Shown: piece by piece, positions 1 to 64,000 of the stretch
Numbering within the stretch: position 1 is the stretch's first letter
Layout: each line of letters begins with the position of its first letter
Assembly: GCF_002176815.1 (NCBI RefSeq)
Contig: NZ_CP021648.1
Location: 2,798,001 to 2,862,000 of the forward strand
DNA length: 64,000 bases
Source of the DNA: Acidovorax sp. T1
GTDB taxonomy: Bacteria; Pseudomonadota; Gammaproteobacteria; Burkholderiales; Burkholderiaceae_C
Direction: 5' to 3'
Notes under the pieces: model-generated
Databases searched by the model: none
Told to the model about the DNA's origin: nothing
The model's input: the letters and a program-made list of their open reading frames with translations, nothing else
Made by a program: the position numbers and the translations under genes

Positions 1-1976
1 TCCTCAGCACCGTCCATCGCGCGCTTGGCCTGATCGGCCTGGTAGGTACCCAGATCGATACGGCGGTTTTGCACGTCTTCCACGATGGACTTCCATGCCA
101 GATAGGTTCGCACGGCATCGCGCAGGCGCTGCACGGCATCACCATCGGGCGCCAGGAAAATCAGGCGGTTGCGTTTCAGCCGTGGTGCATCGCCCCGCTT
201 TTCCAGCACCTCGGTGGCAGCCAACAAGGCCAACGACTCATCTTGCTTGCGGTAACCTGCATTGGGCGGCAACACCACCAGCCGTGGCCCCAGGCCAAAC
301 TCATCGGGCACATCCGCAGACGGCACAAACACATGGATGGCGGCAAAGTGGTTGCCCTTAGTAAACACCCTGCCCACGCGGTCGCGCAGCAGCGGCATCA
401 CGTCGTCAGCGTCTTTCAGGTTGGCCTTGCGGCTTTCCATCTCGCGGCGCAGGTTGGGGCGCGTGTCAAACCAGTAGCTGTCCTTTTCGCCGTAGAGGTA
501 ATGCAGCCGATCCCGCAGGCGTTTGATGACATCCTCATACGTACCCACCGCCTGCCCTGGCTGCACGGCGCCCAGCAAAATGCCATCCACCCGAATGCCG
601 CGCACAGCCTGCGCAGCGTTAGACGGCGCACTCCCCAAGAAGATGGTTCGCGCCACGCGCCGCGCGGCTTGCAAGCTGCCAAACCGGGTGTCATGCCCGT
701 CAATGTCTGCCGCTGCTGAACGCGGGCCATCCATTTCGCGTTCAATCACCGGCTCCCAGCCGTTGGGCAGGTAATGGATGCTCTTGTTGCGCACCAGCGC
801 ATCGTCCAGGGGCAACGAACCCGGCATGATGAGCGGGTCTTTGTCACGGCTGTCCCACAGCCTGTGGATGACGATGGCCATGTACTGCAACACCCCGCGC
901 GTGCGCTGAAACTTGTCCAGCGTGGACCAGTCCTCGTACAGCCGGTCAAACACCTCGGGGTGAATGGGGTAGGCGTGCGCAATGCGCTCCTCGTAGCGCG
1001 CCTCCTGCGTCTCGCTGGGGAACTTGGTCGGGTTCTGGCGGTACAGCTCGCCAAAAGCCCGCGCCGTGGCGTTCACCTGCGCTGGGTCGCCCACGGTGTC
1101 AAACAGCCGCCTGCGCACAATCTCGAAGGCCTCTTCCGCTGCCACCGGCTTCCAGACCGATTCGACGCGGCCAAAATATTTTTCCAGCACATCCAGCGCG
1201 CGCTGGCCCTGCGTGCCTGCCGCCTCGGTTTCTGACTGCGGCAGCGATGCCAGCAAGATGGCGTTGGGCACGCTCTTCATCGCCTCGGTCAGCGCCTGAA
1301 TGAAGGTGATGTTGCTGTCAAACGTGCCGCCTGGGTAGCTCTTGCCGGGCTCCAACTGGCGCACATAGGCAACCAGTTCGTCCAGCAGCACCACGCAAGG
1401 GGCCGCGCGTTGCAACAGCGTCGTCAGTACGTCTTTACCTGGGGATGTGCCCGCCTGATCGGCGTCGGCCAGCAGCGCATAGCCCTCGGCCCCCAGCAAC
1501 TGCACAGCCAAATCGCCCCACAGCGTGTTCACCGTGGTGCCCGCATGCGAACGGGGCAGACTGGGCGAGAACTTGATGCCATCAATCACCGCCACGCGCG
1601 CCTGCGGCAAAGAGGTCACGCCTGCGGCATCCAGAATCGGCGGGATACCCGCCAGCTTCTCTGTGGGGCACTGACGGCTGGCCAGGTGGTACACCGCCAG
1701 CAGCGTATGGGTCTTACCGCCACCAAAGGCCGTTTGCAGCTGGATGACCGGGTCACCGCCCCGCCCCGACAAACGCTCGGCCACACTTTGCAGCAACAGG
1801 CGCATGCCTTCGGTGATGAAGGTGCGGGCAAAGAACTTCTCGGCGTCCTGGTACTCAGGCTCTGCCGTGCCTGCGTGCACCTGCGAGATGTCAGCCGCGA
1901 ATTCGCTTTGCTTGAAAGTGCCTTCCAGCACGTCCTTGTGGGGGTGGGCGACTTCGCGCCAAGGTTTGATGGTCAT
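1..1976 (-). CDS. DUF499-family ATP-binding protein (3' end beyond window)
   Basis: The reading frame is open from an ATG at 1976 to the left edge (658 codons), so the C-terminus is missing. The N-terminus begins [13 protein letters not shown], and a P-loop [10 protein letters not shown] lies at about residues 83-92; both are typical of the large DUF499 ATPases. Near the left edge the frame reads [10 protein letters not shown], also characteristic of the family. Family knowledge: DUF499 proteins are about 900-1100 residues long and are repeatedly found next to DUF1156 methylases in anti-phage loci; their biochemical role is poorly defined. It is the last visible gene of the defence operon, 12 bp after the small PD-(D/E)XK-like gene, on the same strand. 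Function beyond ATP binding is inferred from context. Confidence 0.85.
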
Positions 1977-1988
1977 GAGGTGCGTATT

Positions 1989-2516
1989 TCAAATGGCAAC
2001 CGTATTCCACGGCAGCATGTTGTTGTGTTGTCCCAAGCTACCAACGGCACAAACCGGTGCCGCGTCCACTTGCTTGACCGCTCTACGCAATTGGAGACCC
2101 GCATCGGCGGGCTCTACCACTTGCGGAAACAGCCGGTGGGGCCGCGCTGATTGGGCCAATTGCAGCGCCACACGAATTTGCCTAGACCCCAGCGCCTGCT
2201 GCGCCAACGCGCGCTCCTGTTGCGCCTGCGCACTGACGCGCGCAACCGCCAAACCTGCCAAGGTATCGCGTGCCTTGCCCGCCACTTCGGCAAATACGGA
2301 GCTGGGTTTTCGCCGCTTGTTCTGCCGGTAGTCTTTGAGCTCGATCAGCCACAAGGTTTGTGCAGCAGGGTCGAGCGCAATGGCATCCATGGCCTTGACG
2401 CCACCCGCAAAGTTCTGGAACTGCGTCTGGTGAAAATCGGAATCATCGTATTTCCACACCCACCACCCCGCAGGCATGGTCAGGCGCATGCCATCCACAT
2501 CTGCCGTCTGGCTCAT
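1989..2516 (-). CDS. Small PD-(D/E)XK-like protein of defence operon
   Basis: A 175-residue protein that I cannot assign to a named family. Residues about 40-60 read AMDAIALDPAAQTLWLIELK, an Asp followed by a hydrophobic strand ending in E-x-K. This is the layout of the PD-(D/E)XK nuclease core (D...ExK), so a small nuclease or nuclease-like subunit is plausible. The C-terminal half is rich in Ala, Gln and Arg and probably helical. Its ATG overlaps the stop of the upstream ATPase gene by 4 bp, implying translational coupling and a shared complex. The DUF499 gene follows after 12 bp. The nuclease assignment is inference from the motif spacing; a non-catalytic subunit is the main alternative. 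Confidence 0.7.
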   Translation of the reverse strand: MSQTADVDGMRLTMPAGWWVWKYDDSDFHQTQFQNFAGGVKAMDAIALDPAAQTLWLIELKDYRQNKRRKPSSVFAEVAGKARDTLAGLAVARVSAQAQQERALAQQALGSRQIRVALQLAQSARPHRLFPQVVEPADAGLQLRRAVKQVDAAPVCAVGSLGQHNNMLPWNTVAI

Positions 2517-3661
2517 GGGTTCGCCTCCATGTACCTGTCGCTCTGCTGCAAGCTCTCATCCAGCAGAACCAGAGGCTCGATGTCAGCGATGTCCGTGCTT
2601 TGAGTCACGGAAACCGGGCCATCTTTCTTCTGGCGACCCAATCCAAAGTACTTGTTAGGAACCAAGCGGGCATGTCCTTGCGCTGAACCCATCTGCAAAA
2701 TCTCGAACTCGCGCAGCAAGAAGAGACTGTGCGTAGCCACAACCACCTGAACCCCAGCGCTACCCAGTGCATACAAGGCCTCGGCCAGCAGCTTCAACGC
2801 GGCGGGGTTTAGGTTGGCCTCTGGCTCGTCCCAAAACAAGGTAGAGCCACGCTCCACCACGCCGTAACGCAGCAGATAAATGAGCATGGCCAGCTTGCGA
2901 TAGCCCTCTGCCATCAAAGAAATGTCCATTTGCGATCCGTCAGCGCGCTCGAAGACCAACTCTCCCTTTTCCAACTTCAAGTCTCCGCCCAATAGGCTCT
3001 GCATGCGCTGGGCTACATCCGACATCAAAGGCGGTCTGTCGCGTGGCTCCAATGTGGACATGGCGACGGCCAAATCGCGGTAGCTGATGTCCAACGGGAA
3101 GTCACGGTACTTGTCGAACAGTCCGATCAACCCCTTAAACAGGGAAACCATCTCCTTACTGGGCACCAGCACCTGCTGCGGCAAAAAAGCATTCCGTGCT
3201 GCGGCGTCTGGCACTTCGTCTGGCAGCACCGTGGCTTTGAGCAGTCCAGACTGGTCCTTTCGTTGAATCTGCACCTTCCACGGCATGGCTTCCGGCAACC
3301 CTGGTGAGGTGAACTCCGGCTCATCCGGCATGCGAACCTGCACGGTGGGAATGTGGCCATCGACCTGTGCTTGCAATACCGCGCCGCCTTTGGTGTTGCG
3401 TCGTATCAAGGCCGAAAGATCGGACACTTGAAACAAGTCAGCCAGGCGCTCCGCCAAGTACGCCTGCGCACGCTCCTTGTTCACCGCAAGCCGTTGGGCT
3501 GTGAGATCGGGCCACGCACGCGAAAACAGGTAGCCCAGTTTGAGCACATGGGTCTTGCCCGCACCGTTCTCGCCAACGATGACGTTTAAGCCTGGTGAAA
3601 ACATGAACTCCACGTCGCTGCCGAACACGGTGAAATTACTGACTTTGAGTGCTTTGAGCAT
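2513..3661 (-). CDS. AAA/ABC-type ATPase (OLD/RecF-like) of defence operon
   Basis: A 382-residue single-domain ABC-type ATPase. It starts with the RecF/SMC-like strand MLKALKVSNFTVFG. The Walker A is GENGAGKTH at about residues 31-39, an MAEGYRKLA segment takes the place of the ABC signature, the Walker B is LFWDEPEANLNP, and the switch is VVATHSLFLL near the end. These are features of the AAA_15/AAA_21 ATPases common in anti-phage systems. No TOPRIM nuclease domain is present, but the stop overlaps the start of a 175-residue PD-(D/E)XK-like gene by 4 bp, so the two probably act as an ATPase/effector pair. It lies 20 bp downstream of the DUF1156 methylase. Role inferred: ATP-dependent sensing or gating of a partner nuclease. 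Confidence 0.85.
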   Translation of the reverse strand: MLKALKVSNFTVFGSDVEFMFSPGLNVIVGENGAGKTHVLKLGYLFSRAWPDLTAQRLAVNKERAQAYLAERLADLFQVSDLSALIRRNTKGGAVLQAQVDGHIPTVQVRMPDEPEFTSPGLPEAMPWKVQIQRKDQSGLLKATVLPDEVPDAAARNAFLPQQVLVPSKEMVSLFKGLIGLFDKYRDFPLDISYRDLAVAMSTLEPRDRPPLMSDVAQRMQSLLGGDLKLEKGELVFERADGSQMDISLMAEGYRKLAMLIYLLRYGVVERGSTLFWDEPEANLNPAALKLLAEALYALGSAGVQVVVATHSLFLLREFEILQMGSAQGHARLVPNKYFGLGRQKKDGPVSVTQSTDIADIEPLVLLDESLQQSDRYMEANP

Positions 3662-3681
3662 CTTTGTTCCTTGCTGCGCGT

Positions 3682-6633
3682 TCAGGCATCAAACCCCAAC
3701 TGCTCCCCACGGGGTCCCTGCTCGCGAGATGCTTCCAGCACAGCGTGCCAGGCGGTGATCAGTTCGTTGTAGGCCCGCGCATCCTCGGCCCACTTCTTGC
3801 GCTCGCACAAGGTATAGAGGTGATAGGCCAGTTGGCGAATGGGCTCGGCCTTGTCGGGCATGGCGGCTAGCAGGGCGCCGGCTGCGGCTTCGCCCTGGGT
3901 GTTGAGAGCGCGAATCAGGTGGTGCGTGGCCTCCCACACTGGGTTGCGGGCATCCAGCTTGGGGTCCCAGCCAGCCTGGTAGTCGGCCCAGCGCAGCAGG
4001 CGCACCTTGCCTGCGCCGCTGTCGGCAATGCCTGCTTGCGCCACACCCTGCACGCTGGTGCCTTTGCCACGGGCCAACACATCAGCCTCGCCAAACGGCC
4101 CCTCGGCCCAGCCGTATTGCTCGAACCAGCTGTTACAAAACAACGTGTCAGCGTCAAAACTGCCCGCGTCGGGCGTCAGGTACTCGGTGATTTCGCGGTT
4201 GATGAGAACCAGCGCATCGTGCACGCGCATGGGCGTGCCGTCTTGGTTCAGCACGCCCGCGTACTGGCTGTAAATCGCCATGCCGGGGCCAATGGCTGCC
4301 TGCGCCAAATCGACCGGAGCAATCGGACTTTGGCCGCTGGTGCCGCCAATCATGGTTTCCAGCGCTTCGGGCAAGTGCTCGCGCAACTGGCGTTGAAACT
4401 CGCGGCGGCTGATGGTCTCGGCGCTGGAATCACGCTGTCGGCACACCAGAACGATGCTGGATGCCAGAGCATTGGTGCCCGATCCAATCATCCGATTGCC
4501 CAATTCAGTGCGCATGGGCCAAGTGCCGGTCAGCGTAAATCCTGCACGCAACACAGCCTCCAAGAATGTCTCCCAGCCAGTGCTATGGGTGCTACTGCCT
4601 TCGTCCTTGGTGTCGCTTTGCTTGAAAGCGTAGTAGATGGTGACGGGAAACGCCGAATGCGCCTGTGCTGCCAGGTTGTGCATGGCTGCGGTCATGCCAT
4701 CCAGGAAAAAAATCTCTGCCTTCTCTTTACTGCCGTGGCGATACGGCGTGGCAATCAGCTCTTCGGCCTTGGGCACGGCCAGTGTGGCATAGAGATTCGG
4801 GAAGATGGGCCGCAGACTACGGCGCAGCCAAACATAGAAAAAATCGGACAAGTCGGCATAACCGATGTTGTCGTAATACGGTGGGTCGGTGGAGATGACT
4901 TTGTTCGCGCTAACCGTTTGGGATTGAGCGTCAGATTGGATGGCCAAACCATCACCAACTGCCGGCAACTCCAAAAGCGCACGAACCATGTTGCCAAGGC
5001 TCACACCGTAATCCCCCGCTGCCTCCGCAAAAACGTTGTTTTCCGCGAAGTCCCACATCATCGGAATGGATTGCCTGCCGAACAAATTTCGTACCTGGGT
5101 TTTGCTGCTTTCCCAACGGCACAGCGCATTGCAGATATCGGTCAAACGACTCAACGCAATCCCCAGATAAACCCCAACCGCCTGGGCATATGCAGTAGCT
5201 CCGTTGCCCCCAGCATCCAGCCCTCGTCCATCATCGGGAATGCCTGTGGCCAGGGCGTCGGCGCGGATACGAGTGATGGCTTCGGGCACAAGATCGGAAA
5301 ATGTGTTCAGCGCCATCAATTGGCGGGGCGTGAACAGGTCGCCATAGGTTGTCAAGCCGTAGGCTGGCGTCCAAAAGTTGCGCGGGTCATCGGGCAAAGT
5401 GGTTTCAGGCTTCCACCCCCTCTGTGCCTGCTGAGCAGCGGATTCATGTTCTGGTGTGGGTGCGAGATATACGCGGTTACGTGCACCCTCAGCCACGATC
5501 GCCATAAGCTTGATGCCAATGCGACCGGCAGTTCCTTCGGCCTTGATGTAAGCGGGTTCAATCGGCGTGTTTGACATGAGGCAGCGAAAATTTGCGCCGC
5601 GCCCCAGCTTGGTGCCGTCTTGTGCGCTCTCTGGTGGCAGCCCCGTACGCACCTCAAAGCGGTAGCGGTCGCCTTCCATGACCGGATGCACATAAGCCTC
5701 CTTACCCGCTTTGCTGCTCAAAATAAAGCTGCTGGCCAAGGGCACATCCACATGGCTGTACGCCGGGTTGGGGCTTTTCACGGTGCGCGCCCACAGCCAG
5801 GCAATCACAGTGAGCTCTTGCCCCGGCTGCAAACTGGCGAGGCCACTGTTCTTCAAGTCTTTTTGGCCGTCAGCGCTTATCTCACAAGCGTTAGCAGCTA
5901 TCAATTCAGGAGTAATGCGTATCGTTGGATACAGGTGACCGATGCGCTGTTGGGCCTGCTCCCGCATCCATGCGCCATAGCGTCGCACGTCTTCGGCCAA
6001 GCCACGGGCACCACTCCAATCCTCAAAGGCGTTGCGCGTGCCCTTCTTGGTGCCACGCTCGGACTCAATCTCCGGCCCCACCGGGGCACGGCCCGCGAAC
6101 TTCGGCGGTATCTCGATCATGGCCTTGTTGATGGTCACGGCCACGGGGTTCAGGTCGCTGGCGTAGCTTTCAAGCCCCAGGCGCTGCGCTTCGAGCGGCA
6201 GCGCACCGCCACCAGCAAAGGGGTCGTGAAAGGCTGGCAGCACTTCGGGGTCAAAGCCGGGCTTGCCAGGGTTGAGTGCACAGGTTTCGCGCCAGCTCTT
6301 GGCAATGGCGGCGCGGGCACGGCCCAGCACTTCTTCGTTGTTGGTGTTTTCCCAAAGCACCAGCTCGCGCATGATCTGGAACAGCTCTTCGCGCTCGGCA
6401 TCGGCCTGGGCCTTGGTTTTGCCAGCGTAGTAGCCGCGCTCGCCACCGGGGTCGTTCACCATCTGCGCAAAGATGACGGCCCGCGCTGCGGCTAGTGGGC
6501 GGCGCGCCCACCACAGGTGCAGCGTGCTCGGGTGACCGTGGCGAATGGACTTTTCGCGGGCGCTGGCCACGTTGATGTCGTCCAGCGGCAGGGCGACTTC
6601 GATGAGTTTTTTGGGGGAGCGGATGGAGGACAT
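3682..6633 (-). CDS. DUF1156 adenine-specific DNA methyltransferase
   Basis: A 983-residue DNA methylase. The N-terminus carries the DUF1156 block ([18 protein letters not shown], then [16 protein letters not shown]). The SAM-binding motif [14 protein letters not shown] is at about residues 136-149 and the catalytic motif DPPYYDN at about 586. DPPY marks an amino (N6-adenine or N4-cytosine) methylase. Family knowledge: such enzymes modify the host genome in DISARM-like and DUF499-type defence loci so that partner proteins attack only unmodified DNA. It lies 8 bp after the HNH gene and 20 bp before the AAA ATPase on the same strand. Residues about 243-258 are encoded by a copy of the dispersed AGCGCTTA repeat, in frame and without disrupting the catalytic motifs. 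Confidence 0.92.
5860..5905. repeat. Dispersed AGCGCTTA repeat, copy inside the DUF1156 gene
   Basis: The stretch matches the window-wide repeat consensus TTGGCC(TCT)AGCGCTTAT, spacer, AAGCGCTAGCAGCTATCAA. It lies in frame in the methylase gene, where the coding strand yields about 16 residues ([16 protein letters not shown]). Its presence shows that the methylase, or its ancestor, has been resident in a genome carrying this repeat family. Confidence 0.7.
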
Positions 6634-6641
6634 GTACAGAT

Positions 6642-7382
6642 TTAAACCAATGCAGGCGCGTGTTGGGCCAAAGTTTGTTCAGCCATAGCGCCATAAAACT
6701 GACGGGTTAGGCTGAAAAACCGGTTGAGCTTGCCGTTGGTGGGAAGCAGGTCTATCTGGGCGAGGTGGAGCACACTCCAACCATGATCGGCATGTTCATC
6801 AAACAAGCGTTGAAGTTCTTGCGCCCACTGGCGACGGCGGGTTAACAAGAACGGGCTGTTGAGGTTGAGCAAACGAATGGTGTAGTCGGCCTTGGCTTTG
6901 TCCTGCTCAGACAGGTCTTCGCGCGGAACCACGCGCCCATCGGTGGGCAAATAGGCAAAGTAGCGGTGGCAGTCGGGTTGGTGGCACGAGACAAACAAGG
7001 CAAGGTCTACGCTGTCACGTTTGCCAGCAGCATGGCCACCAAACACGGCATCAGGCGCTGCCGGGTCGGGCTTTTTCAGTTGCTGCAAGCCGGTTTCACT
7101 GTCCAAGGCGCTGGCAGCGAGATTACTGTAATCAAAGGTGCGCGCCGGGTTCTGGCTTTTGTTTTCGATGTGCTCGATGTGATAGCCCAAACCTTCTTCA
7201 TCAGGCCTGAACTCGCTGTAACAGCACAGTTGATACTGCTCATGCAGCAGGCGCTCCATCACGTCCTGTTTGTGGCCAAACGAGCCCCAGCGGCTGGTGG
7301 CCTGACCAGGCGTTTGAGGTGGGTTGCCGTGTGATTGATTGAGGTGGTAGCCACCCGTGCCTTGCTTAGCGATGCTTCTCAT
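6642..7382 (-). CDS. ptuB: Septu-like HNH endonuclease (PtuB family, TIGR02646-like)
   Basis: A 246-residue protein. Cys53-Cys54, then the HIEHIENKS block at residues 68-76 and TFDYSNL at 82-88, form the HNH-type layout of the TIGR02646/PtuB family. A second Cys/His cluster (CHQPDCH) follows at about residue 130 and may bind zinc. Family knowledge: PtuB is the nuclease partner of the PtuA ATPase in the two-gene Septu anti-phage system and in some retron systems. Its ATG overlaps the stop of the upstream ATPase gene by 4 bp, as in bona fide ptuAB pairs. The usual second Cys of a CxxC is Ser here (CCYSE), which should be checked against family variation. It is 8 bp upstream of the methylase gene, so it is transcribed with the rest of the operon. 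Confidence 0.8.
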
Positions 7383-8797
7383 TGCTTACTCAATCCGGCA
7401 AGAGCCTCCTGACGCTGGATACTGCGTCGCAACTGCTGCAAACGAGCGTTTTCTGGCCCTAGCGTCTGAGTCAATTGCTGCAAGAGGCGCTGCGCCTCGG
7501 CACCACTCCAATGCCCCTGATCGACCAGCTCCGTCAGACGGTCGATGGTTTGCTTCTCTTCTATGGGAGGCTGTGGATCTACCAACATCACGCTGTGCAT
7601 GACATCGCCGCTGGGCTGGCCATAGGTGGAAGCCAAAGGCATTTCAGCGGTGCTGCCGCTAAGGACGCGGATGTTTTCGCGCCGGATGGTGCTGAGCACT
7701 TGTGGGCTGTGGGTGGTGACGATGAATTGGGTCAATGGGAAGGTCCGCATCAAGTCTTGCAAGACCCGCTGCTGCCATGACGGATGGAGGTGCAAGTCGA
7801 TTTCGTCCACCAGCATGATGGCTGGTGCGCTCATGCGCAAGGACTGCTGGAACGGCTCTGCCGAGACCACGCCAAGCGCGGCCAATTGGTCTATGGCCTG
7901 GTGAATAACCTGAACCGCATAGTCTTCATCGTCGTATTCCAGATGTGGGTTCGCGATCGCCAGGCGACGCGCGAAGTCCATGGCCAAGGCCAACATGCTT
8001 TGATAGCCTTGGCTGAGTTGTTCCACCAACATGGGCGCACCATCACTCTCGCGGGTCAGCATGAATTTGTGCTTGCTGTTGAAGTGAGGGTTGCGATATT
8101 GCCCCAGCAGCCCGACCACAGCGGCACGTACTGCCTCCAAAGAGCTGAATGGCATGAAGTTATCGTTGACCGCACCCTTGTTTTCGCGCAGCTCGGAGGA
8201 CTCTTCAAGGTCAAACCATTCCAGCATTTCGCGAAAGTCGCTGGCGGGGTCCAGGCAGTCGTAGAGCGCGGCTGTGGGATGTTCGTAGTTCAGCTTAGCC
8301 TCACGCAAACGCTCGGGCACTTTGATACTGCCTCGGCTAGCCCCATAGTAGGCAAAGGTAGGGGTCAAGAGTGGGTGCGTCGTCTTATAGCTGGCATAAA
8401 TGGCGCTCAGCCGATCCTTTAATTGGGTTTCGCCCCACTTCTGTGGGGGCTCCACACCCTTTGCGTTACCAGACGGTTTCCAGTAGTCCCAGCGCAACTC
8501 GTCATAGGTTTCAACCATGACCTGCGCGAAATCAGCTTTGGCCCATTGAGTTTTCCCACCTCGTCCAGCGTACCCTTCAATTCGAAAATCAGCGTCTTTG
8601 AAGCCGCGACCACTCAGACGCTGGTTGGCAGAAGAAAGATGGGTCAGCACGGGCGTCAGCGCAGTTGCGACGCCATCCAACAGCGCCGTCTTGCCGGCCC
8701 CGTTGTTGCCCACGATGACAGTGAGTTGCGGGTGCAGGTCCAGCGTCAGGGATTCAAAGCAGCGGAAATTTTTCAGCGTGACGGTTTTCAATCGCAT
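7379..8797 (-). CDS. ptuA: Septu-like ATPase (PtuA family)
   Basis: A 472-residue ABC-type ATPase. It opens with the RecF-like strand MRLKTVTLKNFRCFESL, followed by Walker A GNNGAGKT at residues 30-37. Walker B AIMLVDEIDLHLHPSWQQ lies at about residues 330-345, and the switch FIVTTHSPQVLSTI follows. The LHLHPSWQ block is typical of PtuA and related AAA_21 proteins. Family knowledge: PtuA assembles with the HNH protein PtuB, and ATP binding restrains nuclease activity. The overlap with ptuB, 4 bp, supports the pairing. It begins 33 bp after the helicase stop. A generic AAA_21 ATPase is the alternative name, but the HNH partner makes Septu-like the best call. Confidence 0.82.
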   Translation of the reverse strand: MRLKTVTLKNFRCFESLTLDLHPQLTVIVGNNGAGKTALLDGVATALTPVLTHLSSANQRLSGRGFKDADFRIEGYAGRGGKTQWAKADFAQVMVETYDELRWDYWKPSGNAKGVEPPQKWGETQLKDRLSAIYASYKTTHPLLTPTFAYYGASRGSIKVPERLREAKLNYEHPTAALYDCLDPASDFREMLEWFDLEESSELRENKGAVNDNFMPFSSLEAVRAAVVGLLGQYRNPHFNSKHKFMLTRESDGAPMLVEQLSQGYQSMLALAMDFARRLAIANPHLEYDDEDYAVQVIHQAIDQLAALGVVSAEPFQQSLRMSAPAIMLVDEIDLHLHPSWQQRVLQDLMRTFPLTQFIVTTHSPQVLSTIRRENIRVLSGSTAEMPLASTYGQPSGDVMHSVMLVDPQPPIEEKQTIDRLTELVDQGHWSGAEAQRLLQQLTQTLGPENARLQQLRRSIQRQEALAGLSKQ

Positions 8798-8830
8798 GGC
8801 GCATGCCCTCTGGATTTGTGGCGGCCTTGT

Positions 8831-11800
8831 CTAACCATGGAACACCTTGGGCGCCAAGGCTCTGTTCAGCAGCAATCCTAAGTCCAGATTTTTGCTGGCC
8901 TCGGCCCAGTCAGGTTCCTTGGTGAAGGGCATGGAAATGTAGTTCACCGATTCGGCACTGTCGCCGTCCACCACCACCACAGCCAACACGAACTTGTCCT
9001 TCTGGTTCAACCCATGGCGGATTTCGTTGCTGGTGACGGTGATGGTGTCCTGCCCCTTGGCGCGGCCTTTGACTTCAATGTGGTGCTCCAACGCCAGCCC
9101 CTCGGGCTGCTCGACGTAGGCGGTGATGTCCCAGCCGCATTTTTCGGCAGATACGTCTTTGGTGCGGTGGCCCAGCGCGTGTTCGGCGTCCAACACGGCT
9201 TGCATGGCAATGCGCTCGATGCGGGCACGGGCTGCTGCGTCCACACTGAAATCGGGCACACCGCTGCGCTGGGCCAACAACCCTGCGGGGATGACGAGCG
9301 CCCCGCCGATCACGTTGGGTGTGCCAGACGCCACGTTGCGCATGGCTTGGAGTTCGGCTGTGCGCTGTTTGAGGCGTGCACTCAACTCTTCGGCACGGCG
9401 GCGGGCGTTCTCGGGTTGCAGGCGGGGTTGCTTGCCTGCGCGCACGTCCATGTCCAGCCGGATGGCACGGTCTGACCAGTATTGGATTTCTTTGACCAGG
9501 CGCTCGCGCACGGCGGCCAGTTGCTTGTCGGCCTGGCGTTCGCGGCGGCTGGCGACTTCTTGCGTGTGCTCGGGCACCAGGTGTTCCACGGCATAGGCCA
9601 GGGCACGGGCTTCGATGTGGTGCGTCACCCAATCGGCCTGCAACACGTCGGCCACCTGGGCAGACTCGGCGGTGGTGATGGGCACCAGGTCAAGGTGGCG
9701 GGCAAACGGCGCTGGCGCGGCGTTGCCGTCCGCCGTCATTTCCACAAACTGCAATCGGCGGGAAACGTCGCGCGGGGTGCTGCCGTTGGGTGCGGCGGTT
9801 TCGCGCACGCTGTGGTCCAGCATGAACAGCACGCGCGGCTCGGTGCTGTCGTCGTGCGGGTCCACCAGGATGGCGCCGCGTTTGAGCAGGCTGCGGTGGC
9901 TGGACAGCACCAGGTCGGTCACGGCGGCCATGAGGGGGTGGCCTGGGTGCACCAGTTCTGCCGTGGGTTTGCCGTAGATGGTGCGGTGCTCGCGGTCGAA
10001 GCAAATGCGCTCGTACTTTTTCAGCACGGGGGTGCGGGTGTGGCCGATCACACGGTCGCGCTCCATGACATCAGGAGGAACGTGGCGCACCTCGTAGCGG
10101 CCCGCCTCGCGGTCGCGCAGCTCGCCACCCACCACCCGGAATGCCTCGCGGAAGAATGCGCTGATGAAATGCGGTTGGAGCTTGCGGGCCTCGGCCTTGT
10201 CCATCTCCTCGCGGATGGCATAGAGGTCGTCCAGGCTCATGTGGTTTTCGACCAGGGCATTGCGGGCCATCAGGTCTTTCAGGTGCTGGGTGTCCAGCGC
10301 CTGGCCGATAACCTGCTCCATGCGGGCGCGGGTTTCGGGCTTTTCGCCGTAGCGAATGGCGTCGATGAGCAGGTCTTTGAGCGAGATGTTGTCGAAAGCC
10401 TCGCCCAGCACGTTGAACACCCGCCCGCCCAAGGCCTCGCGCTCCACGGCCAGCTTTTCAAGCAGGCAGTTGAACACCTCGCCCTCACGGGTCTGGGCCG
10501 CCACCAGATTCCACAGGTGGCACACCTCGCGCTGGCCAATGCGGTGGATGCGGCCAAAGCGCTGCTCCATGCGGTTGGGGTTCCAGGGCAGGTCGTAATT
10601 GACCATGAGGTTGGCGTTTTGCAGGTTGACGCCCTCGCCCGCTGCGTCGGTGGCCAGCAGCACCAGCACGTCGGGATCGTTGCGGAATGCCTCTTGCACC
10701 TTGCGCCGGTCATCGCGGTTGATGCCGCCGTGGATGGTGACCACAGCCTGCTCACTGCCCAGCGTGTCGCGGATGCGCAGCAGCAGGTAGTTGAGCGTGT
10801 CGCGGTGCTCGGTGAACACGATGATTTTGCGCCGGCGGCCATCGGCGGTGCGCATTTCGGGGTCGCCCTGCAGCAGGCGCGAAAACTCTTCCCACTTGCG
10901 GTCGCTGCGCGATTGCACGACGGATGCAGCGGCACCTTCCAGCTCCCGCAGGATCAGGATTTCGGCTTGCAGCTCAGGAATGGTCTCGGCGGCAGTGGCC
11001 TGGTCCACCACTTGGTCGGCCACTGCTTCGTATTCCTCGGCGCTGAGTTCGTCGGCAGCGTCATCAAGGTCTTCGGGCAAGTCCAGCTGTCGCTTGACGA
11101 CGTATTCACCCAAGTTCTCGCGCAGCACGTCAGCGCGGGCTTTGAGTTGCAGCTCGTCTAGGCGCGCTTCGAGCTTTTTGCGCCGGCGTGACAGCGATGT
11201 GTAGATGGCCTGCGGGCTGGATGCCAAGCGGCGCTGCAACTGGGTCAGGGCAAAACCCACGGTGCCCTTGCGTTTGCCGTCCAGCCGGTCCGCGCGGTCC
11301 ATTTCGTTGCGCACGTAGTCGGTGACCTGGTCGTACAGCAGCACCTCGGCATCTGACAGGGTGTAGTTGACCGTGTACGCACAACGCTCTGGGAACAGGG
11401 GCTTGCCGTCAAAGCGCAGCAGCTCTTCCTTGACCATGCGGCGCATCATGTCGGTGATATCCACCTTGTGGGCACCCTCGCGGAACTTGCCATAGAAGCG
11501 GTCACCGTCCAGCAGCGACATGAACAGCTGAAAGTCTTCTTCCTTGCCGTTGTGGGGCGTGGCCGTCATCAGCAAATAGTGGCGCGTGAGACCGCCCAAG
11601 AACTTGCCCAGCTTGAATCGGCCTGTCTCGTTGACCTTGTTGCCGAAGTAGTTGGCCGACATCTTGTGGGCCTCGTCCACCACGATCAGGTCCCACTCGG
11701 TCTGGGCCAAGAGCTGCTGGTATTCCTCGCTGCGCGAAAGTTGGTCGAGGCGGGCAATCAGGCGGTCTTGTTCGGCAAAGTAGTTGCGGCTGTGGCACTG

Positions 11801-12364
11801 CTCCTGCTTTTCGCGGCTGAACAGCTCGAAGTCCAGTCCGAATTTCTCGCGCAGTTCGTCTTGCCACTGCTCCGTCAGGGAACCAGGAGAGACGATGAGC
11901 ACGCGCCGGGCGTCGGCACGCAGGGTCATTTCTCTGATCAGCAGGCCCGCCATCACGGTCTTGCCTGCTCCGGGGTCGTCGGCCAGCACAAAGCGCAGCG
12001 GCTGGCGCGGGAGCATGGATTCGTAAACGGCGGAAATCTGGTGCGGCAGGGGCTCCACATTGGATGTGTGCACCGCCATCAAGGGGTCAAACAGGTGGGC
12101 CAGGCTGATGCGATAGGCCTCCAATGCCAGCTTGAAGGCAGCGGGCTCAGCATCGAAAGCCCATGCCTTGCCTGCCACGGCCAGGGACAAGCGATGCTCG
12201 TCGTTGCGGAAGATGGTCTGCTCATCAAGCTTGCCTTGGGCATTGCGGTAGGCCACAAGGCGGGCACTGGGGCCTATCTCTTCGACGTTGACAACCTTGA
12301 CGACCTCATCAGGGACCAGCCCGGTGATTTGCGCGTCCTTAGCGATTTCTTCAAGTTTGAGCAT
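8831..12364 (-). CDS. SNF2/DrmD-like helicase with C-terminal DUF3883-like domain
   Basis: A large superfamily 2 translocase of 1177 residues from the ATG at 12364; an in-frame GTG at 12445 would add 27 residues, but the ATG gives the expected family N-terminus ([20 protein letters not shown]). Motif I is DDPGAGKT (about residues 129-136), motif II VVDEAHK (about 225), motif [17 protein letters not shown]. The C-terminal helicase lobe has [14 protein letters not shown] and [14 protein letters not shown]. The last ~150 residues hold [14 protein letters not shown], the E-V-K-G core of DUF3883, a PD-(D/E)XK-like fold. Family knowledge: helicases of this type (DrmD) occur in class 1 DISARM beside an adenine methylase. 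It is the first gene of the operon; the promoter should lie between 12365 and 12535. Confidence 0.9.
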
Positions 12365-12756
12365 GCGCGCCTGAGTGCGTTGAACGGTGGATACATCAGG
12401 CACTGACTCCTTGGCAGGGACGAGCAAGGCGCAAACCCAGTGCACTCCCCCAAGCGCCTGATCGGCGGGTCAGTCTAGCAGGCGAAATGCAGCATTCAAG
12501 CGTGTCGCGATCTTCTCACCCAGCGGGATTTCAATTCACGACGGAGGCAGTTCATCAATGTCAGTCAAACTGGCCATCTTGCCGCTAGCCACCACAGGGC
12601 GCACGGCTCGGGCCAGTTTTTGGAGGTTGTCGCGCGTGAAAATGAAGCACATATATCCACCCAAAAATGGGCGATGGAGGTCTTCATTTTGCTACATTCT
12701 TGCTACGCAAAAGCCGTAATTCTTTGCGGTTCATGGCAATACAAGAAAGCTGAGCA
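12365..12756. other. Intergenic region between defence operon and mutS
   Basis: About 390 bp between two divergent genes (helicase leftwards, mutS rightwards), so it must carry promoters for both. It contains one small possible ORF (12536-12652, minus). Near 12690-12710 the heptamer TTGCTAC occurs twice, 13 bp apart, close to where a mutS promoter would lie. I see no tRNA, att-like duplication or transposase remnant. Confidence 0.5.
12536..12652 (-). CDS. Possible small protein (38 aa), unrecognised
   Basis: A short frame with ATG at 12652 and TGA at 12536-12538, preceded by GGGTGG about 5 bp upstream, a fair ribosome-binding site. The peptide starts MCFIFTRDNLQKLARAV and ends ASLTDIDELPPS. 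It points the same way as the defence operon, about 170 bp upstream of the helicase. It may be a small real gene, a remnant of a larger one, or chance. I do not recognise a family. Confidence 0.25.
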   Translation of the reverse strand: MCFIFTRDNLQKLARAVRPVVASGKMASLTDIDELPPS

Positions 12757-15426
12757 GTGGTAAAAAATAACGAAAATTCAACAACTTACGACCAAAAGCA
12801 AGTTGTCGAAAAAGACTACTCAGACCACACCCCTATGATGCAGCAGTACCTGGCCCTCAAGGCCGGGTACCCCGAAACGCTCCTGTTCTACCGCATGGGC
12901 GATTTTTACGAGTTGTTCTGGCAAGACGCTGAAAAGGCGGCGCGCCTGCTCGACATCACGCTCACGCAGCGCGGGCAGTCGGGCGGCCAGCCGGTGGTGA
13001 TGGCGGGGGTGCCGTTTCATGCGCTGGAGAATTACCTGGCGCGCCTGATCAAGATGGGCGAGTCGGTGGCCATTGCCGAGCAGGTGGGCGAGGTGGGCGC
13101 GGCCAAGGGCCCGGTGGAGCGCAAGGTGGTGCGCGTGGTCACGCCCGGCACGCTGACCGATACCGAGCTGCTGTCTGACAAGTCCGAGTCGCTGCTGCTG
13201 GCCGTGCACCAGGCGCCGCGCGCGCGCTGTGGCCTGGCGTGGCTCAGCGTGACGCAGGGCCGCGTGTTCCTGGCCGAATGCGCGCACGACGAACTGGGCG
13301 CCTGGCTGGCGCGCGTGGCCCCCAGCGAGCTGATCTACAGCGCCGGCGTGACCGACCGCTTCGAGCAACAGTTGCAAGTGCTGCGCCAAAGCGGCGCCTT
13401 CACCTGCCCCCTGAGCCCCCGGCCCGACTGGCAATTTGACAGCGCCTTGGGCGCGCGCAAGCTGCTCGAACACCTGGGCGCCGCCAGCCTGCAGGCCTGG
13501 GGCGCACAAGACATGGGCGAGGCCCATGCCGCCGCCGCCGCGCTGCTGCAATACGCCGAGCACACCCAGGGCCGCCAGCTCACCCATGTGCACAGCGTGC
13601 AGGTGCAGCGCGGTGATGACCTGATCGACCTGCCCGCCAGCACGCGCCGCAACCTTGAACTCGTCAAAACCCTGCGCGGCGACGATGCGCCCACGCTCTT
13701 TTCGCTGCTCGACACCTGCATGACCGGCATGGGCAGCCGCCTGCTGAAAACCTGGCTGCTCGAACCCCGGCGCGACCGCACCGAGGCGCGCCGGCGCCTG
13801 TCTGCCACCACCGCCCTGCGCGGGGCGGGCGGCGCGGGCGGTGGCTCGGGCCCCTGGGCCACCTTGCGGGCGGAACTGAAAGGCGTGAGCGATGTGGAGC
13901 GCATCACCGCCCGCGTCGCGCTGCGCCAGGTGCGCCCGCGCGAGTTGGTGGGCTTGGGCAAGACGCTACAAAAATCAGAGCTACTAGCGCTTACTGCACA
14001 AGCGCCAGAGCCCTATTTGGCCCAAATTTTCAGCCACTTGCAGCCGCCCCCAGAATGCACGGCACTGCTGCAGCGTGCCATTGCCGAAGAGCCCGCCGCC
14101 CTGGTGCGCGACGGCGGCGTGATCGCCAGCGGCTTCGATGCCGAACTGGACGAGCTGCGCGCCATCCAGACGAACTGCGATGCCTTTTTGCTCGACCTGG
14201 AAACGCGCGAGAAGGCGCGCACCGGCATTCCGAATTTGCGCGTGCAGTTCAACAAAGTGCACGGCTTTTATATTGAAGTGACCGGCAGCCACCTCGACAA
14301 GGTGCCCGAAGATTACCGCCGCCGCCAGACGCTGAAAAACGCCGAGCGCTTCATCACGCCCGAGCTGAAAACCTTTGAAGACAAGGCCCTGTCTGCCAAC
14401 GAGCGCGCCCTGGCGCGCGAAAAATGGCTGTACGAGCAAGTGCTTGACCAGCTTCAGCCCCACATCCCCCAGCTCACCCGGCTGGCGCAGGCCCTTGCCA
14501 CGTTGGATGTGCTGTGCGCGCTGGCCGAACGCTCGCTCACGCTGAACTGGTGCGCGCCGCAGTTCGTGCCCGAGCCCTGCATCGAGATCGAAGGCGGCCG
14601 CCACCCCGTGGTCGAAGCGCGCCTGGCTGAAACATCGAGCGGCGCCTTCATCGCCAACCACACGCGGCTGAACGCCAACACGCGCATGCAGGTCATCACC
14701 GGCCCCAACATGGGCGGTAAATCGACCTACATGCGGCAGGTGGCGCTGATCGTGCTGCTGGCCAGCATGGGCAGCCATGTGCCCGCCGCCAGCTGCCGCC
14801 TGGGGCCGATTGACGCCATCCACACCCGCATTGGCGCCGCCGACGACCTGGCCAACGCGCAATCGACCTTCATGCTGGAGATGGTGGAAGCCGCGCAGAT
14901 ATTGCACGCCGCCACGCCCCACAGCCTGGTGCTGATGGACGAAATCGGCCGCGGCACCAGCACGTTTGACGGCCTGGCCCTGGCCAGCGGCATTGCCACG
15001 CACCTGCACGACAAAACCCGTGCATTCACGCTGTTTGCCACGCATTACTTCGAGCTGACCGAACTGCCCGCCAAGGCGCGCCACGCCGTCAACATGCATG
15101 TGGCCGCCGCCGAGGCGGGCACCGACATCGTGTTTCTGCACGAACTGCAACCCGGCCCCGCCAGCCGCAGCTACGGCATCCAGGTGGCCAAACTGGCCGG
15201 CGTGCCCGCCCCGGTGCTGCACCACGCGCGCCATGCGCTGGCGGCACTCGAAGAACGCGCCGGCGAAGGTGAATTGCAGGTGGACCTGTTCGCCACGCCC
15301 GAAATGCCCGAGAGCGCAGGCGCCAGCCCGGTCGAGGCGGCGCTGGCCGCCATCCACCCCGACGCTTTAAGCCCGCGCGAGGCGCTGGATGCGCTGTACC
15401 AGCTCAAGAAGCTGGCGGGGCATTGA
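12757..15426 (+). CDS. mutS: DNA mismatch repair protein MutS
   Basis: An 889-residue MutS, close to the usual 850-880. It starts at a GTG; an internal ATG at 12835 lies in the conserved [16 protein letters not shown] block and would be too short. The mismatch-binding Phe-x-Glu is in GDFYELF. The ATPase domain has [12 protein letters not shown] (Walker A), [14 protein letters not shown] (Walker B) and [11 protein letters not shown]. It binds base mismatches and recruits MutL in the cytoplasm. Residues about 403-425 in the core/lever domain are encoded by an in-frame copy of the dispersed AGCGCTTA repeat ([18 protein letters not shown]). A Gly-rich stretch near residue 355 is also unusual. It sits alone on its strand between the defence operon and a ccdAB pair. 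A dam-type partner or mutL is not in the window. Confidence 0.97.
13965..14030. repeat. Dispersed AGCGCTTA repeat inside mutS
   Basis: The sequence GCTACAAAAATCAGAGCTAC, then TAGCGCTTA, spacer, AAGCGCCAGAGCC and TTGGCCCAAATTTT, is the inverse orientation of the window-wide repeat. It is in frame with mutS and keeps the frame open. The encoded residues lie in a variable part of the core domain. Confidence 0.75.
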
Positions 15427-15452
15427 CGCCCCCGGCTTGACCCCTGCATTTT

Positions 15453-15471
15453 CATGCCGCATGATGGCATG
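15453..15471. promoter_or_regulatory. Inverted repeat upstream of ccdAB (candidate operator)
   Basis: CATGCC, 7-bp spacer, GGCATG lies 23 bp before the antitoxin ATG. An AbrB- or CcdA-type antitoxin would be expected to bind such a palindrome to autoregulate the pair. A ribosome-binding site (GGAAGG) follows at about 15480. Operator role is inferred from position and symmetry only. Confidence 0.45.
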
Positions 15472-15493
15472 ACGATTTTGGAAGGATCACGCC

Positions 15494-15778
15494 ATGCTCA
15501 AGGAAGTCGGCGCCAGCGGCCAGATATCGCTGGGCAAGAAATACGCCGGGCAGTTGTTTGACGTGCAAACGGCACCCGACGGCACCATCACGCTGATGCC
15601 GGTCAAGGTGGTGCCCGCCACCCTCGCCGCACAGGAAGAGCCCGCCCGCTATGCCGCAGCGGCCCACGAGTGGTCCTCACAGCACGCCACCGAAATCGAC
15701 GAATACAACGCCTGGGCCGAGCAGCGCGAACCCTACTCGCAGCGTGTGCGTCGCTGGCGTGCAGAACAACAAAAATGA
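15494..15778 (+). CDS. ccdA: AbrB-like/CcdA-like antitoxin
   Basis: A 94-residue protein. The N-terminal 40 residues (VGASGQISLGKKYAGQLFDV then DGTITLMPVKVV) look like an AbrB/SpoVT swapped-hairpin DNA-binding domain. The C-terminal third (ATEIDEYNAWAEQREPYSQR then VRRW) resembles the toxin-binding tail of CcdA antitoxins, which runs I-x-x-Y-N-x-x-x-E. The CcdB-like toxin gene starts 3 bp after its stop, giving a classic antitoxin-first TA operon. Canonical CcdA proteins use a ribbon-helix-helix N-terminus, so this looks like a domain swap. The antitoxin role is inferred from the neighbour and the tail; I am confident it is part of a TA pair, less so of the exact family name. Confidence 0.75.
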   Translation: MLKEVGASGQISLGKKYAGQLFDVQTAPDGTITLMPVKVVPATLAAQEEPARYAAAAHEWSSQHATEIDEYNAWAEQREPYSQRVRRWRAEQQK

Positions 15779-15781
15779 GCC

Positions 15782-16096
15782 ATGGCGCGCCTCGACATTT
15801 ACGACAACCCCATCGAAGAAGACCGCCACGCGTTCCCCTTTGTCATGGACATCCAGAGCGACCTGCTCTACCGCTTTGCCGAACGGGTTTGCGTTCCGCT
15901 GGCGGTGCCGGGTGCCTTTCCTGGCATGACTGAACGCTTCAACCCCGCCATTGCAGTGAACGATCAAATCGCCCATCTGCACCCCCTTGGCATTGCCGTT
16001 TTCCTGCGCAACGAGTTATCCCAACCCCGTACCACCGGAAAGCCCCAAATGCTGGAAATTGAAACCGCACTGGACATGCTTCTGCGCGGCTACTGA
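15782..16096 (+). CDS. ccdB: CcdB-family toxin
   Basis: A 104-residue protein with CcdB hallmarks: N-terminal ARLDIYDNP, the central block FVMDIQSDLLYRFAERVCVP, and a C-terminal helix ending EIETALDMLLRGY. Known members (F plasmid, vibrio and enterobacterial chromosomes) poison the GyrA subunit of DNA gyrase and are neutralised by CcdA. The length matches the usual 100-105. It lies 3 bp after the antitoxin and 28 bp before an MmeI-like restriction-modification gene. The module may stabilise the neighbouring restriction-modification gene or the whole island; that is inference. The final residue is Tyr rather than the Ile of F-plasmid CcdB. Confidence 0.85.
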   Translation: MARLDIYDNPIEEDRHAFPFVMDIQSDLLYRFAERVCVPLAVPGAFPGMTERFNPAIAVNDQIAHLHPLGIAVFLRNELSQPRTTGKPQMLEIETALDMLLRGY

Positions 16097-16124
16097 AGCG
16101 CTCCCCCTTCCCAACACCCCGCCC

Positions 16125-19100
16125 ATGACCCCCCAAGAATTCATCGCCAAATGGGGCGCGCCCGGTGGCGTGCCCGGCCCCGCCTACGCCCTCAACGAAG
16201 AACAAGGCGCGCAAAGCCATTTTCTGGACCTGTGCGAACTGCTCGGCGTGCCCAAACCCGGCAGTGCCGAGGGCTACCGGTTTGAAGAAAAAAGCAGCGT
16301 CATCGGCGGCAAGACGGGCTATGCCGACGTCTTCATGCGCGGCGTTTTTGCGTGGGAAAACAAGGCGCCGGGCAAAAACCTCGACACCGCGCTCAAGCAG
16401 CTGCTCACCTACAGCCTGGCGCTGTCCAACCCACCCATTCTGGTGGTGTCTGACCGGCTCAGCATTCGCATCCACACCCAGTTCACCGGCCACCCCAGTG
16501 CCACGCACGAGGTGCGCATTGCCGAAATGGACCAACCGGCCAACCTGGCCCTGCTGCGCCGCATCTGGCTGGCGCCCGACAGCTTCAAGCCCCGGCAGAC
16601 CAACCGCGACATCACCGAAGCCGCCGCCCAAAGCTTTGCCGCCCTGGCCGAAGGCCTGCGCCAGCGCGGCGCCACGGCGGATGAAGACGCCGCCCGCCAG
16701 CAACAGCGTGCCAACCAGGTGGCGCACTTTCTCACGCAGTGCCTGTTCTGCTTTTTTGCCGAAGACGTGGGCCTGCTGCCCGGCCGCATGTTCGAGCGGT
16801 TGCTCAACAACCAGCAAGCCACGCCCGAGCGGCTGACCCAGGGCCTCACGCAGCTTTTCACCACCATGCAAAGCGGCGGCCTGTATGGCGTGGACGACAT
16901 TCCGTGGTTCAACGGCGGCCTGTTTCAGACCATCGCCGTGCCGCCCCTCTCCGCGCCCGACCTGGCCGAGCTGCGCCGGGCCGCCGACCTGAACTGGAGC
17001 GCCATCGACGTCTCCATCTTCGGCACCTTGTTCGAGCGCGGCCTGGACCCCGCCAAGCGCAGCCAGCTGGGCGCGCACTACACCGACCCGGCCACCATCG
17101 AGCGGCTGATCGGCCCCGTCATCCGCCGCCCATTGCTACAAAAATGGGAGCTATTAGCGCAACAGATACAAGGGCTAGCGGCCAAAATCACCAAAAAAGG
17201 CGACAGACACTACCGCGCAGCGCACGCTCTGTTCATCACCTGGCTGGATGACCTGAAAAACTACCGCGCCCTCGACCCGGCCTGCGGCAGCGGCAACTTT
17301 CTGTACCTCGCGCTCAAGTGCCTGAAAGACGTGGAACACCACAGCCACCTGCAGGCCGCAGAGCTGGGCCTGGACCGCGAGGCCGACCTGGTGACCGGCC
17401 CGCACAACGTGCTGGGCATCGAGCTGAACGAATACGCCGCCGAACTGGCCCGCGTAACCGTGTGGATTGGCGAGCTGCAATGGCGCCTGGCGCACGGCTA
17501 CGAGTTCAAGACCAACCCCGTGCTCGACACACTGCAGCACATCGAATGCCGCGATGCGCTGCTGGACTGGGGCACAGCGCAGGCAGCGCCAAAACAAGAC
17601 GCAGCGCAGACACCAGCGCCCGCCCCAGGCGCAGCGCAGGTTTCGGGGTCGGATCACGATTTTGCGCAGCAAAACTCGTGCTCTGACCCCGAAACCGGAA
17701 CCCCGCCCCATCCCGGATCACCCGGCGCGGCCGCCACACCCACAGAGGCAACCTGGCCCACCGCCGACGTGGTCATCGGCAACCCGCCGTTTCTGGGCGG
17801 CAGCAAGAAGCGTGGCGAATTAGGGGATCGCTACGTCCAAGCGCTGGACGCCGTTTACGCATCCGCCGTTCCCGGCGCTGCCGACCTGGTGTGCTACTGG
17901 TTTGAGAAAGCGCGGGCACAAATCGCGGCCGGGGCTTTGCAACGCGCCGGGCTGGTCACTACCAACTCGATTCGCGGCGGCGCCAACCGCAAGGTGCTCG
18001 ATGCAATCTGCGCGCAAACCCGCATCTTCGAGGCCTGGAGCGATGAGCCGTGGGTAAACGAAGGGGCAGCGGTACGCGTGTCGCTGGTGTGTTTTGGATT
18101 TCAAAAGGCTGACACCCAAATATTGAATGGCGCGCCTGTTGCAGAGATCTTTGCAGATCTTTCTGCATCCAAAGAAGCAGGTTCAGCGCTCAACCTCAAT
18201 TTGGCACGTCCAATACAAGCCAACGGCAGGGGGAGCTTCCAAGGCTCCCAGAAAATAGGAGCATTCGACATCAGCGGTGATTTAGCTCGAAGTTGGCTTG
18301 CATTTCCGAACCCAAATCAACGGCCCAATAGTGACGTCTTGAAACCCAGCTGGAATGGACTTGATCTCACCAGAAGAAATCGTGATGGTTGGATCATTGA
18401 CTTTGGTGTTGACATGACCGAATCAGATGCAGCTTTATACGAACTGCCCTTCCAATACATAGAGAGTCACGTCAAACCAGAGCGTTTAAGCAACGCCAGG
18501 GAAACCTACAAGAAAAATTGGTGGAAACATGGAGAGCCAAGAATCGCAATGCGCTTGGCGCTAAAAAAACTCGATCGTTACTTTGCTGTCACGGCACATC
18601 AAAAGCATTTTTTCTTTACCTGGATTGATAAATCCGTTTTGCCGGATAAGGCGTTAATCGTCATCGCCCGCGCCGACGACACCACCTTCGGCATCCTCCA
18701 CAGCCGCTTCCACGAACTCTGGGCGCTGCGCATGGGCACCTCGCTGGAAGACCGGCCGCGCTACACCCCCACCACCTGCTTCGAAACCTTCCCCTTCCCC
18801 GCAGGCCTCACACCCTTGGATACCGCGCACCAGCGCACCGAAACGGTGGACGGCGGCGCACTGATTCCGGCTGACCTCTCGAATGCCTTGGTTGAAGGAG
18901 ATTCAAAGCCAAATCAGCCTCTAGCGCCCGTCCAGCAAGCGCAAGCAGCTATCAAAACCATACCAACACGCCAAGCGGCCACGGCCATCGCCCAGGCCGC
19001 GCAGCGCCTGAACACCCTGCGCCAGGCCTGGCTGAACCCGCCCGAGTGGACGGACAGCGTGCCCGAGGTGGTGCCGCTGGGCCTGAGCGCATCGCCCTAC

Positions 19101-19331
19101 CCCGACCGCACGGTGCCCAAGCCGGGGTTCGAGAAAGACCTGGCCAAGCGCACGCTGACCAATCTCTACAACCAGCGCCCCGCCTGGCTGGCGGCTGCCC
19201 ACGCGCAGCTGGACGCGGCGGTGGCGGCGGCCTATGGCTGGGCGGACTACACGGCAGACATGGCGGACGATGAAATTTTGCGCCGCCTGCTGGCGCTGAA
19301 CCTGCAACGCAGCACGCCCACCGGGGCCTGA
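16125..19331 (+). CDS. MmeI-like single-chain restriction-modification enzyme (type IIG/IIL)
   Basis: From the ATG at 16125 (MTPQEFIAKW) this is 1068 residues; the open frame extends upstream into ccdB but without homology. A nuclease core sits at Asp68, Glu78 and Lys80 (YADVF then WENKAPGK). After a helical linker come methylase motif I DPACGSGNF (about 384-392) and motif IV GNPPFLGG (NPPF about 552-555), indicating adenine methylation. Family knowledge: MmeI-type proteins combine cleavage, methylation and target recognition in one polypeptide of about 900-1100 residues. The target-recognition region (about residues 657-843) is visibly AT-richer than its flanks, suggesting domain exchange. 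The gene carries two in-frame copies of the AGCGCTTA repeat and an in-frame palindrome at 17641-17694, all apparently in linkers. Activity is uncertain because of these inserts. Confidence 0.88.
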   Translation: MTPQEFIAKWGAPGGVPGPAYALNEEQGAQSHFLDLCELLGVPKPGSAEGYRFEEKSSVIGGKTGYADVFMRGVFAWENKAPGKNLDTALKQLLTYSLALSNPPILVVSDRLSIRIHTQFTGHPSATHEVRIAEMDQPANLALLRRIWLAPDSFKPRQTNRDITEAAAQSFAALAEGLRQRGATADEDAARQQQRANQVAHFLTQCLFCFFAEDVGLLPGRMFERLLNNQQATPERLTQGLTQLFTTMQSGGLYGVDDIPWFNGGLFQTIAVPPLSAPDLAELRRAADLNWSAIDVSIFGTLFERGLDPAKRSQLGAHYTDPATIERLIGPVIRRPLLQKWELLAQQIQGLAAKITKKGDRHYRAAHALFITWLDDLKNYRALDPACGSGNFLYLALKCLKDVEHHSHLQAAELGLDREADLVTGPHNVLGIELNEYAAELARVTVWIGELQWRLAHGYEFKTNPVLDTLQHIECRDALLDWGTAQAAPKQDAAQTPAPAPGAAQVSGSDHDFAQQNSCSDPETGTPPHPGSPGAAATPTEATWPTADVVIGNPPFLGGSKKRGELGDRYVQALDAVYASAVPGAADLVCYWFEKARAQIAAGALQRAGLVTTNSIRGGANRKVLDAICAQTRIFEAWSDEPWVNEGAAVRVSLVCFGFQKADTQILNGAPVAEIFADLSASKEAGSALNLNLARPIQANGRGSFQGSQKIGAFDISGDLARSWLAFPNPNQRPNSDVLKPSWNGLDLTRRNRDGWIIDFGVDMTESDAALYELPFQYIESHVKPERLSNARETYKKNWWKHGEPRIAMRLALKKLDRYFAVTAHQKHFFFTWIDKSVLPDKALIVIARADDTTFGILHSRFHELWALRMGTSLEDRPRYTPTTCFETFPFPAGLTPLDTAHQRTETVDGGALIPADLSNALVEGDSKPNQPLAPVQQAQAAIKTIPTRQAATAIAQAAQRLNTLRQAWLNPPEWTDSVPEVVPLGLSASPYPDRTVPKPGFEKDLAKRTLTNLYNQRPAWLAAAHAQLDAAVAAAYGWADYTADMADDEILRRLLALNLQRSTPTGA
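17135..17188. repeat. Dispersed AGCGCTTA repeat inside MmeI-like gene (first copy)
   Basis: GCTACAAAAATGGGAGCTAT, TAGCGC, spacer, GGGCTAGCGGCCAAAAT follows the repeat pattern in inverse orientation. It encodes about residues 337-354 (LLQKWELLAQQIQGLAAKI), between the helical region and methylase motif I. The central palindrome is partly degraded. Confidence 0.6.
17641..17694. repeat. REP-like 54-bp palindrome inside MmeI-like gene
   Basis: Arms of 19 nt, TTTCGGGGTCGGATCACGA at 17641-17659 and TCGTGCTCTGACCCCGAAA at 17676-17694, pair at 17 of 19 positions around a second small palindrome (TTTTGC/GCAAAA). It lies in frame just before the NPPF motif, in a Pro/Ala-rich linker. The pattern resembles intergenic palindromes of related genomes that I know from memory; inside a coding sequence it is unusual. 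Confidence 0.75.
18911..18958. repeat. Dispersed AGCGCTTA repeat inside MmeI-like gene (second copy)
   Basis: CCTCTAGCGCCC, spacer, AAGCGCAAGCAGCTATCAAA is a forward-orientation copy. It encodes about residues 929-944, in the C-terminal region after the target-recognition domain. Confidence 0.65.
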
Positions 19332-19378
19332 CATGCGCGCAGGGCGAGCTGATCGAGGCGTTCTGGGAGGTTTGAGAG

Positions 19379-19430
19379 AAATTGGCCTCTAGCGCTTATG
19401 GGATAAGCGCCAGCAGCTATTGTTTTTATA
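19379..19430. repeat. Dispersed AGCGCTTA repeat, intergenic
   Basis: A near-consensus copy: TTGGCCTCTAGCGCTTAT, GGG, ATAAGCGCCAGCAGCTAT, TGTTTTTAT. It forms a stem of AGCGCTTAT with ATAAGCGC and lies between the MmeI-like gene and the Anbu gene. It is the clearest reference copy for the family. Confidence 0.8.
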
Positions 19431-19515
19431 TCTTTCTTGCACAACCCACGATAGGTGCGGGCGCTGCGGCGGCACCGCACTACACTCTGTGCCTTTCCTC
19501 TTTTTCGCATTCCCC

Positions 19516-20343
19516 ATGACGTATTGCGTCGCCATCAAACTCAATGCCGGGCTGGTGTTCCTGTCCGATTCACGCACCAATGCCGGGCTGGACCAGATCA
19601 GCTCGTTCCGCAAGATCATGGTTTACGAGAAAGCGGGCGATCGCTTCATGGTGCTGCTGTCGGCCGGCAACCTGAGCATTTCGCAGTCGGTGCGCGAGAT
19701 TTTGCAGACCACGCAGATCAAGGACGCTGCCGACAGCGAGCCCGTCACCATCTGGAACGCCAGGAGCATGTTCGACGCCGCCCGCGTGCTGGGCGCCGCC
19801 GTGCGCCATGTGCATGAGCGCGATGGCGCGGCGCTCAAGCGCGCAGAGGTGGATTTCAATGTGTCGATGGTGTTTGGCGGCCAGATCAAGGGCGAGGGCA
19901 TGCGGCTGTTTCAGGTGTATTCGGCGGGCAATTTCATCGAATCGACCGCCGAGACGCCGTATTTCCAGGTGGGCGAGTCGAAATACGGCAAGCCGGTGCT
20001 CGACCGCGTGCTGACGCCCGAGACGCCTCTCGACGAGGCGGCCAAGTGCGCGCTGGTGTCGATGGACAGCACGCTCAAGTCCAACCTCTCGGTGGGCCTG
20101 CCCATGGACCTGGTGGTGTATGAGGTGGACCGTTTCACCACCGACAAGATCGCGTGCATTGACGAGAACAACCCCTACTTTCGCATGCTGCATGACCGCT
20201 GGGGGCAAAAGCTGCGCGAGGTATTCGACAGCATCGAAGACCCGGCCTGGGACGGCCGCTTGACCGATGCCCCCATCATGGTGAACCCGGAGCGCAGCAA
20301 GCCGCTCAAGAAGATCACCAACTTTCGCGAGAAGCTGGTCTGA
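19516..20343 (+). CDS. Anbu-type proteasome-like peptidase
   Basis: From the ATG at 19516 the protein is 275 residues and begins MTYCVAIKLNAGLVFLSDSR, then TNAGLDQISSFRKI, the signature of the bacterial proteasome-like Anbu family (ancestral beta subunit). After removal of Met1 the N-terminal Thr would be the nucleophile. An upstream in-frame start at 19420 has no homology. Family knowledge: Anbu forms open helical or ring assemblies, and its gene usually lies with circularly permuted ATP-grasp, alpha-E and transglutaminase genes. Here none of those partners is adjacent. The next gene is an alpha/beta hydrolase 44 bp downstream. Substrate and regulation are unknown. Confidence 0.85.
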   Translation: MTYCVAIKLNAGLVFLSDSRTNAGLDQISSFRKIMVYEKAGDRFMVLLSAGNLSISQSVREILQTTQIKDAADSEPVTIWNARSMFDAARVLGAAVRHVHERDGAALKRAEVDFNVSMVFGGQIKGEGMRLFQVYSAGNFIESTAETPYFQVGESKYGKPVLDRVLTPETPLDEAAKCALVSMDSTLKSNLSVGLPMDLVVYEVDRFTTDKIACIDENNPYFRMLHDRWGQKLREVFDSIEDPAWDGRLTDAPIMVNPERSKPLKKITNFREKLV

Positions 20344-20387
20344 GCCTCAGCACAGCCCCTGCCCCGCACCCGCACCCTGATGGATTG

Positions 20388-21209
20388 ATGGCCAAGATCG
20401 TTTTCTCGCACGGCAACAGCTTTCCGGCGGGCACCTACAACGTGCTTTTTGGGCAATTGCGCCAGCGCGGCTTTGACGTGGCCGCCATCGACCGCTTTGG
20501 CCACGATGCGCAATACCCGGTTACCAGCAACTGGCCGCATCTGGTGCAGCAGCTGGCTGATTTTGCGGCGCAGCAGGTGGCGGCGTCGGGCGAGCGGGTG
20601 TTTCTGGTGGGGCATTCGCTGGGCGGCATTCTGAGCGTGATGGCGGCGGCCCAGCACCCCACGCTGGCGCGCGGCGTGTTGATGCTCGACTCACCGCTCA
20701 TCAGCGGCTGGCGCGCCACCACCGTGGGCGTGGCCAAGCGCACGCAGCTGGTGGGCGCCGTGTCGCCCGGCCGCGTGAGCCGCCAGCGCCGCATGAGCTG
20801 GGCCAGCACTGCAGAGGCACTGGAGCACTTTGGCAAGAAAAAGGTGTTTGCGCAGTGGGACCCGCAGGTGCTGCGCGACTATGTCACGCACGGCCTGCAC
20901 GACGAGGACGGGCGCCGGGTGCTGGGCTTTGACCGGGCGGTGGAAACCGCCATCTACAACACCTTGCCGCACAACCTGGACCGCCTGCTGCGCCGCCACC
21001 CGCTGCGCTGCCCGGCGGCATTCATCGGCGGGCTGGCATCGGTGGAGATGCGCCAGGTGGGCATGGCGCTGACCCGGCGGGTGACGGGCGGGCGCATCAT
21101 GATGCTTGACGGTAGCCACTTGTTCCCGATGGAGCAGCCGCTGGCCACCGCCGCCGCCATCGAGGCGGCCTTGCTGAACCTGGCTGCACTGCCGAGCGCG
21201 GCGCACTGA
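20388..21209 (+). CDS. Alpha/beta hydrolase
   Basis: A 273-residue cytoplasmic hydrolase (start at the second of two adjacent codons, ATG 20388). The oxyanion region FSHGNSFPAGTY is near the start, the nucleophile elbow GHSLGG (Ser about residue 78) is in the middle, and the C-terminal His is in LDGSHLFPME. Substrate cannot be predicted; an esterase or lipase is most likely. It follows the Anbu gene by 44 bp on the same strand, so they may be co-transcribed. Confidence 0.85.
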   Translation: MAKIVFSHGNSFPAGTYNVLFGQLRQRGFDVAAIDRFGHDAQYPVTSNWPHLVQQLADFAAQQVAASGERVFLVGHSLGGILSVMAAAQHPTLARGVLMLDSPLISGWRATTVGVAKRTQLVGAVSPGRVSRQRRMSWASTAEALEHFGKKKVFAQWDPQVLRDYVTHGLHDEDGRRVLGFDRAVETAIYNTLPHNLDRLLRRHPLRCPAAFIGGLASVEMRQVGMALTRRVTGGRIMMLDGSHLFPMEQPLATAAAIEAALLNLAALPSAAH

Positions 21210-21260
21210 AGTCGGCCGACCGCCCGGCTGCCCGACATTCGCGCTCGGCGCCGGGCCGCG

Positions 21261-22142
21261 TCAACGGCAGCAGCGGTAGGCCAGCCCCACCGAGGCGCTA
21301 TAGCCGGTGGGCTTCACCGTCAGGGGGCTGCGGCGCGCGTCTGCCTGCAATTGCGAGACACCCACGCCGCCCCACACCACCCAATGGCGGTTGAGCGCCG
21401 TCATGACATCCACGCCCAGGTCCACGCTGTAGAGACCGCCACCGGGCTCGTACGCGGGCAGGCGGGCTGCCCCAGCGCCGCCCGCCACTGCGGGCACGCC
21501 AAACCGGGAGCGCAGGTAGGTGCGGTCGCCAAAACTGGCGCCGGCGCCAAAAACCATGCGGGTCTGCTGCGTGACGGGCAGGGTATAGGACACGCTGGTG
21601 TTCAGCTGCGCCCCCCCGTCGCGCCCCAGGATGTCTTGCGAAAGCCCTGCGCCCACCGACCACCGGGGCGTGATGGCATAGCCCGCGCTGACCCGGGCGC
21701 GCAGGGTGGATCGCACATCGGGCAGGCCGGAGAGCCGCGGCGCATCACTGCTATCGCGACCACTGTCCAGGCGCAGCGATGCACTCAGGCTGAACCGGTC
21801 GCTTTCGGCCAGGATGGCGGTGGCGCCCGATTCGCGCTGCTCCAGCCCATGGCCCATGAGGGTGCTGCCGCGCGAGGTGCTCAGGCGAAACCGACCGTAT
21901 TCCAGCGCCCATGACGGGCTCAGGTGGGACGAACGGCCATCGCCGCCGGCGTAGTCCGGGCCGTTGCTCACCACGGCGCCCAGCACATAGTTGAGCTTGG
22001 GGGAGCCGTCTGGGTTGACGGCGGGCGGCACATCCTCGGCCATGGCGGGCAGACCGGCGCCCAGGCCCCACAAGACAGTGCAGACAGCGCAGCCCCAAAG
22101 GCCCAAAGGAAGGCCCGAAGGACGGCGCGGCAGGTAGGTCAT
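21261..22142 (-). CDS. MipA/OmpV family outer-membrane protein
   Basis: A 293-residue protein starting at the ATG 22142. It has a signal peptide (hydrophobic run to GLPAMA, cleavage before EDVPP). The body consists of short amphipathic beta strands with LNYVLGAVVSNGPDYAGGD near the mature N-terminus, typical of the MipA/OmpV family, and a terminal aromatic strand ending LAYRCCR, unusual in ending with Cys-Cys-Arg instead of Phe. MipA of E. coli interacts with murein-synthesising enzymes; others are porin-like. It lies 10 bp downstream of uppP on the same strand, consistent with a shared cell-envelope role. Confidence 0.8.
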   Translation of the reverse strand: MTYLPRRPSGLPLGLWGCAVCTVLWGLGAGLPAMAEDVPPAVNPDGSPKLNYVLGAVVSNGPDYAGGDGRSSHLSPSWALEYGRFRLSTSRGSTLMGHGLEQRESGATAILAESDRFSLSASLRLDSGRDSSDAPRLSGLPDVRSTLRARVSAGYAITPRWSVGAGLSQDILGRDGGAQLNTSVSYTLPVTQQTRMVFGAGASFGDRTYLRSRFGVPAVAGGAGAARLPAYEPGGGLYSVDLGVDVMTALNRHWVVWGGVGVSQLQADARRSPLTVKPTGYSASVGLAYRCCR

Positions 22143-22152
22143 GGCGCCATTA

Positions 22153-22977
22153 TCAGCCGGCCCACTGCACCAGGCCAGTCCATGCCGAAACCAGCACCAC
22201 CACCCCAAACACGATGCGGTAATACGCAAACGGCACGAAGCTGTGGGTGCTGATGTAGCGCAACAGCCAGCGCACGCACAGCCAGGCGCTGATGAAGGAG
22301 AACACCAGCCCCACGGAAAACAGCGGAATGTCGGCCGCCGACAGCAAGGCACGATCCTTGTACAGGCTGTACGCCCCCGCGCCGATCAGCGTGGGAATGG
22401 CCAGAAAAAAGGAAAAGTCCGTGGCGGCCTTGCGCGACAGGCCCAGCAACATGCCGCCAATGATGGTGGCGCCGCTGCGGCTGGTGCCCGGCACCATGGC
22501 CAGGCACTGCACCAGGCCCACCTTGAGTGCGTCGAGCGCAGTCATGTCTTCCACCTCTTGGATGCGGGTGGCCGCAGCCGGGCGGCGTTCGGCCCACAAG
22601 ATGATGAAGCCGCCAATGATGAAGGTGCTGGCCACCACCACGGGGGTGAACAGGTTGGCCTTGATGGCCTTGCCAAACAGCAGCCCCAGCACCACCGCCG
22701 GCACAAAGGCAATCAGCACATTGAGCGCAAAACGCTGTGCCTGCCGCTCGGTAGGCAGGGCCGCCAGCGTGGCGCGGATTTTTTGCCAATACACCAGGAT
22801 GACGGCAAAGATGGCGCCCGTCTGGATGGCGATGTCGAACACCTGGGCCTTCGCGTCATCAAAGCCCAAAAGCGAGCCCGCAAGAATCAGGTGGCCGGTG
22901 GAGGAGATGGGAAGAAACTCGGTAAGACCTTCGACCACGCCCATGATGGCGGCCTTGACCAGCAAAACAATGTCCAC
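22153..22977 (-). CDS. uppP: Undecaprenyl-diphosphatase UppP (BacA)
   Basis: A 274-residue integral membrane enzyme starting at a GTG (22977; [16 protein letters not shown]). The two catalytic blocks are clear: [15 protein letters not shown] near the N-terminus and [14 protein letters not shown] in the middle. It dephosphorylates undecaprenyl pyrophosphate to recycle the lipid carrier for peptidoglycan and gives bacitracin resistance when overexpressed. The family length is about 265-280. A longer frame upstream lacks homology. It precedes the MipA-like gene by 10 bp. Confidence 0.95.
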
Positions 22978-23189
22978 GCGTACGTCCTTTAAGCCCTTCG
23001 GGCTGGCAAAAGGGCAAATTATCCCCTGACGGCTGGCCTGGAACGCCTTGCACACAAGCGCACCGGGGCCAAACTCGGCGGGTACCTGCACGCCTGCAAG
23101 AAACAGTGCAAAAACCGCTGCAAACGCTTATCCGTCAATCGCCGGCAGCTACTTTTATTTGCGTTGGGCCTGTCCCAAAACTCCGCCCC

Positions 23190-24644
23190 TCACCCGTCCA
23201 ACCACCGCCCCGCCACATTCTTGAGCAGCGTGTTCACCGCTGCCAGCCTGCGGCTGCGCACGTCAATCAGGTTGCGCCGGGCTGACAACACGGTGGTCTG
23301 CGCGCTCAGCACGTTCAGATAGCCCACGGTGCCCGCACGGTACTGGTTGCTCACCACATCCAGCGCGCGCTGGGCGGCGGCCACGGCCTCGGCCTGCAGG
23401 TGCTGTTCGCGCTCCAGCGCGGTGGCGGCGGCGAGGTTGTCTTCCACTTCCTGCAGCGCCGTCAGCACGGTCTGGCGGTAGCTGGCCACGGCCTGGTCGT
23501 GCGTGGCGCGGGCCGATTCGACGGCGGCGCTGCGGGCGCCGCCATCCCAAAGGGAGACGGCCAACGCAGGGCCCAGTGACCAGAAGAGGTGGGGAGCGTT
23601 CAGCAAATTGGACAGCTCCGTGCCCCGATAGCCCGCCGCGCCCGACAGCGTGACCGCCGGAAAGAACGCCGCCTGCGCCACGCCGATCTGCGCGTTGGCC
23701 GCCGCCACGCGGCGTTCGGCGGCGGCGATGTCGGGGCGGCGCTCCAGCAGGCGCGAGGGCAGTTGCGCGGGCACGGCGGGCGGCGCGGGCAGCGCGGCCG
23801 TGGCGGGCAGGCTGAGCGCGGCCGGGGCCTGGCCGGTGAGCGCGGCCAGCGCGTGCTCCAGCTGGGCGCGGCTGGTCTGCGCCTCCAGCAACTGCACCTG
23901 GGTGGACTTGTATTGCGCCTCGGCCTGCGCCACGTCGGCAGCCGAGGCCACGCCCGCGCGCTGGCGGTTGCGGGTGAGCGCCCAGCTGCGCTCGTAGGCG
24001 GCCAGGGTGTCGCCCAGCAGTTGTGCCTGCGCCTCGGCGGCGCGCAGCGCGAAATAGGTTTGCGCCACGGTGGCCTGCACCGACAGGCGCATGGCGGCCA
24101 GGTCGTCGGCGCTGGCCTGGGCACTGGCGCGCGCGGCATCCACACTGCCCGACAGGCGCCCCCACAGGTCCAGCTCCCAGCTGGCGTTCAGGCCCAGCGC
24201 ATGGCTGTTGCGGGTGGGGGCCTGGGCGCTTTCACCGGCGGTGGTGCCGCTGCGCGAGCGCGTGCTGCTGGCTGTTGCGCCCAGACTGGGCAGGCCGGCG
24301 GCGCCTGCGCTGTCGAGTGCGGCGCGCGCGGCGCGCAGCCGGGCCACGGCCAGCGCCACGTTCTGGTTGCCGCTGGTGGCGCGCTCTTGCAGCGCATTGA
24401 GTGCGGGGTCGGCGAAGAGCGTCCACCACGCGTCGGGCACGCTATCCTGCGGCTGGGCGGTTTGCCACACGGCGCTGCCTTGCACGCCTTGCTTGTAGGC
24501 AGCGGGCACGTCGAGCGCCGGGCGCGCGTGGGGCGGCGGGGCGCTGCAGGCCGTGAGCCACAATAAAGTTACAAGCAAAAATGGCTTCCAGCGCTTATTG
24601 GATAAGCGCAAGCAGCTATCAAAAATAGAGTGATTGGAGTGCAT
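23190..24644 (-). CDS. Outer-membrane efflux lipoprotein (NodT/OprM family)
   Basis: A 484-residue TolC-family outer-membrane factor. The signal ends at the lipobox LTAC|S (Cys about residue 33) and is followed by two OEP repeats (helical hairpins, e.g. QNVALAVARLRAARAALDSA; AANAQIGVAQAAFFPAVTLS). Its start overlaps the stop of mdtC (TGATG), so it is the outer-membrane channel of the same tripartite pump. The N-terminal residues about 7-25 (IFDSCLRLSNKRWKPFLLV) are encoded by a copy of the AGCGCTTA repeat. The long positively charged n-region is therefore repeat-derived. Confidence 0.93.
   Translation of the reverse strand: MHSNHSIFDSCLRLSNKRWKPFLLVTLLWLTACSAPPPHARPALDVPAAYKQGVQGSAVWQTAQPQDSVPDAWWTLFADPALNALQERATSGNQNVALAVARLRAARAALDSAGAAGLPSLGATASSTRSRSGTTAGESAQAPTRNSHALGLNASWELDLWGRLSGSVDAARASAQASADDLAAMRLSVQATVAQTYFALRAAEAQAQLLGDTLAAYERSWALTRNRQRAGVASAADVAQAEAQYKSTQVQLLEAQTSRAQLEHALAALTGQAPAALSLPATAALPAPPAVPAQLPSRLLERRPDIAAAERRVAAANAQIGVAQAAFFPAVTLSGAAGYRGTELSNLLNAPHLFWSLGPALAVSLWDGGARSAAVESARATHDQAVASYRQTVLTALQEVEDNLAAATALEREQHLQAEAVAAAQRALDVVSNQYRAGTVGYLNVLSAQTTVLSARRNLIDVRSRRLAAVNTLLKNVAGRWLDG
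24573..24626. repeat. Dispersed AGCGCTTA repeat overlapping start of efflux lipoprotein gene
   Basis: AGCAAAAATGGCTTCCAGCG, CTTATTGGATAAGCGC, AAGCAGCTATCAAAAATA matches the family in forward orientation. On the coding strand it supplies the n-region and first hydrophobic residues of the lipoprotein signal. Confidence 0.75.
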
Positions 24645-27600
24645 CAGGAATCTCCTTGCAGCGCGATCTCAGGGCCGGCAGCCGGGTGGCGGCGCCAGCG
24701 CACCCCACGCCGCACACGCGCGCGCAGCCGGTCCAGCGCCACATAGACCACGGGCGTGGTGTAGAGCGTGAGCAGCTGGCTCAGCAGCAGCCCGCCCACC
24801 ACGGCAATGCCCAGGGGCTGGCGCAGCTCGGCGCCATCGGCCCGGTTCAGCGCCAGCGGCAGCGCGCCAAAAATGGCGGCCAGCGTGGTCATGAGGATGG
24901 GCCGCAGGCGCAGGCTGCAGGCGCGGTAGATAGACTGCGCGGCCGTGATGTGGCCGGCGCGTTGCCGCACCAGGGCGAAGTCGATCATCATGATGGCGTT
25001 CTTCTTGACGATGCCGATCAGCAAGATGACGCCGATCAGCGCGATCAGCGAGAACTCGGTCTTGAACAGCATCAGCGCCAGCAGCGCGCCCACCCCGGCC
25101 GATGGCAGGGTGGACAGGATGGTCAGCGGGTGCAACAGGTTTTCATACAGGATGCCCAGCACCAGGTAGATGGTGATGATGGCCGCCAGAATCAGCAGCG
25201 GCTGGCCCGCCAGCGCGCTCTGAAACGCCCCCGCCGTGCCGCCAAAGGTGCCGCGGATTCCCACGGGCACGCCCAGCTCGGCCACCGCGTTGTGCACGGC
25301 ATCGGTGGCCTGCGACAGCGACACGCCCGGCGCCAGGCTGAAGCTGACGGTGCTGGCCGGCGTGCCGCGCTCGTGGCTGACCGACAGCGGCGTGTTGGTG
25401 GTGGTGATGCGCGCAAACGCCGTGAGTGGCACCTGCTGGCCCGCGCTGTTGACAAAGAAGAAGCCGCGCAACGTCTCGGGGCTTTGCAGGTAGCGCGGGG
25501 CGGCTTCCATCACCACGCGGTACTGGTTGAGCGGGTTGTAGATCACACCCACCTGGCGCTGGCCGAAGGCGTCGTTCAGGGTGGCGTCGATCTGCGCCAT
25601 CGTCAGGCCTGCGCGCGTGGCGGCGTCGCGGTCGATCACCAGCGTGGTCTGCAGGCCGTAGTCGGACACGTCGCTGTTCACGTCTTCGAGTTCGGGCAGT
25701 TGCGCCAGCGCCTGGCGGATGCGTGGCTCCCAGGTGCGCAGCTCGGCGATGTCGTCGGCCTGCAGCGTGTAGTCGTACGAGGCACTGCTTTGCCGCCCGC
25801 CAATGCGGATGTCGCGCTGGGGCACCATGAACAGGCGGGCGCCGGGCTCGTCCTTGAGCTGCGCGCGCAGGCGGGTGATGACGGCCTCGGACCGCTCCTG
25901 CCCCGGCCCGCGCTTGAGCGTCATGAACATCTGCGCCGCGTTGCGCTGCCAGCCGCCGGTGAAGCCCGTGACATGCTCCACGGCAGGATCGGCCTGCACG
26001 ATGGCCAGAAAGCGCTGCAGCCGCTGCTCCATGGCCTGGTACGACGTGGCCTGGTCGGCGCGGATGAAGCCCGAGATGCGGCCCGTGTCCTGCTCGGGCA
26101 TGAAGCCTTTCTCGATGGCGGTGTAAAGGTAAACATTGAGCCCCACCACCCCGGCCAGCGCCAGCAGCACCAGGGGCTGGTGGCGCAGGCACCAGGCCAG
26201 GCTGCGGCGGTAACCGCGCAGGCCCCGGGCCTGCAGGCCGTCCACCCAGCGCATAAAACGCGCCCAAGGTGATGGACTGGGCGCTTGCTCGGTTGGCCGG
26301 TGCGGCTGGAGCAGCGCCGCGCACATCATGGGCGTGGTGGTGAGCGACACCAGCAGCGACACCCCAATGGCCGCCGACATGACGATGGCGAACTCATGGA
26401 AAAACCGCCCCACGATGCCGCCCATGAACACAATGGGCACGAACACCGCAATCAGCGACAGGCTCATCGACACCACCGTGAAGCCGATCTCGCGCGCGCC
26501 ATCCAGCGCGGCCTGCAGCGCGGTTTTGCCGCGCTCCATGTGGCGCATGATGTTTTCCAGCACCACGATGGCGTCGTCCACCACGAAGCCGGTGGCAATG
26601 GTCAACGCCATCAGCGAGAGGTTGTCGAGCGTGTAGCCCGCGAGATACATCACGCCAAACGTGCCCGCCAGCGACACCGGCACGGCCACCGCGGGGATGA
26701 GCGTGGCGCGCCCGTTGCGCAGAAACAGAAACACCACCAGGACGACCAGCGCCACGGCGATCAGAAGGGCGTGCTCTACCTCCTTGACCGAGGCGCGCAG
26801 CGTGGGTGTGCGGTCGGAGACGATCTCCACATCGATCGCCGCCGGGATCGACGCCTTGAGCTGCGGCAGCAGCGCGCGCACGCGGTCCACCGCCTCCAGG
26901 ATGTTGGCGCCGGGCTGCTTGTACACCTGCAGCAGCACAGCCGGCTTGCCGTTGGCCACGCCAAAGTTGCGCACGTCCTGCACCGAGTCGGTCACCTCGG
27001 CCACATCGGCCAGGCGAATCGCGTTGCCGTTTTGCCAGCGCAGCACCAGCGGGGCATAGTCGGCCGCCACGCGGGCCTGGTCGTTGGCGGCGATCTGCCA
27101 ATAGTGGTCTTCGCGCTCCACCGCGCCCAGCGGGCGGTTGGCGTTGGTGGTGCTGATGGCGCCGCGCACTTGCTCCAGCGACACCCCGTTGGCCGCCAGC
27201 CGCACCGGGTCGAGCGACACGCGCACAGCGGGCAGCGCGCCGCCGCTCACCGTGGCCTGCCCCACGCCTTCGACCTGCGAGAGCTTTTGCGCCAGCACGG
27301 TAGAGGCCGCGTCGTACATCTGCCCGCGCGTGAGCGCGCTGGACGTGAGCGCCAGGATCATGATGGGCGCATCGGCCGGGTTCACCTTGCGGTAGGTCGG
27401 GTTGCTGGGCATGCCCGTGGGCAGCAGCGTGCGCGCGGCGTTGATGGCGGCCTGCACATCGCGGGCGGCGCTGTCCACGTTCCGGTTGAGGTCGAACTGC
27501 AGCGTGATGCTGGTGCTGCCCAGGATGGAGCGCGAGGTGATCTCGTTGACGCCGGCGATGGCCCCGAGCGAGCGCTCGAGCGGCGTGGCCACGGTGGCGG

Positions 27601-27778
27601 CCATGGTGTCGGGGCTGGCGCCGGGCAGGCTGGCGCTGACGGAGATGGTGGGGTAATCGACCTGCGGCAGCGGGGCCACCGGAAGCAGAAAGTACGACAC
27701 CGCGCCGACCAGGGCCAGGCCCAGGGTGAGGAGCGTGGTGGCGATGGGGCGGTGGATGAAGGGGGTGGAGAGGCTCAT
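24644..27778 (-). CDS. mdtC: RND efflux pump inner-membrane subunit, MdtC type
   Basis: A 1044-residue resistance-nodulation-division transporter. The N-terminus [20 protein letters not shown] is TM1, then [20 protein letters not shown]. The blocks [19 protein letters not shown] and [15 protein letters not shown] match the MdtC paralogue more closely than MdtB. TM4 has the Asp-containing [14 protein letters not shown] used in proton relay. In E. coli MdtB and MdtC form a heterotrimer with the MdtA adaptor; substrates include bile salts and novobiocin. It is separated from mdtB by 854 bp occupied by repeats, but ends in overlap with the outer-membrane factor gene. Confidence 0.93.
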
Positions 27779-27807
27779 GGGGCGGGCCTCCTGCCAGGTT
27801 CGGGGTG

Positions 27808-27860
27808 TTTTGTGGCTCTAGCGCTTTGGGGGGTTGCGCTGGTAGCTATTGTTTTGATAG
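27808..27860. repeat. Dispersed AGCGCTTA repeat, left of large palindrome
   Basis: TTTGTGGCTCTAGCGCTTTG, spacer, TTGCGCTGGTAGCTATTGTT, TTGATAG is a degraded copy in forward orientation, in the mdtB-mdtC gap. Confidence 0.65.
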
Positions 27861-27885
27861 TTCGTTTTGTGTGTTTTTTGAGGAT

Positions 27886-28550
27886 GGGGGCCGGGTCTCG
27901 CCCCGGCGGGCGCCTCACTTTCTTTTGCTTCGCCAAAAGAAAGTAAGCAAAGAAAAGGCGACCCACAGTCTGCGGCCCCTTCGCGTTGCTACGGGGCAAC
28001 CTGCGTCGGTGCGCTTGCGGGGTGCGCCGTGGAACTCGCTTTGCGCTGCGCGCGCCGCTCAGACAACCACGGCGAGCTAGATGACGAGGCATGCGCGCTT
28101 CGACGCGCATGCTCACCCCGCAACCGCACCGCCGCAGGCGCAGCCAGATGGGGGGAACCACCGAACATCCAAACAACCCCACGGGCCATCGCTGCGCTCG
28201 GCCCAGGTTGCGCAGCGCGTGGCGCTTGCGCCCGCGAAACGGGGCCGAGCGCAGCGATGGCCCGTGTGGCTGCTGGCTCCCCATCCCTTCTGGCTGCGCC
28301 TGGGGCGCGCAGGGCGCGGGGTGGCGGGTGTGCCGCAGGACACACCCGCTTCGTGATCTGACTCGCCGTGGTTGTCTGAGCGGCGCGCGCAGCGCAAAGC
28401 GAGTTCCACGGCGCACCCCGCGCACGAGCACCCCAGGTTGCCCGCAGCGAAGCGGAGGGTCGCAGACAGCAGGGTCGCCTTTCTTTTGGGTACTTTTCTT
28501 TGGCGAAGCAAAGAAAAGTGCCTCGCCCGCCGGGGCGAGACCCGGCCCCC
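27886..28550. repeat. 665-bp nested palindromic element between mdtB and mdtC
   Basis: Two arms of about 190 bp (27886-28076 and 28362-28550) are inverted copies. Within them 28019-28076 and 28362-28419 are perfect 58-bp inverted repeats. The outer ends share GGGGGCCGGGTCTCGCCCCG, and AGAAAAG/CAAAGAA-type stretches follow. The 285-bp centre contains a second perfect inverted pair of 24 bp at 28181-28204 and 28242-28265. No convincing gene lies inside; the open frames here are shadows of the symmetry. It fills most of the gap between the two pump genes. Similar GGCGAAGCAAAGAAAAGTAC motifs recur, from memory, in Burkholderiales intergenic repeats. Confidence 0.85.
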
Positions 28551-28570
28551 GCCCCCAGCCAAGGCATAGA

Positions 28571-28621
28571 GCCAAAAACACCCCCAGCGCTTATAGGAAA
28601 AGCGCAACCAGCTACAAAAAC
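28571..28621. repeat. Dispersed AGCGCTTA repeat, right of large palindrome
   Basis: GCCAAAAACACCCCCAGCGC, TTATAGGAAAAGCGC, AACCAGCTACAAAAA is another forward-orientation copy. It and the copy at 27808 flank the large palindrome as direct repeats. Confidence 0.65.
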
Positions 28622-28632
28622 AGGAGCACCCA

Positions 28633-31600
28633 TCACACAGCCCCCTGCCGCGCCCGCCAACGCTCAGCCCACCCCTCAAACGTCAGATAAATCACCGGCG
28701 TGGTAAACAGCGTCAGCAACTGGCTCACAATCAGCCCCCCCACCATCGTCACCCCCAGCGGATGCCGCAACTCGCTGCCCACGCCCGTACCCAGCATCAA
28801 CGGCAGCGCCCCCAGCAACGCCGCCAGCGTGGTCATCAAAATCGGCCGAAACCGCAGCAGGCAGGCCTGGTAAATCGCCTCCCGCGCTGGCAGCCCCTGT
28901 TCGCGCTGCGCCTCCAGCGCAAAGTCGATCATCATGATCGCGTTCTTCTTGACGATGCCGATCAAGAGCACGATGCCGATGACCGCCACGATGTCCACAT
29001 CCAGCCCCGCCAGCCACAGCGCCAGCAGCGCCCCCACCCCCGCCGACGGCAGGGTGGACAGGATGGTCACCGGGTGGATGGTGCTTTCATACAGCACGCC
29101 CAGCACGATGTACATGGTGACCACCGCCGCCAAAATGAGCAGCAGCGTGTTCGACAACGAGGCCTGAAACGCCAGCGCCGCGCCCTGGAAGTTGCTGTCC
29201 ACCGACAGCGGCAACAGACCGGCCGCGCGCGCCGCCGCCTGTTCGGCCTGGATGGCCTTGACGGCATCGCCCAGCGAAACGCCCGGTGCCGTGTTGAACG
29301 AAATGGTGGCAGCCGGCAGCTGCCCCACATGGTTCACGGCCAGCGGCATAGGGCGTTCTTCGATGCGCGCCACCGACGACAGTGCCACCGGCTTGCCGGC
29401 GCTCGATGCAACGTAGATGCTGTTCAGCGCCTCGGGCCCCAACTTGAACTGCGGCGCCACCTCCAGCACCACGCGGTATTGGTTCGATTGCGTGAAGATG
29501 GTGGAAATGAGCCGCTGGCCAAAGGCGTTGTACAGCGCGGTGTCGATGCCCGCCACCGTCACGCCCAGCCGGCTGGCCTGGGCGCGGTCGATCTGCACAA
29601 AGGCCTGCAGGCCCTGGCTTTGCAGGTCGCTGGCCACATCGGCCAGCTGCGGCAGGGCGCGCATGCGCTGCACCAGGTCAGCGGTGCTGGTCTGCAACTG
29701 GGCCATGTCGGGCGACGAAACCAGCAGCTGGTATTGCGTGCGCGCCACGCGGTCTTCGATGGTGAGGTCTTGCACCGGCTGGGCATAGAGGCGAATGCCC
29801 GCAATGCCCTGGGTTGAGTCCGCCAGGCGGCGCAGCACCACGGGGGCGCGGTCGCGTTCGGCGTGGGGTTTCAAGTCGATGAGCAGGCGCCCCGTATTGA
29901 GCGTGGTGTTGGCCCCGTCCACACCAATGAAGGACGACACACTCTGGACGGCCGGGTCTTGCAGAATGCGCTCGACCAGCTGCTGCTGGCGCTCCGCCAT
30001 GGCGGCAAACGAGATGGACTGGTCGGCCTCGGTGGTGGCCTGCAGTGTGCCGGTGTCTTGCACCGGAAAGAAGCCCTTGGGCACCAGCACATAGAGCAGC
30101 ACCGTGAGCACCAGCGTGGCCGCAAACACCAGCCAGGTCAGGCCCCGCCGGTTGAGCACCCACTGCAACGCGCGGCCATAGTGCGCGATGGTGCGGTCAA
30201 AAAATCGGCCCGTGGCCTGGTACAGGCGGCCATGGCTTTCTTCGGGCGTGTGGCGCAGCAGGCGGGCGCACAGCATGGGCGTGAGCGTGAGCGACACCAC
30301 CGCCGACAGCAAGATCGCCACGGCCATGGTGATGGCGAATTCGTGGAACAGGCGCCCCACCACATCGCCCATGAACAAGAGCGGAATCAGCACCGCAATC
30401 AGCGAGATGGTGAGCGAGATGATGGTGAAGCCAATCTGCCTGGCACCCTTGAGTGCGGCCTGCAGCGGCGGCTCGCCCTGCTCCACATAGCGGGCGATGT
30501 TTTCGATCATCACGATGGCGTCGTCCACCACGAAGCCTGTGGAAATGGTCAACGCCATCAGCGTGAGGTTGTTGATGGAAAAGCCCGCCAGGTGCATCAC
30601 GCCCAGGGTGCCCACCAGCGACAGCGGCACCGCAAAGCTGGGGATGAGCGTGGCCGAGGCGCTGCGCAAAAACACAAAGATCACCGCCACCACCAGGCCA
30701 ATGGCCAGGGCCAGCTCGACCTGCATGTCCTTGACCGAGGCGCGGATGGTGGTGGTGCGGTCGGTGAGCACCTGCACATCCAGCGATGCGGGCAGCGTGC
30801 TTTGCAGCTGGGGCAGCAGGGCCTTGAGGCGGTCCACCGTCTCGATGACGTTGGCGCCGGGCTGGCGCCGGATGTTGAGGATGACGCCGGCCCTGGACCC
30901 TGTCTCGGGCGTGCCTGCCCAGGCGGCCAGGCGGGTGTTCTCAGCGTCGTCCACCGTTTGCGCCACATCGCGCAGGCGGATGGGGTTGCCGTTTTTGAAG
31001 GCCAGGATCAGGTCGCGGTATTCCTGCGCGGACTGCAGCTGGTCGTTGGCATCAATGGTCGAGGCGCGCGCGGGCCCGTCAAAGCCGCCCTTGGCCTGCT
31101 TGACGTTGGCGGCGGCGATCACGGTGCGCACATCCTCCAGCGTGAGGCCCAGGCTGGCCAGCGCCGTGGGATTGGCCTGGATGCGCACGGCCGGGCGGCG
31201 CCCGCCCGCAATGGCCACCAGCCCCACGCCGGTGACCTGCGAGAGCTTGGGCGCCAATCTGTTTTCCACCAGATCATTGACGCGGATCACTGGCAACGAA
31301 GGCGAGGTGATGGCCAACGTGAGAATGGGTGCATCCGCCGGGTTGACCTTGCTGTAGATCGGCGGCATGGGCAGATCGTTCGGCAGCAGGTTGCTGCCCG
31401 CGTTGATGGCCGCCTGCACCTGCTGCTCGGCCACGTCCAGCGCCATATCGAGCGCAAAACGCAGCGTGATGACCGAGGCCCCGCCCGTGCTGGTGGACGA
31501 CATCTGCGCCAGCCCCGGCATCTGGCCCAGCTGGCGCTCCAGCGGCGCGGTGACATTCGATGCCATCACATCGGGGCTGGCGCCGGGGTAGAGCGTGGTG

Positions 31601-31740
31601 ACCTGGATGGTGGGGTAGTCCACCTCGGGCAGGGCCGAGATGGGCAGCAACCGGTAGGCCAGCAAGCCGGCAATCAGCAACGCCACCATCAGCAGCGACG
31701 TGGCGATGGGGCGCAGGATGAAGAGGCGCGAGAGATTCAT
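28633..31740 (-). CDS. mdtB: RND efflux pump inner-membrane subunit, MdtB type
   Basis: A 1035-residue RND transporter. The N-terminal [20 protein letters not shown] is TM1, followed by [20 protein letters not shown] and [20 protein letters not shown], the MdtB-type sequence. TM4 carries the proton-relay Asp in [14 protein letters not shown]. It forms the MdtB side of an MdtBC heteromer in the inner membrane. The adaptor gene mdtA ends 33 bp upstream. The large palindromic element lies directly downstream of its stop and separates it from mdtC. Confidence 0.93.
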
Positions 31741-31773
31741 GGCAGCAAGGCCCGCATGGCGCGGCGCATGATG

Positions 31774-33027
31774 TCAGCGCGCAGCGGCAGCGGCCTGGAT
31801 CACCGCCACCTTGGCGCCTTCGCGCAGGCGATCGATACCGTCGGTCACGACCTGGTCGCCGTCTTTGAGGTCGCCCTCCACGCTGACCCGGTCGCCATCG
31901 GTCACGCCCACGCGAATGCGCCGCTGCGTCACGGTGCCACCCGGCTGCACCAGATAGACATAGTTGTTCTGCACCGCCGTGCCGGGCACGGTGAGCGCGT
32001 TCGGCAACAGGTTGAGCTGCAGCCGCACGTTGACAAACTGGTTGGGGAACAGCCCGCCGTCCTCATTGGCAAATGCAGCCTTCACCTTGATGGTGCCGGT
32101 GGCGGGGTCGATGGCATTGTCGAGCGCGCCCAGGCGTCCGCGTGCCAGGCGATGTTTTTGCTCGCGGTCCCACAGCTCGACGGGCAGTGCGGCGCCTTCG
32201 GCCAGGCGTTGCTGGATGGGCGCCAGATGCGCCTCGGGCACTGAAAAGGCCGCGTCGATGGGCTGGACGAGGTTGATGGTGACGATGCCGTTCGCATCGG
32301 AGGGGCCAACCACATTGCCCCGGTCGGCCTGGCGCAGGCCAAGGCGCCCGGCAATGGGCGCCGTGATGCGCGTGTAGCCCAGTTGCAGGCGGGCGGCGTC
32401 CACTTGCGCCTGGTCGGCGGCCACGGTGCCTTCGAGCTGGCGCACCAGTGCCGCCTGCGTATCCACCTGCTGGGTCGCTATCGAATCCTGTGCCAGCAGG
32501 TCTTTGTAGCGCTGCAGATCGAGTTGCGCGTTTTTCAGCAGGGCCTGGTCGCGCTGCAGATTGCCCTGCACCTGGCTCAGCGCGGCCTGGTAGCTGCGCG
32601 CATCGATCTCGGCCAGCAACTGGCCTGCCTTGACCTGTTGGCCTTCCTTGAAATGCAGCGCCGTCAGCTCGCCGCCGACCTTGGCCCGCACCACCGCCGT
32701 GGCGCGCGCGCTCATGGTGCCGATGGCTTGGACCATCACACGCACGTCTTGGCGCCGCACCAGCCCCACCGACACAGGCTGTACCTGCCCGCCGGCGCTG
32801 AAGCGCCCCGGCGTTGTTGTGCCCACGGTTGCCGCGGCCCCATCGGGGCCCGCCTGGCGCTGCGTCCACCACCACCCCCCGCCCGCTGCGAGCGCCAGCA
32901 CCACCAGCAGCAGCATCCACCACCGCGCTCGCCCGCCCTGGCGCAAGTTGGACCGCAGCGGAGGACAGGGGAAACGGTGGGGCAGCATGGAAAGCGCGGC
33001 AAAGTGAAGTCGGGCAATGGTAGCCAT
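31774..33027 (-). CDS. mdtA: RND efflux periplasmic adaptor, MdtA type
   Basis: A membrane-fusion protein of about 417 residues from the ATG at 33027; a GTG at 33039 and an ATG at 32988 are alternative starts. A single TM anchor (WWMLLLVVLALAAGGGWWW) precedes the barrel and lipoyl domains. The barrel block VSVGLVRRQDVRVMVQAIGT, hairpin region with paired coiled coil (ALLKNAQLDLQRYKDLLAQD) and ITAPIAGRLGLRQADRGNVV are typical of MdtA/HlyD-type adaptors. It bridges MdtBC to the outer-membrane factor. It is the first gene of the four-gene pump operon. No regulator is adjacent. Confidence 0.88.
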   Translation of the reverse strand: MATIARLHFAALSMLPHRFPCPPLRSNLRQGGRARWWMLLLVVLALAAGGGWWWTQRQAGPDGAAATVGTTTPGRFSAGGQVQPVSVGLVRRQDVRVMVQAIGTMSARATAVVRAKVGGELTALHFKEGQQVKAGQLLAEIDARSYQAALSQVQGNLQRDQALLKNAQLDLQRYKDLLAQDSIATQQVDTQAALVRQLEGTVAADQAQVDAARLQLGYTRITAPIAGRLGLRQADRGNVVGPSDANGIVTINLVQPIDAAFSVPEAHLAPIQQRLAEGAALPVELWDREQKHRLARGRLGALDNAIDPATGTIKVKAAFANEDGGLFPNQFVNVRLQLNLLPNALTVPGTAVQNNYVYLVQPGGTVTQRRIRVGVTDGDRVSVEGDLKDGDQVVTDGIDRLREGAKVAVIQAAAAAR

Positions 33028-33081
33028 CCCCAGCCGCACCCAACATCGTCGCCAACGAATGACGGCTGTTTTGCCCTGGCG

Positions 33082-33714
33082 TTAGCGGTTGGTGACCAAC
33101 AACAAACCGCCCGCCCCCATGAAGAACCCGCCCGTGGCCTTGTTCAGGCGCACGACCCCGCGCGAGGTGCGGATGAATCGGCGAATCTGTCGCCCGCCAG
33201 TGGCATACACAGCTGTCGAAACGAACTCGCTCGCCAGATAGATCGACCCCAGCACCAAAAACTGCCGAGCAGCAGGCTGGCCCGGATCAATGAACTGCGG
33301 AAAGATGGCGGCAAACAGGATGATGGCCTTGGGGTTGGTGATGCCCAGCAGGAATTCCTGGGCGATCAGGGCGCGCAGACTCACGGGCGATTCAGCCACC
33401 GAAGCGCCCTCGCCCTCGACCACGCTCAGCCCGCTGAACTCGCGGCTGCGCCAGGCCCGCCAGCCCAGCCAGAAGAGATAAAGGGCGCCCGCCCATTTCA
33501 CCGCCGTGAACGCCGCTTCGGAAGCCAGCAGCATGGCCCCCAGCCCCACCGCGGATACCACAAGAAAAATGGCAAAAGCGGCCACGCGCCCCAAGGTGGC
33601 AATCAGCGCAGCGCCCACACCCGCACGGATGCCGTTGTTCAGCCCGCAGAAATTGTTCGGACCGGGCGTCAGTGAAATGGCCACAGCCACCGGCACAAAT
33701 AAGAGAGCGTCCAT
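33082..33714 (-). CDS. LysE/RhtB family amino-acid exporter
   Basis: A 210-residue inner-membrane exporter from the ATG at 33714 (MDALLFVPVAVAISLTPGPN). The ISLTPGPNN motif in TM1, the TM2-3 region and the GITNPKAIILF motif are hallmarks of LysE/RhtB. About six membrane segments are visible. Family members export amino acids or related metabolites; the substrate cannot be read here. It is 67 bp upstream of, and on the same strand as, the ABC ATPase downstream edge at 33774, which is a separate gene. Confidence 0.9.
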   Translation of the reverse strand: MDALLFVPVAVAISLTPGPNNFCGLNNGIRAGVGAALIATLGRVAAFAIFLVVSAVGLGAMLLASEAAFTAVKWAGALYLFWLGWRAWRSREFSGLSVVEGEGASVAESPVSLRALIAQEFLLGITNPKAIILFAAIFPQFIDPGQPAARQFLVLGSIYLASEFVSTAVYATGGRQIRRFIRTSRGVVRLNKATGGFFMGAGGLLLVTNR

Positions 33715-33773
33715 TACAGATCCTGTGGGGCGAAAGCAAAAAAGCGCCAGTCTACCGAGGCAGTGCGGCTGCG

Positions 33774-34406
33774 TTACACGCCGGGCAAATCCACCACCTG
33801 ATTCCACGGCACCCCGGCGAGCGCTTCGTAATGGGCCACTACCACCATGCGGCCAGGCTGGGTTCCGTGATGGGCCAGCGCCTTTGCCAGATACGCCACG
33901 GAGGACTTGTCCAGCCCCGCGACGGGCTCATCCATGAGCGTGAGCGGCGCGCCAGAGGCCAGCGCCGCCGCCATCAAGACCTTGCGGCGGCTGCCTGCGG
34001 ACAGCGCATGAAGCGGCTTGTCCAGATGGGGGTGCAGCAAAAACCCTGTGATATGCGCCAAAAGCGCATTGGCATCCCAGGCGCCATGCTGCTGTGACAA
34101 CCGGGCGAACCAGCCGCGCGCAGTCTGGTCGTTGAGCGCATCCGAGCGCGGGTCGGCCCAAAACACCCGCGCCCGGTACGCATCGGGGTCCGTCTGCCCA
34201 TTTAGCCCCGCCAGCACCAGCCGGCCCGCCTGCGGCACCAGCTCACCGGCCAGCAGCCGCAGCAGCGTGGTCTTGCCACAGCTTTCATCCCCGCGCACCA
34301 GCGTCAGCCCCGGTGACAAAGTAGCGTGAAAGTTGTCAAACACAGCGCAATGCGGGTAGCCAAAAGACAGGCCGAGCACCTGCAGCGAGAGCGATGGGTG
34401 GGTCAT
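33774..34406 (-). CDS. Lone ABC transporter ATP-binding protein
   Basis: A 210-residue ABC ATPase domain. Walker A is GDESCGKTT (unusual in its middle residues), the signature LSAGSRRK, Walker B LTLMDEPVAGLDKS, and the switch VAHYEAL. It resembles CcmA-like small ATPases, but no permease or haem-export gene is nearby. The last stretch of the neighbouring LysE gene lies 59 bp downstream. Its partner, if any, must lie elsewhere. Substrate unknown. Confidence 0.8.
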   Translation of the reverse strand: MTHPSLSLQVLGLSFGYPHCAVFDNFHATLSPGLTLVRGDESCGKTTLLRLLAGELVPQAGRLVLAGLNGQTDPDAYRARVFWADPRSDALNDQTARGWFARLSQQHGAWDANALLAHITGFLLHPHLDKPLHALSAGSRRKVLMAAALASGAPLTLMDEPVAGLDKSSVAYLAKALAHHGTQPGRMVVVAHYEALAGVPWNQVVDLPGV

Positions 34407-34521
34407 GAAAATCGGCGATAACGCCCCGTAAGCGCCGCAACGGCGTCGGCAAATCCTGGCATTCTAGAAATCTTGCCGCACTCCACGACAATCTGGCGAC
34501 ACTCCCTGCCCTTTTACAGCC

Positions 34522-34890
34522 ATGCTCCTGCGCTACCTTGATTTCGATTTCAGTGAAGACACCGAAGGCACCGGCACCTTCGATGCCATGGCGAGCGTTG
34601 CGCCAGCGCAGGTTGCCGCCTTGCAGGCTGAAATCAGCGCCGTATTGGCATGGGCGCACCAGCACTGGCCCGATGCCTGTGGCCCCGCCGAACACGGTGG
34701 TGCATGGCTGTACGACCTGCGGGGCGTGCAGGAGGTCAGCACGCCACTGGTGCTGGAATTTGATGAAACCGCAGGACAACTCCGCACCATGGCGGGCAGC
34801 CCCGCTCCACCGCGGACCACCATCACCCTGACGATCAGCGGCAGTGCCGATTTCTGCGCGACACTTCGCGAAGCCTTTGACGTTGAATAG
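34522..34890 (+). CDS. Conserved hypothetical protein (122 aa)
   Basis: A 122-residue acidic protein starting MLLRYLDFDFSEDTEGTGTF, with WAHQHWPD and LEFDETAGQL later and ending REAFDVE. I recognise no domain. Composition is soluble and cytoplasmic. An equal-strength coding character (GC-rich third positions) supports it as a real gene. It is divergent from the ABC ATPase gene and has good spacing from it. Confidence 0.65.
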   Translation: MLLRYLDFDFSEDTEGTGTFDAMASVAPAQVAALQAEISAVLAWAHQHWPDACGPAEHGGAWLYDLRGVQEVSTPLVLEFDETAGQLRTMAGSPAPPRTTITLTISGSADFCATLREAFDVE

Positions 34891-35190
34891 TTCGAGCTCC
34901 AATCTGCCGATCAGAACTGCTTTTACGTGGCCAACCCCACCAATGCGCCCGCCCTGTTCGCCAGCAATGCCATGCTGTGCGGCTTCCACTTTCCGTTCCC
35001 GGCCTTCGGCCGCTTGGCAGCCTCGGGCAACGGCTACGCCTTCCAACCTGCAGCCTGAAGGGCAGGGCTTCACGTCCATTTTTTCCTATCGCCTGCCTTC
35101 CAGCGATGGCGCGGCAAAGGCCTGCTGAAAGACGCTGATTTCGGCTGTGGCCTAATATCCCTCTTTTTTCCACTATCTCAGAGACCTACC
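34891..35190. other. Intergenic stretch with in-frame open continuation
   Basis: Directly after the TAG of the previous gene the same frame stays open for 55 codons to a TGA at 35056-35058, with GC-rich third positions (QSADQNCFYVANPTNAPALF...). It lacks its own start with a ribosome-binding site. It could be the decayed 3' part of a longer ancestral gene or chance. The remaining 130 bp hold the promoter region of the small basic protein gene. Confidence 0.35.
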
Positions 35191-35361
35191 ATGGGCAACA
35201 AGATCGTCACCGAAGCAGACCGCAAGCGCACCCCCCAACCCAAGCCCCTGCCCGGCGTGAGCCTGCCCACGTCTGGCCGTGGTCAGCGCGTGAGCCTGGA
35301 GCGTGGTGTTGCAACCCGCAGCAAGAAGAACCCCGGCAAGCGCTCCAAGAAGGGCGGTTGA
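35191..35361 (+). CDS. Small basic Lys/Arg-rich protein (56 aa)
   Basis: The ATG at 35191 opens a 56-residue frame beginning MGNKIVTEADRKRTPQPKPL and ending KKNPGKRSKKGG. About a third of residues are Lys or Arg, suggesting nucleic acid or ribosome association. A strong intrinsic terminator follows 36 bp after the stop, which supports a dedicated, well-expressed transcript. I do not know its function. Confidence 0.65.
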   Translation: MGNKIVTEADRKRTPQPKPLPGVSLPTSGRGQRVSLERGVATRSKKNPGKRSKKGG

Positions 35362-35397
35362 TCGGCACTGTCTCGGCACCAGGCCCTGGCATAAAAC

Positions 35398-35420
35398 AGC
35401 CCTCTTCGGAGGGCTTTTTT
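35398..35420 (+). terminator. Intrinsic terminator after small basic protein
   Basis: A perfect 7-bp stem AGCCCTC, loop TTCG, GAGGGCT, followed by T6. It is the textbook rho-independent form and closes the 56-residue gene transcript. Confidence 0.9.
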
Positions 35421-35518
35421 CTGGGCGAAACACAGGCAGCATGCGCACTGCGAAAGAAAACGCCGCACGCAGACACCGGGCAGACACCGGGCGGCAAACG
35501 CCCTTGAGCGCATGCCCG

Positions 35519-36601
35519 CTATCGCACGCCGCAGACCGTCGCCCCAGGATCGTTGGGCGGCACCTCGCGGTCGTGCTTGGCCTGGGCCACCTGCATATCG
35601 CGCGGCAGGGTCACGCCGTTCTTGACCGCCAAAATTTCCGCCATCACGCTCACGGCGATCTCCGGCGGGGTCTTGCTGCCGATGTAGATGCCGATCGGCC
35701 CGCGCAGACGTTGCAGGCCCTCTTCGGTCTGCTCGAAATGCTCGATCATGCGGGCCCGGCGGGCCTGGTTGTTGCGGCGCGAGCCAATGCCGCCCACATA
35801 AAACGCCTCGGTGTTGAGCGCCTCCAGCAGCGCCAGATCATCGAGCTTGGGGTCGTGCGTGAGGGCCACCACGCAACTGCGGCGGTCGGGCTTGAAGGCC
35901 CGCACCACGTCATCGGGCATGTCACTCACCACGGTGGCGCCGGGCACGCTCCAACTGCCCCGGTATTCCTCGCGCGGATCGCACACCGTGACGGCAAAAC
36001 CGCTGAACAGCGCCATGGTGGCCAGGTATTCGGCCAGTTGGCCCGCCCCGATCAGCAGCATGCGGTACTCGGGGCCAAAGATGTTGGTGAGCTGCACGGC
36101 ATCCACCACCAGATCGCCGGGGGTGGTTGCCAGCGACAGCGTTGCCACGCCGTCGGCCAGGCGCACGCTGCGCTGCACCAGCCGGCCGGATTCGAGCGCC
36201 GCGATCAGCGCGGCCAGGCTGGCGGGATCGGGGTCGTATTCCAGCAGCAACTCCAGCGTGCCGCCGCAGGGCAGGCCAAAGCGGTGCGCCTCGTCGGCAG
36301 ACACGCCATATTTCACGAACGATGGCGGGCCGCTGGGAATGCGGTGGTCCGCACCGGGACGGGCACCGCCCGGCGGCGCACTCTGCGCATAGGCCTGGGT
36401 ATGACGGTCAATCAGGTCGTCTTCAATGCAACCGCCCGACACCGAGCCGACCACCGCCCCATCCTCGCACAACGCCATGATCGAACCGACAGGCCGGGGC
36501 GATGAGCCCCAGGTACGCACCACCGTGGCCAGCAGCGCGCGCCGGCCGGCAGTACGCCAGCCGTGCAGCGTGCGCAACACCATCACATCCAGGTTTTCCA
36601 T
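35519..36601 (-). CDS. XdhC/CoxI family protein
   Basis: A 360-residue protein from the ATG at 36601 (MENLDVMVLRTLHGWRTAGR); an upstream in-frame start adds 36 unrelated residues. The N-terminal XdhC_CoxI domain has WGSSPRPVGSIMAL, GSVSGGCIEDDLI and FGLPCGGTLELLLE. The C-terminal Rossmann domain has LLIGAGQLAEYLA and FYVGGIGSRRNNQARR. Family knowledge: XdhC inserts or matures the molybdenum cofactor (sulfuration, chaperoning) of xanthine-dehydrogenase-type enzymes; CoxI serves CO dehydrogenase. A degenerate coxG-like stretch lies just upstream on the same strand. No oxidase gene lies in the window. Confidence 0.85.
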   Translation of the reverse strand: MENLDVMVLRTLHGWRTAGRRALLATVVRTWGSSPRPVGSIMALCEDGAVVGSVSGGCIEDDLIDRHTQAYAQSAPPGGARPGADHRIPSGPPSFVKYGVSADEAHRFGLPCGGTLELLLEYDPDPASLAALIAALESGRLVQRSVRLADGVATLSLATTPGDLVVDAVQLTNIFGPEYRMLLIGAGQLAEYLATMALFSGFAVTVCDPREEYRGSWSVPGATVVSDMPDDVVRAFKPDRRSCVVALTHDPKLDDLALLEALNTEAFYVGGIGSRRNNQARRARMIEHFEQTEEGLQRLRGPIGIYIGSKTPPEIAVSVMAEILAVKNGVTLPRDMQVAQAKHDREVPPNDPGATVCGVR

Positions 36602-36718
36602 GGCTTCATCACCCAATCTATTGACACCGTTTTCAACATCACCCTGCGCCGCCGCACCCATTTCCGATGAAACTGGCGCGCCCATTTGGGGAAAGACGCG
36701 CAGCAGCACAGAGAGAAC

Positions 36719-36947
36719 TTAGCACCACCACGCTACCAGCACCCACGCCGCCGCGCCGGCCACCCACACCCATACCGGGATGCCACCGGGGGGATTGCCA
36801 TCGCCCACCGCTGCATCGCGTTGTCTAAGCGCTAAAAAAGTCTTCGGCCATGCCCTTGGCGGCGCCGTCGATCAGGCGCTGGCCCAGCAAGACCCACGCA
36901 TGGCCCTTACCAAAGCCGGCCACACTCCCGGTCGCTCGCAACGCCAT
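36719..36947 (-). pseudogene. Degenerate CoxG-like (SRPBCC) remnant
   Basis: On the minus strand the C-terminus of a CoxG-like protein can be read: GQRLIDGAAKGMAEDFF, interrupted by a stop after the run TTTTTT. Dropping one T restores ALRQRDAAVGDGNPP and a membrane anchor GIPVWVWVAGAAAWVLVAWW that ends at 36719-36721. No upstream CoxG domain remains. CoxG and XdhC/CoxI genes co-occur in molybdenum hydroxylase operons, which supports the reading. A sequencing error is the main alternative for the frameshift. The interval 36602-36996 otherwise contains nothing coding that I can support. Confidence 0.45.
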
Positions 36948-36996
36948 GGCACAGCGCTGCAGGAAGACAGTGCAGGCACCGGGCTATCATCACCGC

Positions 36997-38685
36997 ATGC
37001 TGATCGAGACCCTGGGAGCCGCGCACGAGCTGGGCCGCCTGAAAGAAATTCTGGGCGTGATGGTGCGCCACGGATTCGGTGACACGGTGCGCCGCCTGGG
37101 CCTGGCCGACCAGCTCGAGCGCGCCGGCCAGGCACTGCACTGGAACCTGGCCGGCGACCTGACCCGCATCGAGCCACCAGTCCAGGTGCGACTGGCGCTG
37201 GAAGAACTGGGGCCCACGTTCGTCAAGTTCGGGCAACTCCTGGCAGGCCGCGCCGACCTGTTCGGCCCCGACTGGATCGCCGAGTTTGAAAAGCTCCACA
37301 GCCAGGTGCCGGCCGTGCCCCTGGAGCTTCTGCGCCCCCAGCTGCGCGAAGATTTGGGCGGCGAGCCCGAAGAGGTGTTTGCACGCTTTGACACCGAGCC
37401 CCTGGCCGCGGCATCGATTGCGCAAGTGCACCGCGCTCAGCTGCACGATGGCAGCGAGGTGGTCGTCAAGATTCGCCGCCCCGGCATCAGCGAGGTGATC
37501 GAGGCCGACCTGCGCCTGCTGGAGCGGCTGGCAGCGCTGGCCGAAGCCGAACTGCCCGCGCTACAGCCCTACCGGCCACAGCAGCTGGTGCGCGAATTTG
37601 CCCGCTCGCTGCGGCGCGAGCTGAACCTGGCCGGCGAATGCCGCAGTGCCGAGCGCATTGCCGGCAATCTCACCAGCCTGCCTTTCATCGTGGTGCCGCG
37701 CGTGCACTGGCAGCACACCAGCGAACGCATCAACGTGCAGCAATTCATCCAGGGCGTGCCTGGCGGGCAGCTCGATGCGCTGACACCCGAAGCCGGTTTT
37801 GACCGCACCGTGCTGGCCCGGCGCGGCGCCCAGGCCGTGCTCCAGATGATTGTGCAAGATGGCATCTTCCATGCCGACCCGCATCCGGGCAACGTGTTTT
37901 ACCTTGCAGGCAACCGCATCGCCTTCATCGACTTTGGCATGGTGGGCCGCCTGTCAGAGCGCAGGCGCATCGAGTTGCTGCAAATGCTGCTGGGCCTGGT
38001 AGAGCGCCAGCCGCAGGCGGTGGCCGATGTGCTGCTGGACTGGGCGGGCGACGCCCATGGCGTGGACCCAGGGCAACTGGAGATGGAGGTGGAAGCCTTT
38101 GTCGACCAATACCACGGCGTGCCCCTGGCGCAGCTGCAGCTGGGGCAAATGCTGGCCGATGTGACCAGCATCCTGCGCGAACACCACCTGGGCCTGCCGC
38201 CCGACCTGGCACTGCTCATCAAGGCCTTTATTTCGCTGGAAGGCATGGGGCGCAATCTCGACCCGCAATTTCACATGACCACCGAAGCCCTGCCGCTACT
38301 GCGCCAGGTGCTGCGCGCACGCTACCAGCCGCGCGCACTGGCCGGCCGCGCCTGGCAGACCTTGCGCCGGGCGCTCGACACCGCAGAGCAATTGCCCGAC
38401 GACCTGGCACGCCTGCTGCGCAACGCACGCCGGGGCCGCCTGCAGGTGGGCATCGAGCTGGCCCACCTCAAGCGGGTGGGCGACCAGATCGACCGCTCTG
38501 CCAACCGGCTCGCAATGGCACTGATCATTGCCGCCCTCATCATTGGCTCTTCCATCGTGATGACCGTGCAGGGCGGGCCCACGCTGTTCGGGCTGCCGGC
38601 CTTTGGCTTTCTCGGCTTCTTTGGCGCCGTGGTCTGCGGGTTGTGGCTGATGCGCGCCATCTGGCGCAGCAGCAGGGACCGGTAG
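36997..38685 (+). CDS. AarF/ABC1/UbiB kinase-like protein
   Basis: A 562-residue atypical kinase from the ATG at 36997 (MLIETLGAAHELGRLKEILG). KFGQLLAGR (residues 77-85) is the KxGQ motif, AAASIAQVHRA the Ala-rich loop, VVVKIRRPGI the Lys, RRELNLAGE the acidic site, and FHADPHPGN with FIDFGMVGRL the catalytic and metal sites. The C-terminus has two membrane segments (ALIIAALIIGSSIVM; FGFLGFFGAVVCGLWLM). UbiB-type proteins support ubiquinone biosynthesis and are ATPases. The gene is away from ubiE/ubiJ, so it may be a UbiB paralogue. Product call is certain to family, not to exact pathway. Confidence 0.88.
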   Translation: MLIETLGAAHELGRLKEILGVMVRHGFGDTVRRLGLADQLERAGQALHWNLAGDLTRIEPPVQVRLALEELGPTFVKFGQLLAGRADLFGPDWIAEFEKLHSQVPAVPLELLRPQLREDLGGEPEEVFARFDTEPLAAASIAQVHRAQLHDGSEVVVKIRRPGISEVIEADLRLLERLAALAEAELPALQPYRPQQLVREFARSLRRELNLAGECRSAERIAGNLTSLPFIVVPRVHWQHTSERINVQQFIQGVPGGQLDALTPEAGFDRTVLARRGAQAVLQMIVQDGIFHADPHPGNVFYLAGNRIAFIDFGMVGRLSERRRIELLQMLLGLVERQPQAVADVLLDWAGDAHGVDPGQLEMEVEAFVDQYHGVPLAQLQLGQMLADVTSILREHHLGLPPDLALLIKAFISLEGMGRNLDPQFHMTTEALPLLRQVLRARYQPRALAGRAWQTLRRALDTAEQLPDDLARLLRNARRGRLQVGIELAHLKRVGDQIDRSANRLAMALIIAALIIGSSIVMTVQGGPTLFGLPAFGFLGFFGAVVCGLWLMRAIWRSSRDR

Positions 38686-38845
38686 CCCCCTGATGCGCCC
38701 AGTGCCTTCCCCAGAGGAGGACGCCCCCGGCCCCGGTGGCCTGGCAAATCCAGTTCCACTGGTCGCACGGGTTGGGGCACGCCAGGGGCTGGACCGCTGG
38801 ATCTTTTTGAATGGCCTTGTTTGACGCGCTTAGACGCGCGACTTG

Positions 38846-39669
38846 TTACTTCGCAGCGTTCGGGAAGAACAGCTGCTCGCCGCCAATCTTGTAGTTGGCA
38901 ATCGCCGTCTGGCCTGCGGGCGAGACCACCCAGTCCACGAATTTCTGCGCGTCCTGCGCCTTCACATGCGGGTGCCGGGCGGGGTTCACCACCATCACGC
39001 CATACTGGTTGAACAGGCGCGTGTCGCCCTCCACCAGCACGGCCAGATCGGCGCGGTTCTTGAAGTTGAGCCAGGTGCCGCGGTCGGCCAGCGCATAGGC
39101 GCCGCTGGATGCCGCAATGTTGAGCGCCGGGCCCATGCCACAGCCGCATTCCTTGTAGCCGCTGCCCTTGGCGGCATCGGCGCCGGCCAGCTTCCAGTAG
39201 CGCAGCTCGGCGGCGTGCGTGCCGCTCTTGTCGCCGCGCGAGACAAAATCGCCGTTGCCAGCGGCCAGCTTTTTCAGCGCATCCACGATGTCCTTGCCCT
39301 TGACACCGGCGGGATCGTTCTTGGGACCCACCAGGATGAAGTCGTTGTACATCACGGGGTAACGCTTCACGCCCCAGCCGTCGGCGACAAACTTTTCTTC
39401 GGCCACCTGGTCGTGCACGAAAAGCACATCCGCATCGCCGCGGCGCGCCGTGTCGAGCGCCTGCCCCGTGCCCAGGGCCACCACCTTCACATCCAGCCCG
39501 CTGGCCTTCTTGAACTCGGGCAGCAGATAACCGAACAGGCCCGACTGCTCGGTGGACGTGGTGGACGCCATGGTGATGGACTGCGCATGGGCAGCCCCAC
39601 CAACTACAAAAACGATAGCTGGAAGCGCTTTACCAATAAGCGCCAGAGGCCAAAAAGACTTTAAATTCT

Positions 39670-39673
<4 letters not shown>
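38846..39673 (-). CDS. tupA: Tungstate/molybdate-binding protein TupA-like
   Basis: A 275-residue periplasmic binding protein. The signal peptide runs to AHAQ, and the mature start ITMASTTSTEQSGLFGYLLP carries the T-T-S-T anion-binding motif of TupA. A ribosome-binding site AAGGAG lies 7 bp before the ATG, inside the end of the upstream ATPase gene (4-bp overlap). TupA binds tungstate with high affinity; molybdate is an alternative. Remarkably, the hydrophobic core of the signal peptide (FWPLALIGKALPAIVFV) is encoded by a copy of the dispersed AGCGCTTA repeat. The ATPase and permease genes lie upstream. Confidence 0.9.
39603..39657. repeat. Dispersed AGCGCTTA repeat forming tupA signal sequence
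   Basis: Read on the minus strand, TTTTTGGCCTCTGGCGCTTA, TTGGTAAAGCGCTTCC, AGCTATCGTTTTTG is a full repeat. It is in frame in tupA and supplies the signal-peptide core. Compare the intergenic reference copy at 19379. Confidence 0.8.
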
Positions 39674-40454
<781 letters not shown>

Positions 40455-40458
<4 letters not shown>

Positions 40459-41192
40459 GCCAGCACTCCGGGCAGGGCGCCCCGCGAGGTGCCATCCACG
40501 CCTTCGCGCCAGCGCCGCAACGCAGCAATCAGCACGTTCAGCGCCAGCACCACCGCCAGCAGCACCAGCCCCAGGGCCAGGGCCAGCGGCAGGTCGCCCT
40601 TGCTGGTTTCGAGGGCGATGGCAGTGGTCATCACGCGCGTGAAACCGTCGATGTTGCCGCCCACGATCATCACGGCGCCCACCTCGGAAATGGCGCGCCC
40701 AAACGATGCAATCAGCACCGTCAGCAGGGCATAGCGCTCGTCCCAGGCCAGCAGCAGGCTGCGCATCACGGTGCCCGCGCCGATCGATTGCAATTGCTCG
40801 CCATGGCCGCGCTCGGCATCGGCCACCAACTGGCAGGTCAGGGCCGTGACCACGGGCAGCACCAGCAGGGTCTGGGCGATCACCATCGCCTTGAACGTGA
40901 AAAGCCAGCCCAGGGCGCCAAACGGGCCGCTGCGCGACAGCAGCAGATAAACCACCAGCCCGACCACCACCGAAGGCACGGCCAGCATGGTGTTGAGCCA
41001 GGCCAGCACGGCGCCCCGGCCCGCAAACCGCGCCACGCCCAGCCACGCGCCCAGCACCAGCCCGGCACCGCAGGCCAGCAGGCAGGCCGTGCCGCTGACA
41101 GCAAGAGAGCGGCCCACAATGGTCCACAAGACGGGGTCGGCCGAAAGCGTGAGGTGCAGCGCCGTGATGGCGCTTTCAGAGAGAGTGGACAT
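40455..41192 (-). CDS. tupB: Tungstate ABC transporter permease TupB-like
   Basis: A 245-residue membrane permease from the ATG at 41192 (MSTLSESAITALHLTLSADP). About five to six membrane segments are visible, with the EAA-type loop ERYALLTVLIASFGRAISEV G. TupB-type permeases carry tungstate imported by TupA. It is first in the tupBCA order. Fifty bp separate it from the divergent ModE-like regulator, where the promoters must overlap. Confidence 0.9.
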
Positions 41193-41242
41193 GGATTCGA
41201 CTATCGTATGCACCGAATCAAAATCCAGCGATATGAACACCT

Positions 41243-42370
41243 GTGCATAGGGTCCAACTTCACTACACGCTCAGCCGCGATGCCGGCGACGCCCTGATCC
41301 GCAACCCGCTGCCCGAGATGCTGCAGGCGGTGGCGCAGCAGGGCTCCATCTCGGCCGCGGCGCGCACGCTGGGGCTGTCTTATCGCCATGTGTGGGGCGC
41401 CCTCAAGCGCTGGGAAGACCAGCTGGGCGGCGAGCTCGTTACCTGGGGCAAGGGCCAGTCGGCCCAACTCAGCGAGTTCGGCACCAAGCTGCTGTGGGCC
41501 GAGCGCCAGGCCCAGGCGCGTCTGGCACCGCAGATTGCCGCGCTGCACGCGGATCTGGAGCGCGCCTTTGCCGTGGCGTTTGACGACAGTACCCATGTGC
41601 TGACCCTGTATGCCAGCCACGACGATGCCCTGGGCGCGCTGCGCGCCCACGCCGCCATGCCCGGCGAGGGTGGCGCGCTGCACCTCGATATCCGCTTCAC
41701 CGGCAGCGTGGACGCCATCCGCGCGCTCAACGAGGGCCGGTGCACGCTGGCAGGGTTTCACACACTCGAAGACCCCGCGGCCGATTCGCTGGCGGCACGC
41801 ACCTACCGCCCGCTGCTGCAACCGGGGCGGCACAAGATCATTGGCTTTGCGCGGCGCACCCAGGGGCTGATCGTTGCGCGCGGCAATCCCTTGGGGCTGC
41901 ACACCCTGGCCGATGTGGCGCGCACCGGCGCCCGGTTTGTGAACCGGCCGCTGGGCACCGGCACCCGCGTGCTGCTGGGCGACCTGCTGGCCATGGCCGG
42001 GCTCACCCCCGAAGACATCACCGGCTATGACCTGAACGAGCCGTCGCACGGCGCCGTGGCGCAGGCTGTGGCGGCCGGTGCGGCCGACGTGGGCATGGGC
42101 ATTGCCCTGGCGGCCCATGCCCGGGGGCTGGATTTTGTGCCCCTGGTGCATGAGCGCTACCACCTGGCCTGCCTCAAATCCACGCTGGACCAACCCGCCA
42201 CGCGGGCATTGCGCCACCTGCTGCAAACACCCGAGTGGCTGGCGCACATGCAGACGCTGCCGGGCTACACCCCCTTGCACTGCGGCGAAGTATTGGCCAT
42301 GAGCACGGTGCTGCCGTGGTGGCGATTCAGCAGTCGCAAGCGGGGCGCAGACCCTAGGCATAAACCCTGA
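41243..42370 (+). CDS. ModE-like one-component regulator with periplasmic-binding-protein-type sensor
   Basis: A 375-residue protein starting at a GTG. The N-terminal winged helix (QQGSISAAARTLGLSYRHVW) matches the LysR-like HTH of ModE. The remaining 270 residues form a substrate-binding fold of the PBP_like family (e.g. VNRPLGTGTRVLLGDLLA; PSHGAVAQAVAAGAADVGMG), not the molbindin domain of ModE. Divergent placement 50 bp from tupBCA implies it controls tungstate/molybdate uptake by sensing an oxyanion or a small ligand directly. Target sites are not clear; no exact ModE box is seen. Function is inferred from location. Confidence 0.8.
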   Translation: MHRVQLHYTLSRDAGDALIRNPLPEMLQAVAQQGSISAAARTLGLSYRHVWGALKRWEDQLGGELVTWGKGQSAQLSEFGTKLLWAERQAQARLAPQIAALHADLERAFAVAFDDSTHVLTLYASHDDALGALRAHAAMPGEGGALHLDIRFTGSVDAIRALNEGRCTLAGFHTLEDPAADSLAARTYRPLLQPGRHKIIGFARRTQGLIVARGNPLGLHTLADVARTGARFVNRPLGTGTRVLLGDLLAMAGLTPEDITGYDLNEPSHGAVAQAVAAGAADVGMGIALAAHARGLDFVPLVHERYHLACLKSTLDQPATRALRHLLQTPEWLAHMQTLPGYTPLHCGEVLAMSTVLPWWRFSSRKRGADPRHKP

Positions 42371-42552
42371 TTGCTATGCTTTTAGAAGCTGCTAAATCAG
42401 CCACCGCAAAGGGATAACACCGTCACGCTGCCGTCAGCCTGCGCCTACAGTGCTCCGTAGAATCGCGCGGTTGTCAAAATTCGTCGATCCCGCGCGCCCC
42501 TGAGCGACCGGGCGGGCATGTCGCACGCACAGCTTTCAGATTGGAGACGCCC

Positions 42553-43194
42553 ATGCAGGCTTTACTCAAACTTTCACGCGCCATAGACGCACTCAACGCC
42601 TTTGTCGGCAAGTACGTCATCTGGCTCATTTTCGCGGCCACCGCCGTGAGCGCCATCAACGCGCTGGTGCGCAAGATTTTCGGGGTCAGCTCCAATGCGT
42701 TTCTGGAAGCGCAGTGGTACCTGTTTGCCTGGTCTTTCCTGGTGGCAGCCGGGTTCACGCTGCTGCACCGCGAGCATGTGCGCATTGATGTGGTCAACAG
42801 CCGGTTACCGAAGCGCGTACAGGTGTGGATCGACATCGTGGGCTTTGCGCTTTTTCTGACGCCGCTGTGCATCGTGGTGCTGTACCTGAGCGTGCCTCTG
42901 GTCGTGCAGATGTACCAGACCGGCGAAATGTCGGGCAACCCCGGTGGCCTGATCCGCTGGCCCGTGTGGGTGGCGCTGCCCGTGGGCTTCACGCTGCTGA
43001 TGCTGCAAGGCTGGTCCGAGCTGATCAAGCGCATTGCCTTCCTGCGCGGCCAGGGCCCCGACCCCATGGGCCGCCTGGTCGAGAAATCGTCCGAAGAGGA
43101 GCTGGTCGAAATCCTGCGCCAGCAACAGGAAGCAGCTGATGCCGCCGCCGCTGCCGCTGCGGGCACCACCCCACCCGCCACGCCCACACGCTGA
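42553..43194 (+). CDS. dctQ: TRAP transporter small permease (DctQ)
   Basis: A 213-residue membrane protein from the ATG at 42553 with GGAG 8 bp upstream; an upstream TTG frame start is less likely. Four membrane segments are visible, with NAFLEAQWYLFAWSFLVAAG and REHVRIDVV typical of DctQ. The last ~40 residues are acidic and Ala-rich. It pairs with DctM in sodium-driven uptake. dctM follows after 20 bp. Confidence 0.92.
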   Translation: MQALLKLSRAIDALNAFVGKYVIWLIFAATAVSAINALVRKIFGVSSNAFLEAQWYLFAWSFLVAAGFTLLHREHVRIDVVNSRLPKRVQVWIDIVGFALFLTPLCIVVLYLSVPLVVQMYQTGEMSGNPGGLIRWPVWVALPVGFTLLMLQGWSELIKRIAFLRGQGPDPMGRLVEKSSEEELVEILRQQQEAADAAAAAAAGTTPPATPTR

Positions 43195-43214
43195 GCCCAC
43201 GGAGCATCTTCATC

Positions 43215-45038
43215 ATGGAATTCTTCGCGACCAATTTCGCCCCCTTCATGTTTGCGGGGCTGATCCTGTTCCTGCTGCTGGGCTTCCCGGTGGCCTTCAG
43301 CCTGGGCGCCTGCGGCCTGTTCTTCGGTTTTGTCGGTATCGAGATGGGCATTTTCCCCAGCTCGGTGCTGGCCTGGCTGCCCCAGCGCCTCATTGGCATC
43401 ATGGCCAACGACACCTTGCTGGCCGTTCCCTTCTTCACGCTCATGGGGCTGATACTGGAGCGCAGCGGCATGGCCGAGGACTTGCTCGACACCGTGGGCC
43501 AGGTCTTTGGCCCCATGCGCGGCGGTCTGGCTCTGGCCGTGATCTTTGTGGGCGCCCTGCTGGCTGCCACCACCGGCGTGGTAGCGGCATCGGTGATCTC
43601 CATGGGCCTGATCTCGCTGCCCATCATGCTGCGCTACGGCTATGACCGCCGGCTGACCAGCGGCGTGATTGCCGCCTCCGGCACGCTGGCCCAGATCATT
43701 CCGCCGTCACTGGTGCTGATCCTGATGGCCGACCAGCTGGGCAAGAGCGTGGGCGACATGTACAAGGGCGCCTTCCTCCCCGGCTTCATGCTGATGGGCA
43801 TGTATGTGCTGTATGTGATGTTTCTGGCGGTGTTCAAGCCCCACCAGGTGCCCGCCCTGCCGCCGGAAGCGCGCACCTACCGCGAACCCAACGGCAGCGG
43901 CGGCTACACCTCGCTGGCCATTCTGGCCGCGCTGTCGGCCACCGTGTCGATCTTCCTGGCGCGCCACATGGCCGACGTGCACAGCTGGTGGCAAGGCGAA
44001 CTGGTCACATCCGTGGCCACCGACGAAAAGGTCGTGGTCGCCATGTGCGGTGGCACGGCGGTGGCGCTGGTCATTGCACTGCTCAACAAGGGTTTCAAGC
44101 TGGGCTTGCTCTCGCGCCTGGCAGAACGCGTGACCTTTGTGCTGATCCCGCCGCTGCTGCTGATCTTTCTGGTGCTGGGCACGATCTTTTTGGGCATTGC
44201 CACGCCCACCGAAGGCGGCGCCATGGGTGCCATGGGCGCGTTGATCATGGGCTGGGCACGCAAGCGCCTGGACATGAAGCTGCTCAAGCAGGCCCTCGCC
44301 TCCACCACCAAGCTGTCGAGCTTCGTGATGTTCATCCTGATTGGCGCCACCACGTTCAGCCTGGTGTTCCAGGCGGCCGACGGCCCTGTCTGGGTGGAGC
44401 ATCTGCTGACCACGTTGCCTGGCGGCCAGGTCGGCTTCCTGATCGCGGTGAACCTGATGGTGTTCTTCCTGGCGTTCTTCCTCGACTACTTCGAGCTGTC
44501 GTTCATCGTGGTGCCCCTGCTCGCGCCCGTGGCAGACAAGCTGGGCATCGACCTGATCTGGTTTGGTGTGCTGCTGGCGGTGAACATGCAGACCTCCTTC
44601 ATGCACCCGCCGTTTGGCTTTGCGCTGTTCTTCCTGCGCTCGGTGGCCCCCGACAAGCCCTACATCGACCGCGTCACGCGCAAGACCATGCAGCCCGTCA
44701 CCACGATGCAGATCTACCGGGGCGCCATTCCGTTCCTGCTGATCCAGCTGACCATGGTGGGCCTTCTGATTGCGTTCCCCGGGATCGTCACGGGTGCGCT
44801 GGACGCCAAGGTGGAATACAACATGGAGAGCATTGGCGACCAGATGCGCGACACCCTGGGCGGGCCGGCCGAGAGTGAACCCTATGGCCAGGAGCCGTAT
44901 GGCGCCAGCGAGGAGCCGGCTCCTGCCGCTGAAACACCAGCGCCCGATGCCGCACCACCCATGCCAGAACCGGACGCAGCCCCCGCCGACGATCCCCTGA
45001 AGGCCATGGAAGACGCCCTGAAGAAGCCGACGAACTAA
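43215..45038 (+). CDS. dctM: TRAP transporter large permease (DctM), extended C-terminus
   Basis: A 607-residue multi-pass permease of the DctM/TRAP large-subunit family, longer than the usual 425-440. Conserved loops include LLLGFPVAFSLGACGLFFGF, LLAATTGVVAASVISMGLIS and SGTLAQIIPPSLVLILMADQ. The additional ~55-residue tail is Pro/Glu/Ala-rich (AESEPYGQEPYGASEEPAPA...) and likely disordered. It transports the ligand delivered by a DctP protein; the two DctP genes lie convergently 200 bp downstream. A terminator follows. Confidence 0.93.
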   Translation: MEFFATNFAPFMFAGLILFLLLGFPVAFSLGACGLFFGFVGIEMGIFPSSVLAWLPQRLIGIMANDTLLAVPFFTLMGLILERSGMAEDLLDTVGQVFGPMRGGLALAVIFVGALLAATTGVVAASVISMGLISLPIMLRYGYDRRLTSGVIAASGTLAQIIPPSLVLILMADQLGKSVGDMYKGAFLPGFMLMGMYVLYVMFLAVFKPHQVPALPPEARTYREPNGSGGYTSLAILAALSATVSIFLARHMADVHSWWQGELVTSVATDEKVVVAMCGGTAVALVIALLNKGFKLGLLSRLAERVTFVLIPPLLLIFLVLGTIFLGIATPTEGGAMGAMGALIMGWARKRLDMKLLKQALASTTKLSSFVMFILIGATTFSLVFQAADGPVWVEHLLTTLPGGQVGFLIAVNLMVFFLAFFLDYFELSFIVVPLLAPVADKLGIDLIWFGVLLAVNMQTSFMHPPFGFALFFLRSVAPDKPYIDRVTRKTMQPVTTMQIYRGAIPFLLIQLTMVGLLIAFPGIVTGALDAKVEYNMESIGDQMRDTLGGPAESEPYGQEPYGASEEPAPAAETPAPDAAPPMPEPDAAPADDPLKAMEDALKKPTN

Positions 45039-45067
45039 CCCCGTCGGCACACAGCCACCTGACCCAG

Positions 45068-45100
45068 AGTGGGCCGCCATCAAATGGCGGCAGCCCACTC
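45068..45100 (+). terminator. Hairpin after dctM (partial terminator)
   Basis: AGTGGGC, CGCCAT, loop, ATGGCGG, GCCCACT forms a stable interrupted stem 30 bp after dctM. It lacks an adjacent T-run; it may add to the following terminator or protect the 3' end. Confidence 0.5.
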
Positions 45101-45108
45101 CATCCATA

Positions 45109-45134
45109 AAGGCCCTGCGGGGCCTTATTTTTTT
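45109..45134 (+). terminator. Intrinsic terminator of dctQM
   Basis: Stem AAGGCCC, loop TGCG, GGGCCTT followed by an A and T7. It ends the dctQM transcript. Confidence 0.85.
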
Positions 45135-45171
45135 ATGGCGTGACCCGCAGGTGCGCCGCCGGAACACCAAA

Positions 45172-45196
45172 GAAAAAGCCGCGTCATGCGCGGCTT
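45172..45196 (-). terminator. Intrinsic terminator of first dctP gene (minus strand)
   Basis: Read on the minus strand, AAGCCGCG, 5-nt loop, CGCGGCTT followed by T-rich sequence (TTTTTCTTT). It lies 47 bp after the dctP1 stop, so convergent transcripts are separated. A further GACGGCCC/GGGCCGTC hairpin at 45208-45227 sits between it and dctP1. Confidence 0.8.
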
Positions 45197-45242
45197 GGTG
45201 GGTAGCTGACGGCCCTCACGGGCCGTCAAGAGCAACGGGTCG

Positions 45243-46325
45243 TCAGATCTTGACGCTGTTCATGTACTGGTTGTAAGGGAACTCGGAGAAGCGGTTCCAC
45301 AAGATCTGGTCGCGCTGGAAGGTGCGCATGTCTTCGTAGATCTTCTTGAACTCGGGCGACTTGGCGGTGTGCTCTGCGTACACCTCCATGCAGGCCTTGA
45401 AGCCGGCGTCGATGACCGCCTTGGGGAAGGCCGTGAGCTTGGTCTTTTCAGCCACCAACTTCTTCAATGCGATCGGGTTGTAGGCGTCGTACTTGGCGGT
45501 CATGTCGGTGGCAGACGCCGTCATGGCGGCCTTCAGGATGGCCTTGTTTTCTTCGGACAGCGCGGCGAATTTCTTGTTGTTGACAAAGAATTCCAGGTCA
45601 GCGCCGCCTTCCCACCAGCCGGGGTAGTAGTAGAAGGGAGCAACCTTGTTGAAGCCCAGCTTGGCATCGTCGTATGGGCCAACGAACTCGGCGGCATCCA
45701 GGGTGCCTTTTTCAAGCGCCTGGTACACATCGCCGGCCGGCATGTTCTGCGAGACCACGCCCAGCTTGGCCATGGCCTCGCCGAACACGCCGCCACCCAT
45801 GCGCATTTTCAGGCCCTTGAGGTCGGCAGCGGTCTTGATTTCCTTGCGGTACCAGCCGCCCATCTGCGTGCCGGTGTTGCCCGCACTGGCGGTGTGAAAG
45901 TTGTACTTCTCAAAGAAGGCATCCAGCAGCTTGCCGCCATTGCCGTATTTTTTCCAGGACGTGCTCTGGCGCGCCGTCAGGCCGAAAGGCACTGCGCAGC
46001 TGAACGCAAAGACGGGGTCCTTGCCGGTGAAGTAGTAGGCCGCAGACTGCGCCATGTCGATGGTGTCCGATTGCAGCGCATCAACCACGCCGAAAGCGGG
46101 CATCAGCTCGCCCGCAGGGTGCACGGAAATTTCAAACTTGCCGCCGGACATCGCCTTGACGTTCTTGGACAGCAACTCGGCGCTGCCGAAGATGGTGTCC
46201 AGCGACTTGGGGAAGCTGGAAGCCAGACGCCAGCGCACTGCGGCCTGGGCGTGAACAGCAGGCGCAACGCCAGCGGCCAGCACACCGGCAATGCCCGTGT
46301 GCTTGATAAGTGAGCGACGATCCAT
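45243..46325 (-). CDS. TRAP transporter substrate-binding protein (DctP family), copy 1
   Basis: A 360-residue periplasmic protein from the ATG at 46325. The N-terminus MDRRSLIKHTG then a hydrophobic run to AVHAQ suggests a twin-arginine-type signal. Conserved ligand blocks include NTGTQMGGWYRKEI, EFVGPYDDAKLGF and APFYYYPGWWEGG, matching the TakP-type, 2-oxoacid/monocarboxylate clade. It captures the ligand for DctQM, whose genes converge on it. It is followed by a dedicated terminator. The paralogue upstream is about half identical by eye. Confidence 0.92.
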   Translation of the reverse strand: MDRRSLIKHTGIAGVLAAGVAPAVHAQAAVRWRLASSFPKSLDTIFGSAELLSKNVKAMSGGKFEISVHPAGELMPAFGVVDALQSDTIDMAQSAAYYFTGKDPVFAFSCAVPFGLTARQSTSWKKYGNGGKLLDAFFEKYNFHTASAGNTGTQMGGWYRKEIKTAADLKGLKMRMGGGVFGEAMAKLGVVSQNMPAGDVYQALEKGTLDAAEFVGPYDDAKLGFNKVAPFYYYPGWWEGGADLEFFVNNKKFAALSEENKAILKAAMTASATDMTAKYDAYNPIALKKLVAEKTKLTAFPKAVIDAGFKACMEVYAEHTAKSPEFKKIYEDMRTFQRDQILWNRFSEFPYNQYMNSVKI

Positions 46326-46523
46326 GAGGTTCTCTCCGAAGTATTGTTTGCAGAACTCGACCAGCATAGGGATTGCATTGCCAGCCGAGGGTTTAACGAG
46401 CCGAAATCGATTGTAAGAACATGCCCACCCCGCCTCTTGCGGGTTTTCCCCCGCAGGGGCCGCAAGCGGCGCAAGGCTTCAGCCTTTTGCAAGCATCGCG
46501 GGCTTGCCGCCGCGCTCGGCCTG

Positions 46524-47606
46524 TCAGATCCGCTGCGTTGACATGAAGCTGTCAAAGCGCGCCTCGGCAAAGCGAAACCAGAAGATCTGATCGCGCTGAA
46601 AGTTGCGCATGTCTGCGTAGATCTTTTTCCACTCAGGGCTGCGGGAATCGTTCTGCGCAAACACCTCCATCGCCGACCGAAACGCAGCGTCCAGCACCGG
46701 CAATGGAAACGGCAGCACCTTGGTTCTGGCCATGACCAGTTGCTTGAGTGCATTGGGGTTCAAGGCGTCGTACTTGGCCAGCATGTCGGCATGGGCCAAT
46801 GAAGCAGCCGCGTTGACAATGGCCTTCAAATCGGCCGGGAGCGCATCGTAGGCCTTGCGATGGATGAAGAAATCCAGCTCCAGCCCGCCCTCCCACCAGC
46901 CCGGATAGTAATAGTAGGGCGCAACCTTGTGGAACCCCAGTTTCTGGTCGTCATAAGGCCCGACCCATTCCGCAGCGTCAATGCTGCGCTGGTGCAAGGC
47001 CTGGTAAATGTCGCCGCCCGGCATGTCCAGCGCAACCGCACCCATCCGGGTCATCACATCGCCCACCAGCCCACCTCCCAAGCGCATCCGCATGCCCTTG
47101 AAGTCGGCGACACCCCGGATCTCCTTGAGGTACCAGCCGCCCATCTGCGTACCAGTATTGCCACCGGCAAAGCTGAGCAGGTTGTAGCCCGCATAAAAAT
47201 CGTCCATCAGCCGCCGTCCGTTGCCGTGCAGCATCCAGGCATTCATTTGCCGCGCATTGAACCCGAACGGGATGGCCGACCCCAGGGCGAACGCCTGGTT
47301 GCGGCCATAGAAGTAATAAGGTGCCGTGTGGGCCATTTCCACCGTGCCGCTTTGCACCGCATCGAGCACATCGAACGCGGGAACCAGCGCTCCGGCGGCA
47401 TGCACCGCAACTTCAAACCGGCCCGCCGACAGGGCCTTGACGGCTTTGGAAAAAACCTCGGCGCCACCGTAGATGGTGTCCAGCGACTTGGGGAAGCTGG
47501 ACGCCAGGCGCCACCGCACGGCGGCCTGGGCATGCACAGCGGGGGCCAGGCCCGTCGCCAGAACGCTGGCAATGCCGGCATGCCGAATGGCAGAACGACG
47601 ATCCAT
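46524..47606 (-). CDS. TRAP transporter substrate-binding protein (DctP family), copy 2
   Basis: A 360-residue paralogue of the downstream binding protein, identical in length. It keeps NTGTQMGGWYLKEI, EWVGPYDDQKLGF and APYYYYPGWWEGG, but changes nearby residues (RMRLGGGLVGDVM; HQRSIDAAE), so ligand preference may differ. The signal MDRRSAIRHAGIASVLATGL is twin-arginine-like. Tandem duplication is the simplest origin. The 198-bp gap to copy 1 holds imperfect palindromes (TGCGGG/CCCGCA) but no gene I can support. dxs starts 42 bp downstream. Confidence 0.92.
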   Translation of the reverse strand: MDRRSAIRHAGIASVLATGLAPAVHAQAAVRWRLASSFPKSLDTIYGGAEVFSKAVKALSAGRFEVAVHAAGALVPAFDVLDAVQSGTVEMAHTAPYYFYGRNQAFALGSAIPFGFNARQMNAWMLHGNGRRLMDDFYAGYNLLSFAGGNTGTQMGGWYLKEIRGVADFKGMRMRLGGGLVGDVMTRMGAVALDMPGGDIYQALHQRSIDAAEWVGPYDDQKLGFHKVAPYYYYPGWWEGGLELDFFIHRKAYDALPADLKAIVNAAASLAHADMLAKYDALNPNALKQLVMARTKVLPFPLPVLDAAFRSAMEVFAQNDSRSPEWKKIYADMRNFQRDQIFWFRFAEARFDSFMSTQRI

Positions 47607-47648
47607 GGGGCTTGAATTCAGCTACGGTGCAACGCCACGCGGCACGGG

Positions 47649-49538
47649 TCAGCCGGGGCTGAAATGCCCGCGAATGGCGTTCTCGATGCCGGTTGCGTCC
47701 AGCCCCTGCAGCGCCAGCAATTTGACCGGATCACCATGCTCGATGAACACATCGGGTAACCCCAGTTGCAACACGGGCAACACCACCTTGGCGGCGGCCA
47801 GCGCCTCCAGCACGGCGCTACCCGCGCCACCCAGGATGGCGCCCTCTTCCAGAGTAACGAGCGCGTCGTGGCGCGCCGCCACATCGAGCAGCAGATCATG
47901 GTCGAGCGGCTTGGCCCAGCGCATGTTGACCACCGTGGCATCGAGTGCCTCGGCCGCCTGCAGCGCCGGGTACAGCAAGGTGCCAAAGGCCAAAATCGCA
48001 ATGCGCGGCGCCCCTGCATCGGCCCCGCCTGCCTTGCGCTCGCGGCGGATTTCGCCCTTGCCGAACGGCAGGCCTTCCAGCCCCCGCAGGGGTGCCACGC
48101 CCGCACCACTGCCGCGCGGGTAGCGCACGGCAACGGGATGGTCCTGCGCGAACGCGGTGCTCAGCAGCTGGCGACATTCGCGCTCGTCGGCCGGGCAGGC
48201 CATGCTCATGTTGGGAATGCAGCGCACAAAGGGGATGTCGTAGGCGCCCGCATGGGTGGCGCCATCGGCCCCCACAAGGCCGGCGCGGTCCAGCGCAAAC
48301 ACCACGGGCAGGTTCTGCAGCGCCACGTCGTGGATCATCTGGTCATAGCCGCGCTGCAAAAAGGTGGAATAGATCGCCACCACGGGCTTGACGCCCTCGC
48401 AAGCCATGCCAGCCGCGAAGGTGATGGCATGCTGCTCGGCAATGCCCACGTCGTAATAGCGGTCGGGAAAACGCTTTTCAAACTCGACCATGCCCGAACC
48501 CTCGCGCATGGCCGGGGTGATGCCCACCAGCCGATTGTCTTGCGCCGCCATGTCGCACAGCCACTCGCCAAACACCTGCGTGAAGGTCTGCTTGGGCGCG
48601 GCCGTGCTCTTGACCAGGCCCACGGCCGGGTCAAACTTGCCGGGGCCGTGGTAGGCCACGGGATCGGCCTCGGCCAGCTTGTAGCCCTGGCCTTTCTTGG
48701 TGACCACATGCAGGAACTGCGGGCCTTTGAGGCCCTTGATGTTTTCCAGCGTGGGGATGAGCGAATCGAGGTCATGCCCGTCAATCGGGCCGATGTAGTT
48801 GAAGCCGAATTTCTCGAACAACGTGGCCGGCACCACCATGCCCTTGGCCTGCTGCTCCAGGCGCTTGGCCAGCTCGAGCAGCGGCGGCGCGTTCTTGAGC
48901 ACGCTCTTGCCCACGTTCTTGGCGGCCGCGTAAAACTGCCCGCTCATGAGCTGGGCCAGGTACCGGTTGAGCGCGCCCACGGGCGGGCTGATGCTCATGT
49001 CGTTGTCGTTCAGGATGACGAGCAGGTTGGCATCGGCCACACCGGCGTTGTTCAAGGCCTCGAAGGCCATGCCCGCCGTCATGGCACCGTCGCCAATGAT
49101 GGCCACGGCATGCCGGTCTTCGCCCTTGCGCTTGGCGGCCAGCGCCATGCCGAGTGCGGCCGAGATGCTGGTGCTCGAATGCGCCGTGCCAAAGGTGTCG
49201 TAAACGCTTTCCGCACGCTGCGGAAAGCCCGAGATGCCGCCGAGCTGGCGCAGCGTGTGCATGCGGTCGCGCCGGCCGGTCAGGATCTTGTGCGGATAGG
49301 TCTGGTGACCCACATCCCACACCAGCCGGTCTTCGGGCGTGTGGAACACATGGTGCAGCGCCACGGTGAGCTCCACGGTGCCCAGGTTGGAGCTCAGGTG
49401 CCCCCCCGTCTGGGACACGCTCTGGATCACGAACGCACGCAACTCGGTGGCCAATTGCTTGAGGTCGGCGCGCGACAGGCGGCGCAGGTCAGCAGGGTCG
49501 TTGATGGTCTGCAGCAGGGGGAAGGATGTCGTGGACAT
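47649..49538 (-). CDS. dxs: 1-deoxy-D-xylulose-5-phosphate synthase
   Basis: A 629-residue thiamine-diphosphate enzyme, the first step of the non-mevalonate isoprenoid pathway (pyruvate plus glyceraldehyde-3-phosphate). Key blocks: [33 protein letters not shown], the ThDP-binding [19 protein letters not shown], and transketolase regions [14 protein letters not shown] and [15 protein letters not shown]. It follows ispA and xseB on the minus strand, a common isoprenoid gene order in Betaproteobacteria. A copy of the AGCGCTTA repeat lies in the gap to ispA. Confidence 0.97.
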
Positions 49539-49544
49539 TTACTA

Positions 49545-49594
49545 TTATTTTGATAGCTAATAGCGCTTTATACATAAGCGCTAGAGGCCAATTA
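49545..49594. repeat. Dispersed AGCGCTTA repeat between ispA and dxs
   Basis: TTATTTTGATAGCTAATAGC, GCTTTATACATAAGCGCTAG, AGGCCAATTA is an inverse-orientation copy with a good AGCGCTT/AAGCGCT stem. It lies just before the dxs start and could affect dxs translation or mRNA stability. Confidence 0.75.
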
Positions 49595-49634
49595 GACATT
49601 CAAAGCATGGGTATCGCACCAGAACGGGGATTCT

Positions 49635-50591
49635 TCAATAGGATCGGTTCACCACCATGTCGGCCAGCGCCGCCAGTGCACGCGTGTCGGCCAGGCCCGA
49701 GGCCGCCAGCGCAGCGTGCGCCTGTGCCAGCAGCTCCTGCGCATGGGCCTGCGCCGGGGCCAAGCCGAGCAGCGAGACATAGGTGGGCTTGTCGCTCGCG
49801 GCATCCTTGCCCGCGGTCTTGCCCAGCGTGGCCGAGTCGGCGACCACATCCAGGATATCGTCCACCACCTGAAACGCCAGACCGAGCGCCGCGCCGTAGT
49901 CCGCCAGCGCCTTGTGCGCTGCGGCGCCGGCCGCGCCACAGGCCGCGCCCATCATCACGCTGGCCTGCAGCAGCGCCCCGGTTTTCAGGCGGTGCATGTG
50001 GCGCAACTGCTCCTGCGTCAGCGCCAGCCCCACGCTGGCCAGGTCGATCGCCTGCCCGCCCGCCATGCCCGCCGACCCGGCAGCGCGCGCCAGCTGGCGG
50101 CACAGCGTGGCCTGCACGGCCGGGGGAATGCACTCGTCGTCCGGCGTGAGCAGTTCAAAGGCAAACGCCTGCAGGGCATCGCCCGCCAGCAAGGCCTGCG
50201 CCTCGCCAAACTGCACATGCACCGTGGGCTTGCCCCGGCGCAGCACATCGTTGTCCATGCAGGGCATGTCGTCGTGCACCAGCGAATAGGCATGGATCAG
50301 CTCGACGGCGCACGCGGCCCGCAGGGCCGCTTCGTTCATTTCGGCGCGCAGCGCCGCTTCGCGGCCTGCATCGCCAGCGCCGCAATGCACAGCCTCGAAG
50401 GCCGCCAGCGCCAGCAGCGGCCGCAGGCGCTTGCCGCCATCGAGCACCGCGTAGCGCATGGCCTCACCCAGACCGGCAGGAGCGCCCTCTCCCACCCACT
50501 GGCCCAGGGCCTGCTCAACCCGATCGAGGTGATGCCGGCTCCAGCCGACCAGATCAAAAACCTTTGGGTCACTGCGCTGCACGGCCATCAT
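49635..50591 (-). CDS. ispA: Farnesyl (polyprenyl) diphosphate synthase
   Basis: A 318-residue prenyltransferase from the ATG at 50591, whose start overlaps the xseB stop by 4 bp. The first Asp-rich motif is [17 protein letters not shown] and the second [19 protein letters not shown]. It condenses IPP and DMAPP to geranyl and farnesyl diphosphate. Length is near the ~300 of IspA. Order xseB-ispA-dxs is conserved across proteobacteria. Confidence 0.95.
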
Positions 50592-50830
50592 TCCTGCGTC
50601 CATGGCTGCAGCGTGCCTTCGTCCAGCACCTTGATCTGGTCCTGCACCGCGTCGAGCCGGTGGCGACAAAAGGCCAGCAGGGTGGCCCCACGCTGGTAGC
50701 CGGCCAGCATCTGGTCCAGCGGCAGCTGACCCGACTCGATGCGGCCCACGAGCTGCTCCAGCTCTTCCAGCGCCGCTTCATAGCTGGCAGGTTCGGCGGG
50801 CGGGGCGTTGGAGGCTGAGGCCTTGGGCAT
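50588..50830 (-). CDS. xseB: Exodeoxyribonuclease VII small subunit
   Basis: An 80-residue protein from the ATG at 50830. The core [20 protein letters not shown] then [12 protein letters not shown] is the XseB signature. It is the small subunit of exonuclease VII with XseA. Its stop overlaps ispA. A longer frame upstream lacks homology. Confidence 0.95.
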
Positions 50831-51159
50831 GGGCAGGAGGGCAGAAGTTGCGCGGGTGAAACGGGCGATTTTAGGCGCAGCGCCTGGCGCGGCGCAGCCA
50901 CCCGTCCGCAAGGGGACTTTGCACCCGGGTTGCGGCGGTAAGTATCTGCGGCGCGCGAACCACCCCCAAGCCGTGCAGCGGCCACATGACTTACCGTAAT
51001 GGGCAATACACGCATGGGGGATGCGGGAATAACCACACCGCCTATAATCCCATTCCCTTCGAGCCGGCTACCCACCCTAGCCGGTTTTCTTTTTCCAGAT
51101 GCGCCCCGGCGCACCTCCCGCACTTTCTCCCTGTGGGGAGTCTTTAGGTCAGGTCACCC
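50831..51159. other. Divergent intergenic region, xseB versus Rieske gene
   Basis: About 330 bp containing the promoters of the minus-strand xseB-ispA-dxs operon and of the Rieske oxygenase gene. A clear TATAAT box lies at 51043-51048, followed by a terminator-like hairpin at 51064-51094. I see no ORF with a good ribosome-binding site. Confidence 0.6.
51043..51094 (+). promoter_or_regulatory. -10 box and leader hairpin upstream of Rieske gene
   Basis: TATAAT at 51043-51048 would start transcription near 51055. Just downstream, CCGGCTA, 7-nt loop, TAGCCGG and a T-rich run (TTTTCTTTTT) form an intrinsic-terminator-like hairpin in the very short leader. It could attenuate the Rieske gene or end a small transcript. 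No -35 box matches well. Confidence 0.5.
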
Positions 51160-52299
51160 ATGTCTGATTTAAGTCTTCGACTGCAGCAGGCCGCAAGCCA
51201 ACTACCAGTTTCAAGCTACTTTGACGAGGCGCTGTTCCAGCGCGAATTGGAAACCATCTTCCAGCGCGGGCCCCGCTATGTGGGGCACCAGCTTTCCGTG
51301 CCCAATCCGGGCGACTACCACGCTCTGCCCCAGGAGGGCGAGGGGCGCGCGCTGGTGCGCAACGCCCAGGGCGGCCTGGAGCTGATCTCCAACGTCTGCC
51401 GCCACCGCCAGGCCGTGATGCTCAAGGGCCGTGGCTCGCTCAACACCCAGCAAAAGGGCAGCGCGGGCGGCAACATTGTGTGCCCCTTGCACCGCTGGAC
51501 GTACAGCCCCCAGGGCGAGCTGCTGGGCGCACCGCATTTCGCGCACGACCCCTGCCTGAACCTCAACAACTACAAGCTGCGTGAGTGGAACGGCTTGCTG
51601 TTTGAAGACAACGGCTATGACGTGGCCGCCGACCTGGCCCAGATGGGCCCGCGCTCCGACCTCGACTTCGATGGTTATGTGCTCGACCACATCGAGCTGC
51701 ACGAGTGCAACTACAACTGGAAGACCTTTATCGAGGTCTATCTGGAGGACTACCACGTCGGCCCCTTCCATCCCGGCCTGGGCAGTTTTGTCACCTGCGA
51801 CGACCTGCGCTGGGAGCTGGGCAAAAACTACTCGGTGCAGACCGTGGGCGTGGCCAATCGCCTGGGCAAGGCGGGCAGCCCCGTGTACGAGCGCTGGCAC
51901 GAGGCGCTGCTGGCCTACCGCGAAGGCAAACCGCCCAAGCACGGCGCCATTTGGCTCACGCTGTATCCGCACATCATGGTCGAGTGGTATCCGCATGTGC
52001 TCACCGTGTCCACGCTGCACCCGGTCAGCCCGACCAAGACACTGAACATGGTGGAGTTTTACTACCCCGAGGAAATCGCCGCCTTCGAGCGCGAATTTGT
52101 CGAGGCGCAAAAGGCCGCCTACATGGAAACCTGCATCGAGGACGACGAGATCGGCGAGCGCATGGACGCGGGCCGCAAGGCCCTGCTGGCGCGCGGTGAC
52201 AACGAAGTGGGCCCTTACCAGAGCCCCATGGAAGACGGCATGCAGCACTTTCACGAGTGGTACCGCCAAGCCATGCACACGGCAACGCCAAAGGCCTGA
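51160..52299 (+). CDS. Rieske [2Fe-2S] ring-hydroxylating oxygenase, alpha-subunit-like
   Basis: A 379-residue oxygenase. The Rieske centre is Cys80-x-His82 and Cys108-x2-His111 (NVCRHRQ; VCPLHRWTYS). The mononuclear iron site follows at NWKTFIEVYLEDYHVGPFHP, with His199 and His204 as ligands. It resembles the alpha subunits of choline/carnitine/phenylpropionate-type dioxygenases. No ferredoxin reductase gene is adjacent, so electron supply must come from elsewhere. Substrate unknown. The promoter has a leader hairpin. An AGCGCTTA repeat terminates the transcript. Confidence 0.9.
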   Translation: MSDLSLRLQQAASQLPVSSYFDEALFQRELETIFQRGPRYVGHQLSVPNPGDYHALPQEGEGRALVRNAQGGLELISNVCRHRQAVMLKGRGSLNTQQKGSAGGNIVCPLHRWTYSPQGELLGAPHFAHDPCLNLNNYKLREWNGLLFEDNGYDVAADLAQMGPRSDLDFDGYVLDHIELHECNYNWKTFIEVYLEDYHVGPFHPGLGSFVTCDDLRWELGKNYSVQTVGVANRLGKAGSPVYERWHEALLAYREGKPPKHGAIWLTLYPHIMVEWYPHVLTVSTLHPVSPTKTLNMVEFYYPEEIAAFEREFVEAQKAAYMETCIEDDEIGERMDAGRKALLARGDNEVGPYQSPMEDGMQHFHEWYRQAMHTATPKA

Positions 52300-52357
52300 A
52301 TACAGCCCCCCAACGCACCCAACCCGCCAGACAGCGCCTCTATGCTCTGATTAAAAT

Positions 52358-52397
52358 AGCTGCCAACGCTTGCCAAACAAGCGCTGGCGGCTTTTTT
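52358..52397 (+). terminator. Intrinsic terminator formed by an AGCGCTTA repeat copy
   Basis: The 15-nt arms AGCTGCCAACGCTTG and CAAGCGCTGGCGGCT pair with two G-U or near-pairs around the loop CCAAA and are followed by T6. The sequence is a recognisable copy of the dispersed repeat, so a repeat has become the terminator of the Rieske gene. Confidence 0.7.
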
Positions 52398-52428
52398 ACT
52401 TCTCAACCCCATTGATTCATCGGATTCC

Positions 52429-53340
52429 ATGCAAGCCCTCTGGATGGTGTTGGCCGCGTTCCTGTTTGCCAGCATGGGTGTGTGCGTCAAGATCGCATCG
52501 GCCCACTTCAACGCAGCCGAGCTGGTCTGCTATCGCGGCCTCATCGGCATCGCGATCCTCTGGCTGCTGTCGCGCTCCCAGCGCGTAACGCTGGGCACGC
52601 AATACCCCGGCATGCACGCCTGGCGCAGCCTGGTCGGCGTGGCGTCGATGGGCGCCTGGTTCTACGCCATTGCCCACCTGCCACTGGCCACCGCCATGAC
52701 GCTCAACTACATGAGCAGTGTGTGGATTGCCGCCTTTCTGGTGGGCGGCGCGCTGCTGGCCTGGCGCCCTTCGGCCGCGTCGCCGCGCCCGGCATTCCAG
52801 GGCCCGCTGGTGCTGACGGTGCTGACCGGCTTTGTCGGCGTGGTGATGATGCTGCGCCCCAGCCTTGACCAAAACCAGGCCTTTGCCGGCCTGATCGGGC
52901 TCATGTCGGGTATGACATCGGCCTTTGCCTACATGCAGGTGGTGGCCCTGTCGCGGCTGGGCGAGCCCGAATCACGCACGGTGTTCTATTTTGCGGTGGG
53001 CTCGGCCGTGGCCGGGGGCCTGGCCTTGCTGCTGACCGGCACCTCGCCCTGGCCGGGCTGGCCCGCCCTGTGGCTGCTGCCCATCGGCGCGCTGGCCGCT
53101 GGCGGGCAGCTGTGCATGACACGCGCCTATGCCAGCGCCAAAACCCCGCGCGGCACCCTGGTGGTGGCCAATCTGCAGTATTCGGGCATTGTGTTCGCGG
53201 CCATTTACAGCGTGGCGCTATTTGGCGACCGGATTTCCCCCATGGGCTGGGTCGGCATGGTGCTGATCGTAGGCAGCGGCATCGTGGCCACCGTGCTGCG
53301 CACCCGCGCCGCACCGGGGGCACCGGCCGAGGAACATTGA
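52429..53340 (+). CDS. EamA/DMT family permease
   Basis: A 303-residue protein with ten membrane segments in two EamA repeats (e.g. MVLAAFLFASMGVCVKIASA; SGMTSAFAYMQVVALSRLG). It is the RhaT/YdcZ-like drug/metabolite transporter type. Substrate not predictable. No partner gene is adjacent. A ribosome-binding site is not strong. Confidence 0.88.
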   Translation: MQALWMVLAAFLFASMGVCVKIASAHFNAAELVCYRGLIGIAILWLLSRSQRVTLGTQYPGMHAWRSLVGVASMGAWFYAIAHLPLATAMTLNYMSSVWIAAFLVGGALLAWRPSAASPRPAFQGPLVLTVLTGFVGVVMMLRPSLDQNQAFAGLIGLMSGMTSAFAYMQVVALSRLGEPESRTVFYFAVGSAVAGGLALLLTGTSPWPGWPALWLLPIGALAAGGQLCMTRAYASAKTPRGTLVVANLQYSGIVFAAIYSVALFGDRISPMGWVGMVLIVGSGIVATVLRTRAAPGAPAEEH

Positions 53341-53403
53341 CACAATGGCGGCAGTCCTTTTGCCTCCACCTTCGCCCTGGCGCCTGCGCGCACCCCACCG
53401 CCC

Positions 53404-54303
53404 ATGACCTGCACCACCCTGCTATCCGCCCCCGGCCTGCAATCCCTGATCGCCAGCGGTGCGCCGCTGATGGTGTTCGACTGCAGCTTTGACCTGGCCC
53501 AGCCCTGCGCCGGTGCGCAGCACTATGCCGACGCCCACATCCCCGGCGCCATCTATGCCAACCTGGACACCGACCTGAGCGCCCCGCACGGCGCACCCGG
53601 CGCCACGGGCACCGTCACCGCGCAAGAGGCCGACGCCCCCGCCTCGGGCGGCCGCCACCCGCTACCCAGCCGCGAGCGCTTTGCCGTCTGGCTGTCGAGC
53701 GTGGGCTTTGCCAACGGCATGCAGGCCGTGGTGTACGACCGCAACGGCGCCAACTACTGTGGTCGCCTGTGGTGGATGCTCAAGTGGGCCGGGCACGATG
53801 CGGTGGCGGTGCTCGACGGCGGCCTGCAGGCCTGGCAGGCCGCGGGCGGCGCCCTCGCCAGCGGGGCCGAACCCGCCCGTTTCCAGTCCAACTTTGAGCT
53901 GCACGCCCCCCTGCGCCAACTGGCCAGCGCAGACGATGTGCTGGCGGCACTGCGGCAACCGGGCCAGACGCTGATCGATGCGCGCGGCGCGCCCCGTTAC
54001 CGCGGCGAAATCGAGCCCCTGGACCCGGTAGCCGGGCATATTCCGGGCGCCCTCAACCGGCCGTTCACCGAGAACATCGGCGCCGACGGCCACTTCAAGC
54101 CTGCGGCCGTGTTGCGCGCCGAATTCGAAACCCTGCTCGCGGGCCGCGACCCGGCCACCGTGGTCCACCAGTGCGGCAGCGGCGTGAGCGCCCTGCCCAA
54201 CATGCTGGCCATGGAAGTGGCCGGACTCGGAAAAACCACGCTTTTTGCGGGCAGCTGGAGCGAATGGTGCAGCGACCCTTCACGCCCCGTGGAGCGCGGT
54301 TAA
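53404..54303 (+). CDS. sseA: 3-mercaptopyruvate/thiosulfate sulfurtransferase
   Basis: A 299-residue two-domain rhodanese. The C-terminal active site is HQCGSGVSALPN with catalytic Cys257; the CGSGVSA loop is the 3-mercaptopyruvate sulfurtransferase type. Conserved N-terminal blocks include ARGAPRYRGEIEPLDPVAG and GALNRPFTEN. It transfers sulfur to cyanide or thiols in the cytoplasm. It starts 63 bp after the EamA stop. Confidence 0.92.
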   Translation: MTCTTLLSAPGLQSLIASGAPLMVFDCSFDLAQPCAGAQHYADAHIPGAIYANLDTDLSAPHGAPGATGTVTAQEADAPASGGRHPLPSRERFAVWLSSVGFANGMQAVVYDRNGANYCGRLWWMLKWAGHDAVAVLDGGLQAWQAAGGALASGAEPARFQSNFELHAPLRQLASADDVLAALRQPGQTLIDARGAPRYRGEIEPLDPVAGHIPGALNRPFTENIGADGHFKPAAVLRAEFETLLAGRDPATVVHQCGSGVSALPNMLAMEVAGLGKTTLFAGSWSEWCSDPSRPVERG

Positions 54304-54554
54304 GAAAGTGTTCAGGATCTAGCGCCTGGCGACGGCTGTGTGCAGCAGGCCGCTGGCCTGCGCCAATGGGGTGATGGGGCTACGGCGCGCGTAAGGCAAA
54401 TTCCTACAAACCCCACCCCGAAACCAGACGCGCGGCACAGCCAAACCCCGACTTAATTTTTGATTGGGGCAGTTTCACAATCCATTTCAACGGATCACGC
54501 ACAACCTGCAGTCTGCAGGCAACGCAAGAACCGGCCATGAAAAGGAAAGCTGCC

Positions 54555-54881
54555 ATGACCAACGAACAACTGCTCGCCGAAATTCGCGAAGCCAACCTCA
54601 CTTACCTGATGCTGGCGCAAAACCTGATTCGCCACGACAAGGCCGAAGCAGTGTTCCGTCTGGGCATGAACGAAGACGCTGCCGATATTCTGGCATCGCT
54701 GTCGGCAGCGCAAGTGCTCAAACTGGCCTCCCGCAACACGCTTCTTTGCAGCTTCCGGGTGGACGACAACCTGGTGTGGAGCCTGCTGACCAACCACTCG
54801 GCCAAGAAGGTGGGCAACGAAGCCACCAACACGCTGCACGCCAACATCCTGATGGCCAGCCGCGTGTCGGAAGTGCTCTGA
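54555..54881 (+). CDS. flhD: Flagellar transcriptional activator FlhD
   Basis: A 108-residue FlhD starting MTNEQLLAEIREANLTYLML with AAAGGAAAG upstream; an upstream in-frame ATG adds six residues. FlhD binds FlhC in the D4C2 master activator of class II flagellar genes. flhC follows after 55 bp. No other flagellar gene is here, so the operon acts on loci elsewhere. Confidence 0.95.
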   Translation: MTNEQLLAEIREANLTYLMLAQNLIRHDKAEAVFRLGMNEDAADILASLSAAQVLKLASRNTLLCSFRVDDNLVWSLLTNHSAKKVGNEATNTLHANILMASRVSEVL

Positions 54882-54936
54882 TCCTGCATTGCCCTCTCGC
54901 ATCCCGCTTCAAGCCGCTCGCCACCGAAAGCCCTCC

Positions 54937-55497
54937 ATGTCCGCCACGCCCGCCACCCCCAAAGCCCCCGCCAAGAGCGTTCTGAACGAATCCCGGCAGA
55001 TCGCACGCGCTGCGATGCTGATCGAGATGGGTGCGCGCATGCAGGTGCTTGAATCGGAAACCACGCTGTCGTATGAACGCCTGATCCGCCTGTACAAGGA
55101 GATCGCCGGCAAGTCGCCGTCCAAGGGGCAGCTGCCGTTTTCCACCGACTGGTTCCTCACCTGGCAGGAAAACATCCACAGCTCGCTGTTCCTCAACATC
55201 TACGAATACCTGTCCAAGGGTGTGGACCTGGATTCGGTGGAGCTGCTGACCAAGGCCTACCGCCTCTACAACGAACAAGTGGCCACGGCCGAGATCGAGC
55301 CCCTGCTGTCGTTCACCCGTGCCTGGCGCCTGGTGAAGTTTGTGGATGCCGGCATGCTCACGCGCACCCAATGCGCCGAATGCAAAGGCCAGTTCGTCAC
55401 CGAGCTGTATGAAAACCGCCACTTCACCTGCGGCCTGTGCAACCCACCCGCCCGCGCCGGCAAGAGCAAAACCGCTGGCGCACTGATGCTGCACTGA
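54937..55497 (+). CDS. flhC: Flagellar transcriptional activator FlhC
   Basis: A 186-residue FlhC from the ATG at 54937. Core blocks are ARAAMLIEMGARMQVLESET and YERLIRLYKEIAGKSPSKGQ. The zinc site uses two Cys pairs, CAEC and CGLC, near the C-terminus. It forms the FlhDC activator with FlhD. The end abuts an AGCGCTTA repeat. Confidence 0.95.
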   Translation: MSATPATPKAPAKSVLNESRQIARAAMLIEMGARMQVLESETTLSYERLIRLYKEIAGKSPSKGQLPFSTDWFLTWQENIHSSLFLNIYEYLSKGVDLDSVELLTKAYRLYNEQVATAEIEPLLSFTRAWRLVKFVDAGMLTRTQCAECKGQFVTELYENRHFTCGLCNPPARAGKSKTAGALMLH

Positions 55498-55502
55498 AAT
55501 TC

Positions 55503-55553
55503 AAGCAAAATTGGCCTCTAGCGCTTATGAATAAAGCGCTAGCAGCTATCAAT
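55503..55553. repeat. Dispersed AGCGCTTA repeat after flhC
   Basis: AAGCAAAATTGGCCTCTAGC, GCTTATGAATAAAGCGCTAG, CAGCTATCAAT is a near-consensus forward copy. It lies between the convergent flhC and FlgO-like genes and might help terminate both, but lacks a strong T-run. Confidence 0.8.
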
Positions 55554-55584
55554 TAGTGAGCAATTGAGACACAGGCCGGCAACC

Positions 55585-56148
55585 TCACTTCGCTGCCAGC
55601 AGGGCGCGCACATCCTCATCCAGCGGCACCGCATAGTCGTGCGCGGCCAGCACGGCGTTGCCCGGCGGGCTGATCAGCTTCAGGCTGATATACAGCTGGC
55701 GAGCCGACACCGCATAGGTGCCCGCCACCGCGGCCTGTGCCCCCTGGGTTCGGACGACTTCGCGCAACGCGCGGGGCAGCAGCAGTTCGCCCTGATCTCG
55801 CGGCGCCGCCGGCGCGTCCCGCAACGCCATCCGGGTGACCAGCACACCGCGCTGCACCATGCGGCCGGCGATCTGCTCGGCCACGATGCGCCCCAGGCGC
55901 GATGACTCGGACGGCCGGTCCACATTCACCAGCGTGGCCACGACCACGGGCTGGGCCGGGTCCAGGGCCGCGGTCTTGAGCAGCGCATCGGTGGCCCGGT
56001 AGCTGGCCTCCACCAAATTGCCGTGCCGCATGGCGTCCACCGTGGTGCCCAACGTGGGGCCGTATTTTTCGCCGTAGTAATAGCCTGCGCAGCCAGGCAA
56101 GGCGGCAGCACCCAGCAGGCAGGCGGCCACAAACATCCAGCGTTGCAT
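55585..56148 (-). CDS. FlgO-like outer-membrane lipoprotein
   Basis: A 187-residue lipoprotein from the ATG at 56148. The lipobox is LPGC, with Cys at about residue 20. The body (VVVATLVNVDRPSESSRLGR then IVAEQIAGRMVQRGVLV) matches the FlgO domain of proteins linked to the vibrio flagellum. It lies beside flhDC, convergent to flhC. Role in motility is inferred from the neighbour only. A longer frame upstream lacks homology. Confidence 0.75.
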   Translation of the reverse strand: MQRWMFVAACLLGAAALPGCAGYYYGEKYGPTLGTTVDAMRHGNLVEASYRATDALLKTAALDPAQPVVVATLVNVDRPSESSRLGRIVAEQIAGRMVQRGVLVTRMALRDAPAAPRDQGELLLPRALREVVRTQGAQAAVAGTYAVSARQLYISLKLISPPGNAVLAAHDYAVPLDEDVRALLAAK

Positions 56149-56422
56149 GGCACCGCCACTCGGGCAATGAACAACATGGGCAGCAGGTGCGGCCTCGCGG
56201 AAAGGCGCACCCCGCCGCAGCTCTCGATGGAGTCCGAGGGCCAAAAATTTCACGAGGGTACGCGTCGAGCGCCATGTATCAGCTTGCATCGGGCAATGCT
56301 AGCGACAAGCCCTTCAGGCCAACCCGCAAACAACACGGGTTTTGGGGCGCAGTTTCTCCCCACCCGCAGACAGGCGACGGTCGCCTACATGGCAAGGGCA
56401 TCGGCTGCCGCACAATCCGCGC

Positions 56423-57670
56423 ATGACCGAGCCCACAGAGCCCCTCCAGCCCCCCACCCCCGTTCCTGCGTCCGCCTCCGCCAACGCGGCTGCGAGCGCC
56501 AGCGCCGACCCCACGGCCACCCTGGCGGCGCCCGTGCAGCCGGCATCTGGCCCAGCGCGTCTGCGCGCACCGCTGATGCTGCAAACGCCTGTGGATGTGC
56601 GCAATCTGTCACTGGCACTACTGGCGCTGTTTGCCAGCGTGGCACTGCTGCACTGGGCCAGCGCGGTATTCATTCCCATCATGCTGAGCCTGCTGCTGAC
56701 CACGGCGCTGCGGCCCGTGGTCGATGCCCTGCAGCGCTGGCATGTGCCGCGCTGGCTGGGCTCTGGCGTGTTGCTGGTGGCCCTGTTGACCGGTGTGGCC
56801 AGCGCGGCCTGGTCGCTGAGTGACGGGGCCGCCGAGCTGGTTAACTCCATGCCGGTGGCCGCCAAGAAGGTGCGTGACAGCCTGCGCCAGCGCTCAGGCG
56901 GCGACAACGCGCTCGACACCATGCAAAAGGCTGCCACGCAAATCGAGCAGGCGGCCACCGAAGGCAGCGCCGCCACGCCAACGCGCAGGGGCGTGCAGCG
57001 CGTGGTGATTGAGCGGCCATCGTTCAGCATTCGCGACTACCTCTGGAGCGGCACCATGGGCCTGATGTCGGCCCTGGGGCAGCTCACCGTGGTGGTGTTT
57101 CTCACGTTCTTCTCGCTGGCGTCGGGCAACCTGTTTCGGCGCAAGCTGGTGCGCATCGCCGGCACCAGCCTGGAGCGCAAGAAGATCACCATGCAGGTGC
57201 TCAATGAAATCACCGCGCAGATCCAAAGCTACCTGCTGGTCCAGGTGTTCACCAGCGTGCTGGTGGGCATTGCCACCGGGCTGGCCTTCTGGGCCCTGGG
57301 GCTGGAAAACGCGGCCGTGTGGGCGGTGCTGGCGGGGGTGCTCAACCTTGCGCCCTACATCGGCTCGGTGCTGGTGACCGGCGCATCGGCGCTGGTGGCA
57401 TTTTTGCAGTTTGGCTCGGTGGACATGGCGCTGGCCATCGGCGGCGCCTCACTGCTCATCCACACCATCGTGGGCCAGCTCATCACCCCCTGGCTCACCA
57501 GCCGCGCCAGCAGCATGAGCCCCGTGGCGGTGTTTGTGAGCGTGCTCGCCTGGGGCTGGCTGTGGGGCCTGTGGGGGCTGCTGCTGGGCATCCCGGTCAT
57601 GATGGCCGTGAAGGCGGTGTGTGACCGGGTGGAGGATTTAAAGGCGGTGGGGGAGTTGCTAGGCGACTGA
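56423..57670 (+). CDS. AI-2E family transporter
   Basis: A 415-residue membrane protein from the ATG at 56423 (MTEPTEPLQPPTPVPASASA). The N-terminal 55 residues are a Pro/Ala-rich tail. The core has about seven membrane segments with PIMLSLLLTTALRPVVDALQ and GPW-like loops typical of PerM/YdiK. Family members include AI-2 exporters and sodium/proton antiporters. No function can be fixed. ppc is convergent 24 bp downstream. Confidence 0.85.
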   Translation: MTEPTEPLQPPTPVPASASANAAASASADPTATLAAPVQPASGPARLRAPLMLQTPVDVRNLSLALLALFASVALLHWASAVFIPIMLSLLLTTALRPVVDALQRWHVPRWLGSGVLLVALLTGVASAAWSLSDGAAELVNSMPVAAKKVRDSLRQRSGGDNALDTMQKAATQIEQAATEGSAATPTRRGVQRVVIERPSFSIRDYLWSGTMGLMSALGQLTVVVFLTFFSLASGNLFRRKLVRIAGTSLERKKITMQVLNEITAQIQSYLLVQVFTSVLVGIATGLAFWALGLENAAVWAVLAGVLNLAPYIGSVLVTGASALVAFLQFGSVDMALAIGGASLLIHTIVGQLITPWLTSRASSMSPVAVFVSVLAWGWLWGLWGLLLGIPVMMAVKAVCDRVEDLKAVGELLGD

Positions 57671-57694
57671 TCACCTCGGCAAAACGGCAGGGCA

Positions 57695-60484
57695 TCAGCC
57701 CGTGTTGCGCAGCCCTGCGGCAATCCCGTTGATGGAGATGTGGATGCCGGTCTGCACGCGCTCGTCGCCCTGCCCCGCGCGCCAGCGGCGCACCAGCTCC
57801 ACCTGCAGGTGGTGCAGCGGGTCGATGTAGGGAAAGCGGTGCTTGATGGAGCGGGCCAGCGCCGTGTTGTGCGCCAGGCGCTGCTTGTCGCCGGTGATGC
57901 GGGCCAGCGCATCGGCCGTGCGCTGCCATTCGGCCTCGATGGTGCTGAACACCTTCTTGCGCAGGCGGGCGTCGGTGACCAGTTCGCTGTAGCGCGAGGC
58001 CAGGGCCAGGTCGCTCTTGGCCAGCACCATGTCCATGTTGGACAGCAGCGTGCGAAAAAACGGCCACTGACGGTACATCTTCTGCAGCAAGGCCGTCTGG
58101 GTTTTCGGGTCCTTGCCTTCTGTGTTGACGAACGCCTCCACGGCGGCGCCAAAGCCGTACCAGCCGGGCAGCGTGAGGCGGCACTGCCCCCAGCTGAAGC
58201 CCCAGGGAATGGCGCGCAAATCCTCGATCTTCTGGCTGGCCTTGCGCGATGCCGGGCGCGAGCCGATGTTGAGCTCGGCAATCTCGCGGATCGGCGTGGA
58301 GTTGAAGAAATAGTCGGTAAAGCCGGGGGTTTCGTACACCAGCGCGCGGTAGGCCAGCATGCTGTCCTGCGAGAGCTGCGCGGCCGCGTCCAAAAACGCC
58401 TTGGTGGCCGATTTGGTGGGCTGCAGCAGCGTGGCTTCGAGCGTGGCCGCCACCAGGGTTTCAAGGTTGCGCCGGCCGATCTCGGGGTTGGCGTATTTCG
58501 ATGCAATCACCTCGCCCTGCTCCGTCAGGCGGATCTGGCCGCGCACGGTGCCGGGGGGCTGCGCCAGGATGGCCTGGTAGCTCGGGCCGCCGCCCCGGCC
58601 CACGGTGCCGCCACGGCCATGGAACATGCGCAGTTGAATGCCATGGCTGGTGGCCAGCTCGTCAAACAGCTCCACCAGTGCGATCTCGGCACGGTACAGC
58701 TCCCAGTTGCTGGTGAAGATGCCGCCGTCCTTGTTGCTGTCGGAGTAGCCCAGCATGATGTCCTGCTCGCCACCGCTGCGCTGCACGAGCGCGGCCACAC
58801 CCGGCAGGGCATAGAACTCGCGCATGATGGGCGCGGCGTTGCGCAGGTCTTCAATGGTCTCGAACAATGGCACCACGATGAGGTGGTTTTTCGACTCTGC
58901 ATCGAGCGTGCCGTTCATCAGGCCCACTTCTTTTTGCAGCAACAGCACTTCAAGCAAATCGCTCACCGTTTCAGTGTGGCTGATGATGTAGTGGCGAATC
59001 GCCTCGTGGCCAAAGCGCTCACGCAGCACGCGGGCGGTTTCAAAAATGGCCAGCTCGCCCTGGGTGTGGGCGGAATACTGGGCGCCCACCACGCGCAGCG
59101 GGCGCGCGTCGTTGAGCAGCTTGATCAGCAGCGCGCGCTTGGCGGCCTCCTGCAGGCTGCTGTAGTTCGGTTCGATGCGGGCCGTGGCCAGCAATTCGGC
59201 CACCACCTCTTCGTGCTTGTCGGAGCTTTGGCGCAGGTCCACCGTGGCCAGGTGAAAGCCAAACACCTCGACGGCGCGGATCAGCGGGTGCAGGCGCTCG
59301 GCGGCCAAGGCTACGCCGTGGTGCGATTGCAGCGATGCTTCGATGACGCGCAGGTCGGCCAGAAATTCACCAGCGCCGGCATAGGCGTTTTGCGGCGCCA
59401 CGGCATGGCGGGCGGCGTCGCCTCCCGTCAGGTCCTTGAGCGTGGCCGCCAGGCGTGCGTAGATGCCGGTCAACGCGCGGCGATAGGGCTCGTCCTGCCG
59501 GTGCTCGCTGGTGTCGGGCGAGCGCTGGGCCAGCGCCTGCATCTCGGGTGACACGGCCACCAGGCGCGCCGACAGCGACAGTTCACCGCCCAGAAAATGC
59601 ACCTCGGTCAGGTAGTGGCGCAGCGCCATGTCGGCCTGGCTGCGCAGGGCATATTGCAGGGTTTGCGCCGTCACGTTGGGATTGCCATCGCGGTCGCCGC
59701 CGATCCACTGGCCCATGCGCAGAAAACTGTGCACCGGGTACTGGCCCAGTTCGCGCTCCAGATCGGCATAGATCTTGGGAATCTCGCGCAAAAAAGTGGC
59801 TTCGTAATACGACAGCGCATTCTCGATCTCGTCGGCCACGGTGAGCTTGCTGTAGCGCAGCAGGCGCGTTTGCCACAGCTGGGCCACGCGGGCGCGCAGC
59901 AGTGCTTCGTTGGCGGCCAGCTCGCGCGGCGTGAGCGCGTCCTTGGCGCTGTTGTAAAGCTGGGCGCGCACCTGGATGTCGTCGCGCACCGCCAGCAGCT
60001 GGGCGATGTCGCGCTCGGCGTCCAGAATGCTTTTGCGCTGCACTTCGGTGGGGTGGGCGGTGAGCACCGGCGCCACATAGCTGCTGGCCAGTGTCTGCGC
60101 AATGGTCTTGGGCGCAATGCCGGCCCAGCGCAAGCGCGACAGGGCCACTTCGATGCTGCCCTCCTGCGTATCGCCCGCGCGCTCGTGCACGGCGCGGCGG
60201 CGGATGTGGTGGCGGTCTTCGGCCAGGTTGGCCAGATGGCTGAAATAGGTGAAGGCGCGGATCACGCTCACCGTCTGGTCGCCCGACAGCGACTTGAGCA
60301 GTTTCTTGAGCGCGCGGTCGGCCTCCTGGTCTGCATCGCGGCGGAAGGCCACCGAGAGCTTGCGCACCTGCTCGACCAGCTCGTACGCATCCACCCCTTC
60401 CTGCTCGCGGATCACGTCGCCCAGAATGCGCCCCAGCAGGCGGATGTCGTCTATCAGGGGTTGGTCCTTGTCGGCTCGCTTCAT
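57695..60484 (-). CDS. ppc: Phosphoenolpyruvate carboxylase
   Basis: A 929-residue enzyme, near the usual 880-940. It adds bicarbonate to PEP to give oxaloacetate. Catalytic blocks: [19 protein letters not shown] (His), [19 protein letters not shown], and the mobile [14 protein letters not shown] loop. It faces hemC. A 16-bp perfect palindrome lies between the two genes. Confidence 0.97.
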
Positions 60485-60571
60485 GGGTCTGTCTCCGGGT
60501 GGTGGGGTGGGCAGCCGGCCGCCGTCGGCCCACTGCGCAAGCCATTGCAGGCACCAGCCACCGGTGCGGGC

Positions 60572-60587
60572 GCGATGCTAGCATCGC
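60572..60587. promoter_or_regulatory. 16-bp perfect palindrome between ppc and hemC
   Basis: GCGATGCTAGCATCGC is fully self-complementary, in the 135-bp gap between the divergent ppc and hemC starts. Position and symmetry suggest a dimeric regulator site. No known consensus is recognised. Confidence 0.4.
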
Positions 60588-60619
60588 CGCCTGCCCATGA
60601 CTCCAAATAGGTGACGAAC

Positions 60620-61558
60620 GTGAGCCCGACACAACAACTTCCCCTGGTGATCGCCACCCGCGAAAGCCGCCTGGCCCTGTGGCAAGCCGAGCATGTGCAG
60701 GCCCTGTTGCGCGCGCGCGGCCACAGCGTATCGCTGCTGGGCATGACCACCCAGGGCGACCAGATTCTCGACCGCAGCCTCTCCAAGGTGGGCGGCAAGG
60801 GCCTGTTCGTGAAAGAGCTGGAAGTGGCGCTTGAAGAGGGCCGCGCCCACATCGCCGTGCATTCGCTCAAAGACGTGCCCATGGAGCTGCCCAAAGGCTT
60901 TGCCCTGGCCTGCGTGATGGAGCGCGAAGACCCGCGCGACGCCTTTGTATCGCCCCGCCATGCGTCGCTCGACGCCCTGCCCCAGGGCGCGGTGGTGGGC
61001 ACCTCGAGCCTGCGCCGCCAGGTGCTGCTGCAGGCGCTGCGGCCCGATCTGCGCATAGCGCCGCTGCGCGGCAATCTCGACACGCGCCTGCGCAAGCTCG
61101 ACGAAGGCCAGTACGACGCCATCGTGCTGGCGGCGGCGGGCCTCAAGCGCCTGGGCCTGCAAGAACGCATCCGCACCGAATTTGCCACCACCGACATGCT
61201 GCCCGCCGCAGGCCAGGGTGCACTGGGCATCGAGATCCGCAGCGACCGGCAAGACCTGCTGGAGGCGCTGGCGCCGCTGGCCCACCAGGAAACCTGGCTC
61301 ACCGTCACGGCCGAACGCGCCGTGAGCCGCGCCATGGGCGGCAGCTGCTCGATGCCGCTGGCGGCGCATGGCCGGCTGGTGCAAGGCACCCTGCATCTGG
61401 ATGCCGCCTGGGGCGACCCCGACGGCAGTGCCCCACTGGTGCGCGCCAGCGCCAGCGCCCCGGTGGCCACGCTGGCGGACGCCGATGCCCTGGGCATCGC
61501 CATCGCCGCCCGCCTGCGGGCCGGTGGCGCCCGGGGCATGGACCCGGTGGCCGGCTGA
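60620..61558 (+). CDS. hemC: Porphobilinogen deaminase (hydroxymethylbilane synthase)
   Basis: A 312-residue haem enzyme from the GTG at 60620 with AGGTGA 5 bp upstream; a GTG at 60611 is an alternative. Conserved: [45 protein letters not shown], and [12 protein letters not shown] carrying the dipyrromethane-binding Cys at about residue 242. It polymerises four porphobilinogens. hemD follows after 7 bp. Confidence 0.96.
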
Positions 61559-61565
61559 GCCTGCG

Positions 61566-62384
61566 GTGGCCAGCGCCCGGATCATCGTCACACGACCAGC
61601 GCGCGAAGCCGCGCACTGGGTCGAACAACTGGGCGCGCGCGGCCATGCCGCCACGGCGCTGCCCCTGATCGCCATTGGCGCCTGCACCGACCCCGCTGCG
61701 CAGGCCGCGCTCGCCCAGGCCCGCGCACACCTCGACAGCTACCGTGCCGCCATGTTTGTCAGCGGCAACGCCGTGGAATGCTTTTTTACAAAAAATGAGT
61801 CAAAAGAGGCTCTAGCGATTACAGATAAAGCGCCAATAGCTATCGAAACAAGAGCATGGGCACCTGGCCCCGGAACCGTGCGGGCGCTGCTGCGCGCGGG
61901 GGTTTCCCGCGATTGCATCGACAGCCCGGCGCCCGACGCCATGCAGTTTGAATCGGAAACGCTGTGGCAGCAGGTAGCGCCACAGGTACGCGCGGGCGAC
62001 CGCATTCTCATCGTGCGCGGCTGCGCCGCAGGGGCGGCGCCCGGCTCCGGCCAAGGCCGGGACTGGCTGGCGCGCCAGATCGAGCAGGCCGGCGCCACGG
62101 TGGATTTCGTGGTGGCCTACACCCGCGGCGCCCCGCAGCTCACGCCCGAACAGACCGCGCTGGCCCATGCGGCCGCAGGCGACGGATCGTGGTGGCTTTT
62201 GAGCAGCTCGGAGGCCCTCACGCACCTGGCCAGCGCCGCGCCGGGCCTTCCGCTGCAAGCAGCGCGCGCCCTGGCCACGCACCCGCGCATCGCGCAAGCC
62301 GCACGCGCCGCCGGATTTGGCCACGTACAGGAATGCCGACCTGCATTGGAGGACGTGGTGGCCTCGATAGAATCGGCGGCATGA
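61566..62384 (+). CDS. hemD: Uroporphyrinogen-III synthase
   Basis: A 272-residue enzyme from the GTG at 61566 (ASARIIVTRPAREAAHWVEQ). Two-lobe U3S fold with DRILIVRGCAAG and VAYTRGAPQL. It closes and inverts ring D after HemC. Residues about 79-95 (KEALAITDKAPIAIETRA) are encoded by an in-frame AGCGCTTA repeat. The stop overlaps hemX (ATGA). U3S sequences are highly variable, which may tolerate the insert. Confidence 0.9.
   Translation: MASARIIVTRPAREAAHWVEQLGARGHAATALPLIAIGACTDPAAQAALAQARAHLDSYRAAMFVSGNAVECFFTKNESKEALAITDKAPIAIETRAWAPGPGTVRALLRAGVSRDCIDSPAPDAMQFESETLWQQVAPQVRAGDRILIVRGCAAGAAPGSGQGRDWLARQIEQAGATVDFVVAYTRGAPQLTPEQTALAHAAAGDGSWWLLSSSEALTHLASAAPGLPLQAARALATHPRIAQAARAAGFGHVQECRPALEDVVASIESAA
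61802..61850. repeat. Dispersed AGCGCTTA repeat inside hemD
   Basis: AAAAGAGGCTCTAGCGATTA, CAGATAAAGCGCCAATAG, CTATCGAAACA follows the family pattern in forward orientation, in frame with hemD. Confidence 0.7.
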
Positions 62385-63505
62385 GCCCCGAGCCCCATAC
62401 CGACCCGTCCGTCACAGCCGCCCCAGGCACACCGGTGACCGCTGCCGTGCCCGGCGCTGGCTCGGCGACAGGCGTCGCACCCACCGCAACGCCGCGGCAC
62501 ACCGGCACTTACCTGCTGGGCGCGGTGGCCATGGCCGCGCTGGTCAGCAGCGGGCTGTTGTGGCAAAAGCTGAACACCATCCAGGAGCAGCTCGCGCGCC
62601 AGTCGGCCGACTCCGGGGCCCAGGCCATCGAGGCACGCACCATGGCACGCCAGGCCGAAGAGCTGGCGCGCGACACCGCTGCCCGCCTGTCCGTCACAGA
62701 AGCCCGTGTGGGCGAAGTGGCGCTGCAGCGCAGCCAGCTCGAAGAACTGATGCAAAGCCTGTCGCGCTCGCGCGACGAGAACCTGGTGGTCGATATCGAA
62801 TCGGCCATTCGCCTGGCGCAGCAGCAGGCCCAGCTCACCGGCAGCCTCGAGCCCCTGGTGGCCGCCCTCAAAAGCGCCAACCAGCGCATCGAGCGCGCCG
62901 CCCAGCCCCGCCTGGCCCCCGTGCAGCGTGCCATCGGCCGCGACCTGGACCGTCTCACCCGTGCCACAGTGACCGACACCGCCGGCCTGCTGGCCCGCCT
63001 CGATGACCTGGTGCGCCAGGTCGACGAGCTGCCCGTGCAAAACGCCGTGGCGCTGGCTGCGGCCACACGCCGCCTGGCCGCCACCGCGCCCGCTGCGGCC
63101 ACTCCGGATGCCGCGGCGCAGGGCGCACAGCCCTGGTGGCAAACCACGCTGCAACGCAGCTGGGAAGTGGTGCGCGACGAGGCCCGCAACCTGGTGCGCG
63201 TGAGCCGCATCGACCAGCCCGAGGCCATTTTGCTGGCGCCCGAGCAGACTTTCTTCCTGCGCGAGAACCTCAAGCTCAAGTTGCTCAATGCCCGACTGGG
63301 CGTTCTGGCGCGCCAGTTTGAATCGGCCCGCGCCGACCTCACCGCCGCCACGGCGGCGCTCAACAAATATTTCGACCCCGCCTCGCGCCGCACCCAGGCG
63401 GCAGCCGCCGTGCTGCAAACCGCCCAGGCCAGCATGAAGGCCGCCGAGCTGCCGCGCCTGGACGAAACCCTTTCCGCACTGGCCACGGCCGCTGCGGGTA
63501 GATGA
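62381..63505 (+). CDS. hemX: HemX-family membrane protein (uroporphyrinogen-III C-methyltransferase-like annotation)
   Basis: A 374-residue protein from the ATG at 62381, which overlaps the hemD stop. The N-terminal 40 residues are cytoplasmic, one TM segment (YLLGAVAMAALVSSGLLW) follows, then a coiled-coil/helical periplasmic part (e.g. QEQLARQSADSGAQAIEART). It matches HemX of the hemCDXY operon. HemX is not a methylase despite the name; it probably scaffolds haem enzymes. Confidence 0.88.
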   Translation: MSPEPHTDPSVTAAPGTPVTAAVPGAGSATGVAPTATPRHTGTYLLGAVAMAALVSSGLLWQKLNTIQEQLARQSADSGAQAIEARTMARQAEELARDTAARLSVTEARVGEVALQRSQLEELMQSLSRSRDENLVVDIESAIRLAQQQAQLTGSLEPLVAALKSANQRIERAAQPRLAPVQRAIGRDLDRLTRATVTDTAGLLARLDDLVRQVDELPVQNAVALAAATRRLAATAPAAATPDAAAQGAQPWWQTTLQRSWEVVRDEARNLVRVSRIDQPEAILLAPEQTFFLRENLKLKLLNARLGVLARQFESARADLTAATAALNKYFDPASRRTQAAAAVLQTAQASMKAAELPRLDETLSALATAAAGR

Positions 63506-63667
63506 TGAAGCTCCCCCTGAGTCGCTTCGCGCCTTCCCCCTCTCTCGCTTCGCTGCGCGAGGCGGGAGGGGGACGCCCCCAGCGCGGCGGGGCGGCCCTT
63601 GCGCGGGGGCACTGGCCTGCGCTGCGCCCGTTTCACCGGCCGGCGCGCAGCGCTTTGGACTACTGAT
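63506..63667. repeat. Palindromic intergenic sequence between hemX and hemY
   Basis: The gap contains a GC-rich imperfect hairpin (CCCCCTCTCTCGC, loop, GCGAGGCGGGAGGGGG) within the block CTTCGCGCCTTCCCC...GACGCCCCC. A related but shorter version occurs at about 38690-38750 (CCCCTGATGCGCCCAGTGCC then TTCCCC and GGACGCCCCCGG). I interpret them as a second dispersed intergenic repeat. It splits the hem operon by 162 bp. Confidence 0.5.
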
Positions 63668-64000
63668 ATGCGTGCTGCACTTTGGCTTTTGGCGTTGTTT
63701 GGCGTGGCCGTGGCTGCGGCCCTGTTTGCGGGCAACAACCAGGGCACCGTCACGCTGTACTGGCCCCCCTATCGCATCGACCTGTCCCTGAACATGGTCG
63801 TTTTGCTGCTGGTGGGCGGCTTTATTACGGTGTACACGGCGCTGCGTGCGCTGGCCGCCATGCTCGAATTGCCCCACCAGGCCCGCCGGTGGCGCGTTCA
63901 GCAAAAAGAGCGCGCCATGCACGGCGCCATGCTCGATGCCTTGACGCACCTGCTTGCCGGTCGCTTCATCCGCTCGCGCAAGGCGGCCCTGGCCGCACTG
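63668..64000 (+). CDS. hemY: HemY-like protein (N-terminal part)
   Basis: The ATG at 63668 opens a frame that runs to the window end (111 codons). It begins MRAALWLLALFGVAVAAALF and has a second membrane segment (MVVLLLVGGFITVYTALRAL), as in proteobacterial HemY, a TPR-containing membrane protein of the haem operon. The helical repeat region lies beyond the window. Not to be confused with protoporphyrinogen oxidase HemY. Confidence 0.88.
   Translation, partial: MRAALWLLALFGVAVAAALFAGNNQGTVTLYWPPYRIDLSLNMVVLLLVGGFITVYTALRALAAMLELPHQARRWRVQQKERAMHGAMLDALTHLLAGRFIRSRKAALAAL

Follow-up and report, generated by a model that had tools for sequence, protein, structure and literature searches.

The window, the whole stretch of 64,000 nucleotides that was analysed, opens with seven genes on the minus strand. 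Re-reading of the open reading frames confirmed the gene order, single strand and small gaps given in the initial annotation; in the hmaA to hmaC direction the gaps are +33, -4, +8, +20, -4 and +12 bp, two of them being 4-bp overlaps. PADLOC and Pfam profiles likewise bore out the families of the proposed defence operon: a helicase, a Septu pair, a DUF1156 methylase, a second ATPase/nuclease pair and a DUF499 protein. The features are, from hmaA to hmaC:

8831..12445, minus strand: hmaA, Swi2/Snf2 helicase with a C-terminal NOV_C domain, 1204 aa as called; PADLOC HmaA, 2058 bits
7379..8797, minus strand: ptuA, Septu ATPase of 472 aa in the hmaA-hmaB junction, head/tail chimera by sequence comparison; PADLOC PtuA, 653 bits
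7655..7825, minus strand: conserved block of ptuA from Walker B to the H-loop (residues 325-381), at which head and tail histories change
6634..7820, minus strand: 1,187-bp block, 90.7% identical to the free-standing Septu G138:C174
6642..7382, minus strand: ptuB, Septu HNH nuclease, 246 aa; PADLOC PtuB, 415 bits
3682..6633, minus strand: hmaB, DUF1156 amino-methyltransferase with a DPPY motif, 983 aa; PADLOC HmaB, 1751 bits; Pfam DUF1156
2513..3661, minus strand: HEC-02 ABC-type ATPase, 382 aa, in the hmaB-hmaC junction; PADLOC HEC-02, 222 bits; Pfam AAA_21/AAA_15
1989..2516, minus strand: HEC-02 PD-(D/E)XK-like nuclease, 175 aa; PADLOC HEC-02, 148 bits
1..1976, running on to the left of the window, minus strand: hmaC, DUF499 ATPase; PADLOC HmaC, 1532 bits on the full protein; Pfam DUF499

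The hmaC gene is cut by the window edge and complete in the genome (945 aa, G000:C1:2797139-2799976); the next two genes to its left encode a GGDEF/EAL protein and a hybrid histidine kinase. At the other end of the operon, the probable start of hmaA is the ATG at 12364 and not the GTG at 12445: conservation is poor over residues 1-60, and the match to the HmaA profile begins only at residue 28, which is a methionine. HmaA carries the Pfam domains SNF2, Helicase_C and NOV_C, the last of these (residues 1076-1168, 71 bits) being presumably nuclease-like. In HmaB, the motif DPPYYDN is invariant across eight sequences, and residues 421-600 are common to the resident protein and those of L020 and L033, for which one and the same HmaB motif would be expected. 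Within the window, there was no Rfam match at gathering scores and no tRNA gene. A scan for promoters and terminators gave nothing above shuffled sequences, so that it is the spacing of the genes that argues for their co-transcription.

What kind of system is this? The helicase and methylase had been likened to class 1 DISARM, and the composition had been thought undescribed; neither view held. Judged by its profile matches, the operon core is a complete Hma system (hmaA, hmaB, hmaC), also called type-1 BREX-related, and its architecture is known. Hma is described in excerpts of PMC8565338, and the same core is named type-1 BR in those of PMC12839542. Septu within Hma has already been reported (excerpts of PMC8565338 and PMC12255303), and HEC denotes an Hma-embedded candidate (excerpts of PMC12988326 and PMC10855318). 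As in the Hma of PADLOC (type-1, DUF499-centred BREX-related), the profiles place HmaA, HmaB and HmaC in that order; all are on one strand, nothing but the two embedded pairs separates them, and the three are a Swi2/Snf2 helicase with C-terminal NOV_C, a DUF1156 methylase and a DUF499 ATPase. A PD-(D/E)XK-type C-terminal fusion on the helicase occurs in 79% of type-1 BR taxa, according to the same excerpts of PMC12839542. What differs here is that both junctions are filled, and that HmaC lacks an extra, apparently N-terminal, part of the approximately 1,110-aa forms found at other loci. Class 1 DISARM does share with this locus a related Snf2 helicase and a DNA methylase. However, the helicase scores 2058 bits to HmaA and only 386 bits to the best DrmD (and 263 bits to the DrmA model, one among many helicase models), and the methylase matches HmaB, not DrmMI. 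The absence of drmA, drmB and drmC had been seen before, and it extends to all seven genes and to the frames scanned in 13 kb left of the window; with HmaA fitting far better than DrmD, a DISARM variant was rejected. BREX type 3, in which a PglZ phosphatase-like protein accompanies BrxHII, PglXI and BrxC, was rejected as well, there being no PglZ match among the seven genes and the scanned flanking genes.

The two embedded pairs are not constant companions of the core. The named loci are the best 80 of at least 555 confirmed relatives; 30 of 98 loci that were missing one core gene, were cut or lay on another strand were set aside, and the comparison covers the 68 with both junctions readable. 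The A-B-C order is kept in these 68 loci. Septu is present in 17, HEC-02 in 12 and both in only 5, which marks them as sporadic modules, and both junctions are empty in 15. Unoccupied junctions mostly measure -4 to +45 bp (16 of 20 in A-B, 24 of 31 in B-C). On an HmaB tree of 66 loci (L031 and L089, with hmaB in two pieces, omitted), presence changes at least 14 times for Septu and at least 11 times for HEC-02. Since the pairs are sporadic in homologous loci, the idea of the initial annotation that all seven genes make up one functional system is unsupported. Nor are Septu and HEC-02 supported as a co-selected pair, their joint occurrence showing no significant association (5 of 68, p 0.14).

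Where they do occur, the pairs keep to their places: Septu is always in the A-B junction (17/17) and HEC-02 always in the B-C junction (12/12). Other embedded clusters (c3, c9, c10 and c15) occur in both, so that a one-junction rule is not general. The fixed junctions could alternatively mean that the modules work with the Hma core. Both pairs exist outside Hma. Among 299 genomes of the family, 19 of 23 PtuA matches and 11 of 15 HEC-02 matches lie outside the Hma loci found there, and in 29 neighbourhoods of these free-standing copies (one short PtuA frame, G012, left out) there is no hmaB or hmaC match above 30 bits.

The Septu pair is of type I, with a PtuA ABC ATPase followed by a PtuB HNH nuclease (653 and 415 bits, 4-bp overlap) in the tail/PtuB class of the solved 8ee4/8ee7. 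It differs from that type in lying inside Hma and in joining the PtuA head of one group to the tail of another. The Walker A, Walker B and H-loop residues of PtuA are invariant, and H71 and N87 of PtuB have the spacing of H75 and N91 in the PtuB that was tested in PMC13096335 (excerpts). Solved PtuB 8ee7 gives 267 bits to the resident PtuB and the other solved PtuBs at most 37 bits, while solved PtuA 8ee4 gives 146 bits to the tail of the resident PtuA and 43 bits to its head. Relative to L156, the head of this PtuA is 59% and its tail 30% identical; relative to L157, the head is 30% and the tail 89% identical. AU tests, for which the groups were named after these identities had been seen, rejected the tail group when run on heads (p 0.0005) and the head group when run on tails (p 2e-6). 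The last approximately 110 residues of ptuA and the whole of ptuB fall in the 1,187-bp block, which comprises the end of the conserved ptuA block, the ptuA tail, ptuB and the 8 bp before the hmaB start, and which shares 91% identity with a Septu that stands free in another genus (G138:C174); PtuB itself is 94% identical to the free-standing copy. At the level of sequence, then, the resident ptuA is a natural head/tail chimera, whose tail and ptuB match free-standing Septu. It is this chimeric nature of an embedded ptuA that looks new: the literature searched, including excerpts of PMC11555353, PMC13096335 and PMC11980606, yielded no description of head/tail exchange in PtuA, and an earlier description is possible.

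The same pattern extends beyond the resident gene. In a sample of 252 PtuA sequences, centred on the resident protein and with many members from metagenome contigs, the joint at which heads and tails recombine is the conserved Walker B/H-loop block. Heads are at least 80% identical in 641 pairs, and in 253 of these the tails are at most 35% identical; conversely, tails are at least 80% identical in 959 pairs, with heads at most 35% identical in 385, the pairs in both counts being non-independent. Among disjoint discordant pairs, 32 of 38 have their change point at residues 325-337 or 368-381. PtuB similarity tracks the PtuA tail (partial r 0.87, p 0.0005, n = 34) and not the head (partial r -0.07, p 0.96, n = 34), in a set where the next frame after ptuA was picked mechanically and that of L159 does not look like PtuB. 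It is likely that Septu exchanges effector cassettes, made up of the last approximately 110 PtuA residues and ptuB, between unrelated sensor heads by way of the Walker B/H-loop block, and that free-standing and Hma-embedded copies take part in this exchange with each other.

Could the seven proteins nevertheless form one integrated defence machine, in which the two ATPase/effector pairs stand in for the functions of drmABC? The single strand, the gaps of at most 33 bp and the two 4-bp overlaps would suit such a machine, as would the recurrence of double occupancy in five different genomes (5 of 68 loci). However, a machine of this kind is hard to reconcile with 15 of 68 loci in which both junctions are empty, with at least 14 and at least 11 presence changes on the HmaB tree, with co-occurrence no higher than chance (p 0.14) and with pairs that also stand free, and it is very improbable. 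A less integrated alternative is that the embedded pairs guard the Hma core and are fired when a phage inhibitor blocks Hma, the fixed junctions then reflecting a need for matched dosage of, or contact with, hmaB or hmaC. The strict junctions of Septu and HEC-02 despite many presence changes point this way, and excerpts of PMC12839542 propose OLD-ABC/nuclease pairs in BREX and BR loci as backup effectors. On the other hand, the family sample consists mainly of free-standing copies, and embedded PtuA groups mix with free ones, with at least 8 changes on the head tree and at least 7 on the tail tree, so that no Hma-specific PtuA lineage is seen. Guarding of the core is unlikely.

The ptuA chimera might also be an artefact of assembly or alignment. 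The block that holds its crossover is strongly conserved, a setting in which copies can be misjoined by short-read metagenome assembly, and many PtuA sequences are on short contigs. The resident copy, however, is on a 4.1-Mb contig, and tails pair with matching PtuB genes. Moreover, 36 of the 37 eligible sequences from contigs of 50 kb or more (all but L051) still give 69 discordant pairs, named isolates included, with one head type joined to five tail types and one tail type to four head types. An artefact is extremely improbable.

The locus is best read as an Hma core with a Septu pair in the A-B junction and a HEC-02 pair in the B-C junction, likely three separate, co-transcribed phage defences and not one machine, in which the ptuA tail and ptuB would form an exchangeable cassette. 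Going by the protein families, HmaB would mark the DNA of its own cell through amino-methylation, and the HmaC ATPase and the HmaA helicase-nuclease would destroy DNA that lacks the mark. For the embedded pairs the prediction is a back-up role, as sensors that each bring a nuclease: PtuA would sense infection and then free PtuB, an HNH nuclease, and the PD-(D/E)XK nuclease would be gated by the HEC-02 ATPase. The PtuA tail, residues 365-472, is presumably the part on which PtuB docks, so that recombination through the Walker B/H-loop block would carry tail and ptuB along together as one effector cassette. By such an exchange the nuclease would be renewed and the operon left undisturbed.

Why would a cassette of this kind matter? 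As an operon, the locus illustrates a known architecture well; its testable addition is the chimeric ptuA. The hybrid likely shows bacteria swapping nuclease weapons while the predicted sensor stays, a route by which defence systems may change their nuclease without losing the sensor. In this bacterial immune ATPase, head and effector cassette seem to be separate parts that recombine freely with one another. This suggests a rule for predicting which PtuB pairs with which PtuA and is a reason to classify Septu on two separate counts, tail/PtuB and head, in place of similarity over the whole protein. For a new Septu, the tail and PtuB could then reveal the target. If true, cassette exchange would explain why related PtuAB systems differ in target (tRNA-Tyr, nicked DNA or a target other than tRNA), and in what way weapons are renewed in a defence operon with its gene order kept.

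The cassette claim is limited to Septu, because the head/tail pattern of the HEC-02 ATPase is weaker and two-sided (partial tail 0.57, p 0.001; head 0.27, p 0.003), and HEC-02 as a similar cassette is weakly supported at most. Like other members of Hma-embedded candidate 2, the resident pair combines an ABC ATPase with a small PD-(D/E)XK-like protein in the hmaB-hmaC junction; its ATPase is distant from the others found (at most 182 bits, against 837 to itself). Residues D44, E59, K61, D62 and K81 of the nuclease are invariant in ten sequences. Its structure model (pLDDT 87) has restriction and repair nucleases among the top fold matches together with unrelated proteins, all at Z < 8, in the range of chance arrangements.

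The genes that flank the operon are direct neighbours in 5 of 12 relatives of the same genus. As to mobility, there is no near-identical copy of the operon in 72,556 plasmid records, the best place covering 5%. The ptuA-tail/ptuB block is near-identical in one of 398 other genomes of the family, the next best being 67%. Relatives of HmaB are found in 61 plasmid records, at up to 65% identity, and on four IMG/VR contigs.

Seven genes, all on the minus strand, occupy the left 12.4 kb of the window, in the operon order hmaA, ptuA, ptuB (the last two forming Septu), hmaB, a HEC-02 ATPase, a HEC-02 nuclease and hmaC. Frames and gap measurement (33, -4, 8, 20, -4 and 12 bp) confirm the minus-strand operon with small gaps and two 4-bp overlaps of the initial annotation. 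The last gene, hmaC, crosses the window edge but is complete in the genome (945 aa). PADLOC profiles score 2058 bits for HmaA, 653 for PtuA, 415 for PtuB, 1751 for HmaB and 1532 for HmaC, with 222 and 148 bits for the HEC-02 ATPase and nuclease, and Pfam is in accord where a model exists (SNF2/Helicase_C/NOV_C, AAA, DUF1156, AAA_21, DUF499); ptuB and the HEC-02 nuclease had no family match in the Pfam search. The embedded genes (ptuA 56.8% G+C, ptuB 56.0%, HEC-02 ATPase 56.9%, HEC-02 nuclease 60.2%) are mostly lower in G+C than hmaA (63.0%), hmaC (62.4%) and the window (64.9%); hmaB stands at 60.6%.

Is this composition new? Hma is defined as an operon of three genes, frequently accompanied by Septu (PMC8565338). 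In PMC12839542 it counts as a type-1 BREX-related system of restriction-modification-like character, in which OLD-ABC/nuclease pairs would serve as backup effectors. The abbreviation HEC means Hma-embedded candidate (PMC12988326, PMC10855318), and embedding has been exemplified by Septu within Hma (PMC12255303). Since Hma, Septu in Hma and HEC are all published, the operon belongs to a described kind and the earlier view of it as undescribed is not borne out. The object is Hma with embedded modules, and the part worth following up is ptuA, a chimera that represents an exchange of heads and tails.

The embedded modules come and go. We compared 98 loci, comprising 80 named genome contigs (the best 80 of at least 555 relatives), 4 viral and 14 from the own family, including the own operon. 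Both the hmaA-hmaB (A-B) and hmaB-hmaC (B-C) junctions were readable in 68, a junction being counted as occupied at ≥300 bp. Both were filled in 32 loci, A-B alone in 16, B-C alone in 5 and neither in 15; unoccupied junctions span -4 to +45 bp in 16/20 cases at A-B and 24/31 at B-C. PtuA occurs in 17 of the 68 loci, at A-B every time, and the HEC-02 ATPase in 12, at B-C every time. Such sporadic presence, with neither junction filled in some loci, speaks against the initial proposal that all seven genes form one system. The two modules occur together in 5/68 loci (own, G170, Acidithiobacillus ferrivorans, Desulfobacter latus and a Lentisphaerae MAG), which is not beyond chance (p 0.14). Mapped onto a 66-locus HmaB tree, PtuA needs at least 14 changes of presence and HEC-02 at least 11, each of which may be a gain or a loss. 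Junction purity was 0.94 over all filler clusters of ≥3 members (permutation p 0.0002), with clusters c3, c9, c10 and c15 using both junctions. Among ten representatives checked of the other fillers, PADLOC recognized HEC-01 (two genes), HEC-05, HEC-06, HEC-08, HEC-09, PDC-M61 (two genes) and PDC-S02, and found no match for that of c3.

Both modules also exist outside Hma. PtuA has 23 matches in 20 of 299 family genomes and HEC-02 15 matches in 14 of 299, with 4 of each lying within Hma. In fetched neighbourhoods of 4 to 18 kb each, no hmaB or hmaC match above 30 bits was seen around 18 PtuA (of 19 outside Hma) or 11 HEC-02 copies; one of the HEC-02 neighbourhoods (L175) contains a helicase distantly related to HmaA (226 bits).

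The operon is bordered by mutS, on the opposite strand, and by a GGDEF/EAL gene 203 bp beyond hmaC:

G000:C1:2796935-2810757 (own genome contig; window about -1066 to 12757), site between the GGDEF/EAL gene and mutS, from the empty-site comparison

The two flanking genes are separated by 13.8 kb here. Among 12 same-genus genomes compared, their protein matches lie 155-289 bp apart in five (G403, G262, G406, G402, G085), and DNA alignment to these breaks off near those two boundaries (window -1,104 to -1,228 left, 12,824 right). Other sequence occupies the site in G407 (about 24 kb) and G401 (about 6.5 kb), and perhaps some 2 kb of it in G404, where the match is partial; in G399 the flanking genes are far from each other, and G400, G405 and G408 were unreadable there. 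Since the site is empty in five relatives and holds other insertions in some, the operon fills a site used by various insertions, and the region beside mutS looks like an insertion hotspot. HmaB was found in 14/299 family genomes and in 2/13 of the same genus, namely our own and, as a partial frame elsewhere, G399. Past mutS from the operon lies a type IIG restriction-methylation enzyme (window 15990-19331; PADLOC 882 bits), directly preceded by a small, apparently toxin-antitoxin-like gene pair (15494-16096), the second gene of which has a CcdB match (61 bits).

Does the Septu pair have a single history? Window 6634-7820 (1,187 bp) shares 90.7% identity with a Septu that G138 carries on a contig of 26.6 kb, with no Hma gene within the 12 kb read; the next best copy among 399 family genomes reaches 67%, so no other is close:

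L157:2652-4882, free-standing Septu of G138, ptuB nearly the same as the window's; nearest relatives found for its PtuA head are Hma-embedded copies

The block holds the ptuA tail (last ~110 residues), the entire ptuB (94% aa identity) and the 8 bp that separate it from hmaB, where identity ends. The own PtuA tail is 89% identical to that of L157, 30% to that of L156 (free) and 34% to that of L024 (embedded). The own head, the N-terminal part, is 59% identical to L156 and L024 and 30% to L157; at the level of the shared block, the heads of own and L157 are unrelated. Three embedded PtuA (L045, L022, L116) have 66-67% identity to L157 in the head and 28-32% in the tail. Head and tail trees conflict: in AU tests head data reject the tail group (p 0.0005) and tail data the head group (p 2e-6), the groups having been named once identities had been seen. 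The best PADLOC PtuA models differ (own PDLC00311, L157 PDLC00310), and PDLC00357 is the best PtuB model for both. The solved structures agree with a tail-PtuB pairing: the own PtuB comes far closer to PtuB 8ee7 (267 bits) than to the others (≤37), and PtuA 8ee4 scores 146 bits against the own tail versus 43 against the head.

The pattern extends across 252 PtuA sequences, drawn from a whole-PtuA search (best 120 of 3,173), a tail-only search (best 120 of 561) and 36 loci. In this sample, centred on the own protein, with non-independent pairs and the conserved block left out, 253 of 641 pairs with heads ≥80% identical have tails ≤35%; conversely, heads are ≤35% identical in 385 of the 959 pairs whose tails reach ≥80%; both parts are ≥80% identical in 237. 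At 50% single linkage, 10 head types accompany the own tail type and 5 tail types the own head type. Under a strict rule, an earlier set of 156 sequences gave 570 pairs. Among 38 disjoint pairs of that set, the change point falls at an edge of the conserved Walker B to H-loop block (residues 325-337 or 368-381) in 32, and at 284-285 or 407-427 in the remaining 6. Discordance persists (69 pairs) in 36 sequences on contigs ≥50 kb, a subset leaving out L051 and rating P proteins by the longest contig of their cluster. Across 34 loci, similarity of PtuB, picked mechanically as the next gene after ptuA, does not track the head (partial -0.07, p 0.96); its correlation is with the tail (r 0.88), and holds when the head is controlled for (partial 0.87, p 0.0005).

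HmaB (window 3682-6633) is a mosaic as well: residues 421-600 are nearest L020 (with L033), identity over 481-540 reaching 93% to L020 and 90% to L033 (median 48%), whereas L034, L060 and L069 come closest over residues 721-840. This pattern would fit an exchange of the target-recognition part. In L031 (8611-11498; G073), the core gene hmaB is broken into two overlapping frames, in a locus where hmaA and hmaC are long and open. A second HmaC form of ~1,110 aa, with an apparent N-terminal extension, occurs in loci including L028, L029, L030, L076 and L081; it would fit the HEPN fusions that have been published for DUF499 ATPases.
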